From Phycisphaerae bacterium RAS1 (GTDB taxonomy: Bacteria; Planctomycetota; Phycisphaerae; UBA1845; Fen-1342): 64,000 bases of DNA. The stretch is from contig SMLU01000005.1 of the NCBI GenBank assembly GCA_007859745.1, positions 1 to 64,000 on the forward strand, read 5' to 3'. The notes below the pieces were generated by a model. The model was given only the letters and a program-made list of their open reading frames with translations. It was not told where the DNA came from and ran no database searches. Numbering within the stretch: position 1 is the stretch's first letter; each line of letters begins with the position of its first letter. This document shows, piece after piece, positions 1 through 64,000 of this stretch. The translations under genes and the position numbers were made by a program.

Positions 1-155
1 CCCCCCCCCCCCCCCACCGCGGCGGACTCGATCGCCCCAGAACGCCACACTACCCCGTCGGCCGGCCGGAAGAAAGCTGTCATCCCGGCGGTTAAGTTGT
101 TAGACTTTGGGTCGTTCGAGCCGATAGACGACTTCGAACCCGTACGGAGAATGGC

Positions 156-722
156 ATGATGTTTATGAGACGCAGTCTCGGAAAGCTCGCCGCGCTGGCC
201 ACGCTCGGGCTGGCCCTGGCGGTCGCCACGAACGCCGACCCGGGCGGCGCCGCCGCGGGCATGGCGCCGAAGTTCAAGGCCAAGAGCATGTCGGGCGCCG
301 AGATCGACTTTCCGAATGCCTACAAAGGCAAGGCGGTGCTTCTCGTCTTCTGGGCCACGTGGTGACCCCCCTGTCGGGCGGAAGCCCCACGCCTGGTTCA
401 GGCGTATCAGAAGATGCACGGTGACAGCTTCGAGATCGTCGGCGTCTCGCGCGACAAGGCCCGCGGCAAGGACGCCGCCACCGTCAAGAAGTTCCTGGAA
501 ACCAACAAGATGGCCTGGCCGCAGGTCTACGAGGGGACGGACCCGATCTCGCAGCTCTACGGCGTGCGCGGGATTCCGTCGCTCTTCCTGGTGGACGGCG
601 ACACCGGCAAGCTGCTCGCCAGCGGCGGAGATCTCCGCGGAGATTCGCTGGAAGGCACGCTGAAAACCGCCATCGCGGCGAAGGAAGCCGAGAAGAAGAA
701 AGCCGGAAAAAAAGGCAAGTAG
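156..722 (+). CDS. TlpA/thioredoxin-like exported protein with in-frame UGA at the catalytic Cys (candidate selenoprotein)
   Basis: An open frame of 188 codons is broken only by a TGA at 363-365 (codon 70). Translation up to the TGA ends VLLVFWATW and resumes in the same frame as PPCRAEAPRLVQ, so the TGA stands exactly where TlpA/ResA proteins have the first Cys of WCPPC. The second Cys (codon 73) is present, as is the cis-Pro loop GIPSLFLVD (Pro about 141). An N-terminal signal segment (LAALATLGLALAVA) puts the redox domain outside the cytoplasm. The tail is Lys-rich. The start is ATG 156 (ATGs also at 159 and 165) after a GGAGA. Most likely a UxxC selenoprotein, inferred from the UGA position and the hairpin at 366-405. 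The alternative is a nonsense mutation or a read error in a cysteine homologue. Confidence 0.8.
366..405 (+). promoter_or_regulatory. Candidate bacterial SECIS hairpin after UGA 363-365
   Basis: A perfect 7-bp hairpin, ACGCCUG-GUU-CAGGCGU (389-405), follows the UGA. Its loop starts with G, and 30 nt separate UGA from loop, within the range published for bacterial SECIS elements (roughly 16-37 nt). A shorter overlapping alternative is GGGC-GGAA-GCCC at 376-387, with its loop 14 nt from the UGA. The hairpin lies inside coding sequence, as bacterial SECIS elements do. SelB binding is inferred; selA, selB, selC and selD are not in this window. Confidence 0.5.
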
Positions 723-751
723 CAATGAAACGCGAGTAGCGCTGAATCATT

Positions 752-882
752 GGGTGGGTCGGGCGTCTCGCCCGTCTCTTACCAGAGCGCTACCGCGGAT
801 CGCCGACGGATTTGGAAAGCAACCGACCTCCAGCCCCGGAGGGGCGGCAGAATAAGACCCCGGGCGCAAGCCCGGGGAACTC
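752..882. repeat. Palindromic intergenic repeats
   Basis: Two small hairpin repeats lie between the redox gene and mqnE. The first (760-774) is CGGGCG-TCT-CGCCCG, a degenerate copy of the family seen intact at 9948-9970 and 15051-15097. The second (858-877) is CCCCGGGC-GCAA-GCCCGGGG, an 8-bp stem with a GNRA tetraloop, preceded by a CCCCGGAGGGG palindrome. They may end transcription of the upstream gene, but no U-tract follows. Confidence 0.6.
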
Positions 883-909
883 CGCGCAATCTCGCGTTTC
901 GAAGTAACG

Positions 910-2331
910 TTGGAAACCGGACAGAGTGAAGTGCTCAGACGGACCGCACCGCTCGATCCCGCGCTAGAGCCCATTCGCGAAAAAGTCATCGCGGGACAGC
1001 GCCTGACGCGCGACGACGGGCTGATGCTCTATCGCTCACGCGACATCTTCACCGTCGGCGAGCTGGCCAACGTCGTCCGCGAGCGGCTGCACGGGCGCCG
1101 TGCGTACTACAACATCAACCGGCACATCAATTACACCAACTACTGCGTGCTGCGTTGCAAATTCTGCTCCTTCTACCGGCAGATGCCGAAAGGCGGGGCG
1201 CCGGGCGCGGGGCGCGGGGCGCGGCAGCCTTCCGAAACATCGGCGCTCGAAACGAGCTCGCCGGCCGCGCTGCTCGAGCCGGCAGCGCCGCACGTTCATG
1301 ATGACAACGGCGGATACGAGTATTCGTTGGACCAGATCTTCGACGTCGCGGTCGAGGCCGCCGAGCAGGGCGCGACCGAGGTGCACATCGTCGGCGGCCT
1401 GCACCCGACGCTGCCGTTCCAGTTCTATCTGGACATGTGCCGCGGCATCCGGCAGCGCGCCCCGCGGCTGCACATCAAGGCGTTCACCGCCATCGAGATC
1501 GTCCACTTCACGCGCATCGCCCGCCCCCGTCTCAGCATCGAGGAAGTGCTGACCCAGCTTCGCGCGGCCGGGCTGGACAGCCTGCCGGGCGGCGGCGCGG
1601 AGATTTTCGACGACCGTGTGCACGACGAGGCCTTCAAGAACAAGGTCGGCGAAAAACACTGGTTCGACGTTCACCGCGCCGCCCACAAGCTCGGCATCCC
1701 CACCAACGCGACCATGCTCTACGGCCACGTCGAGACGATCGACGAGCGCATCACGCACATGATCAAGCTCCGCGAGCTGCAGGACGAGGCGCTCGCGCGA
1801 ATGTCGAATGTCGAATGTCGAATGTCCAATGAGCAAGCGATCGGCTCGCTGGAGGATGGGAACCGCCCGGCGAATTCGACATTCGACCTTCGACATTCCG
1901 CATTTCAGTGCTGCATCCCCCTCTCCTTCATCCCCGACGGCAGCGCCCTCGCCCATCTGCCCGGGCCGACCGGGCTCGACGACCTGCGAACTCTGGCCGT
2001 CGCGCGGCTGATGCTGGACAACTTCCCGCACATCAAGGCCTTCTGGATCATGCAATCGCCCAAGCTGTCGCAGGTGGCGCTGAACTGGGGCGTCGACGAC
2101 TTCGACGGCACCGTGATCTGGTACGACATCACCAAGCGCGAAGGCCGCGGCACCAACCGTCAGGAGTTGAGCGTCGATCAAATCTGCCGCCTCATCCGAG
2201 AGGCAGGCTGCGAGCCGGTCGAGCGCGACACCTTCTACCGACCGGTCGCACGAGCGCGGGATCAGGGACCGAGGGATCAAGGGACCGAGGGACCGAGGGA
2301 TAAAGGGATAAAGGGCGCGCAGCAGGCGTGA
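910..2331 (+). CDS. mqnE: Aminofutalosine synthase MqnE (radical SAM), carrying repeat-derived inserts
   Basis: Radical SAM enzyme of the futalosine route to menaquinone, joining SAM to the chorismate-derived MqnA product. The cluster motif is CVLRCKFC (Cys 79, 83, 86) after INYTNY. SLPGGGAEIFDD and PTNATMLYGHVET favour MqnE over MqnC. The 473 residues are about 100 more than usual. The excess lies in three low-complexity stretches: residues ~94-130 (Gly/Arg then Ala-rich), ~298-334 (MSNVECRMSN..., from GAATGTC repeats) and the tail from ~448 (RDQGPRDQG...). The start is TTG 910; GTG 931 is also possible. All inserts keep the frame, so an active enzyme is plausible but unproven. Confidence 0.85.
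   Translation: METGQSEVLRRTAPLDPALEPIREKVIAGQRLTRDDGLMLYRSRDIFTVGELANVVRERLHGRRAYYNINRHINYTNYCVLRCKFCSFYRQMPKGGAPGAGRGARQPSETSALETSSPAALLEPAAPHVHDDNGGYEYSLDQIFDVAVEAAEQGATEVHIVGGLHPTLPFQFYLDMCRGIRQRAPRLHIKAFTAIEIVHFTRIARPRLSIEEVLTQLRAAGLDSLPGGGAEIFDDRVHDEAFKNKVGEKHWFDVHRAAHKLGIPTNATMLYGHVETIDERITHMIKLRELQDEALARMSNVECRMSNEQAIGSLEDGNRPANSTFDLRHSAFQCCIPLSFIPDGSALAHLPGPTGLDDLRTLAVARLMLDNFPHIKAFWIMQSPKLSQVALNWGVDDFDGTVIWYDITKREGRGTNRQELSVDQICRLIREAGCEPVERDTFYRPVARARDQGPRDQGTEGPRDKGIKGAQQA
1195..1235. repeat. GGGCGCGGGGCGC repeat inside mqnE
   Basis: G-rich direct repeat (GGGCGCGGGGCGCGGGGCGC) within the coding frame, giving GAPGAGRGAR. The same motif is found outside genes at 13481-13499 and 28342-28374 and in reverse at 28797-28830, so this is a dispersed element that has entered a gene. 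Confidence 0.6.
1800..1900. repeat. GAATGTC inverted-repeat element inserted in mqnE
   Basis: Tandem GAATGTC units (1800-1828) are answered by reverse-complement CGACATTC units (1873-1900), about 44 nt apart, forming one large imperfect hairpin inside mqnE. The insert is in frame and adds about 37 residues absent from the enzyme family. Seen directly; calling it a mobile or amplified element is inference. Confidence 0.65.
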
Positions 2332-2395
2332 GGCCCGCGCGCCCTTTTTCCCTTTATCCCTTTATCCCTAGATCCCTTGATCCCTTCGTCCCTAC
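2253..2395 (+). terminator. Repeat-built terminator hairpin over the mqnE stop
   Basis: Tandem GGGATCAAGGGACCGAG-like units run through the mqnE 3' end, and their reverse complement (CCCTTTATCCCTTTATCCC...) follows it. The core stem AAAGGGCGCGC (2310-2320) pairs with GCGCGCCCTTT (2337-2347), which runs into further Ts, as in an intrinsic terminator. The stop codon TGA 2329-2331 lies in the loop. The same sequence supplies the odd C-terminal residues of MqnE. Confidence 0.6.
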
Positions 2396-2580
2396 TTCCG
2401 CCCCGCCCCCTCATCTTCCTTCTCCATCTCGCGCAATCGGTGCTCACGCGATTCGCGGAGCAAACGCTCGTACTCGCTCAGCATCCCGACTCCCCCGCCG
2501 ACGCTCTGCCCGACCGTGCGAAGCAGCGCTAACGACCCCGCCGCCACCGCAAGAACCAGCGTGATTGTCCAGTAACTCAT
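2392..2580 (-). CDS. Small single-pass membrane protein
   Basis: Sixty-two residues: a hydrophobic N-terminal helix (WTITLVLAVAAGSLALL) then a highly charged helix rich in Arg and Glu (YERLLRESREHRLREMEKE). Layout resembles a small membrane-anchored coiled-coil protein. Convergent with mqnE and divergent from apt. No family is recognised. It is called because membrane segment plus amphipathic tail is a protein-like pattern, but the short length keeps the confidence moderate. Confidence 0.45.
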   Translation of the reverse strand: MSYWTITLVLAVAAGSLALLRTVGQSVGGGVGMLSEYERLLRESREHRLREMEKEDEGAGRK

Positions 2581-2726
2581 TCCGTGGGTCCTGTCCGCCT
2601 GGGGTGTATCGACCGCGAGAGTGCCGCCTTTGAGTTGCGCGGGCGCAGCCGTTGCCGGACCGTCCGGCGGCCACTAGGATGCCGCCGCAATCGGCGTCGA
2701 TCGATCGCAACCCGTGCGAGACGCGC

Positions 2727-3278
2727 ATGACCTCCGTCGAAAAGTGGCTCCAGGTCTCGCAGGCCGCCGATCTGCGTGAGTTCATTCGCGACATTCCCGA
2801 TTTCCCGAAACCCGGCATCCTCTTCAAAGACATCACGCCGCTTTTGGCGAATCCGGCGGCTCTGGCGCTGTCGGTTGAGTTGCTGGTTCAGCCCTTCCGC
2901 GGCCGGCCGATCGACATGGTCGCCGGCGCGGAGTCCCGCGGATTTATTTTTGGGACGGCGGCCGCAAAAGCGCTCTCGGTGGGGTTCATTCCGATCCGAA
3001 AGCCCGGTAAACTGCCCCATAAGGTGCGGCGGTACCAGTACTCGCTGGAGTATGGAACCGACTCGCTGGAAGTGCATGACGACGCCTGTCGCCCCGGACA
3101 GCGCGTGCTGATCGTCGATGATGTTCTCGCCTCCGGCGGAACGTTGGCGGCGTCGGTTGCGTTGTTCAAGGAGCTCGGCGCAGAGGTCGTCGCGGTCGCG
3201 GTGCTGATCGAGCTGGTTGAGCTTCGCGGCCGCGGAAAGCTGGGAGAGATCCCGGTTTTCAGCGTGATGAAATACTGA
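2727..3278 (+). CDS. apt: Adenine phosphoribosyltransferase
   Basis: Purine salvage enzyme that makes AMP from adenine and PRPP in the cytoplasm. The type I phosphoribosyltransferase fold shows IPDFPKPGILFKDITPLL near the N-terminus, AGAESRGFIFGTAAA, RKPGKLPHK and the PRPP loop VLIVDDVLASGGTLAAS. Starting at ATG 2727 gives 183 residues, the usual length; in-frame ATGs at 2679 and 2652 would add a tail the family lacks. It stands alone, with no purine genes beside it. Confidence 0.95.
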   Translation: MTSVEKWLQVSQAADLREFIRDIPDFPKPGILFKDITPLLANPAALALSVELLVQPFRGRPIDMVAGAESRGFIFGTAAAKALSVGFIPIRKPGKLPHKVRRYQYSLEYGTDSLEVHDDACRPGQRVLIVDDVLASGGTLAASVALFKELGAEVVAVAVLIELVELRGRGKLGEIPVFSVMKY

Positions 3279-3468
3279 GCCAGGCCCCCTGCCGGCCCGG
3301 CCACGTACGATTGTAAGTTGCTGTAAATAATTAAGTTGCGTTCAGAATGCCACGCGGCTTCGCAGCCGGACGGATTTGAGACACCGTGGAATTTTGCGAT
3401 CTTCCCACAATGAAATCGGCGGCGGCGACGCCGGCCGCCGCGCGGGGTGGGACCGATCGGAGGTCCGC

Positions 3469-3999
3469 TTGAAAAAGCAGTTTGGTCTGGTGTTCCTGCT
3501 CGTCGCTTCGCTTCCCGTCGGCGGCACGGCGGGATGCACCGTGCTCACCGATTTCCTCGACGCCGACCTCGCCCGCGGACTCGGATTAACCGACACACGC
3601 GTGAATCCCACCGGCGGCGTCATCATCGTCCAGTTCCGCAACAACACGAACCAGGTGGCCACCGCGCACGCCACATGGACTACGAACACGGCCGTGTTTA
3701 CGACCGGCGGCGACGGGTTCAATTGGAACAACATCGGCCCCGGCGACACCAGCAACACCGTGATCCCCTGCCCGATCGGTCTGCTCACATTCGGTGAATT
3801 CAACGACGACTTTACGATCAACCCGGTCGCGGTTGAGCTGCGCCTGGGCGACACGGTCACCGCCGTGACCTACGCCGGCGACATACTCGTCGGCAATAGC
3901 GACTTCGAATGCGGGGCGCTGATCGAGATGACCGTGTTTCCCATCGTCGGACAGGAAAACGCTTTCGCGATCTCCGTTGAGGTGCTGCCCGGCCGCTGA
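3469..3999 (+). CDS. Small lipoprotein, family A
   Basis: Start TTG 3469 follows a GGAGGT; the frame extends upstream without a better start. A lipoprotein signal (LVFLLVASLPVGGTAGC) predicts a lipid-modified Cys and surface or periplasmic location. The body is beta-rich, with IIVQFRNNTNQVATAHATWT, then a spaced Cys pair (VIPCPIGLL, DFECGALIEM). It matches the next gene in layout: LGLTD near the N-terminus, VELRLGD before the second Cys. Function unknown. The neighbourhood of further lipoproteins and an FG-GAP protein suggests a cell-surface assembly. Confidence 0.75.
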   Translation: MKKQFGLVFLLVASLPVGGTAGCTVLTDFLDADLARGLGLTDTRVNPTGGVIIVQFRNNTNQVATAHATWTTNTAVFTTGGDGFNWNNIGPGDTSNTVIPCPIGLLTFGEFNDDFTINPVAVELRLGDTVTAVTYAGDILVGNSDFECGALIEMTVFPIVGQENAFAISVEVLPGR

Positions 4000-4028
4000 T
4001 TTTCGTGGAAAGAAGGTACGAAAACGAC

Positions 4029-4562
4029 ATGCTCCACTCCGGCAAACTGCTCCTTGTCGGCGTACTCGCCGTCGGCGCCGTCTGCTCCGGTTGCACGAAC
4101 GCAACGGAGCTTCTCAATCCGTCATTCGTCGAAGCTCTCGGCGTGACGGACCAGTCCGTCGCCAGCCTGCCTGACGATGCGCCCGCCGTGCTGGTCGCGG
4201 TCGAGAACCGCACCGATCGCCGAATAACGGCCACGCTGTCCTGGCGCGGCGCCAACGACGTCACCGAGTCGTTCACCTTCCGCCGCATGTTTGAAGGCTC
4301 GCGCCTGGCGCAAGCCGTCGTCTGCCCGGTGACCGAATTGACTCTTGGTGACGTGAATAATCTGGATGCCGTCGGCGTGACCGTTCGCCTGGGCGACGGC
4401 GGCGGCAATGACCCGTTCGTCGAAGTGGAGCCGTTTGGCGTGCTGCTCAAGGACGACGTGAATTTCAACTGCGGCGACGCGGTGACCTTCGTCGTGCAGT
4501 CCTCGAGCACGACTCGCTCCGGATACCAGATTGTGGCCTACATTCAGCGCGCCAGAGAGTAA
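4029..4562 (+). CDS. Small lipoprotein, family A paralogue
   Basis: Starts at ATG 4029 (in-frame ATG 4005 would precede the signal). Lipobox is AVCSGC. The body repeats the plan of the preceding gene: ALGVTDQSV, VLVAVENRTDRRITATLSW, a first Cys in VVCPVTELTLGD, VTVRLGD, and a second Cys in FNCGDAVTF. The Cys pair probably forms a disulfide. It lies 29 nt after its paralogue and before the FG-GAP gene, so probably one operon. Function unknown. Confidence 0.75.
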   Translation: MLHSGKLLLVGVLAVGAVCSGCTNATELLNPSFVEALGVTDQSVASLPDDAPAVLVAVENRTDRRITATLSWRGANDVTESFTFRRMFEGSRLAQAVVCPVTELTLGDVNNLDAVGVTVRLGDGGGNDPFVEVEPFGVLLKDDVNFNCGDAVTFVVQSSSTTRSGYQIVAYIQRARE

Positions 4563-4630
4563 TCTCGACCGTTCGCCGGGCCGCCGCCCGCGTGCGGGCG
4601 CATCCGGCGCGATGCTGCGAAAGGGCTGTG

Positions 4631-7486
4631 ATGACGATCGTGCGAATGAGTTTCTCTGCGATTGGCGCCGCTACGCTGGCGCTCTCCCTCGGCGGTTGCC
4701 CGAACGACCAGACCGGAACGCTGGCCGAGGAAGTGATCAGCTCAGCGTCCAACGACGCCGTCATCGTCACCGGCGAGTCGTCCATCGCGATGCTGGCGCC
4801 CTCCGGCCGGCTGGCCATCACCGGCGGCACCCCGGTCGAAGCCGTCTGGTCCGTGCGCGCCACCACGCGCCTCTCCAGCGTCACGCTGATTCTCGACCGC
4901 GACCGCGAGCCGGGCACCGGCAACGAGATCGAGATCGCCTCCGGCCTCGACCTGAGCGTCAACAGCCGTACGATCGATACGACCACGCTTTCCGCCGGCG
5001 AGTATTTCATCGGCGTCGAGCTCTTTGAAATCGGCGTGCTGACGCGCTTCGACTATTCAGAAGGGTCGATCGTCGTCAACCAGGCGCCCGCGATCGACTT
5101 CACCGCCCCGCGCGACATCGTCTCCCATGACCGCTCACGCGACGTGATCCCCACCATCAGCGTCGCCTGGACCGTCACCGACCCGGACAGCCGCGTCACC
5201 ACGCAGATCTTTCTGGATTCCGACTCCTCGGCCAACGGCAACGAGATCCTGCTCCGCGAGAGCAACTCGCAGAGCGGCGACAGCTTCTCCTTCGACCTGC
5301 CCACGTTCAACTTCAACGCCGGAACTTACCGCATTCTCGCGCTGGTCAATGACGGCGTGCAGCAATTCTCGTTCTACGCCCCCGGCCAGATTCGTCTGCG
5401 CGGCCGACTGGCCGGCGCCATCGACCTGCGCGACGTCGAAACCGCCGGCACCACCATCGCCGCCGCGATCTTCGAGGGCTTCAACCCGCGCGACAACGCC
5501 GGCAGCTTCGTCTCCGGCGTCCGCGACGTCGACGGCGACGGCTTCGACGATTTCGTGATCCTCTCGCAGTTCGGCAAGCCGCTTTACGCCACCAATCTTC
5601 AGCGCACCGGCGTCGGCGAGGCCTACCTGCTTTACGGCCGCCGGCAACGATTCAACGGCCGCATCAATCTGAACTCGACCGGCACGCTCTTCAGAGGCGA
5701 CGTCATCACCGGCGTGCGCGAGGTGGCCGACCCCATCCGTCCGACGCGCGGCATCACCAGCTTCGCGCTGCTTTCGGACTGGGACCTGGACGGCGTGCGC
5801 GAGATGGCCTTCGGCCTGCCCTTCACCGACTCGCTCAGCGAGGGTTTCTTCAATGGCAGCGGCGCCTATGACACGAGCGGCTGGTTCCGCACCGGCGGCG
5901 TAGTTGTCATGTCCGGCGTCTGCCTGCGGCCCGATCTCGGGTTCCCCGGCCGCAGCGTCATTCTGCTGAGCGAAGTCGGCACGCTGGTTCACGAGCCCGG
6001 CGACAACTACATCGGGACGTTCCCGCGCTGTTTCGAGGGGTTCATCGGTCCAAAGGCCCCCGCGCTCACGACCGGCGGCGACACGCTGTACTACCAGCAC
6101 GTCGCCGGCGTCACCAGCACGCCTGGCGGAAATCTCGGCTCGGTCCGCCTCGGCTGCCGTATCGGCAGCCTCGACTTCGGCGACCAGTTCGGCGAGGCGC
6201 TCGCCGCGTTCGACTTCGATTCACTCGCCATGGCGGCTCCGAACCGCGACCCGGACACGAACACCTCCATCGGCCGCTCGGTGCCGGGCGCCGGCTGCAT
6301 CAGCGTCTTCTTCAATGATTCGATCGGCGGCAACTTCCCCTGGCGCACGACCCAGGGTCCCGACGAATCCGAGTTCTTCGGCTACCCCGGCGTCACGGAT
6401 CCGGCCGCCGCGGCCGGTCTGCCGCACGGCGGACCGTACCACTACACCTGCGATGATCGCGGCTTGATCCCAATCGGTGCGATCCTGCGCGAGCTCTCGC
6501 CGGGCTACATTGTGACGAATCACGACTTCCCGCAATGCACGGAGCCAGGCTACGGCTCCGTTCCGACGCCCGCTCTGACCACGCGGTTTTACAGCTCCAC
6601 CAACTCCGCCCGACTCAGCAACGTCCGCTCGCTGGGTGACTTCAACACCGACGGCTTACAGGACCTCGTGATCGGCGCTCCCTTCGCAAACGAAGGACGT
6701 GGCGCCACGTTCATCGTGCTCGGGCGGCTCAAACGCCTGGTTGAAGGCGCCGAGCTGGAACTGGAAGAGCTCGGACTGCCCTCGAACTCCAGCAACCCGC
6801 CCAGCCGCCGCGTCTTCGACGGCATCCGTGTCGTCGGCGGCCCCGGCGAGCGGCTCGGACAGTCGCAGGATGACGCCGGCGACTTCAACGGCGACGGCGT
6901 CTCGGACGTGATCATCGGCTCGACGCAGGTCAACAACCGCGCCGGCGGCGCGGCGATCTTCTTCGGCTCGCGCGAAGTCATCAACCTGACCGAAACCGAA
7001 ATCCCCTATGCCGAACTTCCGTCACGCGGCCTGGGCATCATCCTGACCGGCGAAAACGAAGGCGACCTGACCGGCGCCCGCGTCGCCAGCGTCGGAGACG
7101 TGGACGGCGACGGCAACGGCGACGTCATGATCGCCGCCCCGGACAAGTCCATCCGCATGGACCTCGACCAGGACGGCGCCATCGACATCGACCGCACCAA
7201 CTGCGGCGTCGTCTATCTCGTCTACGGCTCGCCGCGCCTGACCGGCACAATCAGCCTGAAAGACATCGGCACCGAGAAGTTGCCGGGCGTGAAGTTCATC
7301 GGACCGGCCAGCGGCGGATTCCTCGGCGCCGGCCTGGGCGAACAGGGCGACCGCAGCTTCGGCATCGCCGCCGCCGGCGACGTCGACGGCGACGGCAACG
7401 CCGACTTCCTCATGAGTTCGATCAAGGCCTCGCCGCGCGACCGCGTCGCGGCGGGAGAAGCGTACCTGATTTACGGACAGAACTAG
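4631..7486 (+). CDS. FG-GAP repeat lipoprotein
   Basis: 951 residues from ATG 4631. A lipoprotein signal (IGAATLALSLGGC) is followed by two Ig-like segments (GNEIEIASGL; GNEILLRES) and then beta-propeller repeats of FG-GAP type with calcium-site motifs DVDGDGFDD (about 298), DFNTDGLQDLVIGAPF (670), DFNGDGVSDVIIG (751), DVDGDGNGDVMIAAP (822) and DVDGDGNADFLMSS (917). Such integrin-alpha-like propellers mediate adhesion or ligand binding in other proteins; the ligand here is unknown. The same architecture recurs at 60578, where the family A-like domain is fused in front. Confidence 0.85.
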   Translation: MTIVRMSFSAIGAATLALSLGGCPNDQTGTLAEEVISSASNDAVIVTGESSIAMLAPSGRLAITGGTPVEAVWSVRATTRLSSVTLILDRDREPGTGNEIEIASGLDLSVNSRTIDTTTLSAGEYFIGVELFEIGVLTRFDYSEGSIVVNQAPAIDFTAPRDIVSHDRSRDVIPTISVAWTVTDPDSRVTTQIFLDSDSSANGNEILLRESNSQSGDSFSFDLPTFNFNAGTYRILALVNDGVQQFSFYAPGQIRLRGRLAGAIDLRDVETAGTTIAAAIFEGFNPRDNAGSFVSGVRDVDGDGFDDFVILSQFGKPLYATNLQRTGVGEAYLLYGRRQRFNGRINLNSTGTLFRGDVITGVREVADPIRPTRGITSFALLSDWDLDGVREMAFGLPFTDSLSEGFFNGSGAYDTSGWFRTGGVVVMSGVCLRPDLGFPGRSVILLSEVGTLVHEPGDNYIGTFPRCFEGFIGPKAPALTTGGDTLYYQHVAGVTSTPGGNLGSVRLGCRIGSLDFGDQFGEALAAFDFDSLAMAAPNRDPDTNTSIGRSVPGAGCISVFFNDSIGGNFPWRTTQGPDESEFFGYPGVTDPAAAAGLPHGGPYHYTCDDRGLIPIGAILRELSPGYIVTNHDFPQCTEPGYGSVPTPALTTRFYSSTNSARLSNVRSLGDFNTDGLQDLVIGAPFANEGRGATFIVLGRLKRLVEGAELELEELGLPSNSSNPPSRRVFDGIRVVGGPGERLGQSQDDAGDFNGDGVSDVIIGSTQVNNRAGGAAIFFGSREVINLTETEIPYAELPSRGLGIILTGENEGDLTGARVASVGDVDGDGNGDVMIAAPDKSIRMDLDQDGAIDIDRTNCGVVYLVYGSPRLTGTISLKDIGTEKLPGVKFIGPASGGFLGAGLGEQGDRSFGIAAAGDVDGDGNADFLMSSIKASPRDRVAAGEAYLIYGQN

Positions 7487-7500
7487 CTCTTTCAGCCGGG

Positions 7501-8343
7501 ATGAACGCGACCATGAGAAGTTACCGGTTCCTCACGCTGACCGCCGCCCTGTGCCTCGCCGGCTGCCCCACCGACAGCACCGTCCGCCGCAATCCGTTTC
7601 TCACGCTTACTGAGAACCTCGGGATTTCGATCGGCGACAACGAGAACGACAACGGCGGCGGCACATCGACCCCCGGGTCCGGCACGTTTCGGCGTAACCT
7701 GACGCTGACGCTCTCGAACATCTCCGACGCCGATCTCAACGTGAAGCTGGCGGCCTGGGTCAACATCGGCAGCATCCGCACCAAGGCCCAGGAAGACGCG
7801 CTGATCGCCGGCGGGTATCGCGAGCTGGGTGCGGATGAGACCGTGACGTTCGGAAACGCATTCACGCTCCCCCCAGGCACGTTTGTCTTCGCCGGCCCCG
7901 GCCCCGGTGGTGCAACCACGCTGGTCATAGCGCCTGGCACGACCACCGGCGACGAGGACAACGAAGTCATCACCCCGACCACCCAGGATTTCGTGCTCAT
8001 CGCCCCGGACGTCATCCTGTTCTACGCGGCCCCGCCGGCCTCCTGTGACAGCGCGGCTTTTGTGTTTTCGATCGATGGCGAGGTCGTGGACAGCGACCGC
8101 GTCACGCCCGTGGGCGACATCTACCAGGGCGCGACGGGCAGTGGCGGCGTCAAGACGCTCGCCCAGGTCAGCGCCTACGCCTGCGACCCGTTCCGACCCG
8201 GCCTTTTCCTGCGCGTCGGCGGCGGCGGACGCCAGCCCAACGAGTACTTTGAAGGTGAGTCGATCCGCGTGGATTTCTCGCGGACTCCCTTTAACCGGAA
8301 CACCGGCGAATCGGCCCGTGTGACCATCATCCCGGCACAATGA
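7501..8343 (+). CDS. Lipoprotein with Cys-pair beta domain
   Basis: 280 residues beginning ATG 7501 (ATG 7513 is also possible), 14 nt after the FG-GAP gene. Lipobox is LCLAGC. An Asp/Asn-rich linker (GDNENDNGGG) precedes the beta-rich body with LTLTLSNISDADLNVKLAAW, resembling FRNNT...ATW in the family A lipoproteins, and Cys residues in PASCDSAAF and AYACDPF. Probably a longer relative of those proteins and part of the same operon. Function unknown. Confidence 0.75.
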   Translation: MNATMRSYRFLTLTAALCLAGCPTDSTVRRNPFLTLTENLGISIGDNENDNGGGTSTPGSGTFRRNLTLTLSNISDADLNVKLAAWVNIGSIRTKAQEDALIAGGYRELGADETVTFGNAFTLPPGTFVFAGPGPGGATTLVIAPGTTTGDEDNEVITPTTQDFVLIAPDVILFYAAPPASCDSAAFVFSIDGEVVDSDRVTPVGDIYQGATGSGGVKTLAQVSAYACDPFRPGLFLRVGGGGRQPNEYFEGESIRVDFSRTPFNRNTGESARVTIIPAQ

Positions 8344-8411
8344 CGCGGAGTTCCCTTGCCGCAGCCGATATAATTGAAACAGGTGCGGCGAGAAGTGCGG
8401 AGTGCGTTGCC

Positions 8412-9899
8412 ATGCGTATCAATCGAATCGGTTTGTCGTGTGTCTGGGGCGCGCTGATCGCAATCTCGCTGGCTTGCCCGGCGATGGCGCAGAACGACGA
8501 CGGCACGCCGCCCAGGATAGTGTCCATCGACTGGCTTATCGCCCGCGGCCCGTGGGAGCGCGGCCTGCCTCCCAGCATTGATTTCTTCACCGATTTCTTT
8601 CCCGACGACACCGACCCGGACGGCATCGCCGAGGAGCGCGATTGGCTCATCGCCGTGATTGTTGCTCGCGATCCCGACTTCGTCGACGAGAATGGCGAAC
8701 CTGCCGACGAGGAAGTTTTCTTCGCCCAGAACACGTTCTGGATCGCGCGGGTGCCGTATCTCTCCCCCGAGCCGGGACCCAACATCTACGACACGGGCCA
8801 GTGCACTCCGGCCGAGGGCAATGGCTACGGCGCCGACACGCCGGGCTTTACGGACGTGACGTTAACCGGCCTGTTCCACATCCCGGAGTGGGTCGGAGAA
8901 AATCAGGCGAAAAAGCGCGGCCTGATCGCGTACGACGTCGAATGGCTGGTTGAATTTTGCATTTCGAATGAGCGTTGCACGCTCACCGGCGCCGATGATT
9001 TCATCGTCGTCTGCGCATTCGAGAGCATCTACGCCCGCTCCTCGCCCAACCTCGATCCGCCCAGCTCCACGCCGTTTGCCGACGCCGGCGGCGATGTCAC
9101 CGTAGCGTCCGGATCGACCGTGACGCTCGACGCCTCGCGCACGTTTGATGCGGACAACATCGGCTTCGACCCGCTCGATCCGAATGTCTTCAATAGCGAC
9201 GACATCACCTACACGTGGGAATTCGTCTCCGGCCCCGAGCGCATCGACCCGGTCTATCCCGACCTCGTCGGCACGCCCTTCTTCGCCGAGGTGACGCTCA
9301 CCATGGTTGGGCAGTACGTCTATCGCGTGACCGTGGACGATAACGTCAGCGGCCTGCCGAATTCCGATATCGTCACCATCACCGTCGTTGACGAGCTTCC
9401 GCCCAACCTGGCGCCGACGGCGCGCATCACCGGCCCCGCCGGCAAGGTGGTTACCGGCGCCATCGTTACGCTCGATGGCTCAGCCTCCAGCGACCCGGAG
9501 AGCGATGAACTCACCTACCGCTGGGTTCAGGTCGATGAGCTGGGTGGTGATATCCCGCCCGACGTGATCCGCCGCGAATTCCAGCCGCTCAGCGGACTGG
9601 GCGCCCCAGTCTCAACCTGGCAGGCGATCAAGGCCGGAACGTACTACTTCAATCTGCTGGTGAACGACGGCGAGAATCTTGCCGCCGCCCGTTTCAGCGT
9701 CGAAGTGATCGACGCGGCCACCGGCGGTGCTGTCGTCCGCGACGACACGGCCTCGACCGCCACGCCCGGCGACAGCGCCGGCAATTCCGGCGGAACCGAG
9801 AATAGCGCCGCCCCGCTCATCCCGAGCTGCGGCAGCAGCCTCGCCCCGCTGGCGATCACGCCGGCGGTCTTGCTGCTGATGCGCGGCCGCCGACGCTAA
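8412..9899 (+). CDS. Exported PKD-domain protein with C-terminal anchor
   Basis: Starts at ATG 8412, giving 495 residues. Signal peptide ends CPAMAQ. The middle holds two PKD/REJ-like Ig domains (ADAGGDVTVASGSTVTLDAS; LDGSASSDPESDELTYRW). The C-terminus is a linker, then SCGSSLAPLAITPAVLLLM and a basic RGRRR: Cys, hydrophobic stretch, Arg cluster, the layout of CTERM-type sorting tails. Last gene of the secreted block on the plus strand. Likely anchored at the cell surface; the binding partner is unknown. Confidence 0.8.
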   Translation: MRINRIGLSCVWGALIAISLACPAMAQNDDGTPPRIVSIDWLIARGPWERGLPPSIDFFTDFFPDDTDPDGIAEERDWLIAVIVARDPDFVDENGEPADEEVFFAQNTFWIARVPYLSPEPGPNIYDTGQCTPAEGNGYGADTPGFTDVTLTGLFHIPEWVGENQAKKRGLIAYDVEWLVEFCISNERCTLTGADDFIVVCAFESIYARSSPNLDPPSSTPFADAGGDVTVASGSTVTLDASRTFDADNIGFDPLDPNVFNSDDITYTWEFVSGPERIDPVYPDLVGTPFFAEVTLTMVGQYVYRVTVDDNVSGLPNSDIVTITVVDELPPNLAPTARITGPAGKVVTGAIVTLDGSASSDPESDELTYRWVQVDELGGDIPPDVIRREFQPLSGLGAPVSTWQAIKAGTYYFNLLVNDGENLAAARFSVEVIDAATGGAVVRDDTASTATPGDSAGNSGGTENSAAPLIPSCGSSLAPLAITPAVLLLMRGRRR

Positions 9900-9944
9900 C
9901 ATCGGCCGCTGGGTGGCGCGGGCGTCTGGGCCTATGAGTATTTG

Positions 9945-9972
9945 GGTGGGACGGGCGTCTCGCCCGTCCCCG
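9945..9972. repeat. GGGACGGGCGTCTCGCCCGTCCC palindrome
   Basis: Ten-bp perfect stem, GGGACGGGCG paired with CGCCCGTCCC around a TCT loop (9948-9970), between two convergent genes. A complete copy of the family also seen at 15051-15097, with degenerate or variant copies at 752-776, 25598-25683 and 46602-46651. Confidence 0.7.
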
Positions 9973-10042
9973 CGGTCTCAGGAACGCGCGAGATGCCCGT
10001 TCCACCCCAATGTCCGCAAGCCCTCTCGCCGGCCGCGCTCCG

Positions 10043-10540
10043 CTACACCATCCGCTGCCAAAACCCCACATCGTGCCACTGCTCGAATTTCCAGCCAACT
10101 TGCCTGAACGTGGCGACCCGCTCAAAGCCCAGCGCCTCGTGCATTCGCACAGACGGCTCGTTGGGCAGCGTGATTCCCGCGATCAACGTGTGAATTCCCG
10201 CCGACGCCAGCCGCTCGAACAGCACGCCATACAACGCTCGCCCGACGCCCTTGCGATGGAACTCCGGCTCAACGTACAGCCCGCATTCGGCCGTGAAGCG
10301 GTACGCCTCGCGCTCGCGCCACAACGACGCCTTGGCATAGCCGGCGAAGCGCCCGGCGCACTCGGCGGCCAGCCATGGATATCGCCCCGCCCCGTCACGC
10401 CAGTACGCCTCGAATTCAGCATTGCCGGCGGGCGTGTAGGCGAAGTGGATCGGCGTCTCGCGGATGTAGCGATTGGTGAGCGCGTTGGCCGCCGCCACAT
10501 CGGCCTGCCGAAAATCTCGAACCACGACGTTCGTGCTCAT
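10043..10540 (-). CDS. GNAT N-acetyltransferase, phosphinothricin-acetyltransferase-like
   Basis: 165 residues. The acetyl-CoA fold shows YVEPEFHRKGVGRALYGVL (the Q/RxxGxG/A pyrophosphate loop) and NEPSVRMHEALGFERVATFR near the end, and the terminal QVGWKFEQWHDVGFWQR is the hallmark of the Pat/Bar/MnaT branch. Such enzymes acetylate free amino acids or their analogues (for example methionine sulfoximine). Natural substrate unknown. Cytoplasmic, single gene, convergent with the secreted block. Confidence 0.85.
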   Translation of the reverse strand: MSTNVVVRDFRQADVAAANALTNRYIRETPIHFAYTPAGNAEFEAYWRDGAGRYPWLAAECAGRFAGYAKASLWREREAYRFTAECGLYVEPEFHRKGVGRALYGVLFERLASAGIHTLIAGITLPNEPSVRMHEALGFERVATFRQVGWKFEQWHDVGFWQRMV

Positions 10541-10681
10541 GCCTGTGAGCCTCCTGACCCATGCGTTGTCCTGTAACGGCCCGTCTGCGTTAGACTACTC
10601 ATCGACACGCAACACGTCTTCCGACTGGTGTGCCGCGCCTTCCGCGCCGGCCGCCGCGGACCTGAAAAGGAGTCAGCAGCC

Positions 10682-11257
10682 ATGCCGCCCGAAGCGGAAG
10701 AAGTCAGGTCGTGTGCTGCATGCGGCGCAAGCATCTATCCTGAGCACATTACACGCCACGCGGCCGGCGTCGTCGACGGAAAACTGCTCTGCATGCACTG
10801 CCGGCAGGAAGCGGAAAGTCGTGCCGCACACGCGCCGCACGCGTCGCATCCCGCTCACGCGGTCGCCGCGGCCGCCTCCCCCGCCCCCATGGGCACGCCG
10901 GCGGTCCATCCGCCCGACGGCGGCGAAGAGCCTGCAATCCTGCTGGCCGACGGCGAAGCGCACGCGGCGGCTGAGCTGAAGTCCCAGCGGGTATACGGCG
11001 GCGGCGGAATCACGTTCGACCGCGACACGCACAGCGACGAGAAATTGAGGCGGCCGCTGCTCAAGGGGGCCAGCGCCACCCGCTGCCGCACGTTTCACTG
11101 CAAGTTGAATGACCCATCGATCATTCATATGAACGACCAGGTCAACCACTGGACTGATGAGCACCAGGACGTGGAGATCAAGTTCGCTGTCTGCGCCGTC
11201 GGCGTGATCGAAGGCAAGCACGCCGACCCGCACCTGATCGTGACCGTCTTCTACTGA
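10682..11257 (+). CDS. Zinc-ribbon protein of unknown function
   Basis: 191 residues from ATG 10682, after an AAGGAG. The N-terminus has two Cys pairs, CAACG and CMHC, about 26 residues apart, a likely zinc ribbon. A His/Ala/Pro-rich linker follows. The C-terminal ~90 residues (GGGITFDRDTHSDEKL to the end) form a compact domain with a Cys in RTFHCKL and a beta-strand finish HLIVTVFY. Its stop overlaps the next start by one base (TGATG), so the two are probably translated together. No family recognised for the C-terminal part. Confidence 0.7.
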   Translation: MPPEAEEVRSCAACGASIYPEHITRHAAGVVDGKLLCMHCRQEAESRAAHAPHASHPAHAVAAAASPAPMGTPAVHPPDGGEEPAILLADGEAHAAAELKSQRVYGGGGITFDRDTHSDEKLRRPLLKGASATRCRTFHCKLNDPSIIHMNDQVNHWTDEHQDVEIKFAVCAVGVIEGKHADPHLIVTVFY

Positions 11258-12264
11258 TGCCGCAGCTCAACCTCTTCGATCTCCCGGATGAGCAGCCGGG
11301 CCGCGCGCCGCGGCGCGGCCCGCGCGCCGAGCCGCTGCCCGCCGCCGTCTCAGATGACGTCGCCCGGCTCGCGCAGCGGCTGCCGCCGACGATCCACCTC
11401 GGCACATCCTCGTGGACGTTTCCCGGCTGGGCCGGAATCGTCTACTCCGCGCTCGCAACGGAAGCGCAGCTCTCCAACCGTGGCCTTGGCGCGTACGCCC
11501 GCCATCCGCTGCTCCGCAGCGTCGGCATCGACCGAACCTACTACGCCGCCATCGCCGCTGAGACGTTCGCCGCCTACGCCCGCCAGACGCCCGCCGGCTT
11601 CCGTTTCCTGATCAAGGCCCACGAGCTTTGCGTGATGCCCGTGTTCGGCGTGCGCAATCGCTATGGCCGATCCCGCGGCGAAGTGAACGAGCGCTTCCTC
11701 GAGCCGGAATACGCGTCGCGGGAGATCGTCAGACCCTGCCTCGAAGGCCTGGGAGAAAAGGCCGGGGCCATCGTCTTTCAATTCTCGCCCATGAACGTCG
11801 CCCGCCTCGGCGGGTCGGCGGTCTTCGCCGAGCGGCTGGCCTTCTTTCTGGAGAAGCTGCCGCGCGGGGCGCTCTACGCGGTCGAGCTTCGCAATCGCGA
11901 GTTGCTGACGCCGGAATACGTTGCCGTGCTGCAGCAACATGGCGCCGCGCATTGTTTCAACGTGCACCCGAGCATGCCGTCGCCGGCGGAGCAGGCACAG
12001 GTGGCGCCGGTCGGCGAGCAGTCGGCGCTGGTCGTCCGCTGGATGCTGCACAGCGGGCTGGCGTACGAGGAGGCGAAAGACCGCTACGCGCCCTTCGACC
12101 GGCTGGTTGACGAGGACCCGCCCAGCCGCGGCGCGATCGCACTGCTCGCGCTCGACGCGGCCGCCGCCGGAAGGCCGACGCTCATCATCGTGAACAACAA
12201 GGCGGAGGGCTCCGCCCCGCTGAGCATCATCTCATTGGCCAGACAGATTTGCGCCGGCCGCTAG
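11257..12264 (+). CDS. DUF72 (YecE-like) protein
   Basis: 335 residues. TIHLGTSSWTFPGWAGIVY near the N-terminus is the DUF72 signature, followed by YARQTPAGFRFLIKAHE and AVELRNRELL, which line the TIM-barrel pocket in this family. Biochemical role of DUF72 is not established. The first ~40 residues are a basic/Pro-rich extension. Starts on the last base of the preceding stop codon, so coupled to the zinc-ribbon gene. Confidence 0.85.
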   Translation: MPQLNLFDLPDEQPGRAPRRGPRAEPLPAAVSDDVARLAQRLPPTIHLGTSSWTFPGWAGIVYSALATEAQLSNRGLGAYARHPLLRSVGIDRTYYAAIAAETFAAYARQTPAGFRFLIKAHELCVMPVFGVRNRYGRSRGEVNERFLEPEYASREIVRPCLEGLGEKAGAIVFQFSPMNVARLGGSAVFAERLAFFLEKLPRGALYAVELRNRELLTPEYVAVLQQHGAAHCFNVHPSMPSPAEQAQVAPVGEQSALVVRWMLHSGLAYEEAKDRYAPFDRLVDEDPPSRGAIALLALDAAAAGRPTLIIVNNKAEGSAPLSIISLARQICAGR

Positions 12265-12270
12265 GCAAGC

Positions 12271-13293
12271 TCAACCCCGCGCCGCCGTGTGCGGATCGGC
12301 CGGCGTCGGCTGAGCCTGCTGGTCGGCCTCGAAGCGATCAAAGAAATCGATGATCTGCCGCCGCACGTCGGGACTTTCCACCGGCTCAAAATGGTCCGCG
12401 TCGGGCAGGTACACGAACTCGACCAGCGGCAACACCGCACCCTCCCGCCGCAGTTCGTTGTAGCGCGCCTGGAAGTGCAGAAAACTCTCGGAAAAGTGGA
12501 TCACGTCGCGCTCGCCGCCCTGCACCATCAGCATCGGCCGGTGAAGCTGGTCGATCTTCGCGACGCTGTCCAGCGCCGCCCAGCGCGGCGAACCGGGCGG
12601 ACCGTAGAACTCGAGCGTATCGCGAAGCTGGCACATGCCCTCGTTCCGCGGGTACAGGTCGGCGATGAAGTGGTACAGGCTCCAGTGCCGCTGCCACTGC
12701 GCCGGCTCGCACATCGGGCTGATCGCCGCGACGGCGGTGACGTGGCGCATGCTGTTGAGCAGCAAGGCCACCGTCGCGCCGCTCGAATAGCCCGCGACGT
12801 ACACATGATCCACGCCCAGAAGCCGGCCGCCCTCTTCGTGCAGCCAGTCCACGACAGCGACGGCCTCGCGCAGGTCCGCGTCCCCGAAAGCGCTTCCGCA
12901 CTCCGTCAGCGCCAGGCACCACGTCTGGAACCCGGCCGCCCGGAAAGGAGCCGCGAAATGTTCGTGGGCGTTGCGGGCCGAGTGCGCCGGACCCCCGCTG
13001 TAATAGGTGCAGGCGCCGTCCAGCACGATGACCAGCGACGACCGCGTCGCACCCGAGTCGCTGAAATAGCCGCCGATCGGATTCGAGAAGCCCTCCGCCC
13101 GGATTTGCAGCCACTCCGCGTCATCCAGCCCGCGCTCGGCGCACAGGCTGACGCGGCCGCGCTGCGCCAGCAGCGCCTGCTTGGGCGCGGGGGCGTCCAG
13201 ATTCCGAGGCAGTTGCGGCGCGCAGCCGGCGGCAGCCAGCAGGCAAACGAGCGGCGACAGGCGCAAAGCGCAACGGCGCGGAGCACGCGGCAT
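12271..13293 (-). CDS. Exported alpha/beta-hydrolase lipoprotein
   Basis: 340 residues. N-terminus is basic then LSPLVCLLAAAGC, a lipobox. The alpha/beta-hydrolase fold is shown by the nucleophile elbow VYVAGYSSGATVALL (GxSxG, Ser in GYSSG), a later Asp in GGERDVIHF and His in YLPDADHFEPV, giving a complete triad. The substrate is unknown; an esterase or peptidase acting outside the cytoplasm is the simplest reading. Convergent with the DUF72 gene, seven bases apart. Confidence 0.8.
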   Translation of the reverse strand: MPRAPRRCALRLSPLVCLLAAAGCAPQLPRNLDAPAPKQALLAQRGRVSLCAERGLDDAEWLQIRAEGFSNPIGGYFSDSGATRSSLVIVLDGACTYYSGGPAHSARNAHEHFAAPFRAAGFQTWCLALTECGSAFGDADLREAVAVVDWLHEEGGRLLGVDHVYVAGYSSGATVALLLNSMRHVTAVAAISPMCEPAQWQRHWSLYHFIADLYPRNEGMCQLRDTLEFYGPPGSPRWAALDSVAKIDQLHRPMLMVQGGERDVIHFSESFLHFQARYNELRREGAVLPLVEFVYLPDADHFEPVESPDVRRQIIDFFDRFEADQQAQPTPADPHTAARG

Positions 13294-13478
13294 GAACGGT
13301 CAATCCTGAAAGTCGAGGGGAGCGTGGCGTGCCAATACCCTGCAACGCATTCACGCGCGCCAATTCGAGGCGGAGTATAGCGAGCGGCGGGCCCGGAATC
13401 CATGGGGCGCCGGGAGAATTCCGCGGCCGCCCGCGGCCATTGTCTAGACTTGCTAGAATGCGCGGGTATACTGTAACA

Positions 13479-13545
13479 GGGCGCGGGGCGCAGGGCGCCT
13501 ATCAGAACGCGAAGCGCAAGCGAGCGCCCCGGCGCTAGCGCGTCC
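13479..13545. repeat. Composite of two dispersed repeat families
   Basis: GGCGCGGGGCGCAGGGCGCC (13480-13499) is followed by CAGAACGCGAAGCGCAAGCG with a GAGCGCCCCGGCGC tail (13503-13535). The first motif recurs in mqnE and around 28342-28830, the second as a perfect inverted repeat at 27385-27446. Lies just upstream of the terminase-like gene. Confidence 0.6.
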
Positions 13546-13566
13546 CGAATCGAGGGGGGCAGCATC

Positions 13567-15012
13567 GTGGCAAAACAAAAACCGCGAAACCGGCCGCGCC
13601 GCGCGGCGCGCCCCGCCCCCGCCGCATCCTTGCCCCCCCTGCCCTGGGCGCAGAAATTCCTGCCGCAGTTCTTCGAGCAGGCCCCGGCGCGCTTTCATGA
13701 CGAGCTCCTGTCCGACCTGGCCGACGACGACCGCCGCCTCATCGCCCGCGTCGCCCCGCGCGGACACGGCAAGAGCACGCTGGCGTCGCTCGCGTTCCCG
13801 CTGTGGTGCCTGTGCCAAGAGCGCTGCCGCAACATCGTCATCATCACCTACGAATCCGCCCTGGCCACGCAGTTCCTCCGCGACATCCGCACCGAGCTCG
13901 AATCCAACGAAACCATCATCGACGCCTACGGCTCCCTGTGCGCCGGAGGCCGGCTCAAACGCACCGAACGCATGCTCATGACCAGCGCCGGCGCCTGCGT
14001 ACAGGCCCGCGGCAGCGGCGCCAGCCTGCGCGGCGTGCGCGTCGGCCCACACCGGCCCGACCTCATCATCTGCGACGACATCGAAAAGGACGAGCGCGTG
14101 CAGTCGCCGCAGCAGCGCCGCAAGCTCGAGCACTGGCTGCGGCGCGTCGTCCTCCCGGCGCTGGCGCCGCGCGGGCGGCTGTTCCTGCTCGGATCGATCA
14201 TCCACCACGACTCGCTGCTGGCCCGCCTGGCCGACCGCGCCGCCTGGCCCGGCTGGGATTACCGCGTTTACCGCGCCATCGAGGCGCAGCCGCGCCAAGG
14301 CGGGCATGTCCTCACACCGCTCTGGCCGCAGCGCTGGCCGCTCGAACGCCTCGAGGAAGAGCGCCGCCAGATCGGCAGCCTGGCGTTCGAGCAGGAGTAT
14401 CAGGCCAATCCGATGGACGAATCGCTCCAGGTCTTCCGGCCGGAGTGGATGCGGCGCTACACGCCGGACCGGCTGCGCGAGGCGGAGCTGGCGCACGTGA
14501 TCGCCGTCGATCCGGCGACCGGCGCCGCATCCGGCGACTACTTCGCGATGTTCGTCGGCGCCGTGGAGCGCGGCACCGGGACCATCTTCGTCCGCGAGCT
14601 GACGCTCGAGCGCATCGGCATCGTCGAGCAGGTGCGCCGCATCACCGCGGCCTTCCTGCGCTGGAAGCCGGTGCGAATCGCCATCGAAACCGTCGGCTAC
14701 CAGGTGGCGCTCAAGCAGGCCCTGGAGGAGGTGAGCCGCCGCGACGGGCTGTTCATGCCGCTGGTCGGCCAGTGCCGCTCAACCCACAAGATCGCCCGCA
14801 TTTCCGCGCTGGCCCCGCTGATCGAAGGCGGGCGCGTGCTGTTTCCCGAGCGGCTCGACCCGGAAGTGGAGACGCAATTCGCGCATTTCCCCAAGGGCGG
14901 CCACGACGACGCCCCGGACGTGTGCGCCATGGGCGTGCAGGCCTGCAGCGGACTGCACGCCGGCACCAGCGACATCGGCCTGGTCCGCCGCTCAAACCCC
15001 TGGATTCCCTAG
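13567..15012 (+). CDS. Orphan phage-terminase-like large subunit
   Basis: 481 residues from GTG 13567. ATPase part: Walker A VAPRGHGKSTLA, Walker B PDLIICDDIE, and RLFLLGSIIHHDS as motif III. Nuclease part: VIAVDPATG with further acidic residues in IAIETVG and GGHDDAPDVCAMG, the RNase H-like layout of terminase C-terminal domains. In phages this motor packages and cuts DNA. No portal, capsid, small terminase, integrase or attachment site lies nearby, so this is a stand-alone gene, either a prophage relic or a domesticated ATPase-nuclease. All key motifs look intact. Confidence 0.85.
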   Translation: MAKQKPRNRPRRAARPAPAASLPPLPWAQKFLPQFFEQAPARFHDELLSDLADDDRRLIARVAPRGHGKSTLASLAFPLWCLCQERCRNIVIITYESALATQFLRDIRTELESNETIIDAYGSLCAGGRLKRTERMLMTSAGACVQARGSGASLRGVRVGPHRPDLIICDDIEKDERVQSPQQRRKLEHWLRRVVLPALAPRGRLFLLGSIIHHDSLLARLADRAAWPGWDYRVYRAIEAQPRQGGHVLTPLWPQRWPLERLEEERRQIGSLAFEQEYQANPMDESLQVFRPEWMRRYTPDRLREAELAHVIAVDPATGAASGDYFAMFVGAVERGTGTIFVRELTLERIGIVEQVRRITAAFLRWKPVRIAIETVGYQVALKQALEEVSRRDGLFMPLVGQCRSTHKIARISALAPLIEGGRVLFPERLDPEVETQFAHFPKGGHDDAPDVCAMGVQACSGLHAGTSDIGLVRRSNPWIP

Positions 15013-15047
15013 TTTGTGTAGTGAGTCACGCTGGTTGCATCCTGACG

Positions 15048-15124
15048 GGGGGGACGGGCGTCTCGCCCGTCCCAGTCGACGGGCGAGACGCCCGTCCCAC
15101 CCGTGATCTGCGGGCAGGATGCCC
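15048..15124. repeat. Double palindrome of the GGGACGGGCGTCTCG family
   Basis: Two head-to-head copies: GGGACGGGCGTCTCGCCCG (from 15051) and its reverse GACGGGCGAGACGCCCGTC (15079-15097), each a hairpin and together a larger inverted repeat, followed by GCGGGCAGGATGCCCGC (15110-15126). Lies after the terminase-like stop and before a convergent gene end, so it may serve as a two-way terminator. Confidence 0.65.
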
Positions 15125-15138
15125 GCGCTCCCCCGCGC

Positions 15139-15612
15139 CTACTTCGGCCAATCCGCCATCTCCCGAAACGCCGCGTCCAGATGCGGATCGATCGCCGCCC
15201 GCGCCTCGCCCTCCATTCGATAGACGCGCTGCCCGCCCGCGAACCGGAACATCGCCCCGTAGGCGCTGATCGTCATGCGCACCTCGCGCCCATCGTCCAG
15301 CGTCGCAATCGCGAAGTGATTGCCGCGATCGTAAAACGCGTGCGGAACCGGCCGCGCCTGAGGAAACGACGCCGCGACCATGTCATCCGGCAGAATGCAC
15401 ACCGGGCACAGCCGGATCGTCTGCTCGTTGTAGCGCTCCCCGCGCCGCTCTTCGAACGCAAACACACGCACGGATCGAATCCGCGGCACGAGCGCGTCGG
15501 TCCCGTCGTCGCAGCCCGCCAGCAGGCAGGCAGCAAGCAGAAAGCCGCCCAGCGCCAACGACTCAGCGCCGCGGCGCTTCCGGAATGTCCATCTCGTACG
15601 GATTCGCGGCAT
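15139..15612 (-). CDS. Small lipoprotein, unknown function
   Basis: 157 residues if started at ATG 15612 (basic start MPRIRTRWTFRKRR, then LGGFLLAACLLAGC lipobox). That start overlaps the preceding gene by 50 bases; a TTG at 15558 would give a bare lipoprotein signal with no overlap. The mature part has a Cys-x2-Cys (LCPVC) and ends in a charged region. Downstream of the flavin reductase, same strand. No family recognised. Confidence 0.65.
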   Translation of the reverse strand: MPRIRTRWTFRKRRGAESLALGGFLLAACLLAGCDDGTDALVPRIRSVRVFAFEERRGERYNEQTIRLCPVCILPDDMVAASFPQARPVPHAFYDRGNHFAIATLDDGREVRMTISAYGAMFRFAGGQRVYRMEGEARAAIDPHLDAAFREMADWPK

Positions 15613-16186
15613 CAGCGTACCACTTTCCACCCAGGCGCCCGACCGTCCGCAGCCTGTTCGGATCGCACTGCCCGTCGTGCAGCAGTCCGTCGTCCACGTG
15701 AATCGCCAGAATATCGCCAAAAATCACCTGCGCCCCGCCCGGCCCATCCCCCAAACTGACAATCTGCTGCAATCCGCACTCAATGTTGATCGGCGACTCC
15801 TTCACCAGCCCCGGCCGCACCAGGCTCGCCGCCGCCGGCGTCAGCCCGCTGAACGCGAATTCGTCCTCGCCATAAGGCAGTTCCGCCGCCGTCGCCGCCA
15901 TCGGCCGTGCGATCGCGGGCGTCACCGTCGCGACCACAAACTGCCGCGTCTCCTGGATGTTGATCAACGTGTCCTTGGGCCGCCCGTCGCGCCGCACCCC
16001 CGTGCAGACGATCACCGTCGGCGGCCGGGCGCACACCATGTTGTAGAAGCTGAACGGAGCGAGGTTGCGCCGGCCGTCCGCCGCAAGCGTCGACACCAGC
16101 GCGATCGGCCGCGGATTGATGAAACTGATGCACAGCTTGTACACGTCGCGCCAAGGCATCGCTCCCGATTTCACGTCAACAAACAC
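15563..16186 (-). CDS. Flavin reductase-like (DIM6/NTAB family) protein
   Basis: 207 residues. FINPRPIALVSTLAADGRRN with NLAPFSFYNMVCARPPTVIV is the FMN-binding split-barrel signature of the flavin reductase-like domain. Members bind FMN and reduce flavin or act as small oxidoreductases; substrate cannot be told. Cytoplasmic. The gene ends inside the next lipoprotein frame, suggesting coupled expression. Confidence 0.85.
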   Translation of the reverse strand: MFVDVKSGAMPWRDVYKLCISFINPRPIALVSTLAADGRRNLAPFSFYNMVCARPPTVIVCTGVRRDGRPKDTLINIQETRQFVVATVTPAIARPMAATAAELPYGEDEFAFSGLTPAAASLVRPGLVKESPINIECGLQQIVSLGDGPGGAQVIFGDILAIHVDDGLLHDGQCDPNRLRTVGRLGGKWYADAANPYEMDIPEAPRR

Positions 16187-16230
16187 AATTCACCTCAGAA
16201 GCGTGTGGCCTGGAGAGACTCACTTTTGTT

Positions 16231-16309
16231 GGCAGACGCCGCCGGCCGGGCCGTTTTTCCGAACCCGCCGCGCCTAGCGGCGGGTTGACGACCGTAAGCG
16301 AGCGGCGCC
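16231..16309. repeat. Paired-inverted-repeat element, copy A (half)
   Basis: Left half only: flank GACGCCGCCGGCCGGGCCGT, then a CCGAACCCGCCGCGCCTAGC arm (16259 on) and the conserved GTAAGCGAGCGGCG spacer. The second arm is missing; the element stops at the folK stop codon (16310-16312). Forward orientation. Confidence 0.7.
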
Positions 16310-16822
16310 TCAGATCCGCGCCGCCGCCCAACGCCGCCGTAACATTTCAAACCGCTCCTCCCCGCACACCTCGCGCAGCGGCTTGACCACAAACTCCCGC
16401 TCCCACATCCGCGGATGCGGCACAACCAGCCCCGGCGCCTCAATGACCTCGTCCCGATACAGCAACAGATCCAGATCAAGCGTCCGCGGCCCATGGCGCT
16501 CGCCGCGCACGCGCCCATGGGCACGCTCAGTCTCCATCAGCCGCGACAGCAAGTCACCCGCCGACAGCTCCGTCTCCACCTCAATCACCCCATTCAGATA
16601 GCGACCCTGCCCCGCCGGTCCGCCCACCGGATCAGATTCGTAAAACCGGGACCGCCACAAAACGCGAACAGCGCCGCTAGCCCCGATCGCCGCAATGGCC
16701 GATTCCAGCGTCGCCTCGCGATCGCCCAGGTTTGATCCCAGCCCAATAAACACGCCACCCAATTGGGGTGGTGCGGGCCTCTCGCCCGCAACTCCGCAAC
16801 TTTCCCCGCTCGTCTTCACCAT
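16310..16822 (-). CDS. folK: HPPK, folate biosynthesis kinase
   Basis: Transfers pyrophosphate from ATP to 6-hydroxymethyl-7,8-dihydropterin. Motifs: VFIGLGSNLGDREATLESA, SRFYESDPVGGPAGQGRYLN, GRVRGERHGPRTLDLDLLLY (signature with the metal-binding Asp pair) and VPHPRMWEREFVVKPL. Starting at ATG 16822 gives 170 residues; the frame continues upstream inside the aminotransferase gene. Start and upstream stop overlap as ATGGTGA, implying translational coupling. Confidence 0.93.
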   Translation of the reverse strand: MVKTSGESCGVAGERPAPPQLGGVFIGLGSNLGDREATLESAIAAIGASGAVRVLWRSRFYESDPVGGPAGQGRYLNGVIEVETELSAGDLLSRLMETERAHGRVRGERHGPRTLDLDLLLYRDEVIEAPGLVVPHPRMWEREFVVKPLREVCGEERFEMLRRRWAAARI

Positions 16823-17985
16823 TTCAGCGCCCGCATCCGTTCGATCGCCGTCTGCGTACGGGCCACATCCACCGTCAGCGCGAACCGCACATATCCCTGG
16901 CCGCCCTCGCCAAATCCGGTTCCCGGAATGCACACCACGGCTGACTCATCCAGCAGCTTGCCCGCCACACCCATCGAGTCGTATCCCTTCGGCACGCCCG
17001 CCCACACATAAAACGTCGCCTTCGGCACGCTCACGTCAAACCCCAGCTCCTTCAGCCCGCCGCAAAGCACCCGCGCCCGCTCGTGATACATCCGCCGCGC
17101 CTGCTCAATCTCCGGCCGTTCAATTCCCGCGATCGCCGTCGCTCCCGCCTCCTGAATCGCACCGAACTGCCCGCTGTCCACGTTGGCCTTCACCTTCGCC
17201 AGCGCCGCGACGACATCCGCGTTCCCCACCGCAAAGCCCAGCCGCCAACCGGTCATGTTGAACGTCTTCGAGAGCGAGTGAAACTCGATCGCCACCTCCT
17301 TGGCCCCCGCGATTTCCAGAATGCTCGGCGGGCGAAAGGCGCCGAAACCCATCTCGTTGTACGCCGCGTCCGACGCGACGATTAGATTGTGCCGGCGCGC
17401 AAATGCCACCGCCTGCTCATAGAAATCGCGCGTCGCGACGGCCCCGGTCGGGTTGTTGGGGTAGTTGACGAACATCAGCACCGCGCCGTCCACGGTCTCG
17501 CGCGAAATCGCCGAGAAATCCGGCAGCCACCCGCCCGCCTGACTCAGCCCGATCGCCTTCGGCACGCCCCCAGCGAACAGCGTCGCCGCGCGGTACACCG
17601 GGTACCCCGGATCGGGCACCAGCACCTTCCGCCCCGGATTCACGACCGCCAGCGGCAGATGCCCCAGCCCCTCCTTCGTGCCGATCAGCGGGTGAATCTC
17701 ACGCTCGACGTCCAACTCGACCCCATATCGCCGGCGGAAGAACGCGACGATGTTCTCTCGAAACTCGAGCGGCCCCTTGTCCGCCGGGTAGCGATGATTC
17801 GGCGCGTGCCGCATCGCCTGCCCCAGACGCTCAATGATGAAATCGTGCGTGGGCTGGTCCGGATCGCCGACGCCGAAGTTGATCACGTCCTTCCCCGCCG
17901 CCAGCGCCGCGCGCTTCTTGCGGTCAATCTCGACGAAGAGGTACGGCGGCAAGGCCTTCAGCCGGTCGGGCAGCTCGATGTTCAT
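16816..17985 (-). CDS. dapL: PLP aminotransferase, LL-diaminopimelate aminotransferase type
   Basis: 389 residues from ATG 17985. Class I/II fold: VINFGVGDPDQPTHDFI, YPADKGPLEFRENI, LIGTKEGLGHLPLAVVNPG, FVNYPNNPTGAVA, and the PLP lysine in HSLSKTFNMTGWRLGFAVG. The GVGDPD start, GTKEG and SLSKTFNMTGWR follow DapL, which makes LL-diaminopimelate in one step for lysine and peptidoglycan. Many related enzymes are annotated only as aminotransferases, so the substrate is probable, not certain. Read from minus, ahead of folK. Confidence 0.75.
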   Translation of the reverse strand: MNIELPDRLKALPPYLFVEIDRKKRAALAAGKDVINFGVGDPDQPTHDFIIERLGQAMRHAPNHRYPADKGPLEFRENIVAFFRRRYGVELDVEREIHPLIGTKEGLGHLPLAVVNPGRKVLVPDPGYPVYRAATLFAGGVPKAIGLSQAGGWLPDFSAISRETVDGAVLMFVNYPNNPTGAVATRDFYEQAVAFARRHNLIVASDAAYNEMGFGAFRPPSILEIAGAKEVAIEFHSLSKTFNMTGWRLGFAVGNADVVAALAKVKANVDSGQFGAIQEAGATAIAGIERPEIEQARRMYHERARVLCGGLKELGFDVSVPKATFYVWAGVPKGYDSMGVAGKLLDESAVVCIPGTGFGEGGQGYVRFALTVDVARTQTAIERMRALKW

Positions 17986-18297
17986 TCGCAGGAGTCTATG
18001 GACCGGCTGCGCCGCAAACAAGCATTCCGCCGGGCACGTCATGCCCTCGGGGTCAATATCACCGCTCTGGTGTGTTAGCACCCACCCCTGTCACATTAAA
18101 TCTCGTCAAGAAAAAGCAAATTGGGCCACGGACGTAACTTGCGCTACGCCACGTGGCCCATGCGCTGGGATGGGCATTTGAAGCGTTCATTAATGTTCAA
18201 CGGGGGAACGTCCAAAAAGTGTCGCGTGGGACCGAAAATTATTTGTACGGCCAGCCAGCGCCGCGGCCGTCTCAAAAAAAAAGAGAGCGATTTCCTC
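17986..18297. other. Gene-free divergent region with a long hairpin
   Basis: No protein-like frame. It holds a perfect 9-bp inverted repeat, TGGGCCACG (18122-18130) and CGTGGCCCA (18152-18160), with a 21-nt loop, and an A9 run after a GC-rich patch (18274-18282). Base composition is lower in GC than the flanking genes. It separates the aminotransferase from the BlaI/M56 operon. Confidence 0.55.
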
Positions 18298-18326
18298 TTG
18301 CTTTGTTACTATGTCCATAGTAAACT
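18298..18326 (+). promoter_or_regulatory. Promoter of the blaI-M56 operon
   Basis: TTGCTT (18298-18303), 17-bp spacer, TAAACT (18321-18326). The spacer and -10 are covered by the palindrome at 18306-18323. ATG 18379 lies 52 nt after the -10. Confidence 0.5.
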
Positions 18327-18342
18327 TCCGATGTACTTAGTA
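18306..18342. promoter_or_regulatory. Two operator-like palindromes for the BlaI-type repressor
   Basis: TTACTATG-TC-CATAGTAA (18306-18323) is a perfect 8-bp palindrome; TACT-T-AGTA (18334-18342) is a second, shorter one sharing the TACT/AGTA half-site. Both lie between the putative -35 and the blaI start. BlaI/MecI repressors bind such dyads as dimers and control their own operon; here that is inferred from position. Confidence 0.6.
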
Positions 18343-18378
18343 GGGCCGGCGCTAGTGCCGGCGATCGGAGCCTGACCC

Positions 18379-18843
18379 ATGCCCAAACCAGCGCCTCATA
18401 TCACGGAAGCCGAACTCCGCATCATGAAGGTGCTCTGGCGGCTGGGTGAAAGCAACGTCCGAGACGTCAAGGACGCCCTGGTCGAACCCGGCGAAGAGCC
18501 GCCCGCCTATACCACCGTCATGACCATGATGAACCAGCTCGCCGCCAAAGGCGCCCTGGGTGTCGACAAGTCGCGGCAGCCTTTCCTTTATCGCCCGGCT
18601 GTCCGCCGCGAGCAGATTCTCGGCCAGCGCCTCAAGCAGTTCCTCAACAGCGTTTTCGACGGCCAGGCGGGGGAGCTGGTGCTGCGGCTGGTCGAGGAGG
18701 CGTCGATCTCGCCGGAGGACCTGAAGCGAATCGAGGCCCGCATCGACGCGATCGAAAAAGCGGTCCCCGCCGAGGCCGATGCCTCGCCCGCCGCGCCGCC
18801 GCCGACCCGCGCCGCGCGTAATTCCAAGGAGGGCGGCCGGTGA
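18379..18843 (+). CDS. BlaI/MecI/CopY-family repressor
   Basis: 154 residues. The winged-helix domain starts ITEAELRIMKVLWRLGESNVRDV and continues AYTTVMTMMNQLAAKGAL, the standard BlaI recognition region. The dimerisation helix follows (ISPEDLKRIEARIDAIEKAV), with a longer Ala/Pro/Arg tail than BlaI. In the classic system the partner membrane protease leads to cleavage of this repressor. Overlaps the protease gene by GTGA. Operator-like palindromes lie in its own promoter. Confidence 0.9.
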   Translation: MPKPAPHITEAELRIMKVLWRLGESNVRDVKDALVEPGEEPPAYTTVMTMMNQLAAKGALGVDKSRQPFLYRPAVRREQILGQRLKQFLNSVFDGQAGELVLRLVEEASISPEDLKRIEARIDAIEKAVPAEADASPAAPPPTRAARNSKEGGR

Positions 18844-21326
18844 ACTCTCTCAGCGACCTACCCGCGTATCAACTCACGGCGCAGCTTGTGCTGAGCTGGC
18901 TGTTCAACGCCGTCGTCTACGGCACGGCGCTGGCACTGGTGACGTGGGCGCTCGTTCAGCTCTTTCTGCGCCGAGCGCGCCCGGCGTTGCACGCGGCGCT
19001 GTGGATGATCGTGCTGGTCAAGTTCATTCTGCCGCTTGGGCCGGCGTGGGATTTCTCGCTGGCCAATTCGCTCAGCACGCTGGCGAAGTTCGCAATGCCC
19101 GCCGCGCCGGGCGCCGCGCCGTCCAGCCCCCCGCCGCTGGTTCACCCGGGCACAGCCCCGCCGCTCGACTGGATGCCAATCACGGCATTTGACGCGGCCC
19201 AGCCGCCGCCCGCCGCGCCGCAGAAACAAACCGCGAGCGGCTGGAGTGTGCTGGCTCTGCTCGGCGTGCTCTATGGCATCGGGTTGCTTTGCGTCGGCGC
19301 CTATCGCCTGCGGCAATATCGCCGCTTTGCGACCTACTGCCGCCGCCTGCCCGCGGCCGACGAAGCCACGCGCGGCGCCGTCTACGCCGTCTGCCGCTTG
19401 CACGGCGTGCAGCGCCTGCCGAGCGTGCGAATGAGCAGTAACGCGCCGGCGCCGTTCATCTTCGGCATGCTGGAGCCGACGCTGGTTCTTTCGCCGCGGC
19501 AGCTCGCCGACACGCGCGAGCTGGAAGCGGTCGTGCTTCATGAAATTGCTCACCTCCGTCGCGGCGACCTGCTGGTGCGCTACCTGCAATGCCTCGCCGG
19601 AACGGCACTTTTCTTCTGGCCGGTGGTGGCCTGGGTGAACAGGCGGATTGATCTGGCGCGGGAGCAGGCGTGCGACGAATGGGCCCTTCGTCATGCGCGC
19701 ATCAGCCCGGGAGACTACGCGCGTTGTCTCCTGCGGGCGCTGCACCCGTCCGGTTCGCCGCGCACGTCCTACTGCCCCACCGCCATGGCCGCGAGCCTCA
19801 AAACTGTTGAAAGGAGAATCGACATGATCCTGACTTCCCCTGTTCGTCGCGGCGTCGGCCGCTCGATCGGACTTCCCGCCGGTGCGCTGCTTCTGGCGTG
19901 GGCCGGCTTCGGCCTCACGGGGGCCGGCGCCGCTTCTACCAAGGACAACGCGGACGCCGCGCCGCCTTCCGCCGCCAAGACCGAGAGCGCCATGTCCGCG
20001 CTGCACGAGCTGCTGACCGAAAACATCGGCCCGGAAATGCACGAGCTGGTCGCGCGGCTGCATGGCCGCCTGGCCGAGCTGCACCACGGCCTCATGTCCG
20101 GCGACAATGCACCACAGATGCACTTCGCGTTCGAATGGAACGACGAGGATGACGGCCCGATCGCCATCCCGGTCGATGGCGAAGAGCACGCGATCGGCGT
20201 GCTGATGTTCCATTCCGATGATGACGCCCCGGACGCCGACGAGCCGCAGACGGTCTTCATGCACCGCATCAACGGCCCCGGCGATGAAGACCTGGCCGGC
20301 TTCGCGACGCAGCACCCCACGGCGGACGTCAATGGCGACGGCGCCGTTTCGCGCGAGGAGCGCGATGCGTACGTCGTCGCCCTGGCGATGAGCGATCCGA
20401 CCTCCGTAATGAACCAATATCCCAAGTCAGACCGCAACGCCGACAGCCGGCTGGACGCGAATGAAGCCGCCCGGCTCGTACAGGGCGGCCCGATGATCGA
20501 CCAGGTCGGCGCCAATGTGATGCGCTTCAAGACGCGGCACGTCGGCGGCGCTGACGACAACGCGGCCGCGGAGGTCGAAGCGATCGCGATTGCCGGGAGC
20601 GAGCTGCCCGCGGCTGATCGGCCGGGCGCCCAGCGCAAGGTCGTCCGCGTCATTCGCAAGGGCGACGGCACGCAGGAAGTCACGGTCAACGGCCAGCCGG
20701 CCGACGAAGCACAGTTGAAGGACATCATCATCGAATGTCCGGACGACGCCGCGCCCGGCGGCCAGCGTGTGATCAAGCGCATTCGTGTGAACCCCAATGG
20801 CGACGACAGCGCCGCACCGCAGATGTTCGAAAAGCAGATCTGTCTGGACGGCGCCGACGCCGGAAGCTGGATGTCCAAGCTCGGGGCGCCGCCGGCGATC
20901 TGGATTCTGGACAACGTCGACGGCTCGCCGACGAGCGCCGACGTCGCCCGCTATGTCGACGTCGCGCGGCAGGCGCCGCTGGCGCTCTTCCTGGAGATGA
21001 ACCCGAAGGCCGACGCCAATGGCGACGGCGTGCTGGTGGAAAGCGAGCGCGACGCGTTCCTCGAGTCGCACACGTCGAAGATGCGGGCTGAGATGCTCAA
21101 ACGCTTCCCCGAAGCTGACGCCAACAGCGACGGCGCGCTCAGCCGCGAAGAGATGGACACGTTCTTCCACTCGCGTCACGGCGGCGGCGCTGCCGGCGCC
21201 TGGCAGGGCGCTGACGGCCGGCACATGATCGTTCGCAAGTTCCAGCAAGGCGACGCGGCGTCAGGCGAGATGCAGATTCGCGTCGAAGTGAGCACGGACG
21301 AGGACGACGCGGACGCGCCGAAGTAG
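18840..21326 (+). CDS. M56 (BlaR1-type) membrane metalloprotease with EF-hand C-terminal domain
   Basis: 828 residues from GTG 18840. Membrane helices: about 10-38, 48-68, 138-160, then the gluzincin site VVLHEIAHLRRGDLL (HExxH), a further helix, and REQACDEWAL with the third zinc ligand. Another helix at about 340-360 leads to the extracytoplasmic region. BlaR1 has a penicillin-binding domain there; this protein instead has calcium-loop motifs DVNGDGAVSREE (~496), KSDRNADSRLDANE (~530), KADANGDGVLVESE (~723) and EADANSDGALSREE (~758). It probably cleaves or triggers loss of the adjacent repressor; calcium or a bound protein as signal is inference. Confidence 0.85.
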   Translation: MNSLSDLPAYQLTAQLVLSWLFNAVVYGTALALVTWALVQLFLRRARPALHAALWMIVLVKFILPLGPAWDFSLANSLSTLAKFAMPAAPGAAPSSPPPLVHPGTAPPLDWMPITAFDAAQPPPAAPQKQTASGWSVLALLGVLYGIGLLCVGAYRLRQYRRFATYCRRLPAADEATRGAVYAVCRLHGVQRLPSVRMSSNAPAPFIFGMLEPTLVLSPRQLADTRELEAVVLHEIAHLRRGDLLVRYLQCLAGTALFFWPVVAWVNRRIDLAREQACDEWALRHARISPGDYARCLLRALHPSGSPRTSYCPTAMAASLKTVERRIDMILTSPVRRGVGRSIGLPAGALLLAWAGFGLTGAGAASTKDNADAAPPSAAKTESAMSALHELLTENIGPEMHELVARLHGRLAELHHGLMSGDNAPQMHFAFEWNDEDDGPIAIPVDGEEHAIGVLMFHSDDDAPDADEPQTVFMHRINGPGDEDLAGFATQHPTADVNGDGAVSREERDAYVVALAMSDPTSVMNQYPKSDRNADSRLDANEAARLVQGGPMIDQVGANVMRFKTRHVGGADDNAAAEVEAIAIAGSELPAADRPGAQRKVVRVIRKGDGTQEVTVNGQPADEAQLKDIIIECPDDAAPGGQRVIKRIRVNPNGDDSAAPQMFEKQICLDGADAGSWMSKLGAPPAIWILDNVDGSPTSADVARYVDVARQAPLALFLEMNPKADANGDGVLVESERDAFLESHTSKMRAEMLKRFPEADANSDGALSREEMDTFFHSRHGGGAAGAWQGADGRHMIVRKFQQGDAASGEMQIRVEVSTDEDDADAPK

Positions 21327-21371
21327 GCGGCGCGACGACGAAGCACCGATTCGTCGGAACATCGCGACGCG

Positions 21372-21412
21372 GCAGGCCGCAAACGGCGGTTTTACCCCGG
21401 CTTGCGGCCTGC
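21372..21412 (+). terminator. Hairpin after the M56 gene
   Basis: GCAGGCCGCAA (21372-21382) pairs perfectly with TTGCGGCCTGC (21402-21412), an 11-bp stem with a 19-nt loop. No long U-run follows, so termination efficiency is uncertain. It separates the operon from a convergent gene. Confidence 0.55.
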
Positions 21413-21455
21413 TGTCTTGAATTCCTGCGGGCACATCGCGCTCCCGCCGTCCACA

Positions 21456-21875
21456 CTACGGGAGAATACACGACGATCCCGTACCGCAAGGTTCAAAAGT
21501 TTCGAGCCGCACTTTGCGGTTGATGATCAGCGGGGGAGCCGAACTGACGAGGCAGTCACCATCCACCTGGCAACACAGCCATGGAGGAAGGGCGCAATCA
21601 CAGGTTATGAGCTGCCCACACTCCCACTCGACCATGACGGTCTCGCACTCTGTTGGCGCTGTGTAAAAGTGTGGTTGAAGAATCCAATGTCGAGGGAGGC
21701 AGTTTGATTGCGGCACGCACGTGCACGAAGTCGCGCTAAGCGGATCAATCAAGAACATGCACCATCCGTCCTCCGGCACTTCGGTGTAACAGATGCTTGA
21801 TCCCTGCGCGTAGGCGACGGACGACACACAACACGACGCGAGCCCACACACAATCATCATCCGTGCATGTCGCAT
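21456..21875 (-). CDS. Cysteine-rich secreted protein
   Basis: 139 residues from ATG 21875, with AAGGAG eight bases upstream (a GTG at 21881 is too close to it). The signal peptide ends SVAYAQG. The mature chain has 14 Cys, including CTC, CDC and CC pairs, suggesting a compact disulfide-bonded domain. No family recognised. Third gene of a minus-strand operon, 18 nt after the DUF1573 gene. Confidence 0.65.
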   Translation of the reverse strand: MRHARMMIVCGLASCCVSSVAYAQGSSICYTEVPEDGWCMFLIDPLSATSCTCVPQSNCLPRHWILQPHFYTAPTECETVMVEWECGQLITCDCALPPWLCCQVDGDCLVSSAPPLIINRKVRLETFEPCGTGSSCILP

Positions 21876-21893
21876 TGGCACTACTCCTTCGAA

Positions 21894-22856
21894 TCAGTTT
21901 CGATGGACGAAAACGCGAAAACTGCCGCGGTAACCAGAGACGTCTTGCACAACTACGCGAGCTGCGATGGCGTTTTCTGGAATCGTATCCGCAGGCGATA
22001 CACTTACTTCGCTTTGACCGGACAGCTCTACCAGCATAGCCGCATTGTCCGACGCGGCGCTCTTCAGGACCACAGGATGGCCCGCCTGGTCAGCGCAACG
22101 GACCAACTTGGTCTCGCCAACCACGAGCGTCAGTTGCCCCGGGTAGCTCACAACGTCCTGAACTCCGTTGGCTGTCACCGGCACGACTGCATTCGGGCGA
22201 CTCTGATCGTCCGTTGGCACGACAATCCGCCCCACATTCTGGCCGAGCTCCAATCGGCGCGGGTCGATGCAGATTGTCAGCTCGGCACTGCTTTCATCGG
22301 TCAGCCGTGTTGCCACGGACAGCCACGGAACGTCGCTGCGCGCCGCCCCTTTGATAGTCACCTGATGCTCGGACCACCATCGCACAAAATGGAACACGTT
22401 CTCGCCCGAAAACAGATTGACATTGCCGGCCTCAATGAGAGACGGGGTCGTTTCGTGTCGTGCTACGGCGCGCCACACGACGCGGCTTTCCAACGTGCGT
22501 CCGTCGCCGAGCTGCACTGTCACGGATTGGCTGCGGTCACCGAGAACGCCCGGCGCAAGCAGTGTGAAGTCGATTACGGTCGATCCGGAGGCCTCGACAA
22601 CGCGGCCGACCGTACCAGTGGTTGTCGTGGTGCAATCGCAGGAGGCTTGAACGGATGCGATCCGGACGGCGTCGGGACTTGGATTGACCAGCTGAAGATC
22701 GAAAAACGTGCGGCTGCCACACAGCACGTCGCCCAAAGTCAACAGCCGTGGCACAAGGTGCGGAACCGCTTCTGCGTCGGATGGGTCTTTGGGCGTACGG
22801 GACCACGTACATCCGCTGGAAAGGAGAAGCAGAAGCATCGTCACTCCCCGACTCAC
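21894..22856 (-). CDS. DUF1573-like lipoprotein
   Basis: 320 residues. Start GTG 22856 overlaps the upstream stop as GTGA; ATG 22838 after a GGGGAG is the alternative. The lipobox is LLLLLSSGC. LQLVNPSPDAVRIASVQASC followed by DCTTTTTG is the DUF1573 (ASH/MSP-like Ig) motif with its Cys-x-Cys; two further beta-sandwich segments follow (VPWLSVATR; GRIVVPTDDQ). Common in planctomycetes and Bacteroidetes as extracytoplasmic structural proteins; exact role unknown. Confidence 0.75.
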   Translation of the reverse strand: MSRGVTMLLLLLSSGCTWSRTPKDPSDAEAVPHLVPRLLTLGDVLCGSRTFFDLQLVNPSPDAVRIASVQASCDCTTTTTGTVGRVVEASGSTVIDFTLLAPGVLGDRSQSVTVQLGDGRTLESRVVWRAVARHETTPSLIEAGNVNLFSGENVFHFVRWWSEHQVTIKGAARSDVPWLSVATRLTDESSAELTICIDPRRLELGQNVGRIVVPTDDQSRPNAVVPVTANGVQDVVSYPGQLTLVVGETKLVRCADQAGHPVVLKSAASDNAAMLVELSGQSEVSVSPADTIPENAIAARVVVQDVSGYRGSFRVFVHRN

Positions 22857-24154
22857 TTCGTCTCCTTCTTTTCTCTCTTTTGTGCCGGCGTCAGCAAGCC
22901 GCCCAGCCTCGGAACAAGTTGTTTTGTGAACAACTCGTCGACAGGCCCCATCAGCCGCTGGCGGAGACGCGCCGCCTCAACGATTTCGTCGTCCGTCGCG
23001 TTGCCACTGTTGATCCTGACTTGCGATCGACCCAGGTCTTCGAATCTGGGCCGGGCCGTGCGCAAATAGTCTTCAACGCGCTCACGGCAATCCCTGTAGA
23101 TAATCCACGCACGCTGCTCCTGGTCAGTACTCAAAGCGTTTTCGAGAACGAAACGCCGGACGAACTCCTCCCATTCCGACAGCTTTGGAGCGTCGCCTAC
23201 GCCCTCAATCGAATCGCCCAGACCGGCGCGTCGAAGCGCAGCGGTCGTCTGCCTCCTGCGGTCCAGCTCCGCCTTGAGGTTGGGCCCCATCGTCAGCTCC
23301 CCGCGCTTCAGTTTTCCACCGACGGCTTGAAACGTGTCCAAGCCTGCTCCATCCCACACCCAGCGGTGCTGTCCTTCGGTTCCCGGCTTCTTGCAGATGA
23401 CGGTCGTGCCAACCTCAATCCCCACGTCGGCCGGCAGAAGCGCGTCCGGAATCGTCGGCGAGTCGAATTCGGCCTGCTCAATCGTCGTGACGCTCGAGGG
23501 TTCCGGCCGCCCGGCCCGGAACTCAAGGACGGTTTCGGGAAACCAGTGCTGGCCCCACTGTGCGAGGGTCGTCACTTTCTTAAGTCGAAGCTCGCCGTCC
23601 ACCCACAACTCGGCGCGCACCACGTTGAATCCCCGGCTCGGAGCGATCCACAGCTTCCGCTCAATCGAACGGCCGCGCGAATCGGACTCACGGCAGGTAA
23701 CGACCTTGAGCGTATCGTCGTCACTTACGTCATATCTTCGCACGAACGTGGTTTCCGCCAGCGGCAGCTCCACCCCGAGCGACCGAAACGGCATCGGCTG
23801 GTACGGCGCCTTGTCGTATGCCTGCGACGCGATCGCCGTGTTCGTGTTGGTGTACATCCAGTCCTTTGTCCAGAGCCGCCGATATCTCGTCAATTGGTCG
23901 TCTGGCAGAATCGCCGACGTGTCGATGTAGTCATGATATTGAAGCACCTCGTTGGCCGTGAACTTCGTCGTGATGCGAACGGTGGACGCACGACCTTCGG
24001 TGGACTGGCGGCGGTACACAACGACGCCTTTCGCAAACGCCGCGGAACTCTCGGCCGCGACAAGTACGGCGGGCTTCGTCGGCGGCTCGTCATCCACCAT
24101 TGCGAGATTGAAGCCGGCGAGTGCTAACACAAGTAGCTGGATAGGGTGAGACAT
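22853..24154 (-). CDS. Exported protein of unknown function
   Basis: 433 residues from ATG 24154, after GGGAGG. A short hydrophobic leader (IQLLVLALAGFNLAMV) suggests export. The middle is beta-rich, with ELWVDGELRLKKVTTLAQWG and HWFPETVLEFRAG, reminiscent of LolA/outer-membrane-lipoprotein-sorting folds in which the substrate-facing sheet is described by similar strands. The C-terminal third is helical and charged (RLRQRLMGPVDELF...LTPAQKREKKE). First gene of a three-gene operon with DUF1573 and Cys-rich proteins. The LolA similarity is tentative. Confidence 0.65.
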   Translation of the reverse strand: MSHPIQLLVLALAGFNLAMVDDEPPTKPAVLVAAESSAAFAKGVVVYRRQSTEGRASTVRITTKFTANEVLQYHDYIDTSAILPDDQLTRYRRLWTKDWMYTNTNTAIASQAYDKAPYQPMPFRSLGVELPLAETTFVRRYDVSDDDTLKVVTCRESDSRGRSIERKLWIAPSRGFNVVRAELWVDGELRLKKVTTLAQWGQHWFPETVLEFRAGRPEPSSVTTIEQAEFDSPTIPDALLPADVGIEVGTTVICKKPGTEGQHRWVWDGAGLDTFQAVGGKLKRGELTMGPNLKAELDRRRQTTAALRRAGLGDSIEGVGDAPKLSEWEEFVRRFVLENALSTDQEQRAWIIYRDCRERVEDYLRTARPRFEDLGRSQVRINSGNATDDEIVEAARLRQRLMGPVDELFTKQLVPRLGGLLTPAQKREKKETK

Positions 24155-24241
24155 CCGATCCTCCCGAAAACACGCGCGACTCTACCCTCCCCCCCCCATA
24201 CCGTGTCAAGGCTCGTTCCAGCGTCGGTACAGGTCAAGTTT

Positions 24242-24303
24242 GGGTGCCATGCCCACGGCTTTTGCGTGGGCATGCCGACGCAAAGGCCGTCGGCACGGCA
24301 CCC
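24242..24303. repeat. Multi-branched palindrome
   Basis: Outer stem GGGTGCC (24242-24248) with GGCACCC (24297-24303) encloses two hairpins: CATGCCCACG (24248-24257) with CGTGGGCATG (24265-24274), and GCCGACG (24274-24280) with CGTCGGC (24288-24294). A compact cloverleaf-like shape between the glycosyltransferase end and the exported-protein start. Probably a dispersed repeat rather than an RNA gene. Confidence 0.5.
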
Positions 24304-24354
24304 ACCATGACACGCATATCGCACGCAAGACCAGACAAACCTGGCCGGCCGGAT

Positions 24355-25572
24355 TCAGACCGGGGCCGCCTGCACGCCCCGTGTCTGGCCGACTTTTCGC
24401 GCGAGCCGGAACCACGCGTGCACCGGAAGCCGGGTCTTTTCCGCCAGTTGGGCCGCGCGGCGCTCGGCGTGTGCGTAGGACGTGTTGCTGACGATCAGCG
24501 TGTCGACGCGCGACGCCGCCGTCAGCGCGGCGCTCAGCGTCACCACCGGAACGCCGCGATAGCATCGCCCGGGCGCCGCGTAGATGTCATCCGCGATGAA
24601 TGCCGCGCTCACGCCGGCCCGCTGCGCCCCGCGGTGGAAGGCGTAGATGTTCTTGCCCAGGTCGACGAATCCCACCCGTCGCACGCCGGCCGCAGCCAGG
24701 CGCCCCATCTGGTGCTCGATCTGCCCCCAGCGGAACACGGTTTCCAGCGAGGCGCTGTCCAGCCGCCGCGTCGCGTACGTGACCCGCTCCACCGCCGCCC
24801 GCAGCCAGCCTGCCCGCCGCCCGGCCCAGTAGGCCTGCTGATGCCCGAGCCGGTGCGACAGCCAGTCGTATCGCTCCAGCCAGTCCGCGCGATAGGCCGC
24901 GTAGTGCTCACGCGGCAGATAGCGGGCCGCGACGCGCAGGTTGTTGCGGATGTCGTAATACGTCGTCCGTTCGCCGCGGCGCGCGGTCGGCGTCTTGAGG
25001 TGCTCCACCGCCAGGTCGGAAAAGACGTCGACCACCCAGCCCGCCCGCAGCAGCCGGAACGCCAGGTCGTATTCCTCCGCCTGCATGAAGAACGAGCGAT
25101 CCAGCCCGCCCACTTCGCGCAGCACATCCGCCCGCAGCCCTACGCCGCAGCCGACAAACACGTGCGGCAGCGCCGAGCATTCCTCACGGCCGTCGGGCAG
25201 GTGGACGGTGAAACCGGCGGCGGCCAGGCGCGGATTCTCCTCGAAGCGTTCCAACATGCGCGACAAGCTGCCGGATCGCGGATAGGAGTCATCGTCCAGG
25301 AAGAGGATGTATGGCGCGCGGGCCGCCGGCACGCCCAGGGCCTTGGCGCATGACCCAATGTTCCGCGGCAGGCGAATGAGCGTCGCGTTCGGATGGACCT
25401 CGACGACGCCGGGTATGTCCTGGCGCGAGGCGTTGTCGACCGCGATGATCTCGAGCTCGCTGTGGTCCAGCTCGAGCTGAGCCAGGCGCTCCAGGGTGTA
25501 CGCCAGGATGTCGCGCCGCTCGTGCGTGGCGACGATGATGCTGATCAGCGGCCTGCCACCATCCCTTGCCAC
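24355..25572 (-). CDS. GT2 family glycosyltransferase with extra C-terminal domain
   Basis: 405 residues from GTG 25572. GT-A fold: LISIIVATHERRDILAYTLE, IIAVDNAS, the nucleotide/metal motif APYILFLDDDSYP and HVFVGCGVGLRADVL with FMQAEEYDLAFRL. The last ~100 residues (VRRVGFVDLGKNIYAFHRG to TLIVSNTSYAH) look like a Rossmann-type add-on that may bind a nucleotide or a partner. Starts three bases after the HldE-like stop, so co-transcribed; together they suggest assembly of a heptose- or glycan-containing surface polymer. Sugar and acceptor unknown. Confidence 0.82.
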   Translation of the reverse strand: MARDGGRPLISIIVATHERRDILAYTLERLAQLELDHSELEIIAVDNASRQDIPGVVEVHPNATLIRLPRNIGSCAKALGVPAARAPYILFLDDDSYPRSGSLSRMLERFEENPRLAAAGFTVHLPDGREECSALPHVFVGCGVGLRADVLREVGGLDRSFFMQAEEYDLAFRLLRAGWVVDVFSDLAVEHLKTPTARRGERTTYYDIRNNLRVAARYLPREHYAAYRADWLERYDWLSHRLGHQQAYWAGRRAGWLRAAVERVTYATRRLDSASLETVFRWGQIEHQMGRLAAAGVRRVGFVDLGKNIYAFHRGAQRAGVSAAFIADDIYAAPGRCYRGVPVVTLSAALTAASRVDTLIVSNTSYAHAERRAAQLAEKTRLPVHAWFRLARKVGQTRGVQAAPV

Positions 25573-25575
25573 CGG

Positions 25576-27264
25576 TTACTCCGTCACCGCCGCGCGCGGG
25601 AGCATCGGCGTCCCGCCGGTGCGACCGTCATGTTGCGGCGCGCGGTCCACACGCACCGGCGAGACGCCGATGCTCCCGGATACGGCCGCCGTTTCCGGCG
25701 AGGGAATGAACCGCCCGCCGTCGCCGAGCTCCGGCCGGCGCGTGAACCAGCGGCACAATTCGTCCTGCGTAACCGGATCGCCGCCCTGCCTGGTCGCCGC
25801 CGCCGCTTCCGCGCCCGCCGCGATGTAGGTGGCGACGGGAAGCCCCCCGCCGCCGGCGATCGTCAGCGCCGCCGCCGCGAGCAGCGCCTCATCCGCGCCG
25901 GTTTGATCGATGAAATGCCGCCCGGGCGTCGGCACAAACTCGCTCCGCAGGCGATCGAGCGCGGCGTCGTCGCCGCGGCCGTCAAAACTGAGCAGCCCGC
26001 GCTTGCGCAGCGAAACGATCGCCGTTCGCCCGCGCGACCGCGAAAGCACATTCCACGCCACCGCGGAGATGCCGGAGTTCATGTCGTGCACGGCTTCGCG
26101 GAATTGCCGTTCGGTCGCCGTCAGCAGATCGGTGTCCACCAGGTCGCACAGCACGGCCCGCGCCGCCGGGGCGTGGCCCGCGACCGGGACGCCCAGTTGC
26201 CGGGCCATTCCGGCCGCCGCCGCGGCCAGCGCCGGCGTCAGAAAGCCGCAACCGTGATCGCAGAGCAGCAGGAGATTCGAGATCGAGAGCTGCTCGGCGA
26301 CGACGCCCAGCACGTGCCGTTCGCTGGCGCTGTCGAGCGGCGCGTCGGCGCCGCTGGTGAGCTTGAAGAGCTTGCCGTCGTCGGCCACGAAGGTGCGCCG
26401 CGTCACCATGTCCGTCCGGTTTCGCAGCAGGTAGCCCGTGAAATCGTGCTCCGAGAGCCGCTCTTCCCACGCCTGCGACGCGCCGTCGCGGCCCACCGCG
26501 CTGATCAGAAACGCCGCCCCGCCCAGCGCCTGAAGCTGCCGCGCCGCCGCCGCCGCCCCGCCCGGGTATTCACACGAGCCCAGCTCTGAAAGCGACAGCA
26601 CCGCCGCGTCTTCCGCGACTGCGCCGGCGTCGCACAGCACGTATTCCTCGCGGATGATGTCGCCCAGCACCACCGCTCGCACGCCCGCGAACGAGTCGAT
26701 CGCCTGTCGCACCTCGGCGTGCGTGATGTTGTTACGCCGGCAGAGGGCCGCCAGGCGCTGCTCGTCGAGCTGCTCGTCTCGGCCGATGGTCTCCAGCAGG
26801 CGCGTCGAGCTGAACACCACGTCGCCGCTGTGAAATACCACGCGCCCGCCGCCGCGCTCGATGATCTCGCGCTCGCGGCGGAAGCGTGGGTCGTCGGCGT
26901 GGGCGTACTCTCGCCCCTTCACATAGATGTCGGGTTTCAGAAGTTCGAGCAGCTCGCAGGCGGTCGGGTGCGGGTCGATGACGACCCAATCGACAAACTC
27001 CAGCGCCGCCAGGTTTTCCGCCCGAAGCTCCTGTGGAATGTACGGGCGGTCCGGCCCCTTCGACACGCCCGCGTCGGCGGTCAGCGAAACGACCAGAATA
27101 TCCCCCAGCCCGCGGGCAAATTGCAGATACCGCACGTGACCGGGGTGAACGATGTCGAAACAGCCGTGGCAGTGAACCACGGTCTTTCCGCCGGCCCGCT
27201 GCGTCCGCACCGTCTCGGCGACTTGCGGGAACGGAAGAATTTTGCGCTCGAGCGGGCGGTTCAC
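25576..27264 (-). CDS. HldE-like protein: nucleotidyltransferase then PfkB-type kinase
   Basis: 562 residues from GTG 27264 (ATG 27324 also in frame). N-terminal cytidylyltransferase fold: HCHGCFDIVHPGHVRYLQFA with the HxGH motif, and DIYVKGREYA. PfkB-type kinase: PGGAAAAARQLQALGG and IDQTGADEALLAAAALTIA. E. coli HldE has the kinase first; here the order is reversed. The usual kinase signature D-x-T-G-A-G-D reads DQTGADE, so the catalytic Asp position is altered and kinase activity is doubtful. The last ~33 residues (GSIGVSPVR...GGTPMLP) are encoded by a dispersed palindromic repeat. Role in ADP-heptose-type sugar supply is inference. Confidence 0.75.
   Translation of the reverse strand: MNRPLERKILPFPQVAETVRTQRAGGKTVVHCHGCFDIVHPGHVRYLQFARGLGDILVVSLTADAGVSKGPDRPYIPQELRAENLAALEFVDWVVIDPHPTACELLELLKPDIYVKGREYAHADDPRFRREREIIERGGGRVVFHSGDVVFSSTRLLETIGRDEQLDEQRLAALCRRNNITHAEVRQAIDSFAGVRAVVLGDIIREEYVLCDAGAVAEDAAVLSLSELGSCEYPGGAAAAARQLQALGGAAFLISAVGRDGASQAWEERLSEHDFTGYLLRNRTDMVTRRTFVADDGKLFKLTSGADAPLDSASERHVLGVVAEQLSISNLLLLCDHGCGFLTPALAAAAAGMARQLGVPVAGHAPAARAVLCDLVDTDLLTATERQFREAVHDMNSGISAVAWNVLSRSRGRTAIVSLRKRGLLSFDGRGDDAALDRLRSEFVPTPGRHFIDQTGADEALLAAAALTIAGGGGLPVATYIAAGAEAAAATRQGGDPVTQDELCRWFTRRPELGDGGRFIPSPETAAVSGSIGVSPVRVDRAPQHDGRTGGTPMLPRAAVTE
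25598..25683. repeat. Palindromic repeat inside the HldE-like coding end
   Basis: GGGAGCATCGGCGTC (25598-25612) and CCGCCGGTGCG are mirrored by CGCACCGGCG and AGACGCCGATGCTCCC (to about 25679). The same GGGAGCATCGGCG arm is at 46602-46615. Here it lies within the reading frame and supplies the C-terminal residues. Confidence 0.65.
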
Positions 27265-27384
27265 GCGGGCATTCCTTGCGCGGCGGCCAGCGCACGCGAG
27301 AGGTGTTATCGGAAACCCGCGCAAGGGAGTGTGAACGCCGGACGCCCCGGCGGCGAAAACTGCGTAAAGCCGCGGCGGACATGT

Positions 27385-27446
27385 CAGAACGCGAAGCGCC
27401 AGCGAGCGCCCCCGCGCGCGAGTGCTCGCTGGCGCTTCGCGTTCTG
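27385..27446. terminator. 23-bp perfect inverted repeat between operons
   Basis: Arm 1 at 27385-27407 starts CAGAACGCGAAGCGCCAGCG; arm 2 at 27424-27446 is its exact reverse complement, with a 16-nt GC-rich loop. It sits after the permease stop (27476, minus strand) and before the HldE-like start, where it could end transcription. Related half-copy at 13503-13535. Confidence 0.6.
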
Positions 27447-27475
27447 GCCGCCCCGGCCGCTCCGGCGATCGCGCC

Positions 27476-28399
27476 CTATCCCTTGACCGCGCCCAGCGTC
27501 AGACCGCCGACGAATTGCTTCTGTGCGACGAAGAAGAGCACGATGCACGGCAACATCGTCACGATGCTGGCCGCCATCAGCAGGTGAATGTCGCGAAAGT
27601 CGCCATACTGGTTCTTGAACGCATTCAGCGCCACCGCCAGCGTCAATTGCTCCTCGCTCTGCAGGTAAATCAGCGGACCAAGGAAGTCGTTCCAGGCGAA
27701 GATAAACGTAAAGACCGCGGTGATGGCGATCACCGGCTTGCAGATCGGCAGCATGATCCGCCACCACACGCCCAGGTGCCCGCAGCCGTCGATGCGCGCC
27801 GCCTCCACCAGCGCCTCGGGAACCTGCGCGAAGAACTGGCGGAACATGAACGTGTAGAACGGCCCGCCGAAGAACATGGGCACGACCAGCGGCAGAAACG
27901 TGTCGATCCACCCGAACCAACGGAACAGGATGAAGACCGGGATCATCGTCACCTGCGCCGGCAGCATCATGGTCGAGAGCATCAGCACAAAAAGCCCGTC
28001 GCGCCCGCGAAAACGCAGGCGGGCGAAGCCGTAGCCCACCAGGCTGCACGACAGCACCTGACCGGCGACGCAGAACCCGGTGACGACGACCGTGTTGGCC
28101 AGCGCGTCGAGAAAGCCATACCAGCGGCGGCTGCCGATCTTGCTGAGCGACTCCGAGTAGTTGCTCCAATGCCAGCCCTGCGGCAGCACTTGAATTTTGC
28201 TCGAATCCGCCATCGCCGCGGCGGCGGAACCAGGCTCCGAGAGGCTGGTAATGAACATCCACCAGAGCGGAAATAGCATGATGGCCGAGCCGACGACCAG
28301 CAGCGCGACAATGAGGGCGCGGGCCGCAAAGGCGGCCCTTGGGGCGCGGGGCGCAGGGCGCGGGGCGCGGGGATCGGTGGCCGACCGGCGCCTATTCAC
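27476..28399 (-). CDS. Carbohydrate ABC transporter permease, MalG type
   Basis: 307 residues from GTG 28399, which overlaps the preceding stop as GTGA. Six membrane helices, starting ALIVALLVVGSAIMLFPLWW. The EAA loop is EALVEAARIDGCGHLGVWWR then IMLPICKP, the contact site for the ATPase. It pairs with the permease half of the 28826 fusion protein to form the channel. No ATPase gene is here, so a shared MsmK-type ATPase elsewhere is inferred. The neighbouring amylase and malQ suggest maltodextrin or a related glucan as substrate. Confidence 0.9.
   Translation of the reverse strand: MNRRRSATDPRAPRPAPRAPRAAFAARALIVALLVVGSAIMLFPLWWMFITSLSEPGSAAAAMADSSKIQVLPQGWHWSNYSESLSKIGSRRWYGFLDALANTVVVTGFCVAGQVLSCSLVGYGFARLRFRGRDGLFVLMLSTMMLPAQVTMIPVFILFRWFGWIDTFLPLVVPMFFGGPFYTFMFRQFFAQVPEALVEAARIDGCGHLGVWWRIMLPICKPVIAITAVFTFIFAWNDFLGPLIYLQSEEQLTLAVALNAFKNQYGDFRDIHLLMAASIVTMLPCIVLFFVAQKQFVGGLTLGAVKG
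28335..28376. repeat. GGGCGCGGGGCGCAGGGCGC repeat, permease side
   Basis: G-rich repeat within the first codons of the MalG-type permease, where it yields its Pro/Arg/Ala-rich start (DPRAPRPAPRAPRAAF). Its reverse complement lies at 28797-28830 on the far side of the four-helix-bundle gene. Confidence 0.55.
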
Positions 28400-28776
28400 G
28401 GCCGCACCTCGCGTGTGAGCGATCGAATCAGCGCTCGGTTGAGGCGGATGATCTCCGAGATGTTTGCGAGCAACGCATCCACTTTCGGCGCGTCGAGGAA
28501 TCCCAACTCGCGTACGATCAGAAACTGCGTTTCGAGTTCTCCAAGCGATCCATTCGCGACCCATAAGAACCGAACGTAGTCCGGACGCGTTCCGCGGCTG
28601 TACCCTTCGGCGACGTTTGAAGGAACCGAAACCGCGGCGCGGCGAAGCTGCGCGCAGAGGCCGAACCGTTCATCCGCGGGGAGCCTGCGTGTGGCGGCGT
28701 ACACGTCGATGCACAGCTTCACCGCGCGCTGCCAAACGATCAGGTCCTTGTAGCTTCGATTCGAAGTTTCGGTCAT
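28396..28776 (-). CDS. Four-helix-bundle (S23/IVP family) protein
   Basis: 126 residues from ATG 28776. Starts YKDLIVWQRAVKLCIDVYAA, continues LCAQLRRAAVSVPSNVAEGY and ends LVRELGFLD...EIIRLNRALIRSL, the signature of the four-helix-bundle family first met as the protein of 23S rRNA intervening sequences and related to Avd of diversity-generating retroelements. Function unclear. It sits between two halves of a sugar transporter operon, overlapping the downstream permease by GTGA. It is out of place among transport genes and bracketed by inverted repeats. Confidence 0.85.
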   Translation of the reverse strand: MTETSNRSYKDLIVWQRAVKLCIDVYAATRRLPADERFGLCAQLRRAAVSVPSNVAEGYSRGTRPDYVRFLWVANGSLGELETQFLIVRELGFLDAPKVDALLANISEIIRLNRALIRSLTREVRP

Positions 28777-28796
28777 CTTGCTCTCGCCGGAAGACT

Positions 28797-28830
28797 CCTG
28801 CGCCCTGAGCCCTGCGCCCGGCGCCCTATG
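28797..28830. repeat. GCGCCCTGAGCCCTGCGCCC repeat, opposite side
   Basis: C-rich complement of the 28335-28376 repeat. It overlaps the last bases of the fused transporter gene (stop at 28826-28828). The pair brackets the four-helix-bundle gene. Confidence 0.55.
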
Positions 28831-31234
28831 CCTTGAGCGCCTCGTAGTACACAAACCGCCGGCTCCCGCGCATCAGCGTCAGCGTCAGCGCCAGAATGAT
28901 GAGCATCAGCAGCCACGCCATGGCCGAGGCATAGCCCATTTCGTGCAGATCGAACGCCTGGTTGTACAGATAGACGACGTAAAATCGCGTCGCGTCTCCC
29001 GGGCCGCCGCCGGTCATGACGTAAGCCTGCGTGAAGACCTGGAACGACGCGATGATCGCGATGATCACATTGAAGAAGATCACCGGGCTGAGCATCGGCA
29101 GCGTCACGTTCCAGAAGCGCTTGAGCGTCCGCGCCCCGTCGATCGACGCCGCCTCGTACAGCTCCGCCGGAATGCCCTTCAGCCCCGCCAGGTAAATCAT
29201 CATCGTTCCGCCGATGTTCCAGAAACCCATGATCACGAACGCCGGCACGGCCCAGTGCTGCGCATCGCGCTCGAACCAGCGCGGCGCGGCGACGCTCCAG
29301 CCAAGATTCAGAACGGCGCTGAGCTTGTTGATCGCCCCACAGACCGGGCCCAGCAGCGCATTGAGCATGCCGTGCTCATGGTGAAAGACCCACGCCCAGA
29401 GTATCGAAATGGCGACCCCCGCCAGCACGCTGGGCAGATACCACGCCGCGCGGAAGAAGCCGATCCCACGCATTTCCTGATTCATCAGCAGCGCCGCCGC
29501 CAGCGCCGCCGCCTGCCCGAGCGGCACCGACAGCGCCGCGTAGATCAGCGTCACGCGCAGCGAGGCATAGAAACGCTCGTCCGTCAGCAGCGACACAAAG
29601 TTGTGAAAGCCGACCCACTGCGCCCGGTCGAGCGTCACCAGCCCGCTCCACTTGCAGAAACTCAGGATCAGCGACAGCGCGATCGGAAACGCCGTGAAGA
29701 CGACCAGGCCGATCAGCCACGGGCTGATCATCGTCAGCCCGGCCGCTTCCTCGCGCAGCGCGTGCCTCGATGGGCGCCGCAGCCACCACAAAAGCACCAG
29801 TGCAACCGCCCCAATCGCCAGCGGCGTCGCAACCCACGTGACCACGATCGGCCAGTTGACCGCCGGAAACGAGTACAGCCGCGCGTCATCGCGCTGGAAC
29901 GTCTCGAAGTCGCGCTGCACGTCCGCCAGCGCCTCCGCCACCGTCTTGGTGCGCGACTTGAAGACCTGCTCCATTTGCACGCGGAAGCGCTCGGCGTAGC
30001 GCTCCTCCGGCGGCCAGCCGATCGCCCGCGCCCCGGCCACCGCATCCAGGTACACGTGGTCGTTTTCGGGCTTTCCGGGGTCGTTGAATGCATCGCTGCG
30101 GGCTGCCGCGATGTTCGCCGGAATGGCGACGCCCGACTCCGCGATCAGCCGCTGCCCCTCGGCGCTGGAGAGAAAGCGGATGAACTTCCACGCGGCATCT
30201 TTGTTCCGGCTGCCGCTCGACATGGCCCAGGCGCTGGTGAAGATCCCACTGGTCGGTTTTACGTCGGGGTCATGCGGCAGCGGTGCGAAGTCCCAGTCAA
30301 AGTCCTTGATCTCGCGGTAGGGCGGCACCTTCCAGCGGCCGAAGGGCCCGGCCATGCCGATCCGGCCGGTGAGAAAGGGCTCGCTGCTGGTCTCCATCTG
30401 CGTTTTGGCGCTGGCCAGGGTGCGCTCTTCCTTGAACCAGGCGTCCAGATCGGCCAGCGCGCGCAGCACCTTCGGTTCGTTGAAGTTGAACGTCTTGAAG
30501 CCGTCGCTGCTGATCCCGGCCCCGCGAGACCAGCAGTAGACGGTCAGCATCGCCTCCCACGTGACAAAGTCGGCGCCATACGTGTTCGGCAGCTTGCCGA
30601 TCTGCCGGGCGGCGTGCAAAAATTCGTCCCACGTCCAACCGTCCGGCGACGGGAAAGGCACGCCCGCGAGCTTGAACAGATCTTTGTTGTAGTAAAACCC
30701 GACGACCGTGAAATCCTTCGGAATCGCAAACAGCTTGCCGCGCCCGACAACCCGGTCCCCGGCGTGGTAGCGAAAGCAATCGACCACCGGGCCGAACATC
30801 GACTCGAGCGAGAACGCATCCGGGCCGCCGCGCTTCGCGTCGCGCTCGATGAACGCCTCGATCGGCTCCAGCAGCCCCTTGTCCGCCCACGTCCCGATGT
30901 GTTCCCAGCCGAGCTGGAAAACATCCGGCGGCGTGCCGGCGGCGACCATGGTCTGGATTTTCCGGCGGACGTCCGGCGCGTTGCCGGGATTGACGCGCTG
31001 CACGCGCACGTCGCTCTGCGCCGCGTGAAACGCGGCCACCAGCCGGGCCATGATCGCGTCTTCCGTGTCGTCTCCCCAGTGCACCAGCGAGATGAGCGTC
31101 TGCCCCGGCGCCAGCTTCTCCGCCCGCAGCGGCCGCGTCAGCACCCACCCGAACGAAAAGAACCCGATGCTTAGCGTCACGACAGTCAGAAGCACGCGGA
31201 GCGCCAGGCCAAGCTGTCGAAATACACCTGCCAA
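28826..31234 (-). CDS. Fused sugar-binding protein and MalF-type permease
   Basis: 802 residues. An N-terminal membrane anchor (8-30, VLLTVVTLSIGFFSFGWVL) leads to an extracytoplasmic solute-binding domain (about 40-430; VFQLGWEHIGTWADKGLLEP, KLFAIPKDFTVVGFYYNKDL, SSGSRNKDAAWKFIRFL). A helix near 485 precedes the MalF-like permease (about 520-800) with EAASIDGARTLKRFWNVTLP as the EAA loop. Binding protein and permease are normally separate genes. First gene of the operon; divergent from the amylase promoter. Substrate inferred as a glucan oligosaccharide from the neighbours. Confidence 0.9.
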   Translation of the reverse strand: MAGVFRQLGLALRVLLTVVTLSIGFFSFGWVLTRPLRAEKLAPGQTLISLVHWGDDTEDAIMARLVAAFHAAQSDVRVQRVNPGNAPDVRRKIQTMVAAGTPPDVFQLGWEHIGTWADKGLLEPIEAFIERDAKRGGPDAFSLESMFGPVVDCFRYHAGDRVVGRGKLFAIPKDFTVVGFYYNKDLFKLAGVPFPSPDGWTWDEFLHAARQIGKLPNTYGADFVTWEAMLTVYCWSRGAGISSDGFKTFNFNEPKVLRALADLDAWFKEERTLASAKTQMETSSEPFLTGRIGMAGPFGRWKVPPYREIKDFDWDFAPLPHDPDVKPTSGIFTSAWAMSSGSRNKDAAWKFIRFLSSAEGQRLIAESGVAIPANIAAARSDAFNDPGKPENDHVYLDAVAGARAIGWPPEERYAERFRVQMEQVFKSRTKTVAEALADVQRDFETFQRDDARLYSFPAVNWPIVVTWVATPLAIGAVALVLLWWLRRPSRHALREEAAGLTMISPWLIGLVVFTAFPIALSLILSFCKWSGLVTLDRAQWVGFHNFVSLLTDERFYASLRVTLIYAALSVPLGQAAALAAALLMNQEMRGIGFFRAAWYLPSVLAGVAISILWAWVFHHEHGMLNALLGPVCGAINKLSAVLNLGWSVAAPRWFERDAQHWAVPAFVIMGFWNIGGTMMIYLAGLKGIPAELYEAASIDGARTLKRFWNVTLPMLSPVIFFNVIIAIIASFQVFTQAYVMTGGGPGDATRFYVVYLYNQAFDLHEMGYASAMAWLLMLIILALTLTLMRGSRRFVYYEALKA

Positions 31235-31299
31235 GATTCACCGAGCCGGCCGCGCCCCGCCGACGGCCCGCGCCACAGGCGGCGCGGCGAATGCGGCGG

Positions 31300-31328
31300 T
31301 TTGGCGATCTGGAAGCGACGAGTATAAT
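31300..31328 (+). promoter_or_regulatory. Promoter for the amylase-malQ genes
   Basis: TTGGCG (31301-31306), 16-bp spacer, perfect TATAAT (31323-31328). Lies in the divergent gap between the transporter gene and the amylase, 240 nt before ATG 31569, so the transcript has a long leader that includes the palindromes at 31376-31526. Confidence 0.55.
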
Positions 31329-31375
31329 CCGACCGCGATCGTTGAGTAGGCGCGGCCGCAGGAACGGACCTTCAG

Positions 31376-31526
31376 AGCCGCGACCGTGAGGGAACGGCAG
31401 CGGTGTCGCCTTCCGGGCCGCCGCGCAACCCGCGGGCCGGCGCCCGCGGGCTCGCTTGCAGCGCCTGACAGAACCCGCCACGGAAGTGGCGGGCGAGCAG
31501 GCCCCGCACTTCCGTGCGGGGTTCTG
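31376..31526. repeat. Paired palindromes in the amylase leader
   Basis: First, CAGAGCCGCGACCGTGAGGG (31373-31392), a half-copy of the repeat at 50142-50223. Then a nested pair: CCCGCCAC-GGAA-GTGGCGGG (31474-31493) and CCCCGCAC-TTCC-GTGCGGGG (31502-31521), joined by outer arms CAGAAC (31469) and GTTCTG (31521). The region from the transporter start to ATG 31569 has no gene. Confidence 0.6.
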
Positions 31527-31568
31527 ATCGGAGTTCCTCGCGCGGACGCGTTCAATGGACCTCATGCA

Positions 31569-34157
31569 ATGAACACACCAGCGGATGAAATTCCCGGGCA
31601 TTTGCTTCTCGATCAGTATCGCGAGCGCCCCCCGCTTGACTGCGCGGCATCGCCAAGAGCCAGACGCAGCCGGCCGCGGCGGCATGCAGCGCGCGGCGCC
31701 GCGCTCGGCCGGCTCTTCTCTGCCTCCCTGCTCGGCATCGTCGCCATCGCCGCACCGGTGCTGGCTCAAACCCCGTGGCCGCCCGCGCCGCCGGTGCAGC
31801 CCGCCCCCGAAACCGACCCCGGCGAGCTTCCCAGCTCGATCACGGCGACCTCGGCCGACGGCGGCGCGTGGAACGTCACCTTCTCCTACAAGCCCGCTCC
31901 GACGTTCACCCGGATCAACCTCGCCGGCGATTTCTCAGCCTGGAACGCCAACGATAACGCCCTGGCCGATCCCGACGGCGACGGCGTCTTCAGCATCACC
32001 CTTCCGCTCGAATCCGGCGAATACCGCTACAAGTTCGTGCTCGCCGGGGATCGCTGGGTTCACGATCCCGGCAATCCGCTGGGCGAGCCGGACGGCCACA
32101 ACGGCACGAACTCCATTCTGAGGCTCGGCAGGCTCTACTCGATGAAAACCTCGACCGCGACCGTCGGCGACAACATCGTCGACGCCGCCGGACTGGAGCA
32201 TCGCCAGAACCTGCCGCTCTTCTTCCAGCCGCTGGCGCCCGAGCGCGCCCTGGTCCGCTACCGGACGTTCTCGCACGACGTGCGGACCGCGTCCGTCGCG
32301 GTCAAGGGCGGTGAGACGGTCCGCATGCACCTGCTGCACGAAGGACCGGTCTTCACACTCTGGGAAGCGCTGGTCGCCGTGCCCGCCAGCCCCAACCGTA
32401 AGACGGCCGCGTATCGAGTGGACTACACCTTTGTGATCGAAGATGGGACCCAGCGCGTGAGCGATCCGAACACCTATTCCGCCAGCTTCACCGACGCGAC
32501 GATCTTCCACACGCCCGAATGGGCCAAGAACGCGATCTGGTATCAGATCATGGTCGACCGCTTCCGCAACGGCGACCCCTCCAACGACCCGGAGAACTGC
32601 CGCCCCTGGAAGAGCGAGTGGTTCAGCGCCTCGCCCTGGGAAGAAAAGAGCGGCGAGACGTTCTACAAGAACTTCGTTTATCACCGGCTTTACGGCGGCG
32701 ACCTCGCGGGCGTGGAGCAGAAGCTCCCCTACCTCAAGGAACTGGGAATCAACGCGATCTACTTCAATCCGGTGTTCAAGGCGCCGACGCACCACAAGTA
32801 CGACGCGACCAACTACCTGCACATCGATGATCACTTCGGCAAGAAAGGCGACTACGAGGCGATCGCCGCGACCGAGGACCTGCTCGATCCGAAAACCTGG
32901 AAATGGACCGAGTCCGACAAGATGTTCCTGGCGCTGGTCAAGAAATGCCACGACATGGGCATCCGGGTGATCATCGACGGCGTGTTCAACCACGTCGGCG
33001 TCACCCATCCGGCGTTTCAGGATGTCAAGAAGAACCGCGAAAAATCGCGGTTCGCAGACTGGTTCGATGTCCTCGTCTGGGATCCCTTCAAGTACAACGG
33101 GTGGGCCGGCGTCGACTCGCTGCCGGCGTTCAAGAAATCGCCCGAAGGCTTGGCCAGCACCAGTGCCAAGGAGCACATCTTCAATGCCACACGCCGCTGG
33201 ATGGACCCCAACGGCGACGGCGACCCCAACGACGGCATTGACGGCTGGCGGCTCGACGTGCCCAACGAAATCCCCATGCCCTTCTGGGCCGAGTGGCGCC
33301 AGGTGGTCAAGAAGGCCAATCCGAACGCCTATATCACCGGCGAAATCTGGGACCGCGCCGAGCAGTGGCTCGACGGCCGCCATTTCGACGCCGTCATGAA
33401 TTACGAATTCGCCCGCCCCGTCATCCAGTGGACGATGCACAAGAAAACCAAGATCACGCCGACCGAGTTGGACAGGAAGATGCGCGACCTGCGGCTGGCC
33501 TATCCGCACGCGGCGACGCTCGTCCTGCAAAACCTCGTCGACAGCCACGACACCGACCGCGTGGTCTCCATGGCCCTCAACCCCGACCGGCACTATGACC
33601 ACGAAAACCGCGTCCAGGACAACGGACCCAAGTACAGCAACGACAAGCCCAACGAGGAGTGCTATCGTCGCTCGCGGCTGGTGGCGCTGATCCAGATGAC
33701 CTACGTGGGGGCGCCGATGATCTACTACGGCGACGAGGTGGGCATGTGGGGGGCTGACGATCCAACCTGCCGCAAGCCCATGTTGTGGGAAGACCTGGAG
33801 CCGTACGACAAGCCGGAAGAGAACTTCGTGATGAAGGACCATCTGGCGTACTACCGCAAGGCGATCGCACTGCGCAACGAGCATCCGGCGCTTCGCACGG
33901 GCGATATGGAGACACTTCGCACGGACGATGGGCAGGATGTCTGGGCGTTCCTGCGATACAACCAGGATGAGGAGCTGGTGGTCGTCCTGAACGCCTCCGG
34001 GAAGGAGCAATCGCTCAGCGTCCCCATCCCGCCCGGCTCGCCGCGCGAGTGGACGACAATCTTCGGCGGCGAAGGCAAGGCGGAATTCTCCGACGGCCAC
34101 GTGCACGTAACCGTGCCGCCGATTGCGGGCGTCGTACTGCACGCAAAAGTGAAATAG
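31569..34157 (+). CDS. Exported GH13 alpha-amylase-family enzyme with N-terminal starch-binding fold
   Basis: 862 residues from ATG 31569. A long basic leader ends in an export segment (LLGIVAIAAPVLAQT). A CBM48-like domain follows (INLAGDFSAWNAND...GEYRYKFVLAGDRWVHDPGN). The GH13 barrel shows AIYFNPVFKAPTHHKYD, GVFNHVGV (region I), DGWRLDVPNE (nucleophile Asp), ITGEIWDRAEQWL (acid Glu) and LVDSHDTDRV (transition-state Asp). Best match is the neopullulanase/cyclomaltodextrinase group. It would cut alpha-glucans outside the cytoplasm for the adjacent transporter. Confidence 0.9.
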   Translation: MNTPADEIPGHLLLDQYRERPPLDCAASPRARRSRPRRHAARGAALGRLFSASLLGIVAIAAPVLAQTPWPPAPPVQPAPETDPGELPSSITATSADGGAWNVTFSYKPAPTFTRINLAGDFSAWNANDNALADPDGDGVFSITLPLESGEYRYKFVLAGDRWVHDPGNPLGEPDGHNGTNSILRLGRLYSMKTSTATVGDNIVDAAGLEHRQNLPLFFQPLAPERALVRYRTFSHDVRTASVAVKGGETVRMHLLHEGPVFTLWEALVAVPASPNRKTAAYRVDYTFVIEDGTQRVSDPNTYSASFTDATIFHTPEWAKNAIWYQIMVDRFRNGDPSNDPENCRPWKSEWFSASPWEEKSGETFYKNFVYHRLYGGDLAGVEQKLPYLKELGINAIYFNPVFKAPTHHKYDATNYLHIDDHFGKKGDYEAIAATEDLLDPKTWKWTESDKMFLALVKKCHDMGIRVIIDGVFNHVGVTHPAFQDVKKNREKSRFADWFDVLVWDPFKYNGWAGVDSLPAFKKSPEGLASTSAKEHIFNATRRWMDPNGDGDPNDGIDGWRLDVPNEIPMPFWAEWRQVVKKANPNAYITGEIWDRAEQWLDGRHFDAVMNYEFARPVIQWTMHKKTKITPTELDRKMRDLRLAYPHAATLVLQNLVDSHDTDRVVSMALNPDRHYDHENRVQDNGPKYSNDKPNEECYRRSRLVALIQMTYVGAPMIYYGDEVGMWGADDPTCRKPMLWEDLEPYDKPEENFVMKDHLAYYRKAIALRNEHPALRTGDMETLRTDDGQDVWAFLRYNQDEELVVVLNASGKEQSLSVPIPPGSPREWTTIFGGEGKAEFSDGHVHVTVPPIAGVVLHAKVK

Positions 34158-34260
34158 TGTGCCGCGGGCCGCACGAGTGCCACGGGCGGCACGGGTGCCA
34201 CGGGCGGCTTGCGCGCCCGTGTCTTCGGACGACTGGGTGCCCCGGCCAAGCCGTCGCCCC
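34158..34260. repeat. GTGCCACGGGCGGCAC tandem units
   Basis: Three imperfect units of about 16-20 nt (GAGTGCCACGGGCGGCACGG...) then GCGCGCCCGTG, between amylase and malQ. The last unit can pair with CGCCCGTGTC. No gene. Confidence 0.5.
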
Positions 34261-34336
34261 ACCCATCTCCCCGAAGCCTTCCATGCACAACGCGACGGCT
34301 TGACCGTGTTGCTTCCCGCTCAACAAGGAACCTTGG

Positions 34337-35923
34337 ATGCCGCGACGCAGCCAACCTCAGACGCGCCGCCTGCGCCCCCCTGCCGGCCCGTCACGATTCT
34401 CATTCTCCCGCCGCGCCGCCGGCGTGCTGATGCACATCACGTCGCTGCCCGGTCCGCACGGCAGCGGCGACCTCGGTCCTGCCGCATATGAGTTCGTCGA
34501 TTTCCTGCACGACGCCGGCCAGACCTGGTGGCAGACGCTGCCCATCAACCCGACCGCCGCCGGCAATTCGCCCTATAGCGCGCTCTCCGCGCTGGCCGGC
34601 AATCCGCTGCTCATCAATCTCGACGCGCTCGCGGCCGACGAGCTGCTGACGCGCCGCGACCTCGCGCCCGAGTCCGGCCTGCGCGCCGACCGCGTCGACT
34701 TCGACGCCGTCGTCCGCTTTCGGTTGACGCGCTTGCGCCGCGCGTTCGCGGCTTTCAGGCACGGCGGCGGAGAACGATCTGCAGCGTTCACTCAATATGT
34801 CGCCCGCAACCGCGAATGGCTCGAGCCTTACGCGCTCTTCGCGGCCATCCGCCAGTCGCAGGCGGCCCGCACATGGATGGAATGGCCGCGGCCGCTCAAG
34901 CTGGCGGAAAAGGCGGCGCTGGACGCCGTCCGCAAGTCACTCGCCGATGAGATCGCCTTTCAGCGTTTCGTGCAGCACTTGTTTGATACGCAGTGGACCG
35001 CGCTGCGGTGCTACGCACACGAAAACGGCGTCGGCCTGATCGGCGACATCCCTATCTTCGTCGGCCAGGACTCCGCCGACGTCTGGGCCCACCGCGAACT
35101 ATTCCTGCTCGAACCCGACGGCCGGCCCAAGGTCGTCTCCGGCTGCCCGCCCGATTCATTCTCAAAGCAGGGGCAGCTCTGGCAGCATCCACACTATCGC
35201 TGGGAGCGCCACCACCACACGCACTTCGCCTGGTGGATCAGCCGCTTTCGCCACACGCTGGCTCAGTTCGACGCCGTGCGGATCGACCACTTCCTGGGCT
35301 TTCACCGCGTCTGGGCGGTTCCCGGCGGAGCACGCAACGCCGTCCGCGGCACGTGGTTGAAAACGCCCGGTGACGGGCTGCTGACGGCGGTCCGCAAGGC
35401 GCTCGGCCCGGTCGAGATCATCGCCGAGGACCTGGGCCTCGTGACGCCGGAAGCTCTGGCCTTGCGCGAGAAGCACGGCCTGCCCGGTATGCGCATCCTG
35501 CAATGCGCGTTCGGCGACGACGATGGCTGCCGCTATCACCAGCCGCATGCCTATCCGCACGCGAGCGTGGTCTATACGGGCACGCATGACAACGACACGG
35601 TCGTCGGCTGGTGGCGCAGCGCCGCGAAGCACGCCAAGCCGTCCCGCAAGGGGCACCTCAGCGAACCGGACCGCGCGCTGCGCTACCTCGCGGCGAGCAG
35701 CCCGCGAGATATCCACTGGCACATGATTCGTGCAGCGCTGGCCTCGCCGGCGGCGACAGCCATCGTTCCGACCCAGGACCTGCTGGGGTTGGACAGCCGC
35801 GGCCGGATGAACGTGCCGGCGATCGCGAGCGGAAACTGGGAATGGCGCATGACGGAGGGCGCGCTTTCGCCGGAACTGGCGGCGCGGCTGCGCGATCTAT
35901 CCGAGGCCTACGGGCGGATTTGA
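34337..35923 (+). CDS. malQ: 4-alpha-glucanotransferase
   Basis: GH77 amylomaltase, 528 residues, cytoplasmic; transfers glucan segments between maltodextrins and frees glucose. RAAGVLMHITSLPGPHGSGD, WWQTLPINPTAAGNSPY and GLIGDIPIFVGQDSADVWAH are family motifs. Catalytic residues: Asp in FDAVRIDHFLGF, Glu in EIIAEDLGLVT, Asp in YTGTHDNDTV. The first ~25 residues are a basic extension and a later start is possible. Follows the amylase by 180 nt, same strand; likely acts on imported maltodextrins. Confidence 0.95.
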   Translation: MPRRSQPQTRRLRPPAGPSRFSFSRRAAGVLMHITSLPGPHGSGDLGPAAYEFVDFLHDAGQTWWQTLPINPTAAGNSPYSALSALAGNPLLINLDALAADELLTRRDLAPESGLRADRVDFDAVVRFRLTRLRRAFAAFRHGGGERSAAFTQYVARNREWLEPYALFAAIRQSQAARTWMEWPRPLKLAEKAALDAVRKSLADEIAFQRFVQHLFDTQWTALRCYAHENGVGLIGDIPIFVGQDSADVWAHRELFLLEPDGRPKVVSGCPPDSFSKQGQLWQHPHYRWERHHHTHFAWWISRFRHTLAQFDAVRIDHFLGFHRVWAVPGGARNAVRGTWLKTPGDGLLTAVRKALGPVEIIAEDLGLVTPEALALREKHGLPGMRILQCAFGDDDGCRYHQPHAYPHASVVYTGTHDNDTVVGWWRSAAKHAKPSRKGHLSEPDRALRYLAASSPRDIHWHMIRAALASPAATAIVPTQDLLGLDSRGRMNVPAIASGNWEWRMTEGALSPELAARLRDLSEAYGRI

Positions 35924-35964
35924 ACGACCGCACTCCCCACCCACGTGGTCTGATCAGAGATTCT

Positions 35965-36080
35965 GCCAGGCTCGGTGGACATATTCTCGGCAGGCTCGGC
36001 GGACATATTCTTGGCAGGCTCGGCGGACATATTCTGGCAGGCTCGGCGGATATGTTCTTGGCAGGTCTGCGGGCATATCT
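35965..36080. repeat. Five tandem 21-24 nt units (GGCAGGCTCGGCGGACATAT)
   Basis: Units at about 35965, 35989, 36013, 36036 and 36060, each GGCAGGCTCGGCGGACATAT plus TCTT or TCT. The last unit reads GGCAGGTCTGCGGGCATATC and runs directly into the arm repeat at 36081. The unit matches the outer flank of the paired element (GGCGGGCGTATCTGTCCGAA) seen at 38826 and 48131, so this is a tandem expansion of that flank. Confidence 0.7.
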
Positions 36081-36282
36081 GTCCGAACCCGCCGCGCCAA
36101 GCGGCGGGGTCATCTGTCCGAACCCGCCGCGCCAAGCGGCGGGGTCATCCGTCCGAACCCGCCGCGCCAAGCGGCGGGTTGACGTCCCCGGTCTCCGAGC
36201 TGCCGCTTGCTCGCGGTCATCAACCCGCCGCTTGGCGCGGCGGGTTCGGAAAAACGGCCCGGCCGGCGGCGTCCGGCAAGAG
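36081..36282. repeat. Paired-inverted-repeat element, copy B, with triplicated arm
   Basis: The arm is present three times in direct tandem, 35 nt apart (36081, 36116, 36151), each GTCCGAACCCGCCGCGCCAA with the rest of the arm and GGTCATC. The opposing arm is single (36221-36250), followed by AAAAACGGCCCGGCCGGCGG (36251 on). Reverse orientation relative to copies E, F and G. With the upstream tandem this fills the gene-free stretch 35924-36407. Confidence 0.8.
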
Positions 36283-36407
36283 GTTATGGCCACTTCCCAC
36301 GCCACACCCCACCACAAATTTGGCGATCTGACAGCGCCCGTCGCACGATATCATGGATTGACCGTTGTTTCGTGAATCAACTGGGCCTGCCAATAGCGAG
36401 GCACATA

Positions 36408-38204
36408 ATGCGTAACCGTTCGTGGGGAAAGCACGCTTCATTCGTGCTCTCGGCGCTCGCGGCAGTGACGCCGCCGGTTTGCGCCATGGACCGCGTCCGA
36501 AACGAAACCAAAGCCAATCTCGCCGAGCTGCGCTACGGCGTCACCGGCCAGGGCGTGACCGTCGCGATCATGGACCGCGGCATCGACTGGCGGCATCCCG
36601 ATTTCATCAAGCCCGACGGCACGACGCGAATCAAGCATCTGCTGGACATGACCGGACAGCTCTATTGCGAGGCGGGCAATCCGCAGCCGGTTGAATACAC
36701 CGAGGCACAGATCAACGCGGCCTTGCTCGGCGGCCCGCCGATCGACTCCCGCGACGCGGTCGGCCACGGCACCGTCACCGCGGGCATCGCCGCCGGCAAC
36801 GGTCGTGCATTCGCGGACGACCGCTACCGCGGCATGGCGCCCGCCGCCGACCTGATCGTGGTGAAGATCGTTTCCGAAGGCGCCCAGCAGCACGAGGACC
36901 AGCCCGCCGAGGCGCCCTTCATCGGCTGCTATGAATACGCCCTGGACTGGCTCGACCAGAAGATCAATGAAGTGGGAAATCCCTGCGTCGCGATCATCAA
37001 CGCCGGCGTGCAGTACGGCCCGATGGACGGCACGTCCGCCGTGTCACGGAAAATCGACCAGGTGTTCGGCGTCGACCGCCCCGGCCGGATCTACGCCACC
37101 GGGACTGGCGATGAAGGCGCCTATCCGACGCACGCCGCCGCCGATTACGACGACACGGCCGCGACCAGTGTCCGCTTCACGACCGGCGGCGCGCCGTGGA
37201 CGATCACCGCCTGGTACACCGGGTCGCAGCCGGCGGAGATCACGGTCCGCATGGACGACGGCGCCGTCGTCGGTCCGGTGCCGGCCGAAGACTACCGGAT
37301 CGAAAACGGAATCTCGATCTACCAATATGCGCCCGGTCAGGAGTTCTATCCGTGGACGTCCACCAGCGGCGATCGCGCCGTCTGGATCGGCATCGATGGC
37401 CACGCCGGCGGCGGCCAGGTCGAAATCCGCGGCACGCAGCCGGGAATGGGCCACGTCGATCTCTACATCGCCGACGTGTTCCTGCCGATTGTCTTTGACG
37501 ATCATCTTGTTCCCGGCCGGCTGAGCGATTTTGCCGCGACCACGTCCGCTCTTGTCTGCGGCGTGTACGTAGCGCGCATCGAATACATCGACATCACCGG
37601 CACGCCGCGCGGCGACACCTCCGAAGGCGTGCTCGGCGGTCTGTGGAACCACTCCGCCGACGGCCCGACGCGCGACGGCCGTCTGGGCGTCGATGTCGCC
37701 ACGCCCGGCCACCACATCTTCGCGGCCTACGGGCAGACGTCGTACTGGAAATACTGCTGCCCGTGGAACCAGATTCAGGATGGCGGCGGTTGGTACGGCC
37801 GGCAGGGCGCCGCCAGCGGCGCCGGGCCGATCCTGGTCGGCGCTTTGGCCCTGATGCTCGAGATGAATCCGTCGCTCACCGGCGAGGAGGCGCGACAGAT
37901 TCTCCAGGACACGGCCCGCAGCGACGGCTTCACCGGGCCGACGCCGAACACGCACTGGGGCTACGGCAAACTCGACCTGCTCGCGGCGCTCGACCAGATG
38001 GCGGGCGTCGTGCGCGGCGATCTGAACTGCGACGGCGCCGCGAACGTGCTGGACATCAACCCCTTCGTGCTGGCGCTGCTGAATCCGGCGGCGTATGCGA
38101 TGCAGTTCCCCGGCTGCAATGTCCATAACGCAGATATCAACGGCGACGGCGGTGAGAATGTGCTGGATATCAATCCGTTTGTGGCGCTGCTCCTCGGGCC
38201 GTAG
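36408..38204 (+). CDS. Secreted S8 (subtilisin-like) protease with dockerin-like tail
   Basis: 598 residues from ATG 36408. Signal segment is FVLSALAAVTPPVCAM. Triad: Asp in AIMDRGIDWRHPDF, His in GHGTVTAGIAAGNG, Ser in GAASGAGPILVGALAL, where the usual GTSMAxP is changed to AASGAGP but Ser and Pro remain. A beta-domain insert lies between His and Ser. The C-terminus has two DLNCDGAANVLDINPF / DINGDGGENVLDINPF calcium-loop repeats like type I dockerins. Probably cell-surface proteolysis. Its TAG stop lies inside a palindromic repeat (38201-38280). Confidence 0.85.
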   Translation: MRNRSWGKHASFVLSALAAVTPPVCAMDRVRNETKANLAELRYGVTGQGVTVAIMDRGIDWRHPDFIKPDGTTRIKHLLDMTGQLYCEAGNPQPVEYTEAQINAALLGGPPIDSRDAVGHGTVTAGIAAGNGRAFADDRYRGMAPAADLIVVKIVSEGAQQHEDQPAEAPFIGCYEYALDWLDQKINEVGNPCVAIINAGVQYGPMDGTSAVSRKIDQVFGVDRPGRIYATGTGDEGAYPTHAAADYDDTAATSVRFTTGGAPWTITAWYTGSQPAEITVRMDDGAVVGPVPAEDYRIENGISIYQYAPGQEFYPWTSTSGDRAVWIGIDGHAGGGQVEIRGTQPGMGHVDLYIADVFLPIVFDDHLVPGRLSDFAATTSALVCGVYVARIEYIDITGTPRGDTSEGVLGGLWNHSADGPTRDGRLGVDVATPGHHIFAAYGQTSYWKYCCPWNQIQDGGGWYGRQGAASGAGPILVGALALMLEMNPSLTGEEARQILQDTARSDGFTGPTPNTHWGYGKLDLLAALDQMAGVVRGDLNCDGAANVLDINPFVLALLNPAAYAMQFPGCNVHNADINGDGGENVLDINPFVALLLGP

Positions 38205-38280
38205 CGTCGGCCCTGAGTGGCCGACGCCAAACTTTCGCAGCGTCTTGCACTCGCCGTCGGCCGCAGAGGGCCGACGCTAC
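38201..38280. repeat. GTAGCGTCGGCCC inverted repeat over the protease stop
   Basis: GTAGCGTCGGCCC (38201-38213) pairs with GGGCCGACGCTAC (38268-38280). Inner hairpins GTCGGCC-CTGAGT-GGCCGAC (38206-38225) and GTCGGCC-GCAGA-GGGCCGAC lie within. The TAG stop (38202-38204) is in the first arm. Could end transcription between convergent genes. Confidence 0.6.
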
Positions 38281-38301
38281 AGTTTCTTGGCAACCTGCCG
38301 G

Positions 38302-38721
38302 CTAGTCCGCATCTCCCGGCGGAATCTCAAGCAGCTCGAACGAATTTCCATCCGGATCGGCCACAGTTACGACACGCAGCCCGCGATACTCCTCGATCTC
38401 GTCCAACTGCGCGCCGCCGCAATCCAGCAGCCGGGCCAGCGTACCGTCAAAGTCCGTCGTCGTGACGTCGAAGCGGATGGTCGGTCGCGAGCCGGCCGCC
38501 GGCCGCGCCCCGGATTCCCACGGATCCACCGGACCCAGCAGCCGCAGCGACGGGCCGCCGTCCGGAAAATCAAGGACGGCGTAGGCGCTGTGCGGCGTGA
38601 CCTCTTTTTCGGTCGCTTCCAGACCCAGGCCTTCCGCCCAAAAGCGCAGCGCGCGGACGAAGTCGCTGACGTAGACGTGCACATCGCCGATTGAAAGCAC
38701 GGCAGCCTCCTTGCCGTGCAT
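38302..38721 (-). CDS. VOC (glyoxalase/bleomycin-resistance fold) protein
   Basis: 139 residues. IGDVHVYVSDFVRALRFWAE and VTVADPDGNSFELLEIP are the paired beta-alpha-beta-beta-beta motifs of VOC proteins; His14-region and Glu near the end are candidate metal ligands. Substrate not inferable. An alternative GTG start 21 bases in would give the same domain. Lies between two copies of the paired repeat. Confidence 0.85.
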   Translation of the reverse strand: MHGKEAAVLSIGDVHVYVSDFVRALRFWAEGLGLEATEKEVTPHSAYAVLDFPDGGPSLRLLGPVDPWESGARPAAGSRPTIRFDVTTTDFDGTLARLLDCGGAQLDEIEEYRGLRVVTVADPDGNSFELLEIPPGDAD

Positions 38722-38810
38722 AGTCTACCGCGGGCGCGCCTTCGAGTCGTCGCCGCAACCGTCGCGGCGGGCGACGCAGTCAAGTGCTGAGGTGTAACCC
38801 AGCGTGGCAC

Positions 38811-38978
38811 GTTACCTGGCACGCTCAGCGGGCGTATCTGTCCGAACCCGCCGCGCCAAGCGGCGGGGCGACCTCTCCGGCGTGCGAGGCGCCGTTCGCG
38901 AGCGATCGTCAACCCGCCGCTTGGCGCGGCGGGTTCGGAAAAGCAGCCCGAAAACCGCCCGGCCGGCGGCGACCGCCC
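38811..38978. repeat. Paired-inverted-repeat element, copy C
   Basis: Outer flank GGCACGCTCAGCGGGCGTAT (38819 on), arm 1 at 38841-38868, spacer with CGTTCGCGAGCGATCG, arm 2 at 38910-38939, then GCAGCCCGAAAACCGCCCGG (38944 on). Reverse orientation, as copies B and D. The remaining gene-free bases to 39232 show no other repeat. Confidence 0.8.
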
Positions 38979-39232
38979 CCGATCTTGGCAACACGCGGGT
39001 TTTCCGTTCTCGTCCGCTAATTGCACCTTACCCGCGGCGCCGGCCAAACAGGCGTAACCGCCCGGCCCGGGAACATGCGCCGGACCGCCGTATATATCGC
39101 ATATTCCCGTACGCCGACCGGGCTACCCATGCCGGGGCGGCGATCAGCCGACCTTAGAGAAGAGAGGGGAGGCCGCGCGGCGCGCTGGTTTTTGCGCGTC
39201 GCCGATGTCGGCCTTCCGCTGGACCGACAGAC

Positions 39233-40477
39233 GTGCTGAATTCGATTCGAGTCATTGTCGTCAACGCTGATGAAGAGGCCGCGCCCGAGCTGCGCACCTG
39301 CCTTCTGGCGATCGACGGCGTCAAGATCGTGGCCGAGATCGACGAGCCGGCCATGCTGACGCAGGCCCTGCGGCAGTTTCCGGCCGAGGTTCTGCTGGTC
39401 CACCTCGACCCGAATCCGACCGGGATGATGGAGGTCGTGGCGCCGCTGATCGAACAGCGCAAGGGCCAGGTCGTCGCCATCGGCATGACGGAAGACCGCG
39501 ACGCCGAGCTGGTCGTGCGGGCCATGCGGATCGGCATGCGCGAGTTCCTGTGGAAGCCGTTTCCGCCGGAGCAACTGGCCGAGATTCTGCAGCGGGTCCG
39601 CAAGGAGGCGGGCGCGATCGAGCAGCGTTCCGGCCGGCTGATTTCAGTCGTGGGCACCAGCGGCGGAATCGGCGCGACATCCCTGGCCACCAACTTGTCG
39701 GTGGAGCTGGCGCGCCTGGAGACGTGGGACGGCCAGTCACAGCCGGGTGAAAAGCCGCGCGTCGCCGTGGTCGATCTGGACTTTCGTTTCGGGCAGGTGG
39801 CGATGTATCTCGACGCGCAACCGAGCTACACGATCGCGCAGCTCTGCGAGTCGGCCGAGCAGCTCGAAAAACAGCTCATCGATCGCGTCATGGCAAAACA
39901 CTCCTCCGGCGTTCACGTGCTGGCGCATCCGGCGGACATGGAGGAAGCCACGCGCATCACCGCCGGCCAGTGCGCCGGAGCGCTGGCGGCGCTGCTTGAG
40001 CATTATGACTTCGTGGTCGTCGATGGACCGGTGCGGTTCGACCAGTCAGCCAAGGCCGTCTTCGACATGACGGACGTGTACATCCTGCTCTTACAGTTGC
40101 TCGTGCCGTCGGTTCGCAACAGCGACCGCTTTCTCAATGAGCTGCGGCGGCACGGCTTCAATCTCGACAAGCTGCGGATCGTCTGCAATCGCCACGGGCG
40201 CGACGCGGGCTATCTCCAGCCGGCGGACGTCGAAGCGACGCTGGGCCGCAAGGTGGATTTCTTCCTGCCCGACGATTGGAAGGTCAGCAGCACCGCCGTC
40301 AACGTCGGCACGCCGCTGGCCGATCACGCGCCCAAGTCGAAGTTGCGCCAGGCGTACCAGCAGATCGCCCAGGCGCTCGCGGCTCCGGGCGGCGAGTCCG
40401 ACGGAACGCCGGCGGCGAGCACGCCGGAGCCGCCGCGAAAAGGGCTGCTGTCGTTCCTGGCGGGTCAGAAGGCGTAA
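39233..40477 (+). CDS. tadZ: TadZ/CpaE-like pilus localisation ATPase
   Basis: 414 residues from GTG 39233. N-terminal receiver-like domain (1-125) whose phosphoacceptor position in EVLLVHLDPNPTG is His, not Asp. A ParA/MinD-like domain follows: VGTSGGIGATSLATNLSVEL has an atypical Walker A with no Lys, a feature known in TadZ/CpaE proteins; VAVVDLDFRFGQVAMYLD is motif 2. TadZ marks the site of Tad pilus assembly. First of a run of four Tad genes. Confidence 0.88.
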   Translation: MLNSIRVIVVNADEEAAPELRTCLLAIDGVKIVAEIDEPAMLTQALRQFPAEVLLVHLDPNPTGMMEVVAPLIEQRKGQVVAIGMTEDRDAELVVRAMRIGMREFLWKPFPPEQLAEILQRVRKEAGAIEQRSGRLISVVGTSGGIGATSLATNLSVELARLETWDGQSQPGEKPRVAVVDLDFRFGQVAMYLDAQPSYTIAQLCESAEQLEKQLIDRVMAKHSSGVHVLAHPADMEEATRITAGQCAGALAALLEHYDFVVVDGPVRFDQSAKAVFDMTDVYILLLQLLVPSVRNSDRFLNELRRHGFNLDKLRIVCNRHGRDAGYLQPADVEATLGRKVDFFLPDDWKVSSTAVNVGTPLADHAPKSKLRQAYQQIAQALAAPGGESDGTPAASTPEPPRKGLLSFLAGQKA

Positions 40478-40501
40478 TCCTGTGCCGAAGGGAAGTGCCT
40501 G

Positions 40502-42001
40502 ATGGGACTGTTCACAAAAAAACAACCGCCGGCGGCGGCGCGGCCCGCGCCCGAGACCCCCAGCGGCAGCGCTGCCGTAGCCGTGGCCGCTCCGCCCAAG
40601 CCCGCCGCTCCGGCGCCGGCTGCCGCGGCGCCTCCCGCGGCGGCGGCCGTGACTGCGCCAAAAGCGCCCGTCGCTCCCGCGCCGGCGCCGGCCAAGGACC
40701 GCACGACCGACGAACGGCAGGCGCGTTTTCAGGGGCTCAAGTCGGGCATTCATCGCAAGCTGGTCGAGCAGCTCGACATGACCAAGCTGGCGCAGGACGG
40801 CAACGACAAGGTCCGCGAGCAGGTGCGCGAGGTGGTCGAGGCGCTCTGCGAGGAAGAGAACACGCTGCTGAACTACAACGAGCGGCGGCGGCTCACGGAA
40901 GAGATTCTGGATGAGACCTTCGGCCTCGGACCGCTCGAGTCGCTGCTCAAGGACCCGCTGATCTCGGACATCCTGATCAACGGCCCCAAGCAGGTGTACA
41001 TCGAAAAGGGCGGCAAGTTGTCGATGGCCGACTGCAAGTTCAAGGACAACGCCCATCTGCTGCACGTGATCGACAAAATCGTCGCTCCCCTCGGGCGCCG
41101 CTGTGACGAAGTCTGCCCGATGGTCGACGCGCGTCTGAAAGACGGCAGCCGCGTCAACGCCATCATTCCGCCGCTCGCGATCGACGGCCCGTCGATCTCC
41201 ATCCGGCGATTCGGCAAAGACCCGATCACGTGGGACGACTACGTTCGCTATAAGAGCGTCGCGCCTGAGATCGTTGACTTTCTGCACGCCTGTGTCGAGG
41301 CCGGCCTGAACATCCTGATTGTCGGCGGCACCGGCTCCGGAAAAACGACGCTACTCAACAACCTGTCGAGCTTCATCCCCGATGACGAGCGCATCGTCAC
41401 CATCGAGGACGCGGCCGAGCTTCAGCTCCGGCAGCCGCACGTCGTCCGTCTCGAAACACGGCCGCCCAACATCGAAGGCAAGGGCCGCATCGGCATCCGC
41501 GACCTGCTGATCAACTCGCTGCGCATGCGGCCCGACCGCATCGTGGTGGGCGAGTGCCGCGGCGGCGAAACGTTGGACATGCTGCAGGCGATGAACACCG
41601 GCCACGAAGGCTCGATGACGACGATTCACGCCAACACCACGCGCGACGCCGTTCAGCGCGTCGAGACCATGGTGATGATGTCGGGCTTCGAGCTGCCGAC
41701 GCGCGCCATTCGTCAGCAGTTCGCCTCGGCCATCAGCCTGATCGTGCAGGCGGCCCGCCTGACGGGCGGTCCGCGAAAAATCACCAACGTCACCGAAGTG
41801 CAGGGCATGGAAGGCGACGTCATCACCATGCAGGACGTTTTCAAGTTCGAGCAGGACGGCATCAACCCCGAAGGAAAAGCCTACGGCCGCATCGTGTCGA
41901 CGGGTGTGCGGCCGCAGTTCATGGAGCGACTGAAATCGCACGGCTGCAGAATCGACCCGGAATGGTTTCAACCTCGCACCCTCGTGTCGGACCGCGAATG
42001 A
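40502..42001 (+). CDS. tadA: TadA/CpaF secretion ATPase
   Basis: 499 residues. An Ala/Pro-rich N-terminal linker (about 8-65), then the CpaF domain: [20 protein letters not shown] (Walker A), [12 protein letters not shown] (Asp box), [20 protein letters not shown] with [20 protein letters not shown] (Walker B) and [13 protein letters not shown] (His box). Powers Tad/Flp pilus extension. The next start overlaps this stop (ATGATGA). Confidence 0.95.
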
Positions 42002-43017
42002 TGAACACCCTACTCCTGGCCGCCGACGTCTCCGCGGCCGTCAAGCAAATCCTGATGGTGGTCGCGCCGCTGGCGGGCGGCATGATGCTGGCCTACGGCG
42101 TCTTCCAGGCCGTCGTCGACCTGCGCGGCAGCACGCGCCAGAAGGTGGTCGACCGCCTCAAGGACGGACAGGACAGCCGGCGGCAAAACGCGCAAAAGAA
42201 CTCGATTGAAGACGTTCGCCGGCGGGCCGCCGAAGCCACCGGCTTCATGGCCAGGGCCTTCTCCAAGATGAGCTTCACGGCCAAGTTCCAGCGAGCGCTG
42301 GAGCAGGCCGACATGCCCTGGTCCGCCCCGCAGGTGCTCGTGAATCTCAGCGCCGTCGCCACGCTGCTGATGGCGGCGCTGATGTTCTTTCAGATGCCGC
42401 TGCTGGCGGCCGCGGGCGTGGGAGCGGGCGTGTTCATCCTGCCGGTCCTGTATCTGTTCCGCGCCCGCAAGAAACGCCTCAACCGCCTGGTCGACCAACT
42501 GCCCGACGTGTTCGAGCTGCTCAGCCAGGCGCTGCGGGCCGGCCACTCGCTGGCCTCCGGAATGCAGCTCGTCGCCAAGGAAATGCCCGACCCGGCCGGC
42601 ATCGAGTTCGGCCGTGTGTTTCACGAGCAGAACCTGGGCCTGAAAATCGAAGACGCCATGCGCAACATGGCCGACCGGGTCGACATGCTCGATGTGCGCT
42701 TTTTCGTGACGGCTGTCCTCATTCAGCGGCAGACCGGCGGCGACCTGGCCGAGGTGCTGGACAAGATCGGCAGCGTGATCCGCGAGCGCATCAAGCTCTT
42801 CGGCACCGTGCAGGCGCTGACCGCCGAAGGCCGCCTGTCCGGCTATGTCCTGCTGGCGCTGCCGGTCATCGTCTTCGTGGTCATGCTGCAGGTGAATCGC
42901 GAGTACGCCATGCTGCTCCTCACCAACCCGATCGGAAAGATGATGCTCACGATCGCGATCGTGATGCAGATCATGGGTTGGCTGATGATCAAGAAGATCG
43001 TGAACATCAAGGTGTAG
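42001..43017 (+). CDS. tadB: TadB, inner-membrane pilus assembly protein
   Basis: 338 residues from ATG 42001 (ATG 41998 also possible, both overlap the tadA stop). T2SSF domain: LVDQLPDVFELLSQALRAGH, then EQNLGLKIEDAMRNMADRVD and QRQTGGDLAEVLDKIGSVIR, with paired helices before and after. TadB and TadC form the membrane platform turned by TadA. Confidence 0.92.
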   Translation: MNTLLLAADVSAAVKQILMVVAPLAGGMMLAYGVFQAVVDLRGSTRQKVVDRLKDGQDSRRQNAQKNSIEDVRRRAAEATGFMARAFSKMSFTAKFQRALEQADMPWSAPQVLVNLSAVATLLMAALMFFQMPLLAAAGVGAGVFILPVLYLFRARKKRLNRLVDQLPDVFELLSQALRAGHSLASGMQLVAKEMPDPAGIEFGRVFHEQNLGLKIEDAMRNMADRVDMLDVRFFVTAVLIQRQTGGDLAEVLDKIGSVIRERIKLFGTVQALTAEGRLSGYVLLALPVIVFVVMLQVNREYAMLLLTNPIGKMMLTIAIVMQIMGWLMIKKIVNIKV

Positions 43018-43080
43018 GAAAGGCGACGCGGTCGCGTCGGACCTCCGACCGCGAACAGACGCAACCCAGCGGAGACCGTC

Positions 43081-44025
43081 ATGGATTTCGTAACCATTGC
43101 AGTGCTGCTCCTCCTGGCGATCGGCCTGGTTGTTTTCAGCATTCTGCCCAACCGCAAGGACGAGCGCGACCAGGTGCGCCGTCGCCTCAGCGGGCAGGGC
43201 AGCGGAAGCGACGCGATCGACATTCGCGAAAAGGCCAAGGCCAGCGCCGCCGGCGACCTGGTTAAGAAGGCCACGCCGATGCTCAACCGCCTGATCATGG
43301 CCACCACCGACCAGGAGCAGACCCAACTCCGCTTGAAACTGGCGACGGCCGGATTCCGCCAGGCGCAGGCTCAGACAATATTCCTGGCCAGCAAGACGAT
43401 CGTCGCGGTCGTCGGCCTCGGACTGGGCGCGCTGTTCGGCGTCTACGCCGGGCTGGACCTGGTGTCGCTGCTGGGCGCCACGGCGTTCGGCGCCGGGGCG
43501 GGCTTCATGCTGCCGAATTTCTGGCTGTCGATGGCCGCCGGCAGCCGCATGGAGAAGATCCGCTGCGGGCTGCCGGACACGCTGGATCTCATGGTCGTGT
43601 CGGTGGAGTCGGGGCTCGCGCTGGATGCGGCCCTCAAGCGCGTGGGCGACGAAATGGCCCGCGTTCACGTCGACCTCTCCGACGAGATGCGCATCGCCAC
43701 GATGGAAACGCAGATGGGCATCCCGCGCGCCGAATCGCTCGAAAACATGGCCCGCCGCACCGGCCTGGAAGAAGTTCGCAGCCTGGTCTCCGTGATCCTG
43801 CAGGCGGAGAAGTTCGGCACGAGCGTGTCGCGCGCCCTGCGCAACCAGGCCGATTCGCTGCGCACCAAGCGCCGCCAGGCGGCCGAAGAACGCGCCCAGA
43901 AGACGGCCGTCAAGCTCATGCTGCCGCTGGTCATGTTCATCTTCCCCGCCATGGGAGTCGTTCTCGGCGGGCCGGCCGTGCTCAAGATGATCGAGGCGTT
44001 GAAGAACAACCCGACGCTCGGGTAG
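43081..44025 (+). CDS. tadC: TadC, inner-membrane pilus assembly protein
   Basis: 314 residues, ATG 43081 with GGAGA upstream. Hydrophobic start (FVTIAVLLLLAIGLVVFSIL), central helices, and a T2SSF domain: LPDTLDLMVVSVESGLALDA, RTGLEEVRSLVSVILQAEKF, GTSVSRALRNQADSLRTKR. Partner of TadB. No flp pilin, prepilin peptidase or secretin gene is in the window, so the rest of the apparatus must lie elsewhere. Confidence 0.92.
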   Translation: MDFVTIAVLLLLAIGLVVFSILPNRKDERDQVRRRLSGQGSGSDAIDIREKAKASAAGDLVKKATPMLNRLIMATTDQEQTQLRLKLATAGFRQAQAQTIFLASKTIVAVVGLGLGALFGVYAGLDLVSLLGATAFGAGAGFMLPNFWLSMAAGSRMEKIRCGLPDTLDLMVVSVESGLALDAALKRVGDEMARVHVDLSDEMRIATMETQMGIPRAESLENMARRTGLEEVRSLVSVILQAEKFGTSVSRALRNQADSLRTKRRQAAEERAQKTAVKLMLPLVMFIFPAMGVVLGGPAVLKMIEALKNNPTLG

Positions 44026-44047
44026 AGCGCCAGAAGAGAGATCACCC

Positions 44048-45148
44048 GTGCATACTCAAAGCGACGCCATTCGCACGTTGCGGGCGCCGCCCGACCGCGT
44101 GCAGAGCGTGCTCGACAGTCTCGATGAGCACTCGCGCAACGCGCAGACCGTCAGCGTCCGCCGCGCCGAACGCTATCACTACCGCGTCAACGCCCTGACG
44201 GTCGAGTTTCTGGAACCGAACGGCGGCTGGGCGACGCATCACGTGCCGACCCGGAATATCGGGCGGCACGGCCTGGGCCTTCTGGCCGGCCACTTCATTT
44301 ATCCGAACACCCGCTGCCGCGTGAACCTGGTCACGCTGCACAACCACGTCGAGCAGGTGGCGGGCTCCGTGCGCCGCTGCCGGTACCTGGTCGGAACCGC
44401 CAATATCTACGAGGTCGGGATCAAGTTCGACAAACCCATCGACGTGCTCATGTTTCATCGCAACGCACTGCGCCTGCGGATCATGATCGTCGACGACGAC
44501 CCGGCCATGTGCCGGCTGCTGGCTCAGCTCCTGAAGGTCCGCAACGCCGATACGCTGATCGAGTCCAGCCCCAAAGCGGCGGTGGACACCGCACTGCAGA
44601 CGCCGCTGGACGTCCTGCTGATGGACGTGCACATGCCGGAGATGGACGGCTGCGAGGCGGTTCAGCGGCTGCGCGAAGGCGGCTACGTGCGTCCCGTGGT
44701 CGCCGTGACCGGCGCGACCGACGACGACCTCACCCAGCGCTGCCTGTTGGCGGGTTTCAATGCCGTTCTGCACAAGCCGGTGACGCGCGACAGCCTGATG
44801 GAGACCATCAACCTGGTGTGCGAGAACCCCATCGTCAGCTCGCTCGTCCAGGAGACCAACATGCGCGAGCACATCGACGCATTCGTGCGCGAGCTGAACA
44901 ATCGCGTGCGCCAGATCGGGGACGCCTTCCGAGTGAGCAACTTCGACGGGCTGCGCCTGCTGCTCGAGCAGCTTCGCGGCGAGGCCGGGGCCTACGGATT
45001 CGACGTGATTACGAGCGCGGCGGATGCCGCGTTGCGGGCGCTTCAATCGGAGGCTCCACCGCAGGAAATGCGGCGCTACCTGAACGAGCTGGATCGCCTG
45101 TGCCTCGCGGCGCGTCCCGTGTCAGTCGTCTGCGAGCAGGACGGCTGA
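44048..45148 (+). CDS. PilZ-receiver protein with degenerate HPt-like end
   Basis: 366 residues from GTG 44048. PilZ domain (about 38-138): Arg cluster RRAERYHYRVNALTVEF and TRNIGRHGLGLL, matching the RxxxR and (D/N)xSxxG c-di-GMP motifs. Receiver domain (about 146-262): RIMIVDDDPAMCRLL, phosphoacceptor Asp in DVLLMDVHMPEMDG, Lys in VLHKPVT. C-terminal helices (275-366) carry LLEQLRGEAGAYGFD, like the HPt motif HxLKGxxxxxG but with Glu where His should be. It follows tadC by 22 nt, so probably couples c-di-GMP and phosphorelay signals to the Tad pilus (inference). Confidence 0.82.
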   Translation: MHTQSDAIRTLRAPPDRVQSVLDSLDEHSRNAQTVSVRRAERYHYRVNALTVEFLEPNGGWATHHVPTRNIGRHGLGLLAGHFIYPNTRCRVNLVTLHNHVEQVAGSVRRCRYLVGTANIYEVGIKFDKPIDVLMFHRNALRLRIMIVDDDPAMCRLLAQLLKVRNADTLIESSPKAAVDTALQTPLDVLLMDVHMPEMDGCEAVQRLREGGYVRPVVAVTGATDDDLTQRCLLAGFNAVLHKPVTRDSLMETINLVCENPIVSSLVQETNMREHIDAFVRELNNRVRQIGDAFRVSNFDGLRLLLEQLRGEAGAYGFDVITSAADAALRALQSEAPPQEMRRYLNELDRLCLAARPVSVVCEQDG

Positions 45149-45218
45149 GCGGTGCGCTCATCGATGGGATTGCGCTTCGTGAGATGCCGCCGTCGATCCG
45201 CGGCGCGTTTCCAGGTGA

Positions 45219-46610
45219 TCACAGGCGAAGCCGCTTCCAGCCGCCCTGAAGAAACCGCCCCCCGCCCAGCAGCAGCTTGGCGACGTTGTCGCTCCACATC
45301 CCGCACCACGCCCCGATCAGCCCGCCGCCCAGCGCGATGCCGCCCAGCCACGCGCCCGGGACACGCAGCGCCAGCCCGCCGATCAGCGAGAAAACCAGCG
45401 TGGCGCGCGTGTCTCCCGCGCCGCGGAGCACGCCGATGTACACGATCGCCGCGCCAAGCACCGGCTGAGCGAACGCGATCAATCGAAACGCCGGCGCGCC
45501 GACCGCGATGACCGCCGGGTCGTCGCTCATCATGCGGTAGATCGGCTCGGCCAGCAGGTAGAACCCGACGCCGACGGCGGTTGTGAGCGCCGCCCCCTGT
45601 ATCGCCGCCAGGTGTCCGGCGCGCGCGGCGCGCCGTGGATCGCGGGCGCCCAGCGCCTGGCCGACCAGCGTCGCCCCGGCCGTCGCCCACGCCAGCGCCG
45701 GAAGATACGAAATCGCCTCCATCCGCATCGCGATCATGTGCGCGGCGTAGTTCGCTGTTCCGGCGTCGCCGGCCGCCGTCCGCGCGATGATCGCGACGAA
45801 CGCCAGTTGCGCGACAGCCATGACCGCCGCATCTGCCGCGGCCGGCAGACCGATCCGCAGCATGCGGGCAATCGTCAGCCAATCGGGCCGCAGCAGCCGG
45901 CGCTCGATGCGCAGCGCACCCAGCCCGCGCAGCAGCACCACCGCCATGAGCAGGCCTCCCAGGCTGCGGGCGGCAACGGTGCCGATCGCGATGCCATAGA
46001 CGCCCAGCCGCGGACCGAACCAGCCGAAGACCAGTCCGCTGGAGAGACCGGCATTGACGGCGCTGACGAGGGTCATGACCAGCATCGGCGTGCGCGTGTC
46101 GCCGGCGGCGCGCACGGCCGCACCTCCGACCAGCGTGAGGCTGGCGAGAATGTATCCGAACGAATCAATGCGCAGGAAGTCGCGGCACATCACCTCTGCG
46201 GTCGCCGTCCGCGTCAGCGTGTGGGCGAAGAACGGCGCGCAGCCCCAGGCGCCGGCGGCCACCAGCACGCCGACGATCAGCGCCATCAGCATGGCCTGGT
46301 TGAGCAGGCGACCGGCCTGAGCCTCATCGCGCGCCCCGACGGCGCGGCTGACGAGCGCCGCCGCGCCGGTGCTGACCAGGAAAAAGCCCAGCGTTACAAA
46401 CCAGCCGACATAGGCGCCCGTCCCCACGGCTGCGGTGGCGTCCTTACTGAGCGTCCCCGCCAGGTAGACGTCGACAAAGCCAACCAGGAAGTTCACGACC
46501 TGCTCGCCCAGCATCGGCAAGGCCAGGAGCAGAATCTGCCAGGAAAGAGCGGCTTGCAGAGGTTTCGCGGTGTTAATCCTGTCAGTTCCCGTTTCGCATC
46601 CGGGGAGCAT
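45219..46610 (-). CDS. MATE-family efflux transporter
   Basis: 463 residues, twelve predicted helices. MATE features: SWQILLLALPMLGEQVVNFL at the start, VGTGAYVGWFVTLGFFLVST, and the second half beginning RMLRIGLPAAADAAVMAVAQ, with LVGQALGARDPRRAARAGH as the mirrored loop. Exports drugs or other cations with H+ or Na+; substrate unknown. The ATG start lies inside the palindromic repeat at 46602-46651, so a lost upstream start is possible. Confidence 0.88.
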   Translation of the reverse strand: MLPGCETGTDRINTAKPLQAALSWQILLLALPMLGEQVVNFLVGFVDVYLAGTLSKDATAAVGTGAYVGWFVTLGFFLVSTGAAALVSRAVGARDEAQAGRLLNQAMLMALIVGVLVAAGAWGCAPFFAHTLTRTATAEVMCRDFLRIDSFGYILASLTLVGGAAVRAAGDTRTPMLVMTLVSAVNAGLSSGLVFGWFGPRLGVYGIAIGTVAARSLGGLLMAVVLLRGLGALRIERRLLRPDWLTIARMLRIGLPAAADAAVMAVAQLAFVAIIARTAAGDAGTANYAAHMIAMRMEAISYLPALAWATAGATLVGQALGARDPRRAARAGHLAAIQGAALTTAVGVGFYLLAEPIYRMMSDDPAVIAVGAPAFRLIAFAQPVLGAAIVYIGVLRGAGDTRATLVFSLIGGLALRVPGAWLGGIALGGGLIGAWCGMWSDNVAKLLLGGGRFLQGGWKRLRL

Positions 46611-46651
46611 CGGCGCCCCGCCGGCGGATCAGTGAGACGCCGATGCTCCCC
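46602..46651. repeat. GGGGAGCATCGGCG inverted repeat
   Basis: GGGGAGCATCGGCG (46602-46615) and its perfect reverse complement (46638-46651) lie between the MATE gene and the thioredoxin-fold/TPR gene; same family as 25598-25683. Confidence 0.65.
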
Positions 46652-46702
46652 GCGCGTCGTGCTTTGATCGGGACACGGCCAGGCGGCAGGTCGTTGGCCG
46701 AA

Positions 46703-47965
46703 TCAGCCGTTTTTCTTGTCTTGTTTGGCCGACTCGTCGCCGTTGCTCTTGGGCTTGGTTTCTTTCTTACCGGCGTCGGCGGTCTTGGGCAGCTTGGCCG
46801 CCGCCTTCTTGGCCTTGTCTGCGGCGGCCGTGCCGGCGTGCTGTTTCTGCACCTTGTCGTACCACTCGCGCGCCTGGTCGTAGAGCTCCACCTTGGCGAA
46901 GCGGTCGCCGATCTCGAGCCAGCGGTCGGCCTCCTGCTCGCTGCGGCGCTTGGCGATAATCGTCTTGACGCTCGCGTCGGCGTTGATCTTGTCGATCTGC
47001 TTCTGCGCGTCGGCGGCCGCCTTGCTTTCCGGGTAGCGCTCGATCGTCTGCTTGAACGTGTCAACCGCCTCGACGTACTGCTTGTTGGCGATCAGGTCGG
47101 CGGCTTCCTCGTTGCGCATCTCACCGCGGACGTTGTCCGTGGCCTTGCGCACCAGCGCCTTGTGCTCACGGTTGGATTGCAGCTTCGCCAGCTCCGTCTC
47201 GGCCTCGCGCGCGGCGTCCTTCGCTCCGAAACGAACCGCGATGTCCGCCAGCACGGCGATGGCCTGGTCAATTTTCTTCTCTTCAATCAGCTTCCTGGCT
47301 TCCTCGATACGCTGCTTGGCGCCTTCCTCGGCTTTCTGGGCCAGCGCGGTCGCATCGCTGCCGCCCGCCGCGCCTCCGCCGGTCGAGGCCACGGACGCAA
47401 CCTGCGACGCCAGCGTGTAGGCCTTGCCGAACTGCTTTTCGGCCATCAGCTTGTTGGCCTTCGCCAGCCGGGCCTTGAGCGACTCCGGATCGGCGCCGAT
47501 GGGCGGCGTCTTGCGAATCTGGTCCTTGACGCGCTCCTCCAGCTCACCCGGATGCCCGCGCCAACGCAGAACGCCCTTGGTGTCGACCACGTAAGCCCGA
47601 GGGTAGGAACTGATCTGGAAAAAGTCCTCCGCGTCGGCCCCCGCCACATACGAAAACTCGAACTCCTTCGCCTTGGCGAACTTCTCGACCGCGTCCGGCT
47701 TTTCCGGGCTGATGGCGATGACGTGCACGCCCGGCATCTTGGCGACCTTCTTCACTTCGGCGACAACGTCCGCCGATCCTGCGTCCGTCGACTTGAAGAA
47801 GAACAGCACCAGGATCCGCCCGCGGCCCTCGGCGATCGCAAACTCCTTTTCGCCGTTCTTGACGTCGGTCAATTTGTACTCGGGTAGCGGCTCGTCAACG
47901 ATTTGCGCCGTAGACGGGCTGACCAGCAGAAACGTCGCAAAAAGCAGCAGCGCGGGACGCAACAT
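46703..47965 (-). CDS. Exported thioredoxin-fold protein without CxxC, with TPR-type helical C-terminus
   Basis: 420 residues from ATG 47965, with GGGAGGT upstream. Signal: PALLLFATFLLVSPSTAQ. The thioredoxin-like domain (about 30-160) has RILVLFFFKSTDAGSADVV where TlpA/ResA has WCxxC, so both catalytic Cys are gone, while the cis-Pro type loop (SYPRAYVVD) remains. Helical tetratricopeptide-like repeats follow (KQYVEAVDTFKQTIERYPES, EWYDKVQKQHAGTAAADKA) and a Lys-rich tail. A binding protein rather than a reductase is likely. Confidence 0.75.
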   Translation of the reverse strand: MLRPALLLFATFLLVSPSTAQIVDEPLPEYKLTDVKNGEKEFAIAEGRGRILVLFFFKSTDAGSADVVAEVKKVAKMPGVHVIAISPEKPDAVEKFAKAKEFEFSYVAGADAEDFFQISSYPRAYVVDTKGVLRWRGHPGELEERVKDQIRKTPPIGADPESLKARLAKANKLMAEKQFGKAYTLASQVASVASTGGGAAGGSDATALAQKAEEGAKQRIEEARKLIEEKKIDQAIAVLADIAVRFGAKDAAREAETELAKLQSNREHKALVRKATDNVRGEMRNEEAADLIANKQYVEAVDTFKQTIERYPESKAAADAQKQIDKINADASVKTIIAKRRSEQEADRWLEIGDRFAKVELYDQAREWYDKVQKQHAGTAAADKAKKAAAKLPKTADAGKKETKPKSNGDESAKQDKKNG

Positions 47966-48120
47966 GGGCGACCTCCCGAAAGCAGCCGGCCGGGCAAGCT
48001 CGCACCTCGGCCGAGAATTCCACGCTGAGTATATTTCACCTCTCCGCCGCACGCCATGCTATGACGCATCTCGCGAAACCGCTCATCCTCGTCAGGCGGT
48101 GATCGGGGGGCGACCAGAGA

Positions 48121-48275
48121 TTCGGCCGGCGTGGCGGGCGTATCTGTCCGAACCCGCCGCGCCAAGCGGGGGGTTGACGTTCGAAACCATGCGGCGCCAC
48201 ACAGGCCGGGAGCGTCGACCCGCCGCTTGGCGCGGCGGGTTCGGAAAAACGCTACGCCGGCGGCGCCTGGCAAGA
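48121..48275. repeat. Paired-inverted-repeat element, copy D
   Basis: Outer flank GTGGCGGGCGTATCTGTCCG (48131 on), arm 1 48147-48173 (with GCGGGGGGTT in place of GCGGCGGGTT), spacer with GCGCCACACAGGCCGGGAGC, arm 2 48217-48245, then AAAAACGCTACGCCGGCGGC. Reverse orientation. The gene-free stretch 47966-48320 holds nothing else recognisable. Confidence 0.78.
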
Positions 48276-48320
48276 ATGTCGGCGGGGTTCAGCCCGTCCG
48301 ACCCTCCACGCCCCTCCCTG

Positions 48321-50093
48321 CTACGCCATGCTCAGCACGCGGCGTTGGGCGCATGCCTCGCGCAGCGCTGGAAAGACGAACCGCTCCGCCACCGCGTCCC
48401 ACGACATCTTCTTCGCCAGCTCGTAGCCTGAGCGAATCAGCTTGCCGCGCTGCTCGTCGCTGGTCGGCAGCCGCGCGAGCAGCCCCTCGGCGATTTTCGG
48501 CGCCAGTTCCCGTTCGAGCTTCCGTCGCGCGGGCGCGTCGATGCGGATCGCTTCCTGTACGCTCTCAATCGCCAGGCCGTTGTGCAGATAATCCGCCAGG
48601 AGCACGTTGGCCACCGGCTTCTCGCCCACCACCCGCGCCAAAAAACCCGCGCAGCCGCAGGACGTGCTGACCACGCACACGCTGCCGAACGTCAGCGGCT
48701 CCAGCGGCGAGATGCCGAAGGGTTCGTAAAGGCTCAAGCCGAACTCCGCGTCGGAACCACGGCGGAAATCCTGGAATTCGACCTCCGGCGGAACGCGCAG
48801 GCCGCAGGTGTCGCGACTGAAGCCCCACTGGTTGATGAAGATCACCTTGACGTTGCGGGCGCGGGTGTTGAAGACCTCGACCTGCCGGAAAAAGTCGGTT
48901 TCACCCGCGGTCAGGTCGGGCAGGCCCTCGCGGTGGGCCAGCGGCCAGTCGTATTCCTCTTCCATTCGCCGGATGTCTTCGGGGCTGCGGCGCGGCAACT
49001 CGGTCGAAAGCACCAGCAGCACGGCGGACTGCCCGCGCTGGCCCAGAAGAGGATCCAAGGCCGCGAGTACGTCCAGATCGCGCCACAGCGCTTTGCTGCG
49101 GACGAAGCGCGTGACGTGCGTAAACGTGTAGTCCGGCCGCCAACCGAGCAGGCTTTCGGCGTAGTTTTGAAGATGCTCGCGCGACGTGTGTTTTTCTTCG
49201 ACGGTGATCTTCCCCGCCGGCACGCCGTTAAACGCCAGCGCGACCTGGGCAGAGTCAAACTTGCGGCCGAAAAACTCAAGCTCACGCGCCACCAGATGTC
49301 CGACCGCCAGCGTGCGGTCGCAGAAGGATGCGGCCTCGACGACCGCGTGCTTGAAATAGTCGTGCTGCGGGCCGAAGACCTGCTCCAGGTACAGGCCGTT
49401 GGCGCGGGCCAGCTCCATGGCGCGATAGAACATCACATCGTGCCCCGGCGCGGCCTCGACAATCCGCCGCACCGGCGCCACCTCGTGGGCGTGAAACAGG
49501 CTGCGCCAGGCGCGCGGCTCCTGCATCGTCAGCGTCAGGGCCGTGGGAACGCCCATGAACTCGTGCGCCAGCACCGCGGCCGGCTCGCCCGCGCTGCTCA
49601 GCCGCATCGCCCGCAGCGCCGCCGCGGCCGGGCCGGCGAGCTGCACGTATTGCTCAAATTCCCAGATATGTTCGTAGCGATTCGACGAAAGGCCGTAGCG
49701 CTCCCAAAGCTGCCCCTTGACGTAGTTCAGCGGACCGGAGTGGATGCCGCGCAGGTCGACCAGCAGCACTTCGCACATCGACCGCCGCGCCGACGGCACG
49801 TCCTCAATCGGCTTGCGGCCGTAAACCAGCCGGACGTTCCAGTCGCTCTCGATGCGGCGGAAGGCGTCGGCGTAGGGGCTGCCGTAGATCTGATCGAGCG
49901 GCGAATATTCAACGATGGCGCCCGCGCCGAGACGGCTGGGCTTTTCCGGATAGAAGAGCGGGCAGACGAGGACAGTGCGCCCGACCTGGTCACGATACGG
50001 GCGGCTGTTGATCAGTCCCTCGAGAACGGTGCCGATGCCGCCGACCTTGTAGACGGCTTCGTGCGTGACGTGGATCACGTTCAGCAGCGGCAT
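48321..50093 (-). CDS. Glycogen/starch synthase-like glycosyltransferase (GT5-type fold)
   Basis: 590 residues. N-terminal THEAVYKVGGIGTVLEGLIN corresponds to the KxGGL ADP-glucose-binding loop; C-terminal SLYEPFGISPLEPLTFGSVC with VVSTSCGCAGF is the GT-B EPFG...EALxxG region. Longer than bacterial GlgA (about 480), with inserted middle segments, so a GSY-like or trehalose-type transferase is possible. Likely makes storage alpha-glucan; donor nucleotide not determinable. Confidence 0.72.
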   Translation of the reverse strand: MPLLNVIHVTHEAVYKVGGIGTVLEGLINSRPYRDQVGRTVLVCPLFYPEKPSRLGAGAIVEYSPLDQIYGSPYADAFRRIESDWNVRLVYGRKPIEDVPSARRSMCEVLLVDLRGIHSGPLNYVKGQLWERYGLSSNRYEHIWEFEQYVQLAGPAAAALRAMRLSSAGEPAAVLAHEFMGVPTALTLTMQEPRAWRSLFHAHEVAPVRRIVEAAPGHDVMFYRAMELARANGLYLEQVFGPQHDYFKHAVVEAASFCDRTLAVGHLVARELEFFGRKFDSAQVALAFNGVPAGKITVEEKHTSREHLQNYAESLLGWRPDYTFTHVTRFVRSKALWRDLDVLAALDPLLGQRGQSAVLLVLSTELPRRSPEDIRRMEEEYDWPLAHREGLPDLTAGETDFFRQVEVFNTRARNVKVIFINQWGFSRDTCGLRVPPEVEFQDFRRGSDAEFGLSLYEPFGISPLEPLTFGSVCVVSTSCGCAGFLARVVGEKPVANVLLADYLHNGLAIESVQEAIRIDAPARRKLERELAPKIAEGLLARLPTSDEQRGKLIRSGYELAKKMSWDAVAERFVFPALREACAQRRVLSMA

Positions 50094-50139
50094 CCCAGCG
50101 CGTGCCTCTCTCTGATTCAGGCCTTTGGCCCGATATACG

Positions 50140-50225
50140 ATCCGAGCCGCGACCGTGAGGGAGCGGTTCGCGGCGAGCAGGCGGCCACCGCTTCCTTACG
50201 CTCCCTCACCGGTCGCGGCTCGGAA
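50140..50225. repeat. CCGAGCCGCGACCGTGAGGG inverted repeat
   Basis: CCGAGCCGCGACCGTGAGGG (50142 on) mirrored by CCTCACCGGTCGCGGCTCGG (to 50223), with internal GAGCGGTTCGCGGC / CCGCTTCCTTACGCTCC. Lies between rpsT and the glycosyltransferase start. A half-copy precedes the amylase (31373). Confidence 0.65.
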
Positions 50226-50252
50226 AAAGCGGCATCCGTGCGAAACGCAACG

Positions 50253-50525
50253 CTAGCCCTTGGCCTTCAGCGCGTTGAGCTTCCGCGTCAGGCGGCTTTT
50301 GCGCCGCGCTGCGGCGTTGGGGTGCAGCGTGCCGCGGCTGGCTTCGCGATCGAGCGTGCGGACGGCGTCCTTAAGCGCCTTCTCGGCGTCGGCGGCGCTG
50401 CCGTGGGCCAGCACGTCGCGTGCGCCTTTGACCTTGCCCTTGAGTACGCTGACGCGCGCCCGGTTGCGCTGCCGCCGCGTGTCGTTCTGACGAACTCTCT
50501 TGCGGGACGAAATCGAATGTGCCAC
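50253..50525 (-). CDS. rpsT: 30S ribosomal protein S20
   Basis: 90 residues. Starts MAHSISSRKRVRQNDTRRQR, then helical ADAEKALKDAVRTLDREAS and GTLHPNAAARRKSRLTRKLN, the conserved S20 C-terminal motif. Binds 16S rRNA early in 30S assembly. Monocistronic by appearance, with the repeat at 50140 after it. Confidence 0.96.
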   Translation of the reverse strand: MAHSISSRKRVRQNDTRRQRNRARVSVLKGKVKGARDVLAHGSAADAEKALKDAVRTLDREASRGTLHPNAAARRKSRLTRKLNALKAKG

Positions 50526-50558
50526 AGATGCTCCTTGCTTACCTGATGAAATCGAGTC

Positions 50559-52016
50559 TTAGCCCAGTGCTTCGGATCGTTTGCGGACCTCGCCGTTGCG
50601 ATAGTTGTAGTCGATAAGCAGCAATCGCCCGTAGACCGCCTTGGCGTCGTCGTTCTTGCCATTGGCCTCGTGCGCGCGGCCCAGCCAGTAGAGCAGTTGC
50701 TTGGTCGTCTCGTCCGTCAGCTCGTAGGACGCCAGCGCGTCGGCGAGCACCTCCGTCGCCGGCGAGAACTGCTTCTTCTCGAAGAACGCGCAGCCCATCA
50801 GCAACTGGCAGCGCACCCGATACTTCGGCTCCGCCTGGGCCGCCTGAAGGATGGGGATGGTCTCGTCGAACTGGCCCATCGAGAACAAGACCTGTCCGAG
50901 GCGATACTTCAGGCGCAGGTCGGTCGGATACTGCGCGACGCGCTCGCGGATGATCTCGTGCTCGGCGTGAAGGTAGTCGTGGCTGGCGGCCTTCAGTGAC
51001 GCACGGTCGGCGTCCGCCCCGCCGGCTGCGGCCTTTTCCTTCAGCGCGCTGATGCGGCGTTTCATCTGCCGCAAGCGGATGTCGTCGGCCTTGAGCTTGA
51101 AGCTGTAGTTCCGCGTCTGCTCGAACGTGCGCATCAGCACGTCGACGGCCAGGTTCTCTTCCTCGTCGCGCTCCGACTTGAGCAGCGCGTCCGTATAAGC
51201 GTTGATCTTCCCCGGCACCGTTGGATTGGCTTCGTATTCCTTGCGGGCGGTCTCGACCAGCGTCGCGTAGGTGCTCTCGCCCTGCTTGACGCGCTCGGCG
51301 TCGTGAAGCTGCCGCTGTGAGTCGCCGTCCTGAAGAGATTCGCGGAACGTGTCGTCCTTGTCGTACTTGCCGCGCGAGATCGTCAGCTTGCCCGACAGGT
51401 CGCGCTGCTCATTGCGCAGGTCCTCGTCGCCCGGCGTGCGCGCCACCTGAAAGTCGATCGATTGCACCGCCTGCTCGAGCAGCCAGGTCTTGAGGTCCGG
51501 CCGGCCGGTCGCGTCGGCCTTGTCCGCCGCCAGGATCAGGCACTCGCGAAACGCCTTGAACCGGCTGCGGTCCGGCTTCTTGTCTTTCTTCATCGAGGAC
51601 AGCGCCAGCGGCGCGACCCACTTGGTCGTCTCGACGTACCCGCCCTTGGCCGCGTTGCGCAGCAGCGCGTCGATGAACTTGGCTTGATCCGGGTCCATCG
51701 ACAGCAACTGCTCAGCGTTGAGCATCGCCTGCTTGGCGTCCTTGCCGCTGGTGGGCTTGCGGAAGGAGTCCATCATGCCCGGCTTCTTGCCGCCGGCCTG
51801 CATCCTCTGCACGGCCAGCGACCGGAGCGGCATGTGCGCCTCTTCCACGGCTTCGGGCCAGGTGGACAGACCGGTGATGTAGCACTCGATGGCGTAGTCG
51901 TATTCGCGGCGCTCGCGGCAGTCCATCGCCTTCTTGAACCACTGCCGCGCCTTGGACTTGTCCCCCTCCGAAAAGGTTCCGGCGCCTTCGGGTTGTGGTG
52001 TTGTCTTCTCGGCCAC
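50559..52016 (-). CDS. TPR protein
   Basis: 485 residues from GTG 52016, with GAGGT nine bases upstream. Repeated helix pairs: AMDCRERREYDYAIECYITG, QYPTDLRLKYRLGQVLFSMG, YRVRCQLLMGCAFFEKKQFS, TKQLLYWLGRAHEANGKNDD. The middle is a long charged helix region with KLKADDIRLRQMKRRISALKE. No signal peptide, so cytoplasmic; a scaffold role is inferred. Ends 33 nt before rpsT starts. Confidence 0.8.
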   Translation of the reverse strand: MAEKTTPQPEGAGTFSEGDKSKARQWFKKAMDCRERREYDYAIECYITGLSTWPEAVEEAHMPLRSLAVQRMQAGGKKPGMMDSFRKPTSGKDAKQAMLNAEQLLSMDPDQAKFIDALLRNAAKGGYVETTKWVAPLALSSMKKDKKPDRSRFKAFRECLILAADKADATGRPDLKTWLLEQAVQSIDFQVARTPGDEDLRNEQRDLSGKLTISRGKYDKDDTFRESLQDGDSQRQLHDAERVKQGESTYATLVETARKEYEANPTVPGKINAYTDALLKSERDEEENLAVDVLMRTFEQTRNYSFKLKADDIRLRQMKRRISALKEKAAAGGADADRASLKAASHDYLHAEHEIIRERVAQYPTDLRLKYRLGQVLFSMGQFDETIPILQAAQAEPKYRVRCQLLMGCAFFEKKQFSPATEVLADALASYELTDETTKQLLYWLGRAHEANGKNDDAKAVYGRLLLIDYNYRNGEVRKRSEALG

Positions 52017-52224
52017 GCCGTACCTCTGCCGCACCGCGCCCCGCGGGCGCCTTGGATCCCAGAAAGCAGCGGCGCCCGTCGCCCCATGACTCGACGCGCG
52101 CAAACCCTGCCGCCGACGCACGATCCGACGCCGACAGACTCGAATCCATATTTATAACGAGTTCCGCGCCCGGCGAAAAGGGGCGGCGGCGGAGAGGGCA
52201 AAGGTGATTGGGCGGGCGTGACCG

Positions 52225-52360
52225 AAATTCTCGGCGGACGCCGCCCGGCGAGCCGTTTTTCCGAACCCGCCGCGCCAAGCGGCGGGGTGACGATCGTACG
52301 CTAGCGACGCCCGATGGCCTCTGGACGTCGACCCGCCGCTTAGCGCGGCGGGTTCGGAAA
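52225..52360. repeat. Paired-inverted-repeat element, copy E
   Basis: GGACGCCGCCCGGCGAGCCG (52236 on), arm 1 52260-52286, spacer GACGATCGTACGCTAGCGAC, arm 2 52328-52358 (with TTAGCG for TTGGCG). Forward orientation, in the divergent gap before the GH20-like gene. The rest of 52017-52372 shows no gene. Confidence 0.78.
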
Positions 52361-52372
52361 ATCCCTCATATC

Positions 52373-53878
52373 ATGCAGCCCATGCCGATCCTTGCATGGA
52401 TGTACGACCTCGCCCGCGAGCAGTCGCCTTCGCACGACGCGCTCACGGTGATGATGCAGCGCTCGCTCGCCGCCGGATACAACGCCGTCGGACTCTATCT
52501 CGAACACCGCTTCGCCTATCCGTCGGTTCCCTGGCCGCCGCCGTCCGGATCGCTGACGCCCGCGGGCGTAACCCGTTTGCAGGAGCACTTTCTTCCCGCC
52601 GGCTTGCGAATCGTGCCGTTTCTGAACACGCTCGGACATCTCGAGGGGTTCATTCGCGCCCAGGGCGGACAGCGGCTCAGCGAGGGGCGCTCAACCGGCT
52701 CGGCCCAGATCTGTCCCACGCGGTCCGAGTGCGTTGCCTTTGCCCACGGACTCGTCAACGACGCCATCGACTGCTTCCGCGACGAGTGGATTCACCTCGG
52801 CGGCGACGAGACGCGCCAGCTCGGCCAGTGCCCGGCCTGCGCCGCGCGCGTCGCGTCGGTCGGCAAGGCCGGACTCTACGGCGAGCACTACGCCGCCCTC
52901 TGCAAGCTCGTACTCGACCGCGGCCGGCGGCCCTGCCTGTGGGGCGACATGCTGCTGGAGCATCCCGAAGCGCTGCCGCACATCCCGCGGCAGACTCTGA
53001 TTTTCGACTGGCAATATTTCAACCGCCCGCGCGACTCGACCCGCCGCTTCCGCCAGGCGGGCTTCGATGTCGTCTGCTGCCCGAGCGTGCAGACCTACAA
53101 CAGCGGCTGGTGCTATCTGGACGCGACGCAGTCCAACATAGACGAGCACGCCGAGGACGCCGCGGCGCTCGGGGCGCTAGGCGTGCTGGTCACGTCGTGG
53201 GAGTTCAGCTACTTCACGGCGTACGACACGGCCCTGCCGCTGATCTATGCGGCCGGGCGGCGGCTGTCGCGCGGCGAATCGTGGGAGGCCGCGCTTCGAG
53301 CCGAAGGCGGAGCCACGTATGCACGGCTTGCGGCGATTCTCGGCCGCGAAATCCCCGCCGCCGCGGAGTTCCTGAAGCCCGGCACATGGCGACAGCTTCG
53401 CGACCGATTCGTGATCCGGCAGAATCCCTTCTATCTCTGGCAGGATTGGCGCGCGGAAGCCTGCGGCCCGGCGGGCGACCGGGTTCTGGCATTGTGCGAT
53501 CGGGCCGCGCTGGGGTTGGCTGACGACGACCCATGGCAACTGCCCATCACGCTGCATCGCGTCGCGGTGGGCTGGGTGCGGCTGGCGGAGTCGGCGGCGC
53601 AGCGTTACGCCGACGGCCAGCCGGCGGCGGCGGCGAGCGTGCTGGAGCACGGCCGGGAGCTGCTCGAATCGCTGCGTCCACCGCTGCGCCGCGCGGCGCT
53701 TTCGGGCGGCAGTTGCGCGGACGCGGCGCGGCTGGATCGGCTTGCCGAGAAGATCGCCACGGTGTGCGTCCGCTTGCGCGCGCTGAGCGGCGTGGTGTGG
53801 CTGCCGGCGTTCGAGACGCTGATTCACGACGCGTACGTCGCGGGCGATGAAGCGGCCTGGCGGACGGCGAAGGACTAA
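52373..53878 (+). CDS. GH20-like (hexosaminidase-type) enzyme
   Basis: 501 residues from ATG 52373; the frame upstream runs through repeat copy E. DEWIHLGGDETRQLGQCPAC carries the GH20 HxGGDE Asp-Glu pair, with LRIVPFLNTLGHLEGF before and VTSWEFSYF after as barrel strands. GH20 enzymes cleave terminal GlcNAc or GalNAc by substrate-assisted catalysis. No signal peptide is seen, so a cytoplasmic role or unusual export is likely. Substrate not inferable. Confidence 0.72.
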   Translation: MQPMPILAWMYDLAREQSPSHDALTVMMQRSLAAGYNAVGLYLEHRFAYPSVPWPPPSGSLTPAGVTRLQEHFLPAGLRIVPFLNTLGHLEGFIRAQGGQRLSEGRSTGSAQICPTRSECVAFAHGLVNDAIDCFRDEWIHLGGDETRQLGQCPACAARVASVGKAGLYGEHYAALCKLVLDRGRRPCLWGDMLLEHPEALPHIPRQTLIFDWQYFNRPRDSTRRFRQAGFDVVCCPSVQTYNSGWCYLDATQSNIDEHAEDAAALGALGVLVTSWEFSYFTAYDTALPLIYAAGRRLSRGESWEAALRAEGGATYARLAAILGREIPAAAEFLKPGTWRQLRDRFVIRQNPFYLWQDWRAEACGPAGDRVLALCDRAALGLADDDPWQLPITLHRVAVGWVRLAESAAQRYADGQPAAAASVLEHGRELLESLRPPLRRAALSGGSCADAARLDRLAEKIATVCVRLRALSGVVWLPAFETLIHDAYVAGDEAAWRTAKD

Positions 53879-53899
53879 ACGGTTACGGATCAGATCGGC

Positions 53900-54045
53900 G
53901 ACCGTGAGGGCAGACGCCGCCGGCCGGGCTGCCTTTCCGAACCCGCCGCGCCAAGCGGCGGGGTGACGATCGTGAGCGAGCGCCACCACAGCGGGCCACA
54001 TTGGCCGGGACGTCGACGCGCCGCTTGGCGCGGCGGGTTCGGACA
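53900..54045. repeat. Paired-inverted-repeat element, copy F
   Basis: CAGACGCCGCCGGCCGGGCT (53911 on), arm 1 53936-53962, spacer GACGATCGTGAGCGAGCGCC then ACCACAGCGGGCCACATTGG, arm 2 54014-54043, then CAGAAATGG. Forward orientation; nearly identical in the spacer to copy G. Confidence 0.82.
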
Positions 54046-54273
54046 GAAATGGCCGCCGCGCCTTCCAAAGTCCACGGTCACAGCCCACTTTTTTCCGTCT
54101 TTTTTTGCTTTCTCTATCTCTCTCTCTATTTCGTGTTATACTTATGGGTAGCAGACTCGGGGTGTTCTTTGTGGGCCGATCGTGGGGTGATTCGCATGTG
54201 GCGGTTGGGTTCACGGCAGGGCGGTGCGAGAGTGCACTGCGCCGCGGGTCGGGGCCGAATCGGAGGAATCACC
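54046..54273 (+). promoter_or_regulatory. Leader of the secreted cassette with extended -10
   Basis: Low-GC pyrimidine tract (TTTTTTCCGTCTTTTTTTGC, 54089 on), then TGTTATACT (54134-54142), an extended -10. No convincing -35. Ends with GGAGGAATCACCC before ATG 54274. No gene between copy F and the ATG. Confidence 0.4.
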
Positions 54274-54660
54274 CATGCGAAGCGTGGGAAGACTGTGGGG
54301 CGGCTGCGCCTTGGTCATGGCCGCGGCGTCGCTGGCCGGGGCGGCGACGTTCACGTGGACGGGCGGACGTTGCTGCGACCGGGATGAGTGCGACAACTGG
54401 ACCTACACCGGCCTGCCGGCGACGTGCTATCCCAGCACGTCGAGTGACGACGTGACGATTCCATCCATCTACGGGGGCTGGACAATCGACCTGGTCGATA
54501 TCGAGCTCCTGGACGACGTGACCATTCTGGACAGCGTCGACTTCGGCTAGGCCGGCGGGACGCCAGTGGTCGGCTGCGCGACGATCACCATTCAGGCGTC
54601 CAACGGCGAGGAGATTGTGCTGACGATGAACGGCGCGCACCTCGTGGCGGCGCTTGAGTA
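54274..54660 (+). pseudogene. Secreted beta-rich protein interrupted by an in-frame TAG
   Basis: ATG 54274 with a strong GGAGG. Residues 1-92 have a signal peptide (LVMAAASLAGAATF) and FTWTGGRCCDRDECDNW...TSSDDVTIPSIYGGW, like the opening of the 55956 protein. TAG at 54548-54550 (codon 93) interrupts; translation in the same frame continues AGGTPVVGCATITIQASNGE to a second TAG at 54658-54660. Either a recent nonsense mutation, a read error, or a short functional product. Amber readthrough has no support here. Confidence 0.6.
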
Positions 54661-54685
54661 GCACGACATTGCAACAGGAGGCACG

Positions 54686-55882
54686 ATGATGCCCACCGTC
54701 GTTCGGCGCTTGTTGTTGATTGGCGTGCTTTGGGTGTGCGTATGGCGAAGTGCGGCGCAGATTCCGCCCGGCTACCAGGTCGTGCAGGTAACGCAGAATC
54801 CCAACTGGGAAACGCGCGCGTCGATCAACAACCGTGGACAGATCGTATTTGAACACTATTTCGACACCTACGACTCCAATACGGCCGAGATCTTTCTCTA
54901 CGACCACGGCGTGCTTCGGCAACTGACCAACGATTACGTGTGCGACAGGCTGCCGGACATCAACGACAACGGAGTAGTCGTATGGTCCCGCTTTTCCGGC
55001 ACTGGGAAAACGGGCGACATTGCGATGTTGAGCGACGGCGTAATGACGATACTGACACATGACGCCGTGAATGACTATGAGCCGCACATCAACAACGCGG
55101 GACACGTTTCCTGGAGCAAACTTTTATGGCTCGGTTGCGGCGGATCGGAGGCCAACGTCTACCTATACGACGGAGCGAATATTACGACGATCATCGCCGA
55201 CGGTCTGTCGAATCAGGGCGTGCGGGTCAACGACTACGACGAGTTGACTTGGACCCGATACAACTTCTGCAACGACCCATGGACGTCTGAGGTGATGGTG
55301 TATTCGGGCGGTGTAATCAAGCCGCTCACAACTTGGCAGTTCGCCGCCGTCGCCGGCGACATCAGCAATAGCGGCATGGTGACCTGGTTTTACCGTCGCC
55401 TGCCCGACTACCAGAACATTCTGCAGTGCTGGAAAGACGGTTCCGTCGTCACGCTCACCGAGTGGGGCTCCAACTCCTGGCTGAACAACAACGACGACGT
55501 GTTCTTCGATCGCTGGTATGAGGATTCGCAAACGTGGCAGGTCTGGCTGCTGCGCGGCGGGCAGTTTCTCCAATTGAGTGCGGATCCATTCTGGAACTGG
55601 ACCGGCGGCATCAACGATCACGGTGAATTGGCATGGATGTCGGGCAACCCGTACGAGCCTGACGTACGCTGGCTCCGGCGCCCGCCTGATGGCGATCTCA
55701 ACTGCGACGGCGGCGTATCGGTCACGGACATTAACGCGTTCGTCTTGGCTCTGACTAGTCCATCCGGCTATCGAGGGCTTTACCCGCTTTGCGATGTCCT
55801 CCTGGCTGACATGAATGGCGACCTGTCGGCGAACGTGCTGGACATCAACGAGTTTGTTGCCGCTGTCGGCGCCGGACGCTGA
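54686..55882 (+). CDS. Secreted propeller-repeat protein with dockerin-like tail
   Basis: 398 residues from ATG 54686. Signal: LLLIGVLWVCVWRSAAQ. Repeats of INNRGQIVFEHYF / INDNGVVVWSRF / INNAGHVSWSKL / INDHGELAWMSG, about 50 residues apart, resemble beta-propeller blades (HAF-like). C-terminal calcium-loop pair: GDLNCDGGVSVTDINAFVLA and ADMNGDLSANVLDINEFVAA, as in the S8 protease tail. Probably an extracellular attached protein; ligand unknown. Confidence 0.78.
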   Translation: MMPTVVRRLLLIGVLWVCVWRSAAQIPPGYQVVQVTQNPNWETRASINNRGQIVFEHYFDTYDSNTAEIFLYDHGVLRQLTNDYVCDRLPDINDNGVVVWSRFSGTGKTGDIAMLSDGVMTILTHDAVNDYEPHINNAGHVSWSKLLWLGCGGSEANVYLYDGANITTIIADGLSNQGVRVNDYDELTWTRYNFCNDPWTSEVMVYSGGVIKPLTTWQFAAVAGDISNSGMVTWFYRRLPDYQNILQCWKDGSVVTLTEWGSNSWLNNNDDVFFDRWYEDSQTWQVWLLRGGQFLQLSADPFWNWTGGINDHGELAWMSGNPYEPDVRWLRRPPDGDLNCDGGVSVTDINAFVLALTSPSGYRGLYPLCDVLLADMNGDLSANVLDINEFVAAVGAGR

Positions 55883-55955
55883 GCGGCATCCTCGATCTGA
55901 GAACACATCGACGAGTACGGCGCAAGACGCCGCACCGAGATAGAGGAGGTATGTC

Positions 55956-56842
55956 ATGAATCAGTTCAAGCGAATCCCAATGATCCTCTCGGTCGCCGCT
56001 CTTGCGGCGACGATGGCTGGCGCGACGAGCTATACGTTCGCGCCGGAGGGTGGTGCGGCCAGCGGTGATTGGAACACTCCTGGGAATTGGACCCCCTCCG
56101 GCGGCCCGCCTATTGCCGGCGACACCGCCACGATCCCCAACGGCAAGACCTGCTACGTCGAAAACGCCAACCAGACCTGCGGCAAGGTCACGGTCAATTA
56201 CGGCGGCGTGCTCTCGGTCAAGAGCCGCGACCTGACCATCAGCAACTCCGGGCCCTCCGGCGCGCGGCTGGTCATCGACGGAACGATGGAGTTCGCCGAG
56301 GTCAGCGGAACCGTCGGGCGCGTCCTGTTCGGCATCGAGCTCGAAATCAGCGGAGGCGGCACGCTGGATGCCCGCAAAGACCGGGACTGGGCCGCGGACG
56401 CTTCGAGTTCAACGGCGGAACCAACGAGTATCTCATCATCGGCTCCAACATCGACGTGGGCGGCTCGTTCGAGATCTTCTGCTGGATCACGAACAACGGC
56501 GAGCTGCGCGTGGACGACGCCGACGACACAATGGACATCGGCCGGCAGGAGAACACCACGCGTATCCGCGTGGCGGGCAGCGGCTGCCAGTGGACGATCA
56601 GCGCCGGGAACATGCGCTTCGGCGCCGCCAACACCGGGTTCTTCTCATCCGGCGAAAACAAGTTCAACGTCGGCGGCGGCACGCTGCTCTTCTCATCCTA
56701 CGGGTCGTTCGTAAGCACGATGGCCGCACTCAACGTCGCCGGCGGAGTCTTCGATGTGGACGCAAACGCGCTCTTCGTCGCCATGGACTTCTCCGGCGGG
56801 ACAATCAAGGTCGCGTCGGAAAAGACGCTGCAATGCGAATAA
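55956..56842 (+). pseudogene. Secreted beta-helix-like protein with a frameshift
   Basis: ATG 55956 follows GAGGAGGT, the best SD in the window. Signal: ILSVAALAATMAGATSY. Then SGDWNTPGNWTPSGGPPIAG with DTATIPNG and strand repeats. Reading breaks near 56385-56402: the first frame ends in a Ser/Thr stretch, while the frame one base back continues RFEFNGGTNEYLIIGSNIDV to SEKTLQCE and TAA 56842. A one-base deletion fits; no slippery heptamer supports programmed shifting. Same fold type as 54274. Confidence 0.65.
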
Positions 56843-56895
56843 CCGCCGAAGAGTGCGGGGAACGCCATTTGCATCGGTGCTGATCGGCGACGATA

Positions 56896-56912
56896 GGTGG
56901 GCACGGCCCACC
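56896..56912. repeat. GGTGGGC-ACG-GCCCACC hairpin
   Basis: Seven-bp stem, three-base loop, between the frameshifted gene and copy G. May be a terminator remnant; no U-run. Confidence 0.45.
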
Positions 56913-56920
56913 CTACAGAG

Positions 56921-57040
56921 GCTTTCCGAACCCGCCGCGCCAAGCGGCGGGGTGATGATCGTGAGCGAGCGCCACCACACCGGGCCGCATTGGCCGGGAC
57001 GTCAACCCGCCGCTTGGCGCGGCGGGTTCGGACAGACAAG
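56921..57040. repeat. Paired-inverted-repeat element, copy G
   Basis: Arm 1 56925-56952, spacer GTGATGATCGTGAGCGAGCG then CCACCACACCGGGCCGCATT, arm 2 57003-57033, then CAGACAAGC. The usual GACGCCGCCGGCC flank is missing on the left. Forward orientation, very close to copy F. Confidence 0.82.
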
Positions 57041-57054
57041 CCCGCGGAACACGG

Positions 57055-59097
57055 TCACAGCGAGGGTTGCGGGGCGGGTCCCGTGTTCGGCTGGGCGTCA
57101 CGCGGCGCGCCGGTGCTGGACGACTTGAGACTCGCGGGACTGTCTGCGTGCGCCGAGGCCGGCCGCGATGGCGGGGCTTCGAGGTAGAACTCGGGCACGA
57201 TTCCCTTCATGCGCTGCCGCAGGTCGTCGCGCGTCAGCGCGTCGGCATCGGCAAAGAGCGCATCAATCGCCGGAACCAGGACATCCCACTCCGCCGGCAC
57301 GTTGTTCCAGATGCCGATTTTCGGGTGCGGCGTGCGGGCCACGTCTTCGCCTTCGATCGCCAGCTCTTCGAAGAGCTTCTCGCCGGGGCGGATGCCGCAG
57401 AATTCGATCTTGATGTCTTCGTCGGGCCGGAAGCCGGAGAGCGTGATCAGGTCGCGCGCCAGGTCGAGGATTTTGACCGGCTCGCCCATGTCGAGCACGA
57501 AAATCTCGCCGCCGTGGCCCATGGACGCGGACTGAAGCACGAGCTGGGCCGCTTCGGGGATGGTCATGAAGTAGCGCACCATCTCGGGATGTGTGACGGT
57601 GACCGGCCCGCCGTTGGCGATCTGCTCTTTGAAAATCGGAATGACGCTGCCGCTGCTGCCGAGCACGTTTCCGAAGCGGACAGTGACGAACTGCGTGCTG
57701 GAGCGGGCGCTGAGGCCCTGGATGTAGAGCTCCGCGACGCGCTTGGACGCGCCCATGATGCTGGTGGGGTTGACCGCCTTGTCGGTCGAGATCATCACGA
57801 ACTTCTCGCAGCCGAAGCGCGTCGCCGTGTCGGCCACGATGCGCGTGCCGTTGATGTTGTTCTTCACGGCCTCGCCGGGGTTGTACTCCATCATGGGCAC
57901 ATGCTTGTGGGCTGCGGCGTGGAAGACGGCCGTGGGCCGCTCCAGCTCGAAGATGCGCTCGATACGGCCGCGGTCGGCGATGTCGGCGATGTAAGGGACG
58001 AAGTTGGTGTCGGTGAAGCTGGCCCGCAGCTCGCGGTCGATGTCGAACAGGTGATGCTCGGACTGCTCGACCAGCATCAGCCGCCGCGGGCGGAAGCGGG
58101 CGATCTGCCGGCACATTTCCGAGCCGATCGACCCGCCGGCGCCGGTGACCATGACGGTGCGGTCGGCGATGAACTTGGCGATTTCGTGCTCGTCGAGCTT
58201 GACCGGGGCGCGGCCGAGCAGGTCGTTGATGTCGACGTCGCGGATTTCACTGACGGTGGCGCGGCCCTCGATCAGGTCAGCCATGGCCGGCAGCGTCTTG
58301 AAGCGCAGGTTGGCGCCCTTGCACTGGTCGATCACCGTGCGGACCTGCGCCTTGCTGGCTGATGGCATGGCGATCAGGATTTCGTCGACCGCGCTCTCCG
58401 TGCAGACCTGCTTGATCATCGAGATCGGACCGAGCACCTCGATCCCGTGAATCTGCGCCCCGAGCTTGGCCGGATCGTCGTCGAGAAAGCCGACCACGCG
58501 GTACTTGAGCACCGGCATGCGCAGGATTTCGCGCACCGCGTTCTCGCCGGAGTTGCCCGCGCCGAGGATCAGGAGGTTCGGGGCGATTCCGTCGGCGACC
58601 GGCCGGACTTCCTCGTAATAAAGCCGCACCGCGAGCCGGGCGCCGCAGACCAGCGCGATCGTGCCGGCGAAGTCGAGCACGAAGACCGAGTCCGGAAAGC
58701 GCTCGCTCGGCTCACCCAGCAGCGGCGCCGGCAGGCCGACCAGGTGCGGATTCAGGACGACGGTGTAGATCAGCAGCATCAGCAGCACGCTGGCCAGCCA
58801 CGCGGCCCGCGCGACACTGAAGACGTCGCGCAAACTGACGTAGCGCCACCAACCCTGATGCTGCCGCATCAGCACGAACACGAGCAGCTTGATCGCCACG
58901 ACCGGGAGAAGAAGCGGAATGCAGAACTTGCGCAGCCAGTCCGTGTCGCGGACCTTGAAGTTGTAGGCCAGCCCGAACGCCAGCAGCCACGCGGCGGCGA
59001 ACATCGCCAGATGCGCCAGGACGCTGAGCGCCAGGCGGTTGGAGCGCGCCCAGGGACGCCAGCCGTCGGAATCGGGTGCTTCGGGTTCCGGGTTCAT
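57055..59097 (-). CDS. Polysaccharide biosynthesis protein, FlaA1/CapD-type dehydratase-epimerase
   Basis: 680 residues from ATG 59097. Four N-terminal membrane helices (ALSVLAHLAMFAAAWLLAFG on), a CoA-binding-like Rossmann (LLILGAGNSGENAVREILRM), then the SDR domain: MVTGAGGSIGSEMCRQIARF, AAAHKHVPMMEYNPGEAVKN, STDKAVNPTSIMGASKRVAE (Met in the Tyr position of YxxxK, as in PglF/WbpM) and GIRPGEKLFEEL. Makes 4-keto-6-deoxy UDP-sugars for surface glycans. Alone here; no other capsule genes. Confidence 0.9.
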   Translation of the reverse strand: MNPEPEAPDSDGWRPWARSNRLALSVLAHLAMFAAAWLLAFGLAYNFKVRDTDWLRKFCIPLLLPVVAIKLLVFVLMRQHQGWWRYVSLRDVFSVARAAWLASVLLMLLIYTVVLNPHLVGLPAPLLGEPSERFPDSVFVLDFAGTIALVCGARLAVRLYYEEVRPVADGIAPNLLILGAGNSGENAVREILRMPVLKYRVVGFLDDDPAKLGAQIHGIEVLGPISMIKQVCTESAVDEILIAMPSASKAQVRTVIDQCKGANLRFKTLPAMADLIEGRATVSEIRDVDINDLLGRAPVKLDEHEIAKFIADRTVMVTGAGGSIGSEMCRQIARFRPRRLMLVEQSEHHLFDIDRELRASFTDTNFVPYIADIADRGRIERIFELERPTAVFHAAAHKHVPMMEYNPGEAVKNNINGTRIVADTATRFGCEKFVMISTDKAVNPTSIMGASKRVAELYIQGLSARSSTQFVTVRFGNVLGSSGSVIPIFKEQIANGGPVTVTHPEMVRYFMTIPEAAQLVLQSASMGHGGEIFVLDMGEPVKILDLARDLITLSGFRPDEDIKIEFCGIRPGEKLFEELAIEGEDVARTPHPKIGIWNNVPAEWDVLVPAIDALFADADALTRDDLRQRMKGIVPEFYLEAPPSRPASAHADSPASLKSSSTGAPRDAQPNTGPAPQPSL

Positions 59098-59181
59098 GTC
59101 TCTTGGGCGAATGCCGCGGCGGGCGCAGCGCGGCCGCCCGATCCAGGACTGTCGCACCCTGCGCTGCTTTCGCGCGGCATC

Positions 59182-60333
59182 CTACGACCGCATCGCGGCC
59201 CGCAGCGCGTGGACCAGCGGCAGCGCGGACGAGCGCTTCTCGCCGCCCATCCGCTCGTTTTCGAGTTTTTCGGCGGTGTCCAGCGCGCTCGTGGCGCGAA
59301 CGTGATCACCCAGCGCCATCGCGCAGTAAGCCTCCAGCGCCGAGGCCATCGGCGATTCGCCCGAGCCGGATCGGATTCGGACGTAGATTCGCATGGTCTC
59401 ATCGAAGACGGCCCGATCTCCGTAGTACGAGGCGACTTCGCCCATCTTGGCGAAATCCTCGGGATTTCGATTGGCGGCGTCGACGAGCGCGGCAATCGCG
59501 ACGTTGATCCGGCCGCGCACCAGCGAGGCGTGTGCAATCAGCAGCGGGGCAAGGTGGGCCTTCGGATCCATGCTGCGGACGGTTTCGAGCATGCGGCAGG
59601 CCGCGCCAAGCTGGTCGTCGCGGAGCGGCGCGTCGTGGAGCGTGGCCTGCTTGAAGAGTTCGCAGGCGTCCTTCTGGCTGCGTTCGAGCCGCAACGCAAT
59701 ACGGGCTTCAATGGTCTCCGCGACGGTGGCGCCGACCGGCCGCGGTTCGTTGGAGTCGGGCTGCGCCAGGCCGAGCGCGCGGTCGACGTTAACCGGTTCG
59801 TCGGTGCTGCGCGCCAGCGTCCGCAGTTGCCGTAGCTCGCCGAAGTCGCCGTACAGCCGTCCGCCCAGCGGGCGATCCAGGCTGACGACCTCTGCCAGGC
59901 CGGAAAGGCTCGCGAGTTGCGCGCCGCTGGGAATGCCGCGCCGCACCGCGAAAATCGGGCTGCGCGCGACATTGGCGCTGCGCGTGCCGTAAAACGACAT
60001 GGTGTTGATGCGCTCTCCCAGCCGCGCCGGATCGCGAGACAGCACCTCGCGCGGGAGATAAGCGTCCGGGGCGCGGCCGCGCTGCGCCCCGCGGAAAGCG
60101 TTGTACGTCGAGATGGGCGATGGCGCGAGCTGCGAGCGATTGCGGCGGACGTCTGTTCCAAACCGTCCAGTGTTCAGCCCGCCCACCAGACCGACGAACG
60201 ACGACGGCGCCTGTGCGCTGGGCCGATTCAGAACAATGCCCGCGACGGAGCCGGTCTGCGCGGCGGCGTCCGGCATCGCCAGCAGGCCAATCAGTGCGGC
60301 TGCGAGAACTTGCACGAGCGCGATGCGCGTCAT
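59182..60333 (-). CDS. Secreted helical-repeat protein, unknown function
   Basis: 383 residues from ATG 60333. Signal: ALIGLLAMPDAAAQ. N-terminal half is Arg-rich, with little predicted structure. The C-terminal half has SEL1/TPR-like helix pairs (LEAYCAMALGDHVRATSALD and similar). Stops 84 nt before the CapD start, same strand, so perhaps co-transcribed. No family recognised. Confidence 0.65.
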   Translation of the reverse strand: MTRIALVQVLAAALIGLLAMPDAAAQTGSVAGIVLNRPSAQAPSSFVGLVGGLNTGRFGTDVRRNRSQLAPSPISTYNAFRGAQRGRAPDAYLPREVLSRDPARLGERINTMSFYGTRSANVARSPIFAVRRGIPSGAQLASLSGLAEVVSLDRPLGGRLYGDFGELRQLRTLARSTDEPVNVDRALGLAQPDSNEPRPVGATVAETIEARIALRLERSQKDACELFKQATLHDAPLRDDQLGAACRMLETVRSMDPKAHLAPLLIAHASLVRGRINVAIAALVDAANRNPEDFAKMGEVASYYGDRAVFDETMRIYVRIRSGSGESPMASALEAYCAMALGDHVRATSALDTAEKLENERMGGEKRSSALPLVHALRAAMRS

Positions 60334-60577
60334 AGGGCACCCATATGGGAGATCCGTATTGCATCGGATCATACCATCCATCGACCGCGTCGTCACGGCG
60401 AATCGACTGAATCTGCCTCGCTCGCGGCGTTTCCTAAGCTTAGCGGAAACAAGGACATGCGAGCGGCCCGCATTGACCCTGCGGCGGGCGAGCACTACAG
60501 TTTTGTGTGGGCATCGGCCCTCTCCGTCGCTATTCGGATGACAGAGCACTATCGACACCCGCGCGAGGACGCATGCT
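60334..60577. other. Divergent gap before the second FG-GAP gene
   Basis: Lies between minus-strand 59182-60333 and plus-strand 60578. Contains AGCTTAGCG at 60437 and no repeat, RNA gene or clear promoter pair. Both promoters should be here, but none is obvious. Confidence 0.4.
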
Positions 60578-63214
60578 ATGCGATTGTGGATACTGAGCTT
60601 AGCGCTTATCGGCGGACTCGCGCTCACCGCTTGTGACCGCCTCGCCGGGCTGGGCGACCCACTCAGCACGACGTCAGACGCCACAACGTTCGCTTCGGTC
60701 GCACGAATCGCGCCGACGCTCAACAACGGCGACGTTGTCGATGCACGGATTCGCGTTCATTTTCGGAACCTGTCAAAGCTGACCGGCAGCGCCACGGTGA
60801 CCATGCGGACCGCGGGCGAGCAGACCCGATTCGCGCGCCGCACCATTTTGGGCGAGAGTTCCGACGTGGTTATCGGCCCGGACCGCACGGACAGCGTGAC
60901 GGTTGAAATTGCGCTCAACTCCAAGCCCGCACGATCGCTTCCGCAGCGCGTGCTGCGGCTGGGAGCGGATTTCAAGAACGGCGATGTCATCGAAATCGTC
61001 ATTCCCCTCCAGCCGGAAGACGACACCGGCCAGGACATCCCCGGCAACGACAACAACAGCAACGACAATAACGCCAACGGAAACACGAACGACAATAACG
61101 GCAACGACAACAACTCGAACGATAACGGCACGCCGGACGTGCTCGCCGTCGCGCTGCTCGGCCTCGACGACCACCGTCGCGTGAACATCGGCGACGAGGT
61201 GGATTTTTCAGTCGCGGTCTCCGGCTTCGCCGCCGACGTTCGCGTCAACGTGCTGGCCGACGGCGACGCCGTCGATAACAACGGGAATGAAGTGGAGGTT
61301 GCGTCAGACCTTGCCGCAGCCGCGGAATTGCCGATCCTCTGGGTCGTTCCGGAACTGGCGCCCGGTGCGTACCGGATCGTCGCCCGGGCTGCCGGGGAGG
61401 CGGGCGAGGCCAAGACGCAGACTGATGTTGGGGCGATCCTGGTGAACAGTAAGCCGACGCTGCTGTTGGACGCGCCGCTTGACGGGCTGCTGGTGACGCG
61501 CGGCCGCGTCTTCACGATCGGATGGGCCGGACAGGATGATGATGACGACGCCGTGATTCGGCTCTTCATCGATGTCGACGGCGAGCTGAACGGCAACGAG
61601 ATCCCGCTCCGCGACAACATCTCCGAGGATGCCGAGGAGGATAACTCGCTCGTGGTCGACACGTCCGACCTGCCGATCGGCGACTATCGCGTCGGCGGCG
61701 TCATCAGCGATCCGCTGACCGACGTGGTCCAGTACGGCGGGCGCGTCTGCATCACGAATCGCCTGGTCGGGCGACACACGCCGGCGTCGCTGCTGGCGGG
61801 TGAATTCGTCACGATCGTCGCGGGCGCGGCGAATCAGAGCCTGGGCACGGCGATCGACATCGGCAGCGACGTTGATGGCGACGGAAAAGCCGACGTGTTG
61901 ATTTCGGATCTGCTGAGCGACTCGACCGGCCGGCCGAGCACCGCGTCGGTTTACTATCACGAACAGGCGGGTGATTGGCCGGCGACGTTTGATATTGCTG
62001 ACGCTCGGCTCCGCATCGTGCAGGAAGCTTCGAATTCGCAGACGGGGGCGCGCCTGGCGCTGCTGCCGTCCATCGACGGGGACGGTTACGGCGAGATGCT
62101 TATCGGCGCGCCGCTTCTCGAGAGCGGTGGATACGCCGCCGGCCGCGCGTACGTGCTCAACGGCCGTGCCGTTCGAAACCGCGGGTTGCTCGACCTGGCG
62201 GAGGTGGCGTCGCCGCTGGGGACGTACCTTGACGGCACGGATTACGAGCAGGCCGGGCTGGACGTGGCCGGCGTCGGCGACGTGGACGGCGACGGAGTAC
62301 AGGACTACGCCGTTGGATCGATCGGCCTGGACGGTGCGGGCGGCGTCACGGTGATCCGCGGCGGCGCGATTCCGCAGGAAGGCTATCTCGGCCAGCGCGG
62401 CACGCGCATCTTCGGCAGCCGGTATGGCAGTGCACTGGGCTGGGCCATTCGCCGCGTGCCGGATGTGAACGCCAGCAGCCAGGATGAGTTCGTGATCGGC
62501 GCTCCCGGCGACGGCCTGGTCCGTGGAGGCTCAACCGGGCCGGGCATCGTCTATTTCGTGTGGGGTCACGGCGGGCTCTTCACGGATTTCCCCCAAGGCT
62601 TCAGCGTCGGCAACCTGGGCGACAATCCGCCGGGACGGCTGTTCGTCGGCGAGAACGACGGCGATCTGGCCGGCTACGCATTGGCGGTGGGCGATGTCGA
62701 TGACGACGGCCTGATCGACCTGGTCATCGGCGCGCCGGGATATGACGGCGCCCGTGGCCGCGTTTACCTGGTTTCGAACGCCGGGAACCCCGAGCTGCCG
62801 TTCATCGTTTCGCTGGCCGACGTCGGCGGCGCCGTGAGCGGCGCGGTTTTCGAAGGGCTTTCGGGCGGAGATCAGTTCGGCGCCGCGCTGGGCGTGCTGC
62901 ACGACTTCGACGGCGATGGAAAGCGTGATCTGGCCGCCGGCAGCCCGGGCGCAGAGTCCGGACGAGGCGTGCTCCGCCTGGTCTACGGCGAAAAGAAGCT
63001 GAGCGGCGCGCCCGACCTGGCCCGGCTGGGCACCTGCGACCTCCCGGGACTGGAGCTGGTCGGACAGAACGCCCTGGATGCCCTCGGCCTCAGCATCAGC
63101 GGCGGCGACGGGGACGTGAACGGCGACGGCCGCAGCGACCTGGCGGTCGGCGCGCCGGGATTCAACGCCACCGGCCGGGCGTATGTTGTTTTCGGCAAGG
63201 CGGGCGACGAGTAG
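60578..63214 (+). CDS. FG-GAP lipoprotein fused to a lipoprotein-family A-like domain
   Basis: 878 residues from ATG 60578. Lipobox: ALTAC. Residues ~20-150 resemble the small lipoproteins at 3469-8343 (DARIRVHFRNLSKLTGSATVTM). A linker of Asn/Asp/Gly follows (about 154-184), then two Ig-like segments (GNEVEVASDL; GNEIPLRDNISED) matching the 4631 protein, then FG-GAP repeats DVDGDGKADVLISD (431), DVDGDGVQDYAVGS (568), DVDDDGLIDLVIGAPG (707), DFDGDGKRDLAAGSPG (777), DVNGDGRSDLAVGAPG (846). Probably a calcium-binding surface propeller; ligand unknown. Confidence 0.85.
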   Translation: MRLWILSLALIGGLALTACDRLAGLGDPLSTTSDATTFASVARIAPTLNNGDVVDARIRVHFRNLSKLTGSATVTMRTAGEQTRFARRTILGESSDVVIGPDRTDSVTVEIALNSKPARSLPQRVLRLGADFKNGDVIEIVIPLQPEDDTGQDIPGNDNNSNDNNANGNTNDNNGNDNNSNDNGTPDVLAVALLGLDDHRRVNIGDEVDFSVAVSGFAADVRVNVLADGDAVDNNGNEVEVASDLAAAAELPILWVVPELAPGAYRIVARAAGEAGEAKTQTDVGAILVNSKPTLLLDAPLDGLLVTRGRVFTIGWAGQDDDDDAVIRLFIDVDGELNGNEIPLRDNISEDAEEDNSLVVDTSDLPIGDYRVGGVISDPLTDVVQYGGRVCITNRLVGRHTPASLLAGEFVTIVAGAANQSLGTAIDIGSDVDGDGKADVLISDLLSDSTGRPSTASVYYHEQAGDWPATFDIADARLRIVQEASNSQTGARLALLPSIDGDGYGEMLIGAPLLESGGYAAGRAYVLNGRAVRNRGLLDLAEVASPLGTYLDGTDYEQAGLDVAGVGDVDGDGVQDYAVGSIGLDGAGGVTVIRGGAIPQEGYLGQRGTRIFGSRYGSALGWAIRRVPDVNASSQDEFVIGAPGDGLVRGGSTGPGIVYFVWGHGGLFTDFPQGFSVGNLGDNPPGRLFVGENDGDLAGYALAVGDVDDDGLIDLVIGAPGYDGARGRVYLVSNAGNPELPFIVSLADVGGAVSGAVFEGLSGGDQFGAALGVLHDFDGDGKRDLAAGSPGAESGRGVLRLVYGEKKLSGAPDLARLGTCDLPGLELVGQNALDALGLSISGGDGDVNGDGRSDLAVGAPGFNATGRAYVVFGKAGDE

Positions 63215-63250
63215 GGGCGCTGGACAAATCGCGGCCGGCGCGGCATAATG

Positions 63251-63277
63251 AGAAACGCTAGAGAATATCGCGTTTCT
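63251..63277 (+). promoter_or_regulatory. Inverted repeat in the leader of 63298
   Basis: AGAAACGC (63251-63258) pairs with GCGTTTCT (63270-63277) 21 nt before ATG 63298, with CATAAT (63244-63249) just before as a possible -10. Could be an operator or a leader hairpin. Confidence 0.4.
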
Positions 63278-63297
63278 TGACCGCAAGGAGTCCGCCG

Positions 63298-63621
63298 ATG
63301 GCCAAGCGCAGGCCCCAGATCAACTTCCAGGTCGATGAGGCCATGAAGATGCTGTACGAGGAGGCCCGCGCCCAGGGTCACTGGGTCACGCGCTTTTGCG
63401 CCGCCGGGTTCCTGGCCGTCGTCGAAGACCCGGCCCTGCGGCATCGCGCGATTCAGCGGCTGCGCGACTGGGAGGCCCAGTTCGAGCACGCGTCGCCGAA
63501 GCAGATTCGCGCGTTCGTCGAGGGCGCGGCAGCCGCAATGCAAGCTCCCGCTCAAGGTAATCGGCCAGCCCGCAAAGCTCCGCCTCCGCGAAAAAGGGCA
63601 AGACGGTCTGAATCCGAATGA
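63298..63621 (+). CDS. Small basic protein, unknown
   Basis: 107 residues from ATG 63298, with AAGGAG upstream. N-terminus PQINFQVDEAMKMLYEEARA could be a ribbon-helix-helix-like strand and helix, followed by AAGFLAVVEDPALRHRAIQR and a tail very rich in Arg, Lys and Pro (KAPPPRKRARR), suggesting nucleic-acid binding. No family assigned. Confidence 0.55.
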   Translation: MAKRRPQINFQVDEAMKMLYEEARAQGHWVTRFCAAGFLAVVEDPALRHRAIQRLRDWEAQFEHASPKQIRAFVEGAAAAMQAPAQGNRPARKAPPPRKRARRSESE

Positions 63622-64000
63622 CCTGCCGCTGGCTCTGAACGTCCGCTCGATCCCGTACACCGATCATGGCGCACTCCTTCGCGGCGGCCGCTGGCTGCGC
63701 TGTTGCATCGCGGCCAGGCCGCCTGTCATGATTCCCCGCGGATGGCTCGCCGTCCGTGGCGTCCGATTCCCTGGCCAGCCGATCCGCCGTACGAGGTGGC
63801 ATCCGTCACGCCGAATTCACCTCATTGTACGGTTTTAGTTCGTATCTTCAAGTGAAATTCCTGAGGTTCCCGGGATGGCGCTGGTTCATGCCAGTCCCGT
63901 TTGCTCGCAGGCGTTCAATGCTCGTAATCGGCCGTTTCTGCCGGAGATCACTCCGGGCAAACACCTTAATCCGAGGTTTAGGCCGTTCATGGACTCGCCC
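63622..64000. other. Last 379 bases, no confident gene
   Basis: An open frame from ATG 63875 runs off the end of the window (42 codons, MALVHASPVCSQAFNARNRP), but has no SD and no recognisable motif. The 63622-63820 part is antisense-open only as a GC-rich shadow. Base composition falls near 63830-63860. Confidence 0.35.

Follow-up and report, generated by a model that had tools for sequence, protein, structure and literature searches.

A probable selenocysteine codon at the active site of a TlpA-like oxidoreductase from an otherwise cysteine-containing planctomycete clade

The TGA codon that interrupts a thiol-disulfide oxidoreductase gene near the start of the window (the whole 64,000-nucleotide stretch of planctomycete DNA analysed here) most probably encodes selenocysteine (Sec) at the catalytic position, given that the full Sec machinery is present in the genome and the required RNA hairpin in the gene itself. 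Read in this way, the product would be an exported TlpA/ResA-like oxidoreductase with Sec in place of the nucleophilic CxxC cysteine, the UGA being decoded by means of SelB and the hairpin. We give this reading a probability of roughly 0.93. The features concerned are listed in Table 1.

Table 1. Features of the oxidoreductase gene, in window coordinates
Feature	Position	Strand	Basis
TlpA/ResA-like thiol-disulfide oxidoreductase gene	156..722	+	188 codons through one TGA; PF00578 and fold matches
GGAGA, 5 nt ahead of the ATG, probable ribosome-binding site	146..150	+	inferred from sequence
Probable N-terminal export signal, MMFMRRSLGKLAALATLGLALAVATNA	156..236	+	inferred from sequence and the low-confidence N terminus of the model
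TGA, codon 70, read as Sec, first position of UPPC	363..365	+	Cys invariant in homologues; Sec machinery genes
TGT, codon 73, resolving Cys of UPPC	372..374	+	sequence and homologue alignment
Predicted bSECIS hairpin, ACGCCUG-GUU-CAGGCGU	389..405	+	folding, register, covariation
GUU apical loop, 30 nt past the UGA, with G-C closing pair	396..398	+	apex as in most family SelD hairpins
CCG, cis-Pro loop (GIP, Pro141)	576..578	+	invariant in homologues; model

The gene occupies a single frame running from the ATG at 156 to a TAG at 720-722, with the TGA as its sole internal stop. Reading this codon as Sec gives the active site WATWUPPC, and no Cys/Sec codons other than 70 and 73 occur in the gene. 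An earlier note, made from the letters alone, had described a lone UGA at the first Cys of WCPPC in a 188-codon frame, with the second Cys, the cis-Pro loop and the remainder of the gene intact. This description holds in full: Cys73 and Pro141 are in place, and GC3 is 0.88 upstream of the TGA and 0.84 downstream. A nonsense mutation, by which a young pseudogene was struck by chance at its catalytic Cys, would require just a single substitution, but the frame and GC3 downstream show no decay. Moreover, the note's argument that random nonsense would rarely fall on this codon is borne out, with codon 70 being just one of the 52 codons (out of 188) that lie one substitution from a stop; only 10 lie one substitution from TGA.

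The position of the gene raises a second alternative, namely that a true TGC or TGT is concealed by an error of sequencing or assembly close to the contig end. The window begins at base 1 of its contig with a C run, and the codon lies 363 bases in, adjoining a C6 run. Such an error would not, however, make a hairpin 23 bases further on, which the Cys homologues are without, and the neighbouring ORFs are intact; we regard it as exceedingly unlikely. The very start of the contig (window positions 1-15) consists of 15 C, which may be a read-end artefact. The next gene downstream (910-2331) resembles a radical-SAM enzyme in its sequence and, because of this neighbour and the location at a contig end, the neighbourhood gives no clue to the substrate. 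Inside the radical-SAM-like gene, GTCGAAT heptamer repeats form an inverted repeat at 1800-1897, an apparent insertion through which the reading frame stays open. The stretch 2270-2400, at the 3′ end of this gene and past it, is densely filled with direct and inverted repeats such as GGGATCAAGGGACC / CCCTTTATCCCTTTATCCC.

The protein starts with a signal-like N terminus; the AhpC-TSA/Redoxin/Thioredoxin_8 domain after it contains WATWUPPC when the TGA is read as Sec. The profile match to PF00578 is clear (E=4.5e-22; 78.7 bits against a cut-off of 26) and, with Sec as the first residue of UxxC, this is the domain arrangement of the corresponding selenoproteins. In a 25-sequence alignment, into which the window protein was entered with C for U, residues W66, A67, W69, C70, C73, P78, W121, P141 and G151 are invariant. 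A structure model built from this alignment has a pLDDT of 89, with low confidence at the N terminus, and places residue 70 just ahead of a helix (71-87) and Pro141 just ahead of a strand, the layout of the thioredoxin (Trx) fold. Its best fold matches are thiol-disulfide oxidoreductases, e.g. 4grf, 4nmu and 3kcm. The score against the TlpA equivalog profile NF047696 is below the cut-off (56.5 against 230), and therefore we call the protein TlpA-like rather than TlpA; the ResA profile NF002854 likewise scores below its cut-off (80.2 against 170).

The genome, which is 99% complete, contains all four components of the Sec machinery (selA, selB, selC and selD) for which the earlier note had proposed a search. 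SelA is over its cut-off (E=8e-79, matched in two pieces within a single open frame), SelB is over its curated cut-off, a tRNA-Sec with anticodon TCA scores 67.8 bits, and SelD has an in-frame TGA of its own at the canonical site, CAGUAGK. Judged by gene content, the organism should indeed be able to make selenocysteine. SelA is also found in 24 of the 27 genomes of the family. Some family genomes have a SelD gene without the TGA (loci L193, L194, L195 and L196), which in genomes G006, G010 and G014 stands beside a Sec form. Within the window, TGA terminates 33 of the 65 long high-GC3 ORFs, and it is therefore not a general sense codon. This usage as an ordinary stop rules out a general reassignment of UGA to another amino acid such as Trp; in addition, the Trp beside the UGA is encoded by TGG and every homologue has Cys at the aligned position, leaving such a reassignment with a negligible probability.

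The hairpin with a G-first loop 30 nt past the UGA, as the earlier note had proposed it, is found at 389-405. It begins 23 nt past the UGA and folds at -9.6 kcal/mol into a 7 bp stem capped by a GUU triloop. Every value falls inside the published bSECIS limits, which allow 3-9 nt for the loop, 4-16 bp for the stem and 16-37 nt for the spacing, and ask for an energy of -7.5 kcal/mol or lower and a G within the first two loop positions (PMC13188914). Hairpin energy alone is weak evidence in a GC-rich genome: -9.6 kcal/mol is reached at 5.5% of coding positions and -7.5 at 11.5% (on the looser published criteria alone), and resampling synonymous codons for the actual protein yields an equally stable hairpin in 16% of cases. 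Taken as a whole, the region shows ordinary folding stability (z -0.7 to -1.5), and therefore the evidence resides in the specific hairpin, that is, in its apex, register and covariation.

Hairpins that combine a G[GUN]C apex at 27-36 nt with 7 or more base pairs in the stem are rare, being present at 12 of 85,735 in-frame coding positions, or about 1 in 7,000. The same G-C closing pair and GUN loop are found at 33 nt in 7 of the 10 SelD genes recovered from the family; the loop is exactly GUU in two of the recovered hairpins, and three genes (L199, L203 and L205) have a different best-scored loop. The SelD of this genome shares the G[GUN]C apex, on a stem of only 5 bp. Of 45 UGA-containing TlpA-like genes, 12 (the window gene and 11 relatives) carry the hairpin at exactly 30 nt, whereas none of the 30 Cys motif matches taken from homologue loci has one at that place. 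Moreover, the hairpin covaries. In a 13-sequence alignment, both sides have changed in 5 of the 7 pairs and 0 of 500 shuffles match the covariation score; 96.7% of cells are paired, a percentage biased upward since members outside the same order were picked for having the hairpin. The same-order set (L062-L068) was not picked in this way.

The nearest homologues, at about 50% identity (up to 53%) in 120 related genomes, all have Cys at codon 70, where the window gene has its in-frame UGA; this answers the alignment that the earlier note had suggested. Within this subfamily UGA is confined to one genome, with none found in orthologues from the other sampled species, and it reappears in more distant relatives. 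Conservation of the UGA among orthologues would strengthen a selenoprotein assignment, although it is no strict requirement. This isolation speaks for a nonsense mutation, but the specific SECIS hairpin, absent from every Cys homologue examined, speaks against it together with the intact frame, and we consider a chance mutation very unlikely.

The pattern WA[ST]WUxPC matches in 13 of the 397 genomes of the class, and in a contig database many planctomycete MAGs are among the matches listed; some of the matches are flanked on either side by long in-frame Trx-like sequence. Going by these sequences, UxPC proteins of TlpA-like fold appear to be common in planctomycetes. Chance matches of the UGA pattern in non-coding frames (e.g. 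in Actinomycetota) were removed by frame and cis-Pro checks, and the pattern match in genome G019, of the same family, does not lie in a long frame (locus L059). One planctomycete contig (L174) has two separate UxPC TlpA-like genes, at 2246 and 6240, about 4 kb apart. In the isolate genome of Epilithonimonas tenax (L084 2917), a Trx-like frame has UGA at the catalytic Cys and no obvious SECIS hairpin; here the UGA could be a nonsense mutation.

In a tree of 74 sequences, the window protein is the only U within a well-supported Cys clade (98/90), beside 19 Cys members. The outgroups to this clade have Cys, and the majority of the other U proteins group separately. As the sole Sec form there, the window protein looks like a local Cys/Sec exchange. 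A local change from Cys to Sec would be the simplest history, as opposed to an ancestral Sec that was lost many times. Such a switch may be easy because the conserved helix P-[HR]-L-V-[QE]-x lies about 30 nt past the catalytic codon, where few changes would yield a G[GUN]C SECIS. We put forward tentatively, at a little under even odds, that this helix eased the switch and that the hairpin arose independently in several planctomycete TlpA-like lineages.

We therefore return to the reading of the TGA as Sec. SelB with Sec-tRNA(Sec) would bind the hairpin, so that the UGA is read as Sec. The selenolate at position 70 would then attack a substrate disulfide, and Cys73 would resolve the resulting mixed bond, in the manner of other UxxC redox proteins. 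Delivery of Sec by SelB and resolution of the selenolate intermediate by Cys are established for bacterial Sec insertion and for UxxC redox proteins, respectively. The N terminus suggests that the protein is exported.

In standard annotation this gene would be cut short or lost. Its recognition adds a well-supported Sec member to an otherwise Cys clade, in a lineage with SelA in nearly every genome sampled, and the resulting natural Sec/Cys pair allows one to ask when Sec is worth having. Moreover, the G[GUN]C hairpin common to selD and tlpA-like genes could serve as a lineage-specific SECIS signature for finding selenoproteins in Planctomycetota.

The selenoprotein reading of the earlier note is thus supported, but its claim of novelty is not, given that UxxC TlpA-like/AhpC-TSA members are already catalogued and planctomycete UxPC proteins are common. 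Listed selenoproteins include a 'Prx-like thiol:disulfide oxidoreductase' (PF00578, UxxC), a 'Thiol-disulfide isomerase-like protein' (cd02966, UxxC; since 2005, PMC1088965) and a 'Redoxin family protein' (PF08534, UxxC) (PMC13188914, Table 1). Selenoproteins in Planctomycetes are described in PMC4807772. In the largely open-access literature covered, its supplementary candidate table excepted, no TlpA-like UxPC selenoprotein from planctomycetes is named. Novelty is limited: the window protein adds an example to a kind already known and does not found one of its own.

ResA, StoA, DsbE and TlpA (3kcm, 4nmu, 1jfu) share its fold, active-site place and cis-Pro, but have Cys in place of Sec, and the window protein falls far under their NCBIfam cut-offs. 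The ResA-like WAxxUGC selenoprotein family (NF041054, WAxxUGC_long) is alike in having Sec right after WAxx in a ResA-like domain; its motif is UGC rather than UPPC, and the window protein scores 44.3 bits against a cut-off of 300. With the PF00578 and cd02966 UxxC selenoproteins it shares the AhpC-TSA/TlpA-like Trx fold, Sec as the first residue of UxxC and a bSECIS just downstream, a likeness drawn by domain and motif rather than by sequence kinship with the representatives (WP_010940744.1, MGB1650493.1). In contrast, the sampled members of its own planctomycete subfamily otherwise all have Cys. Lastly, the planctomycete UxPC TlpA-like proteins L062-L068, from the same order and another family, have WATWUxPC and the hairpin at 30 nt in common with it (29 nt for the best-scored form in L064), whereas most of them fall in a separate clade and have a longer C terminus.
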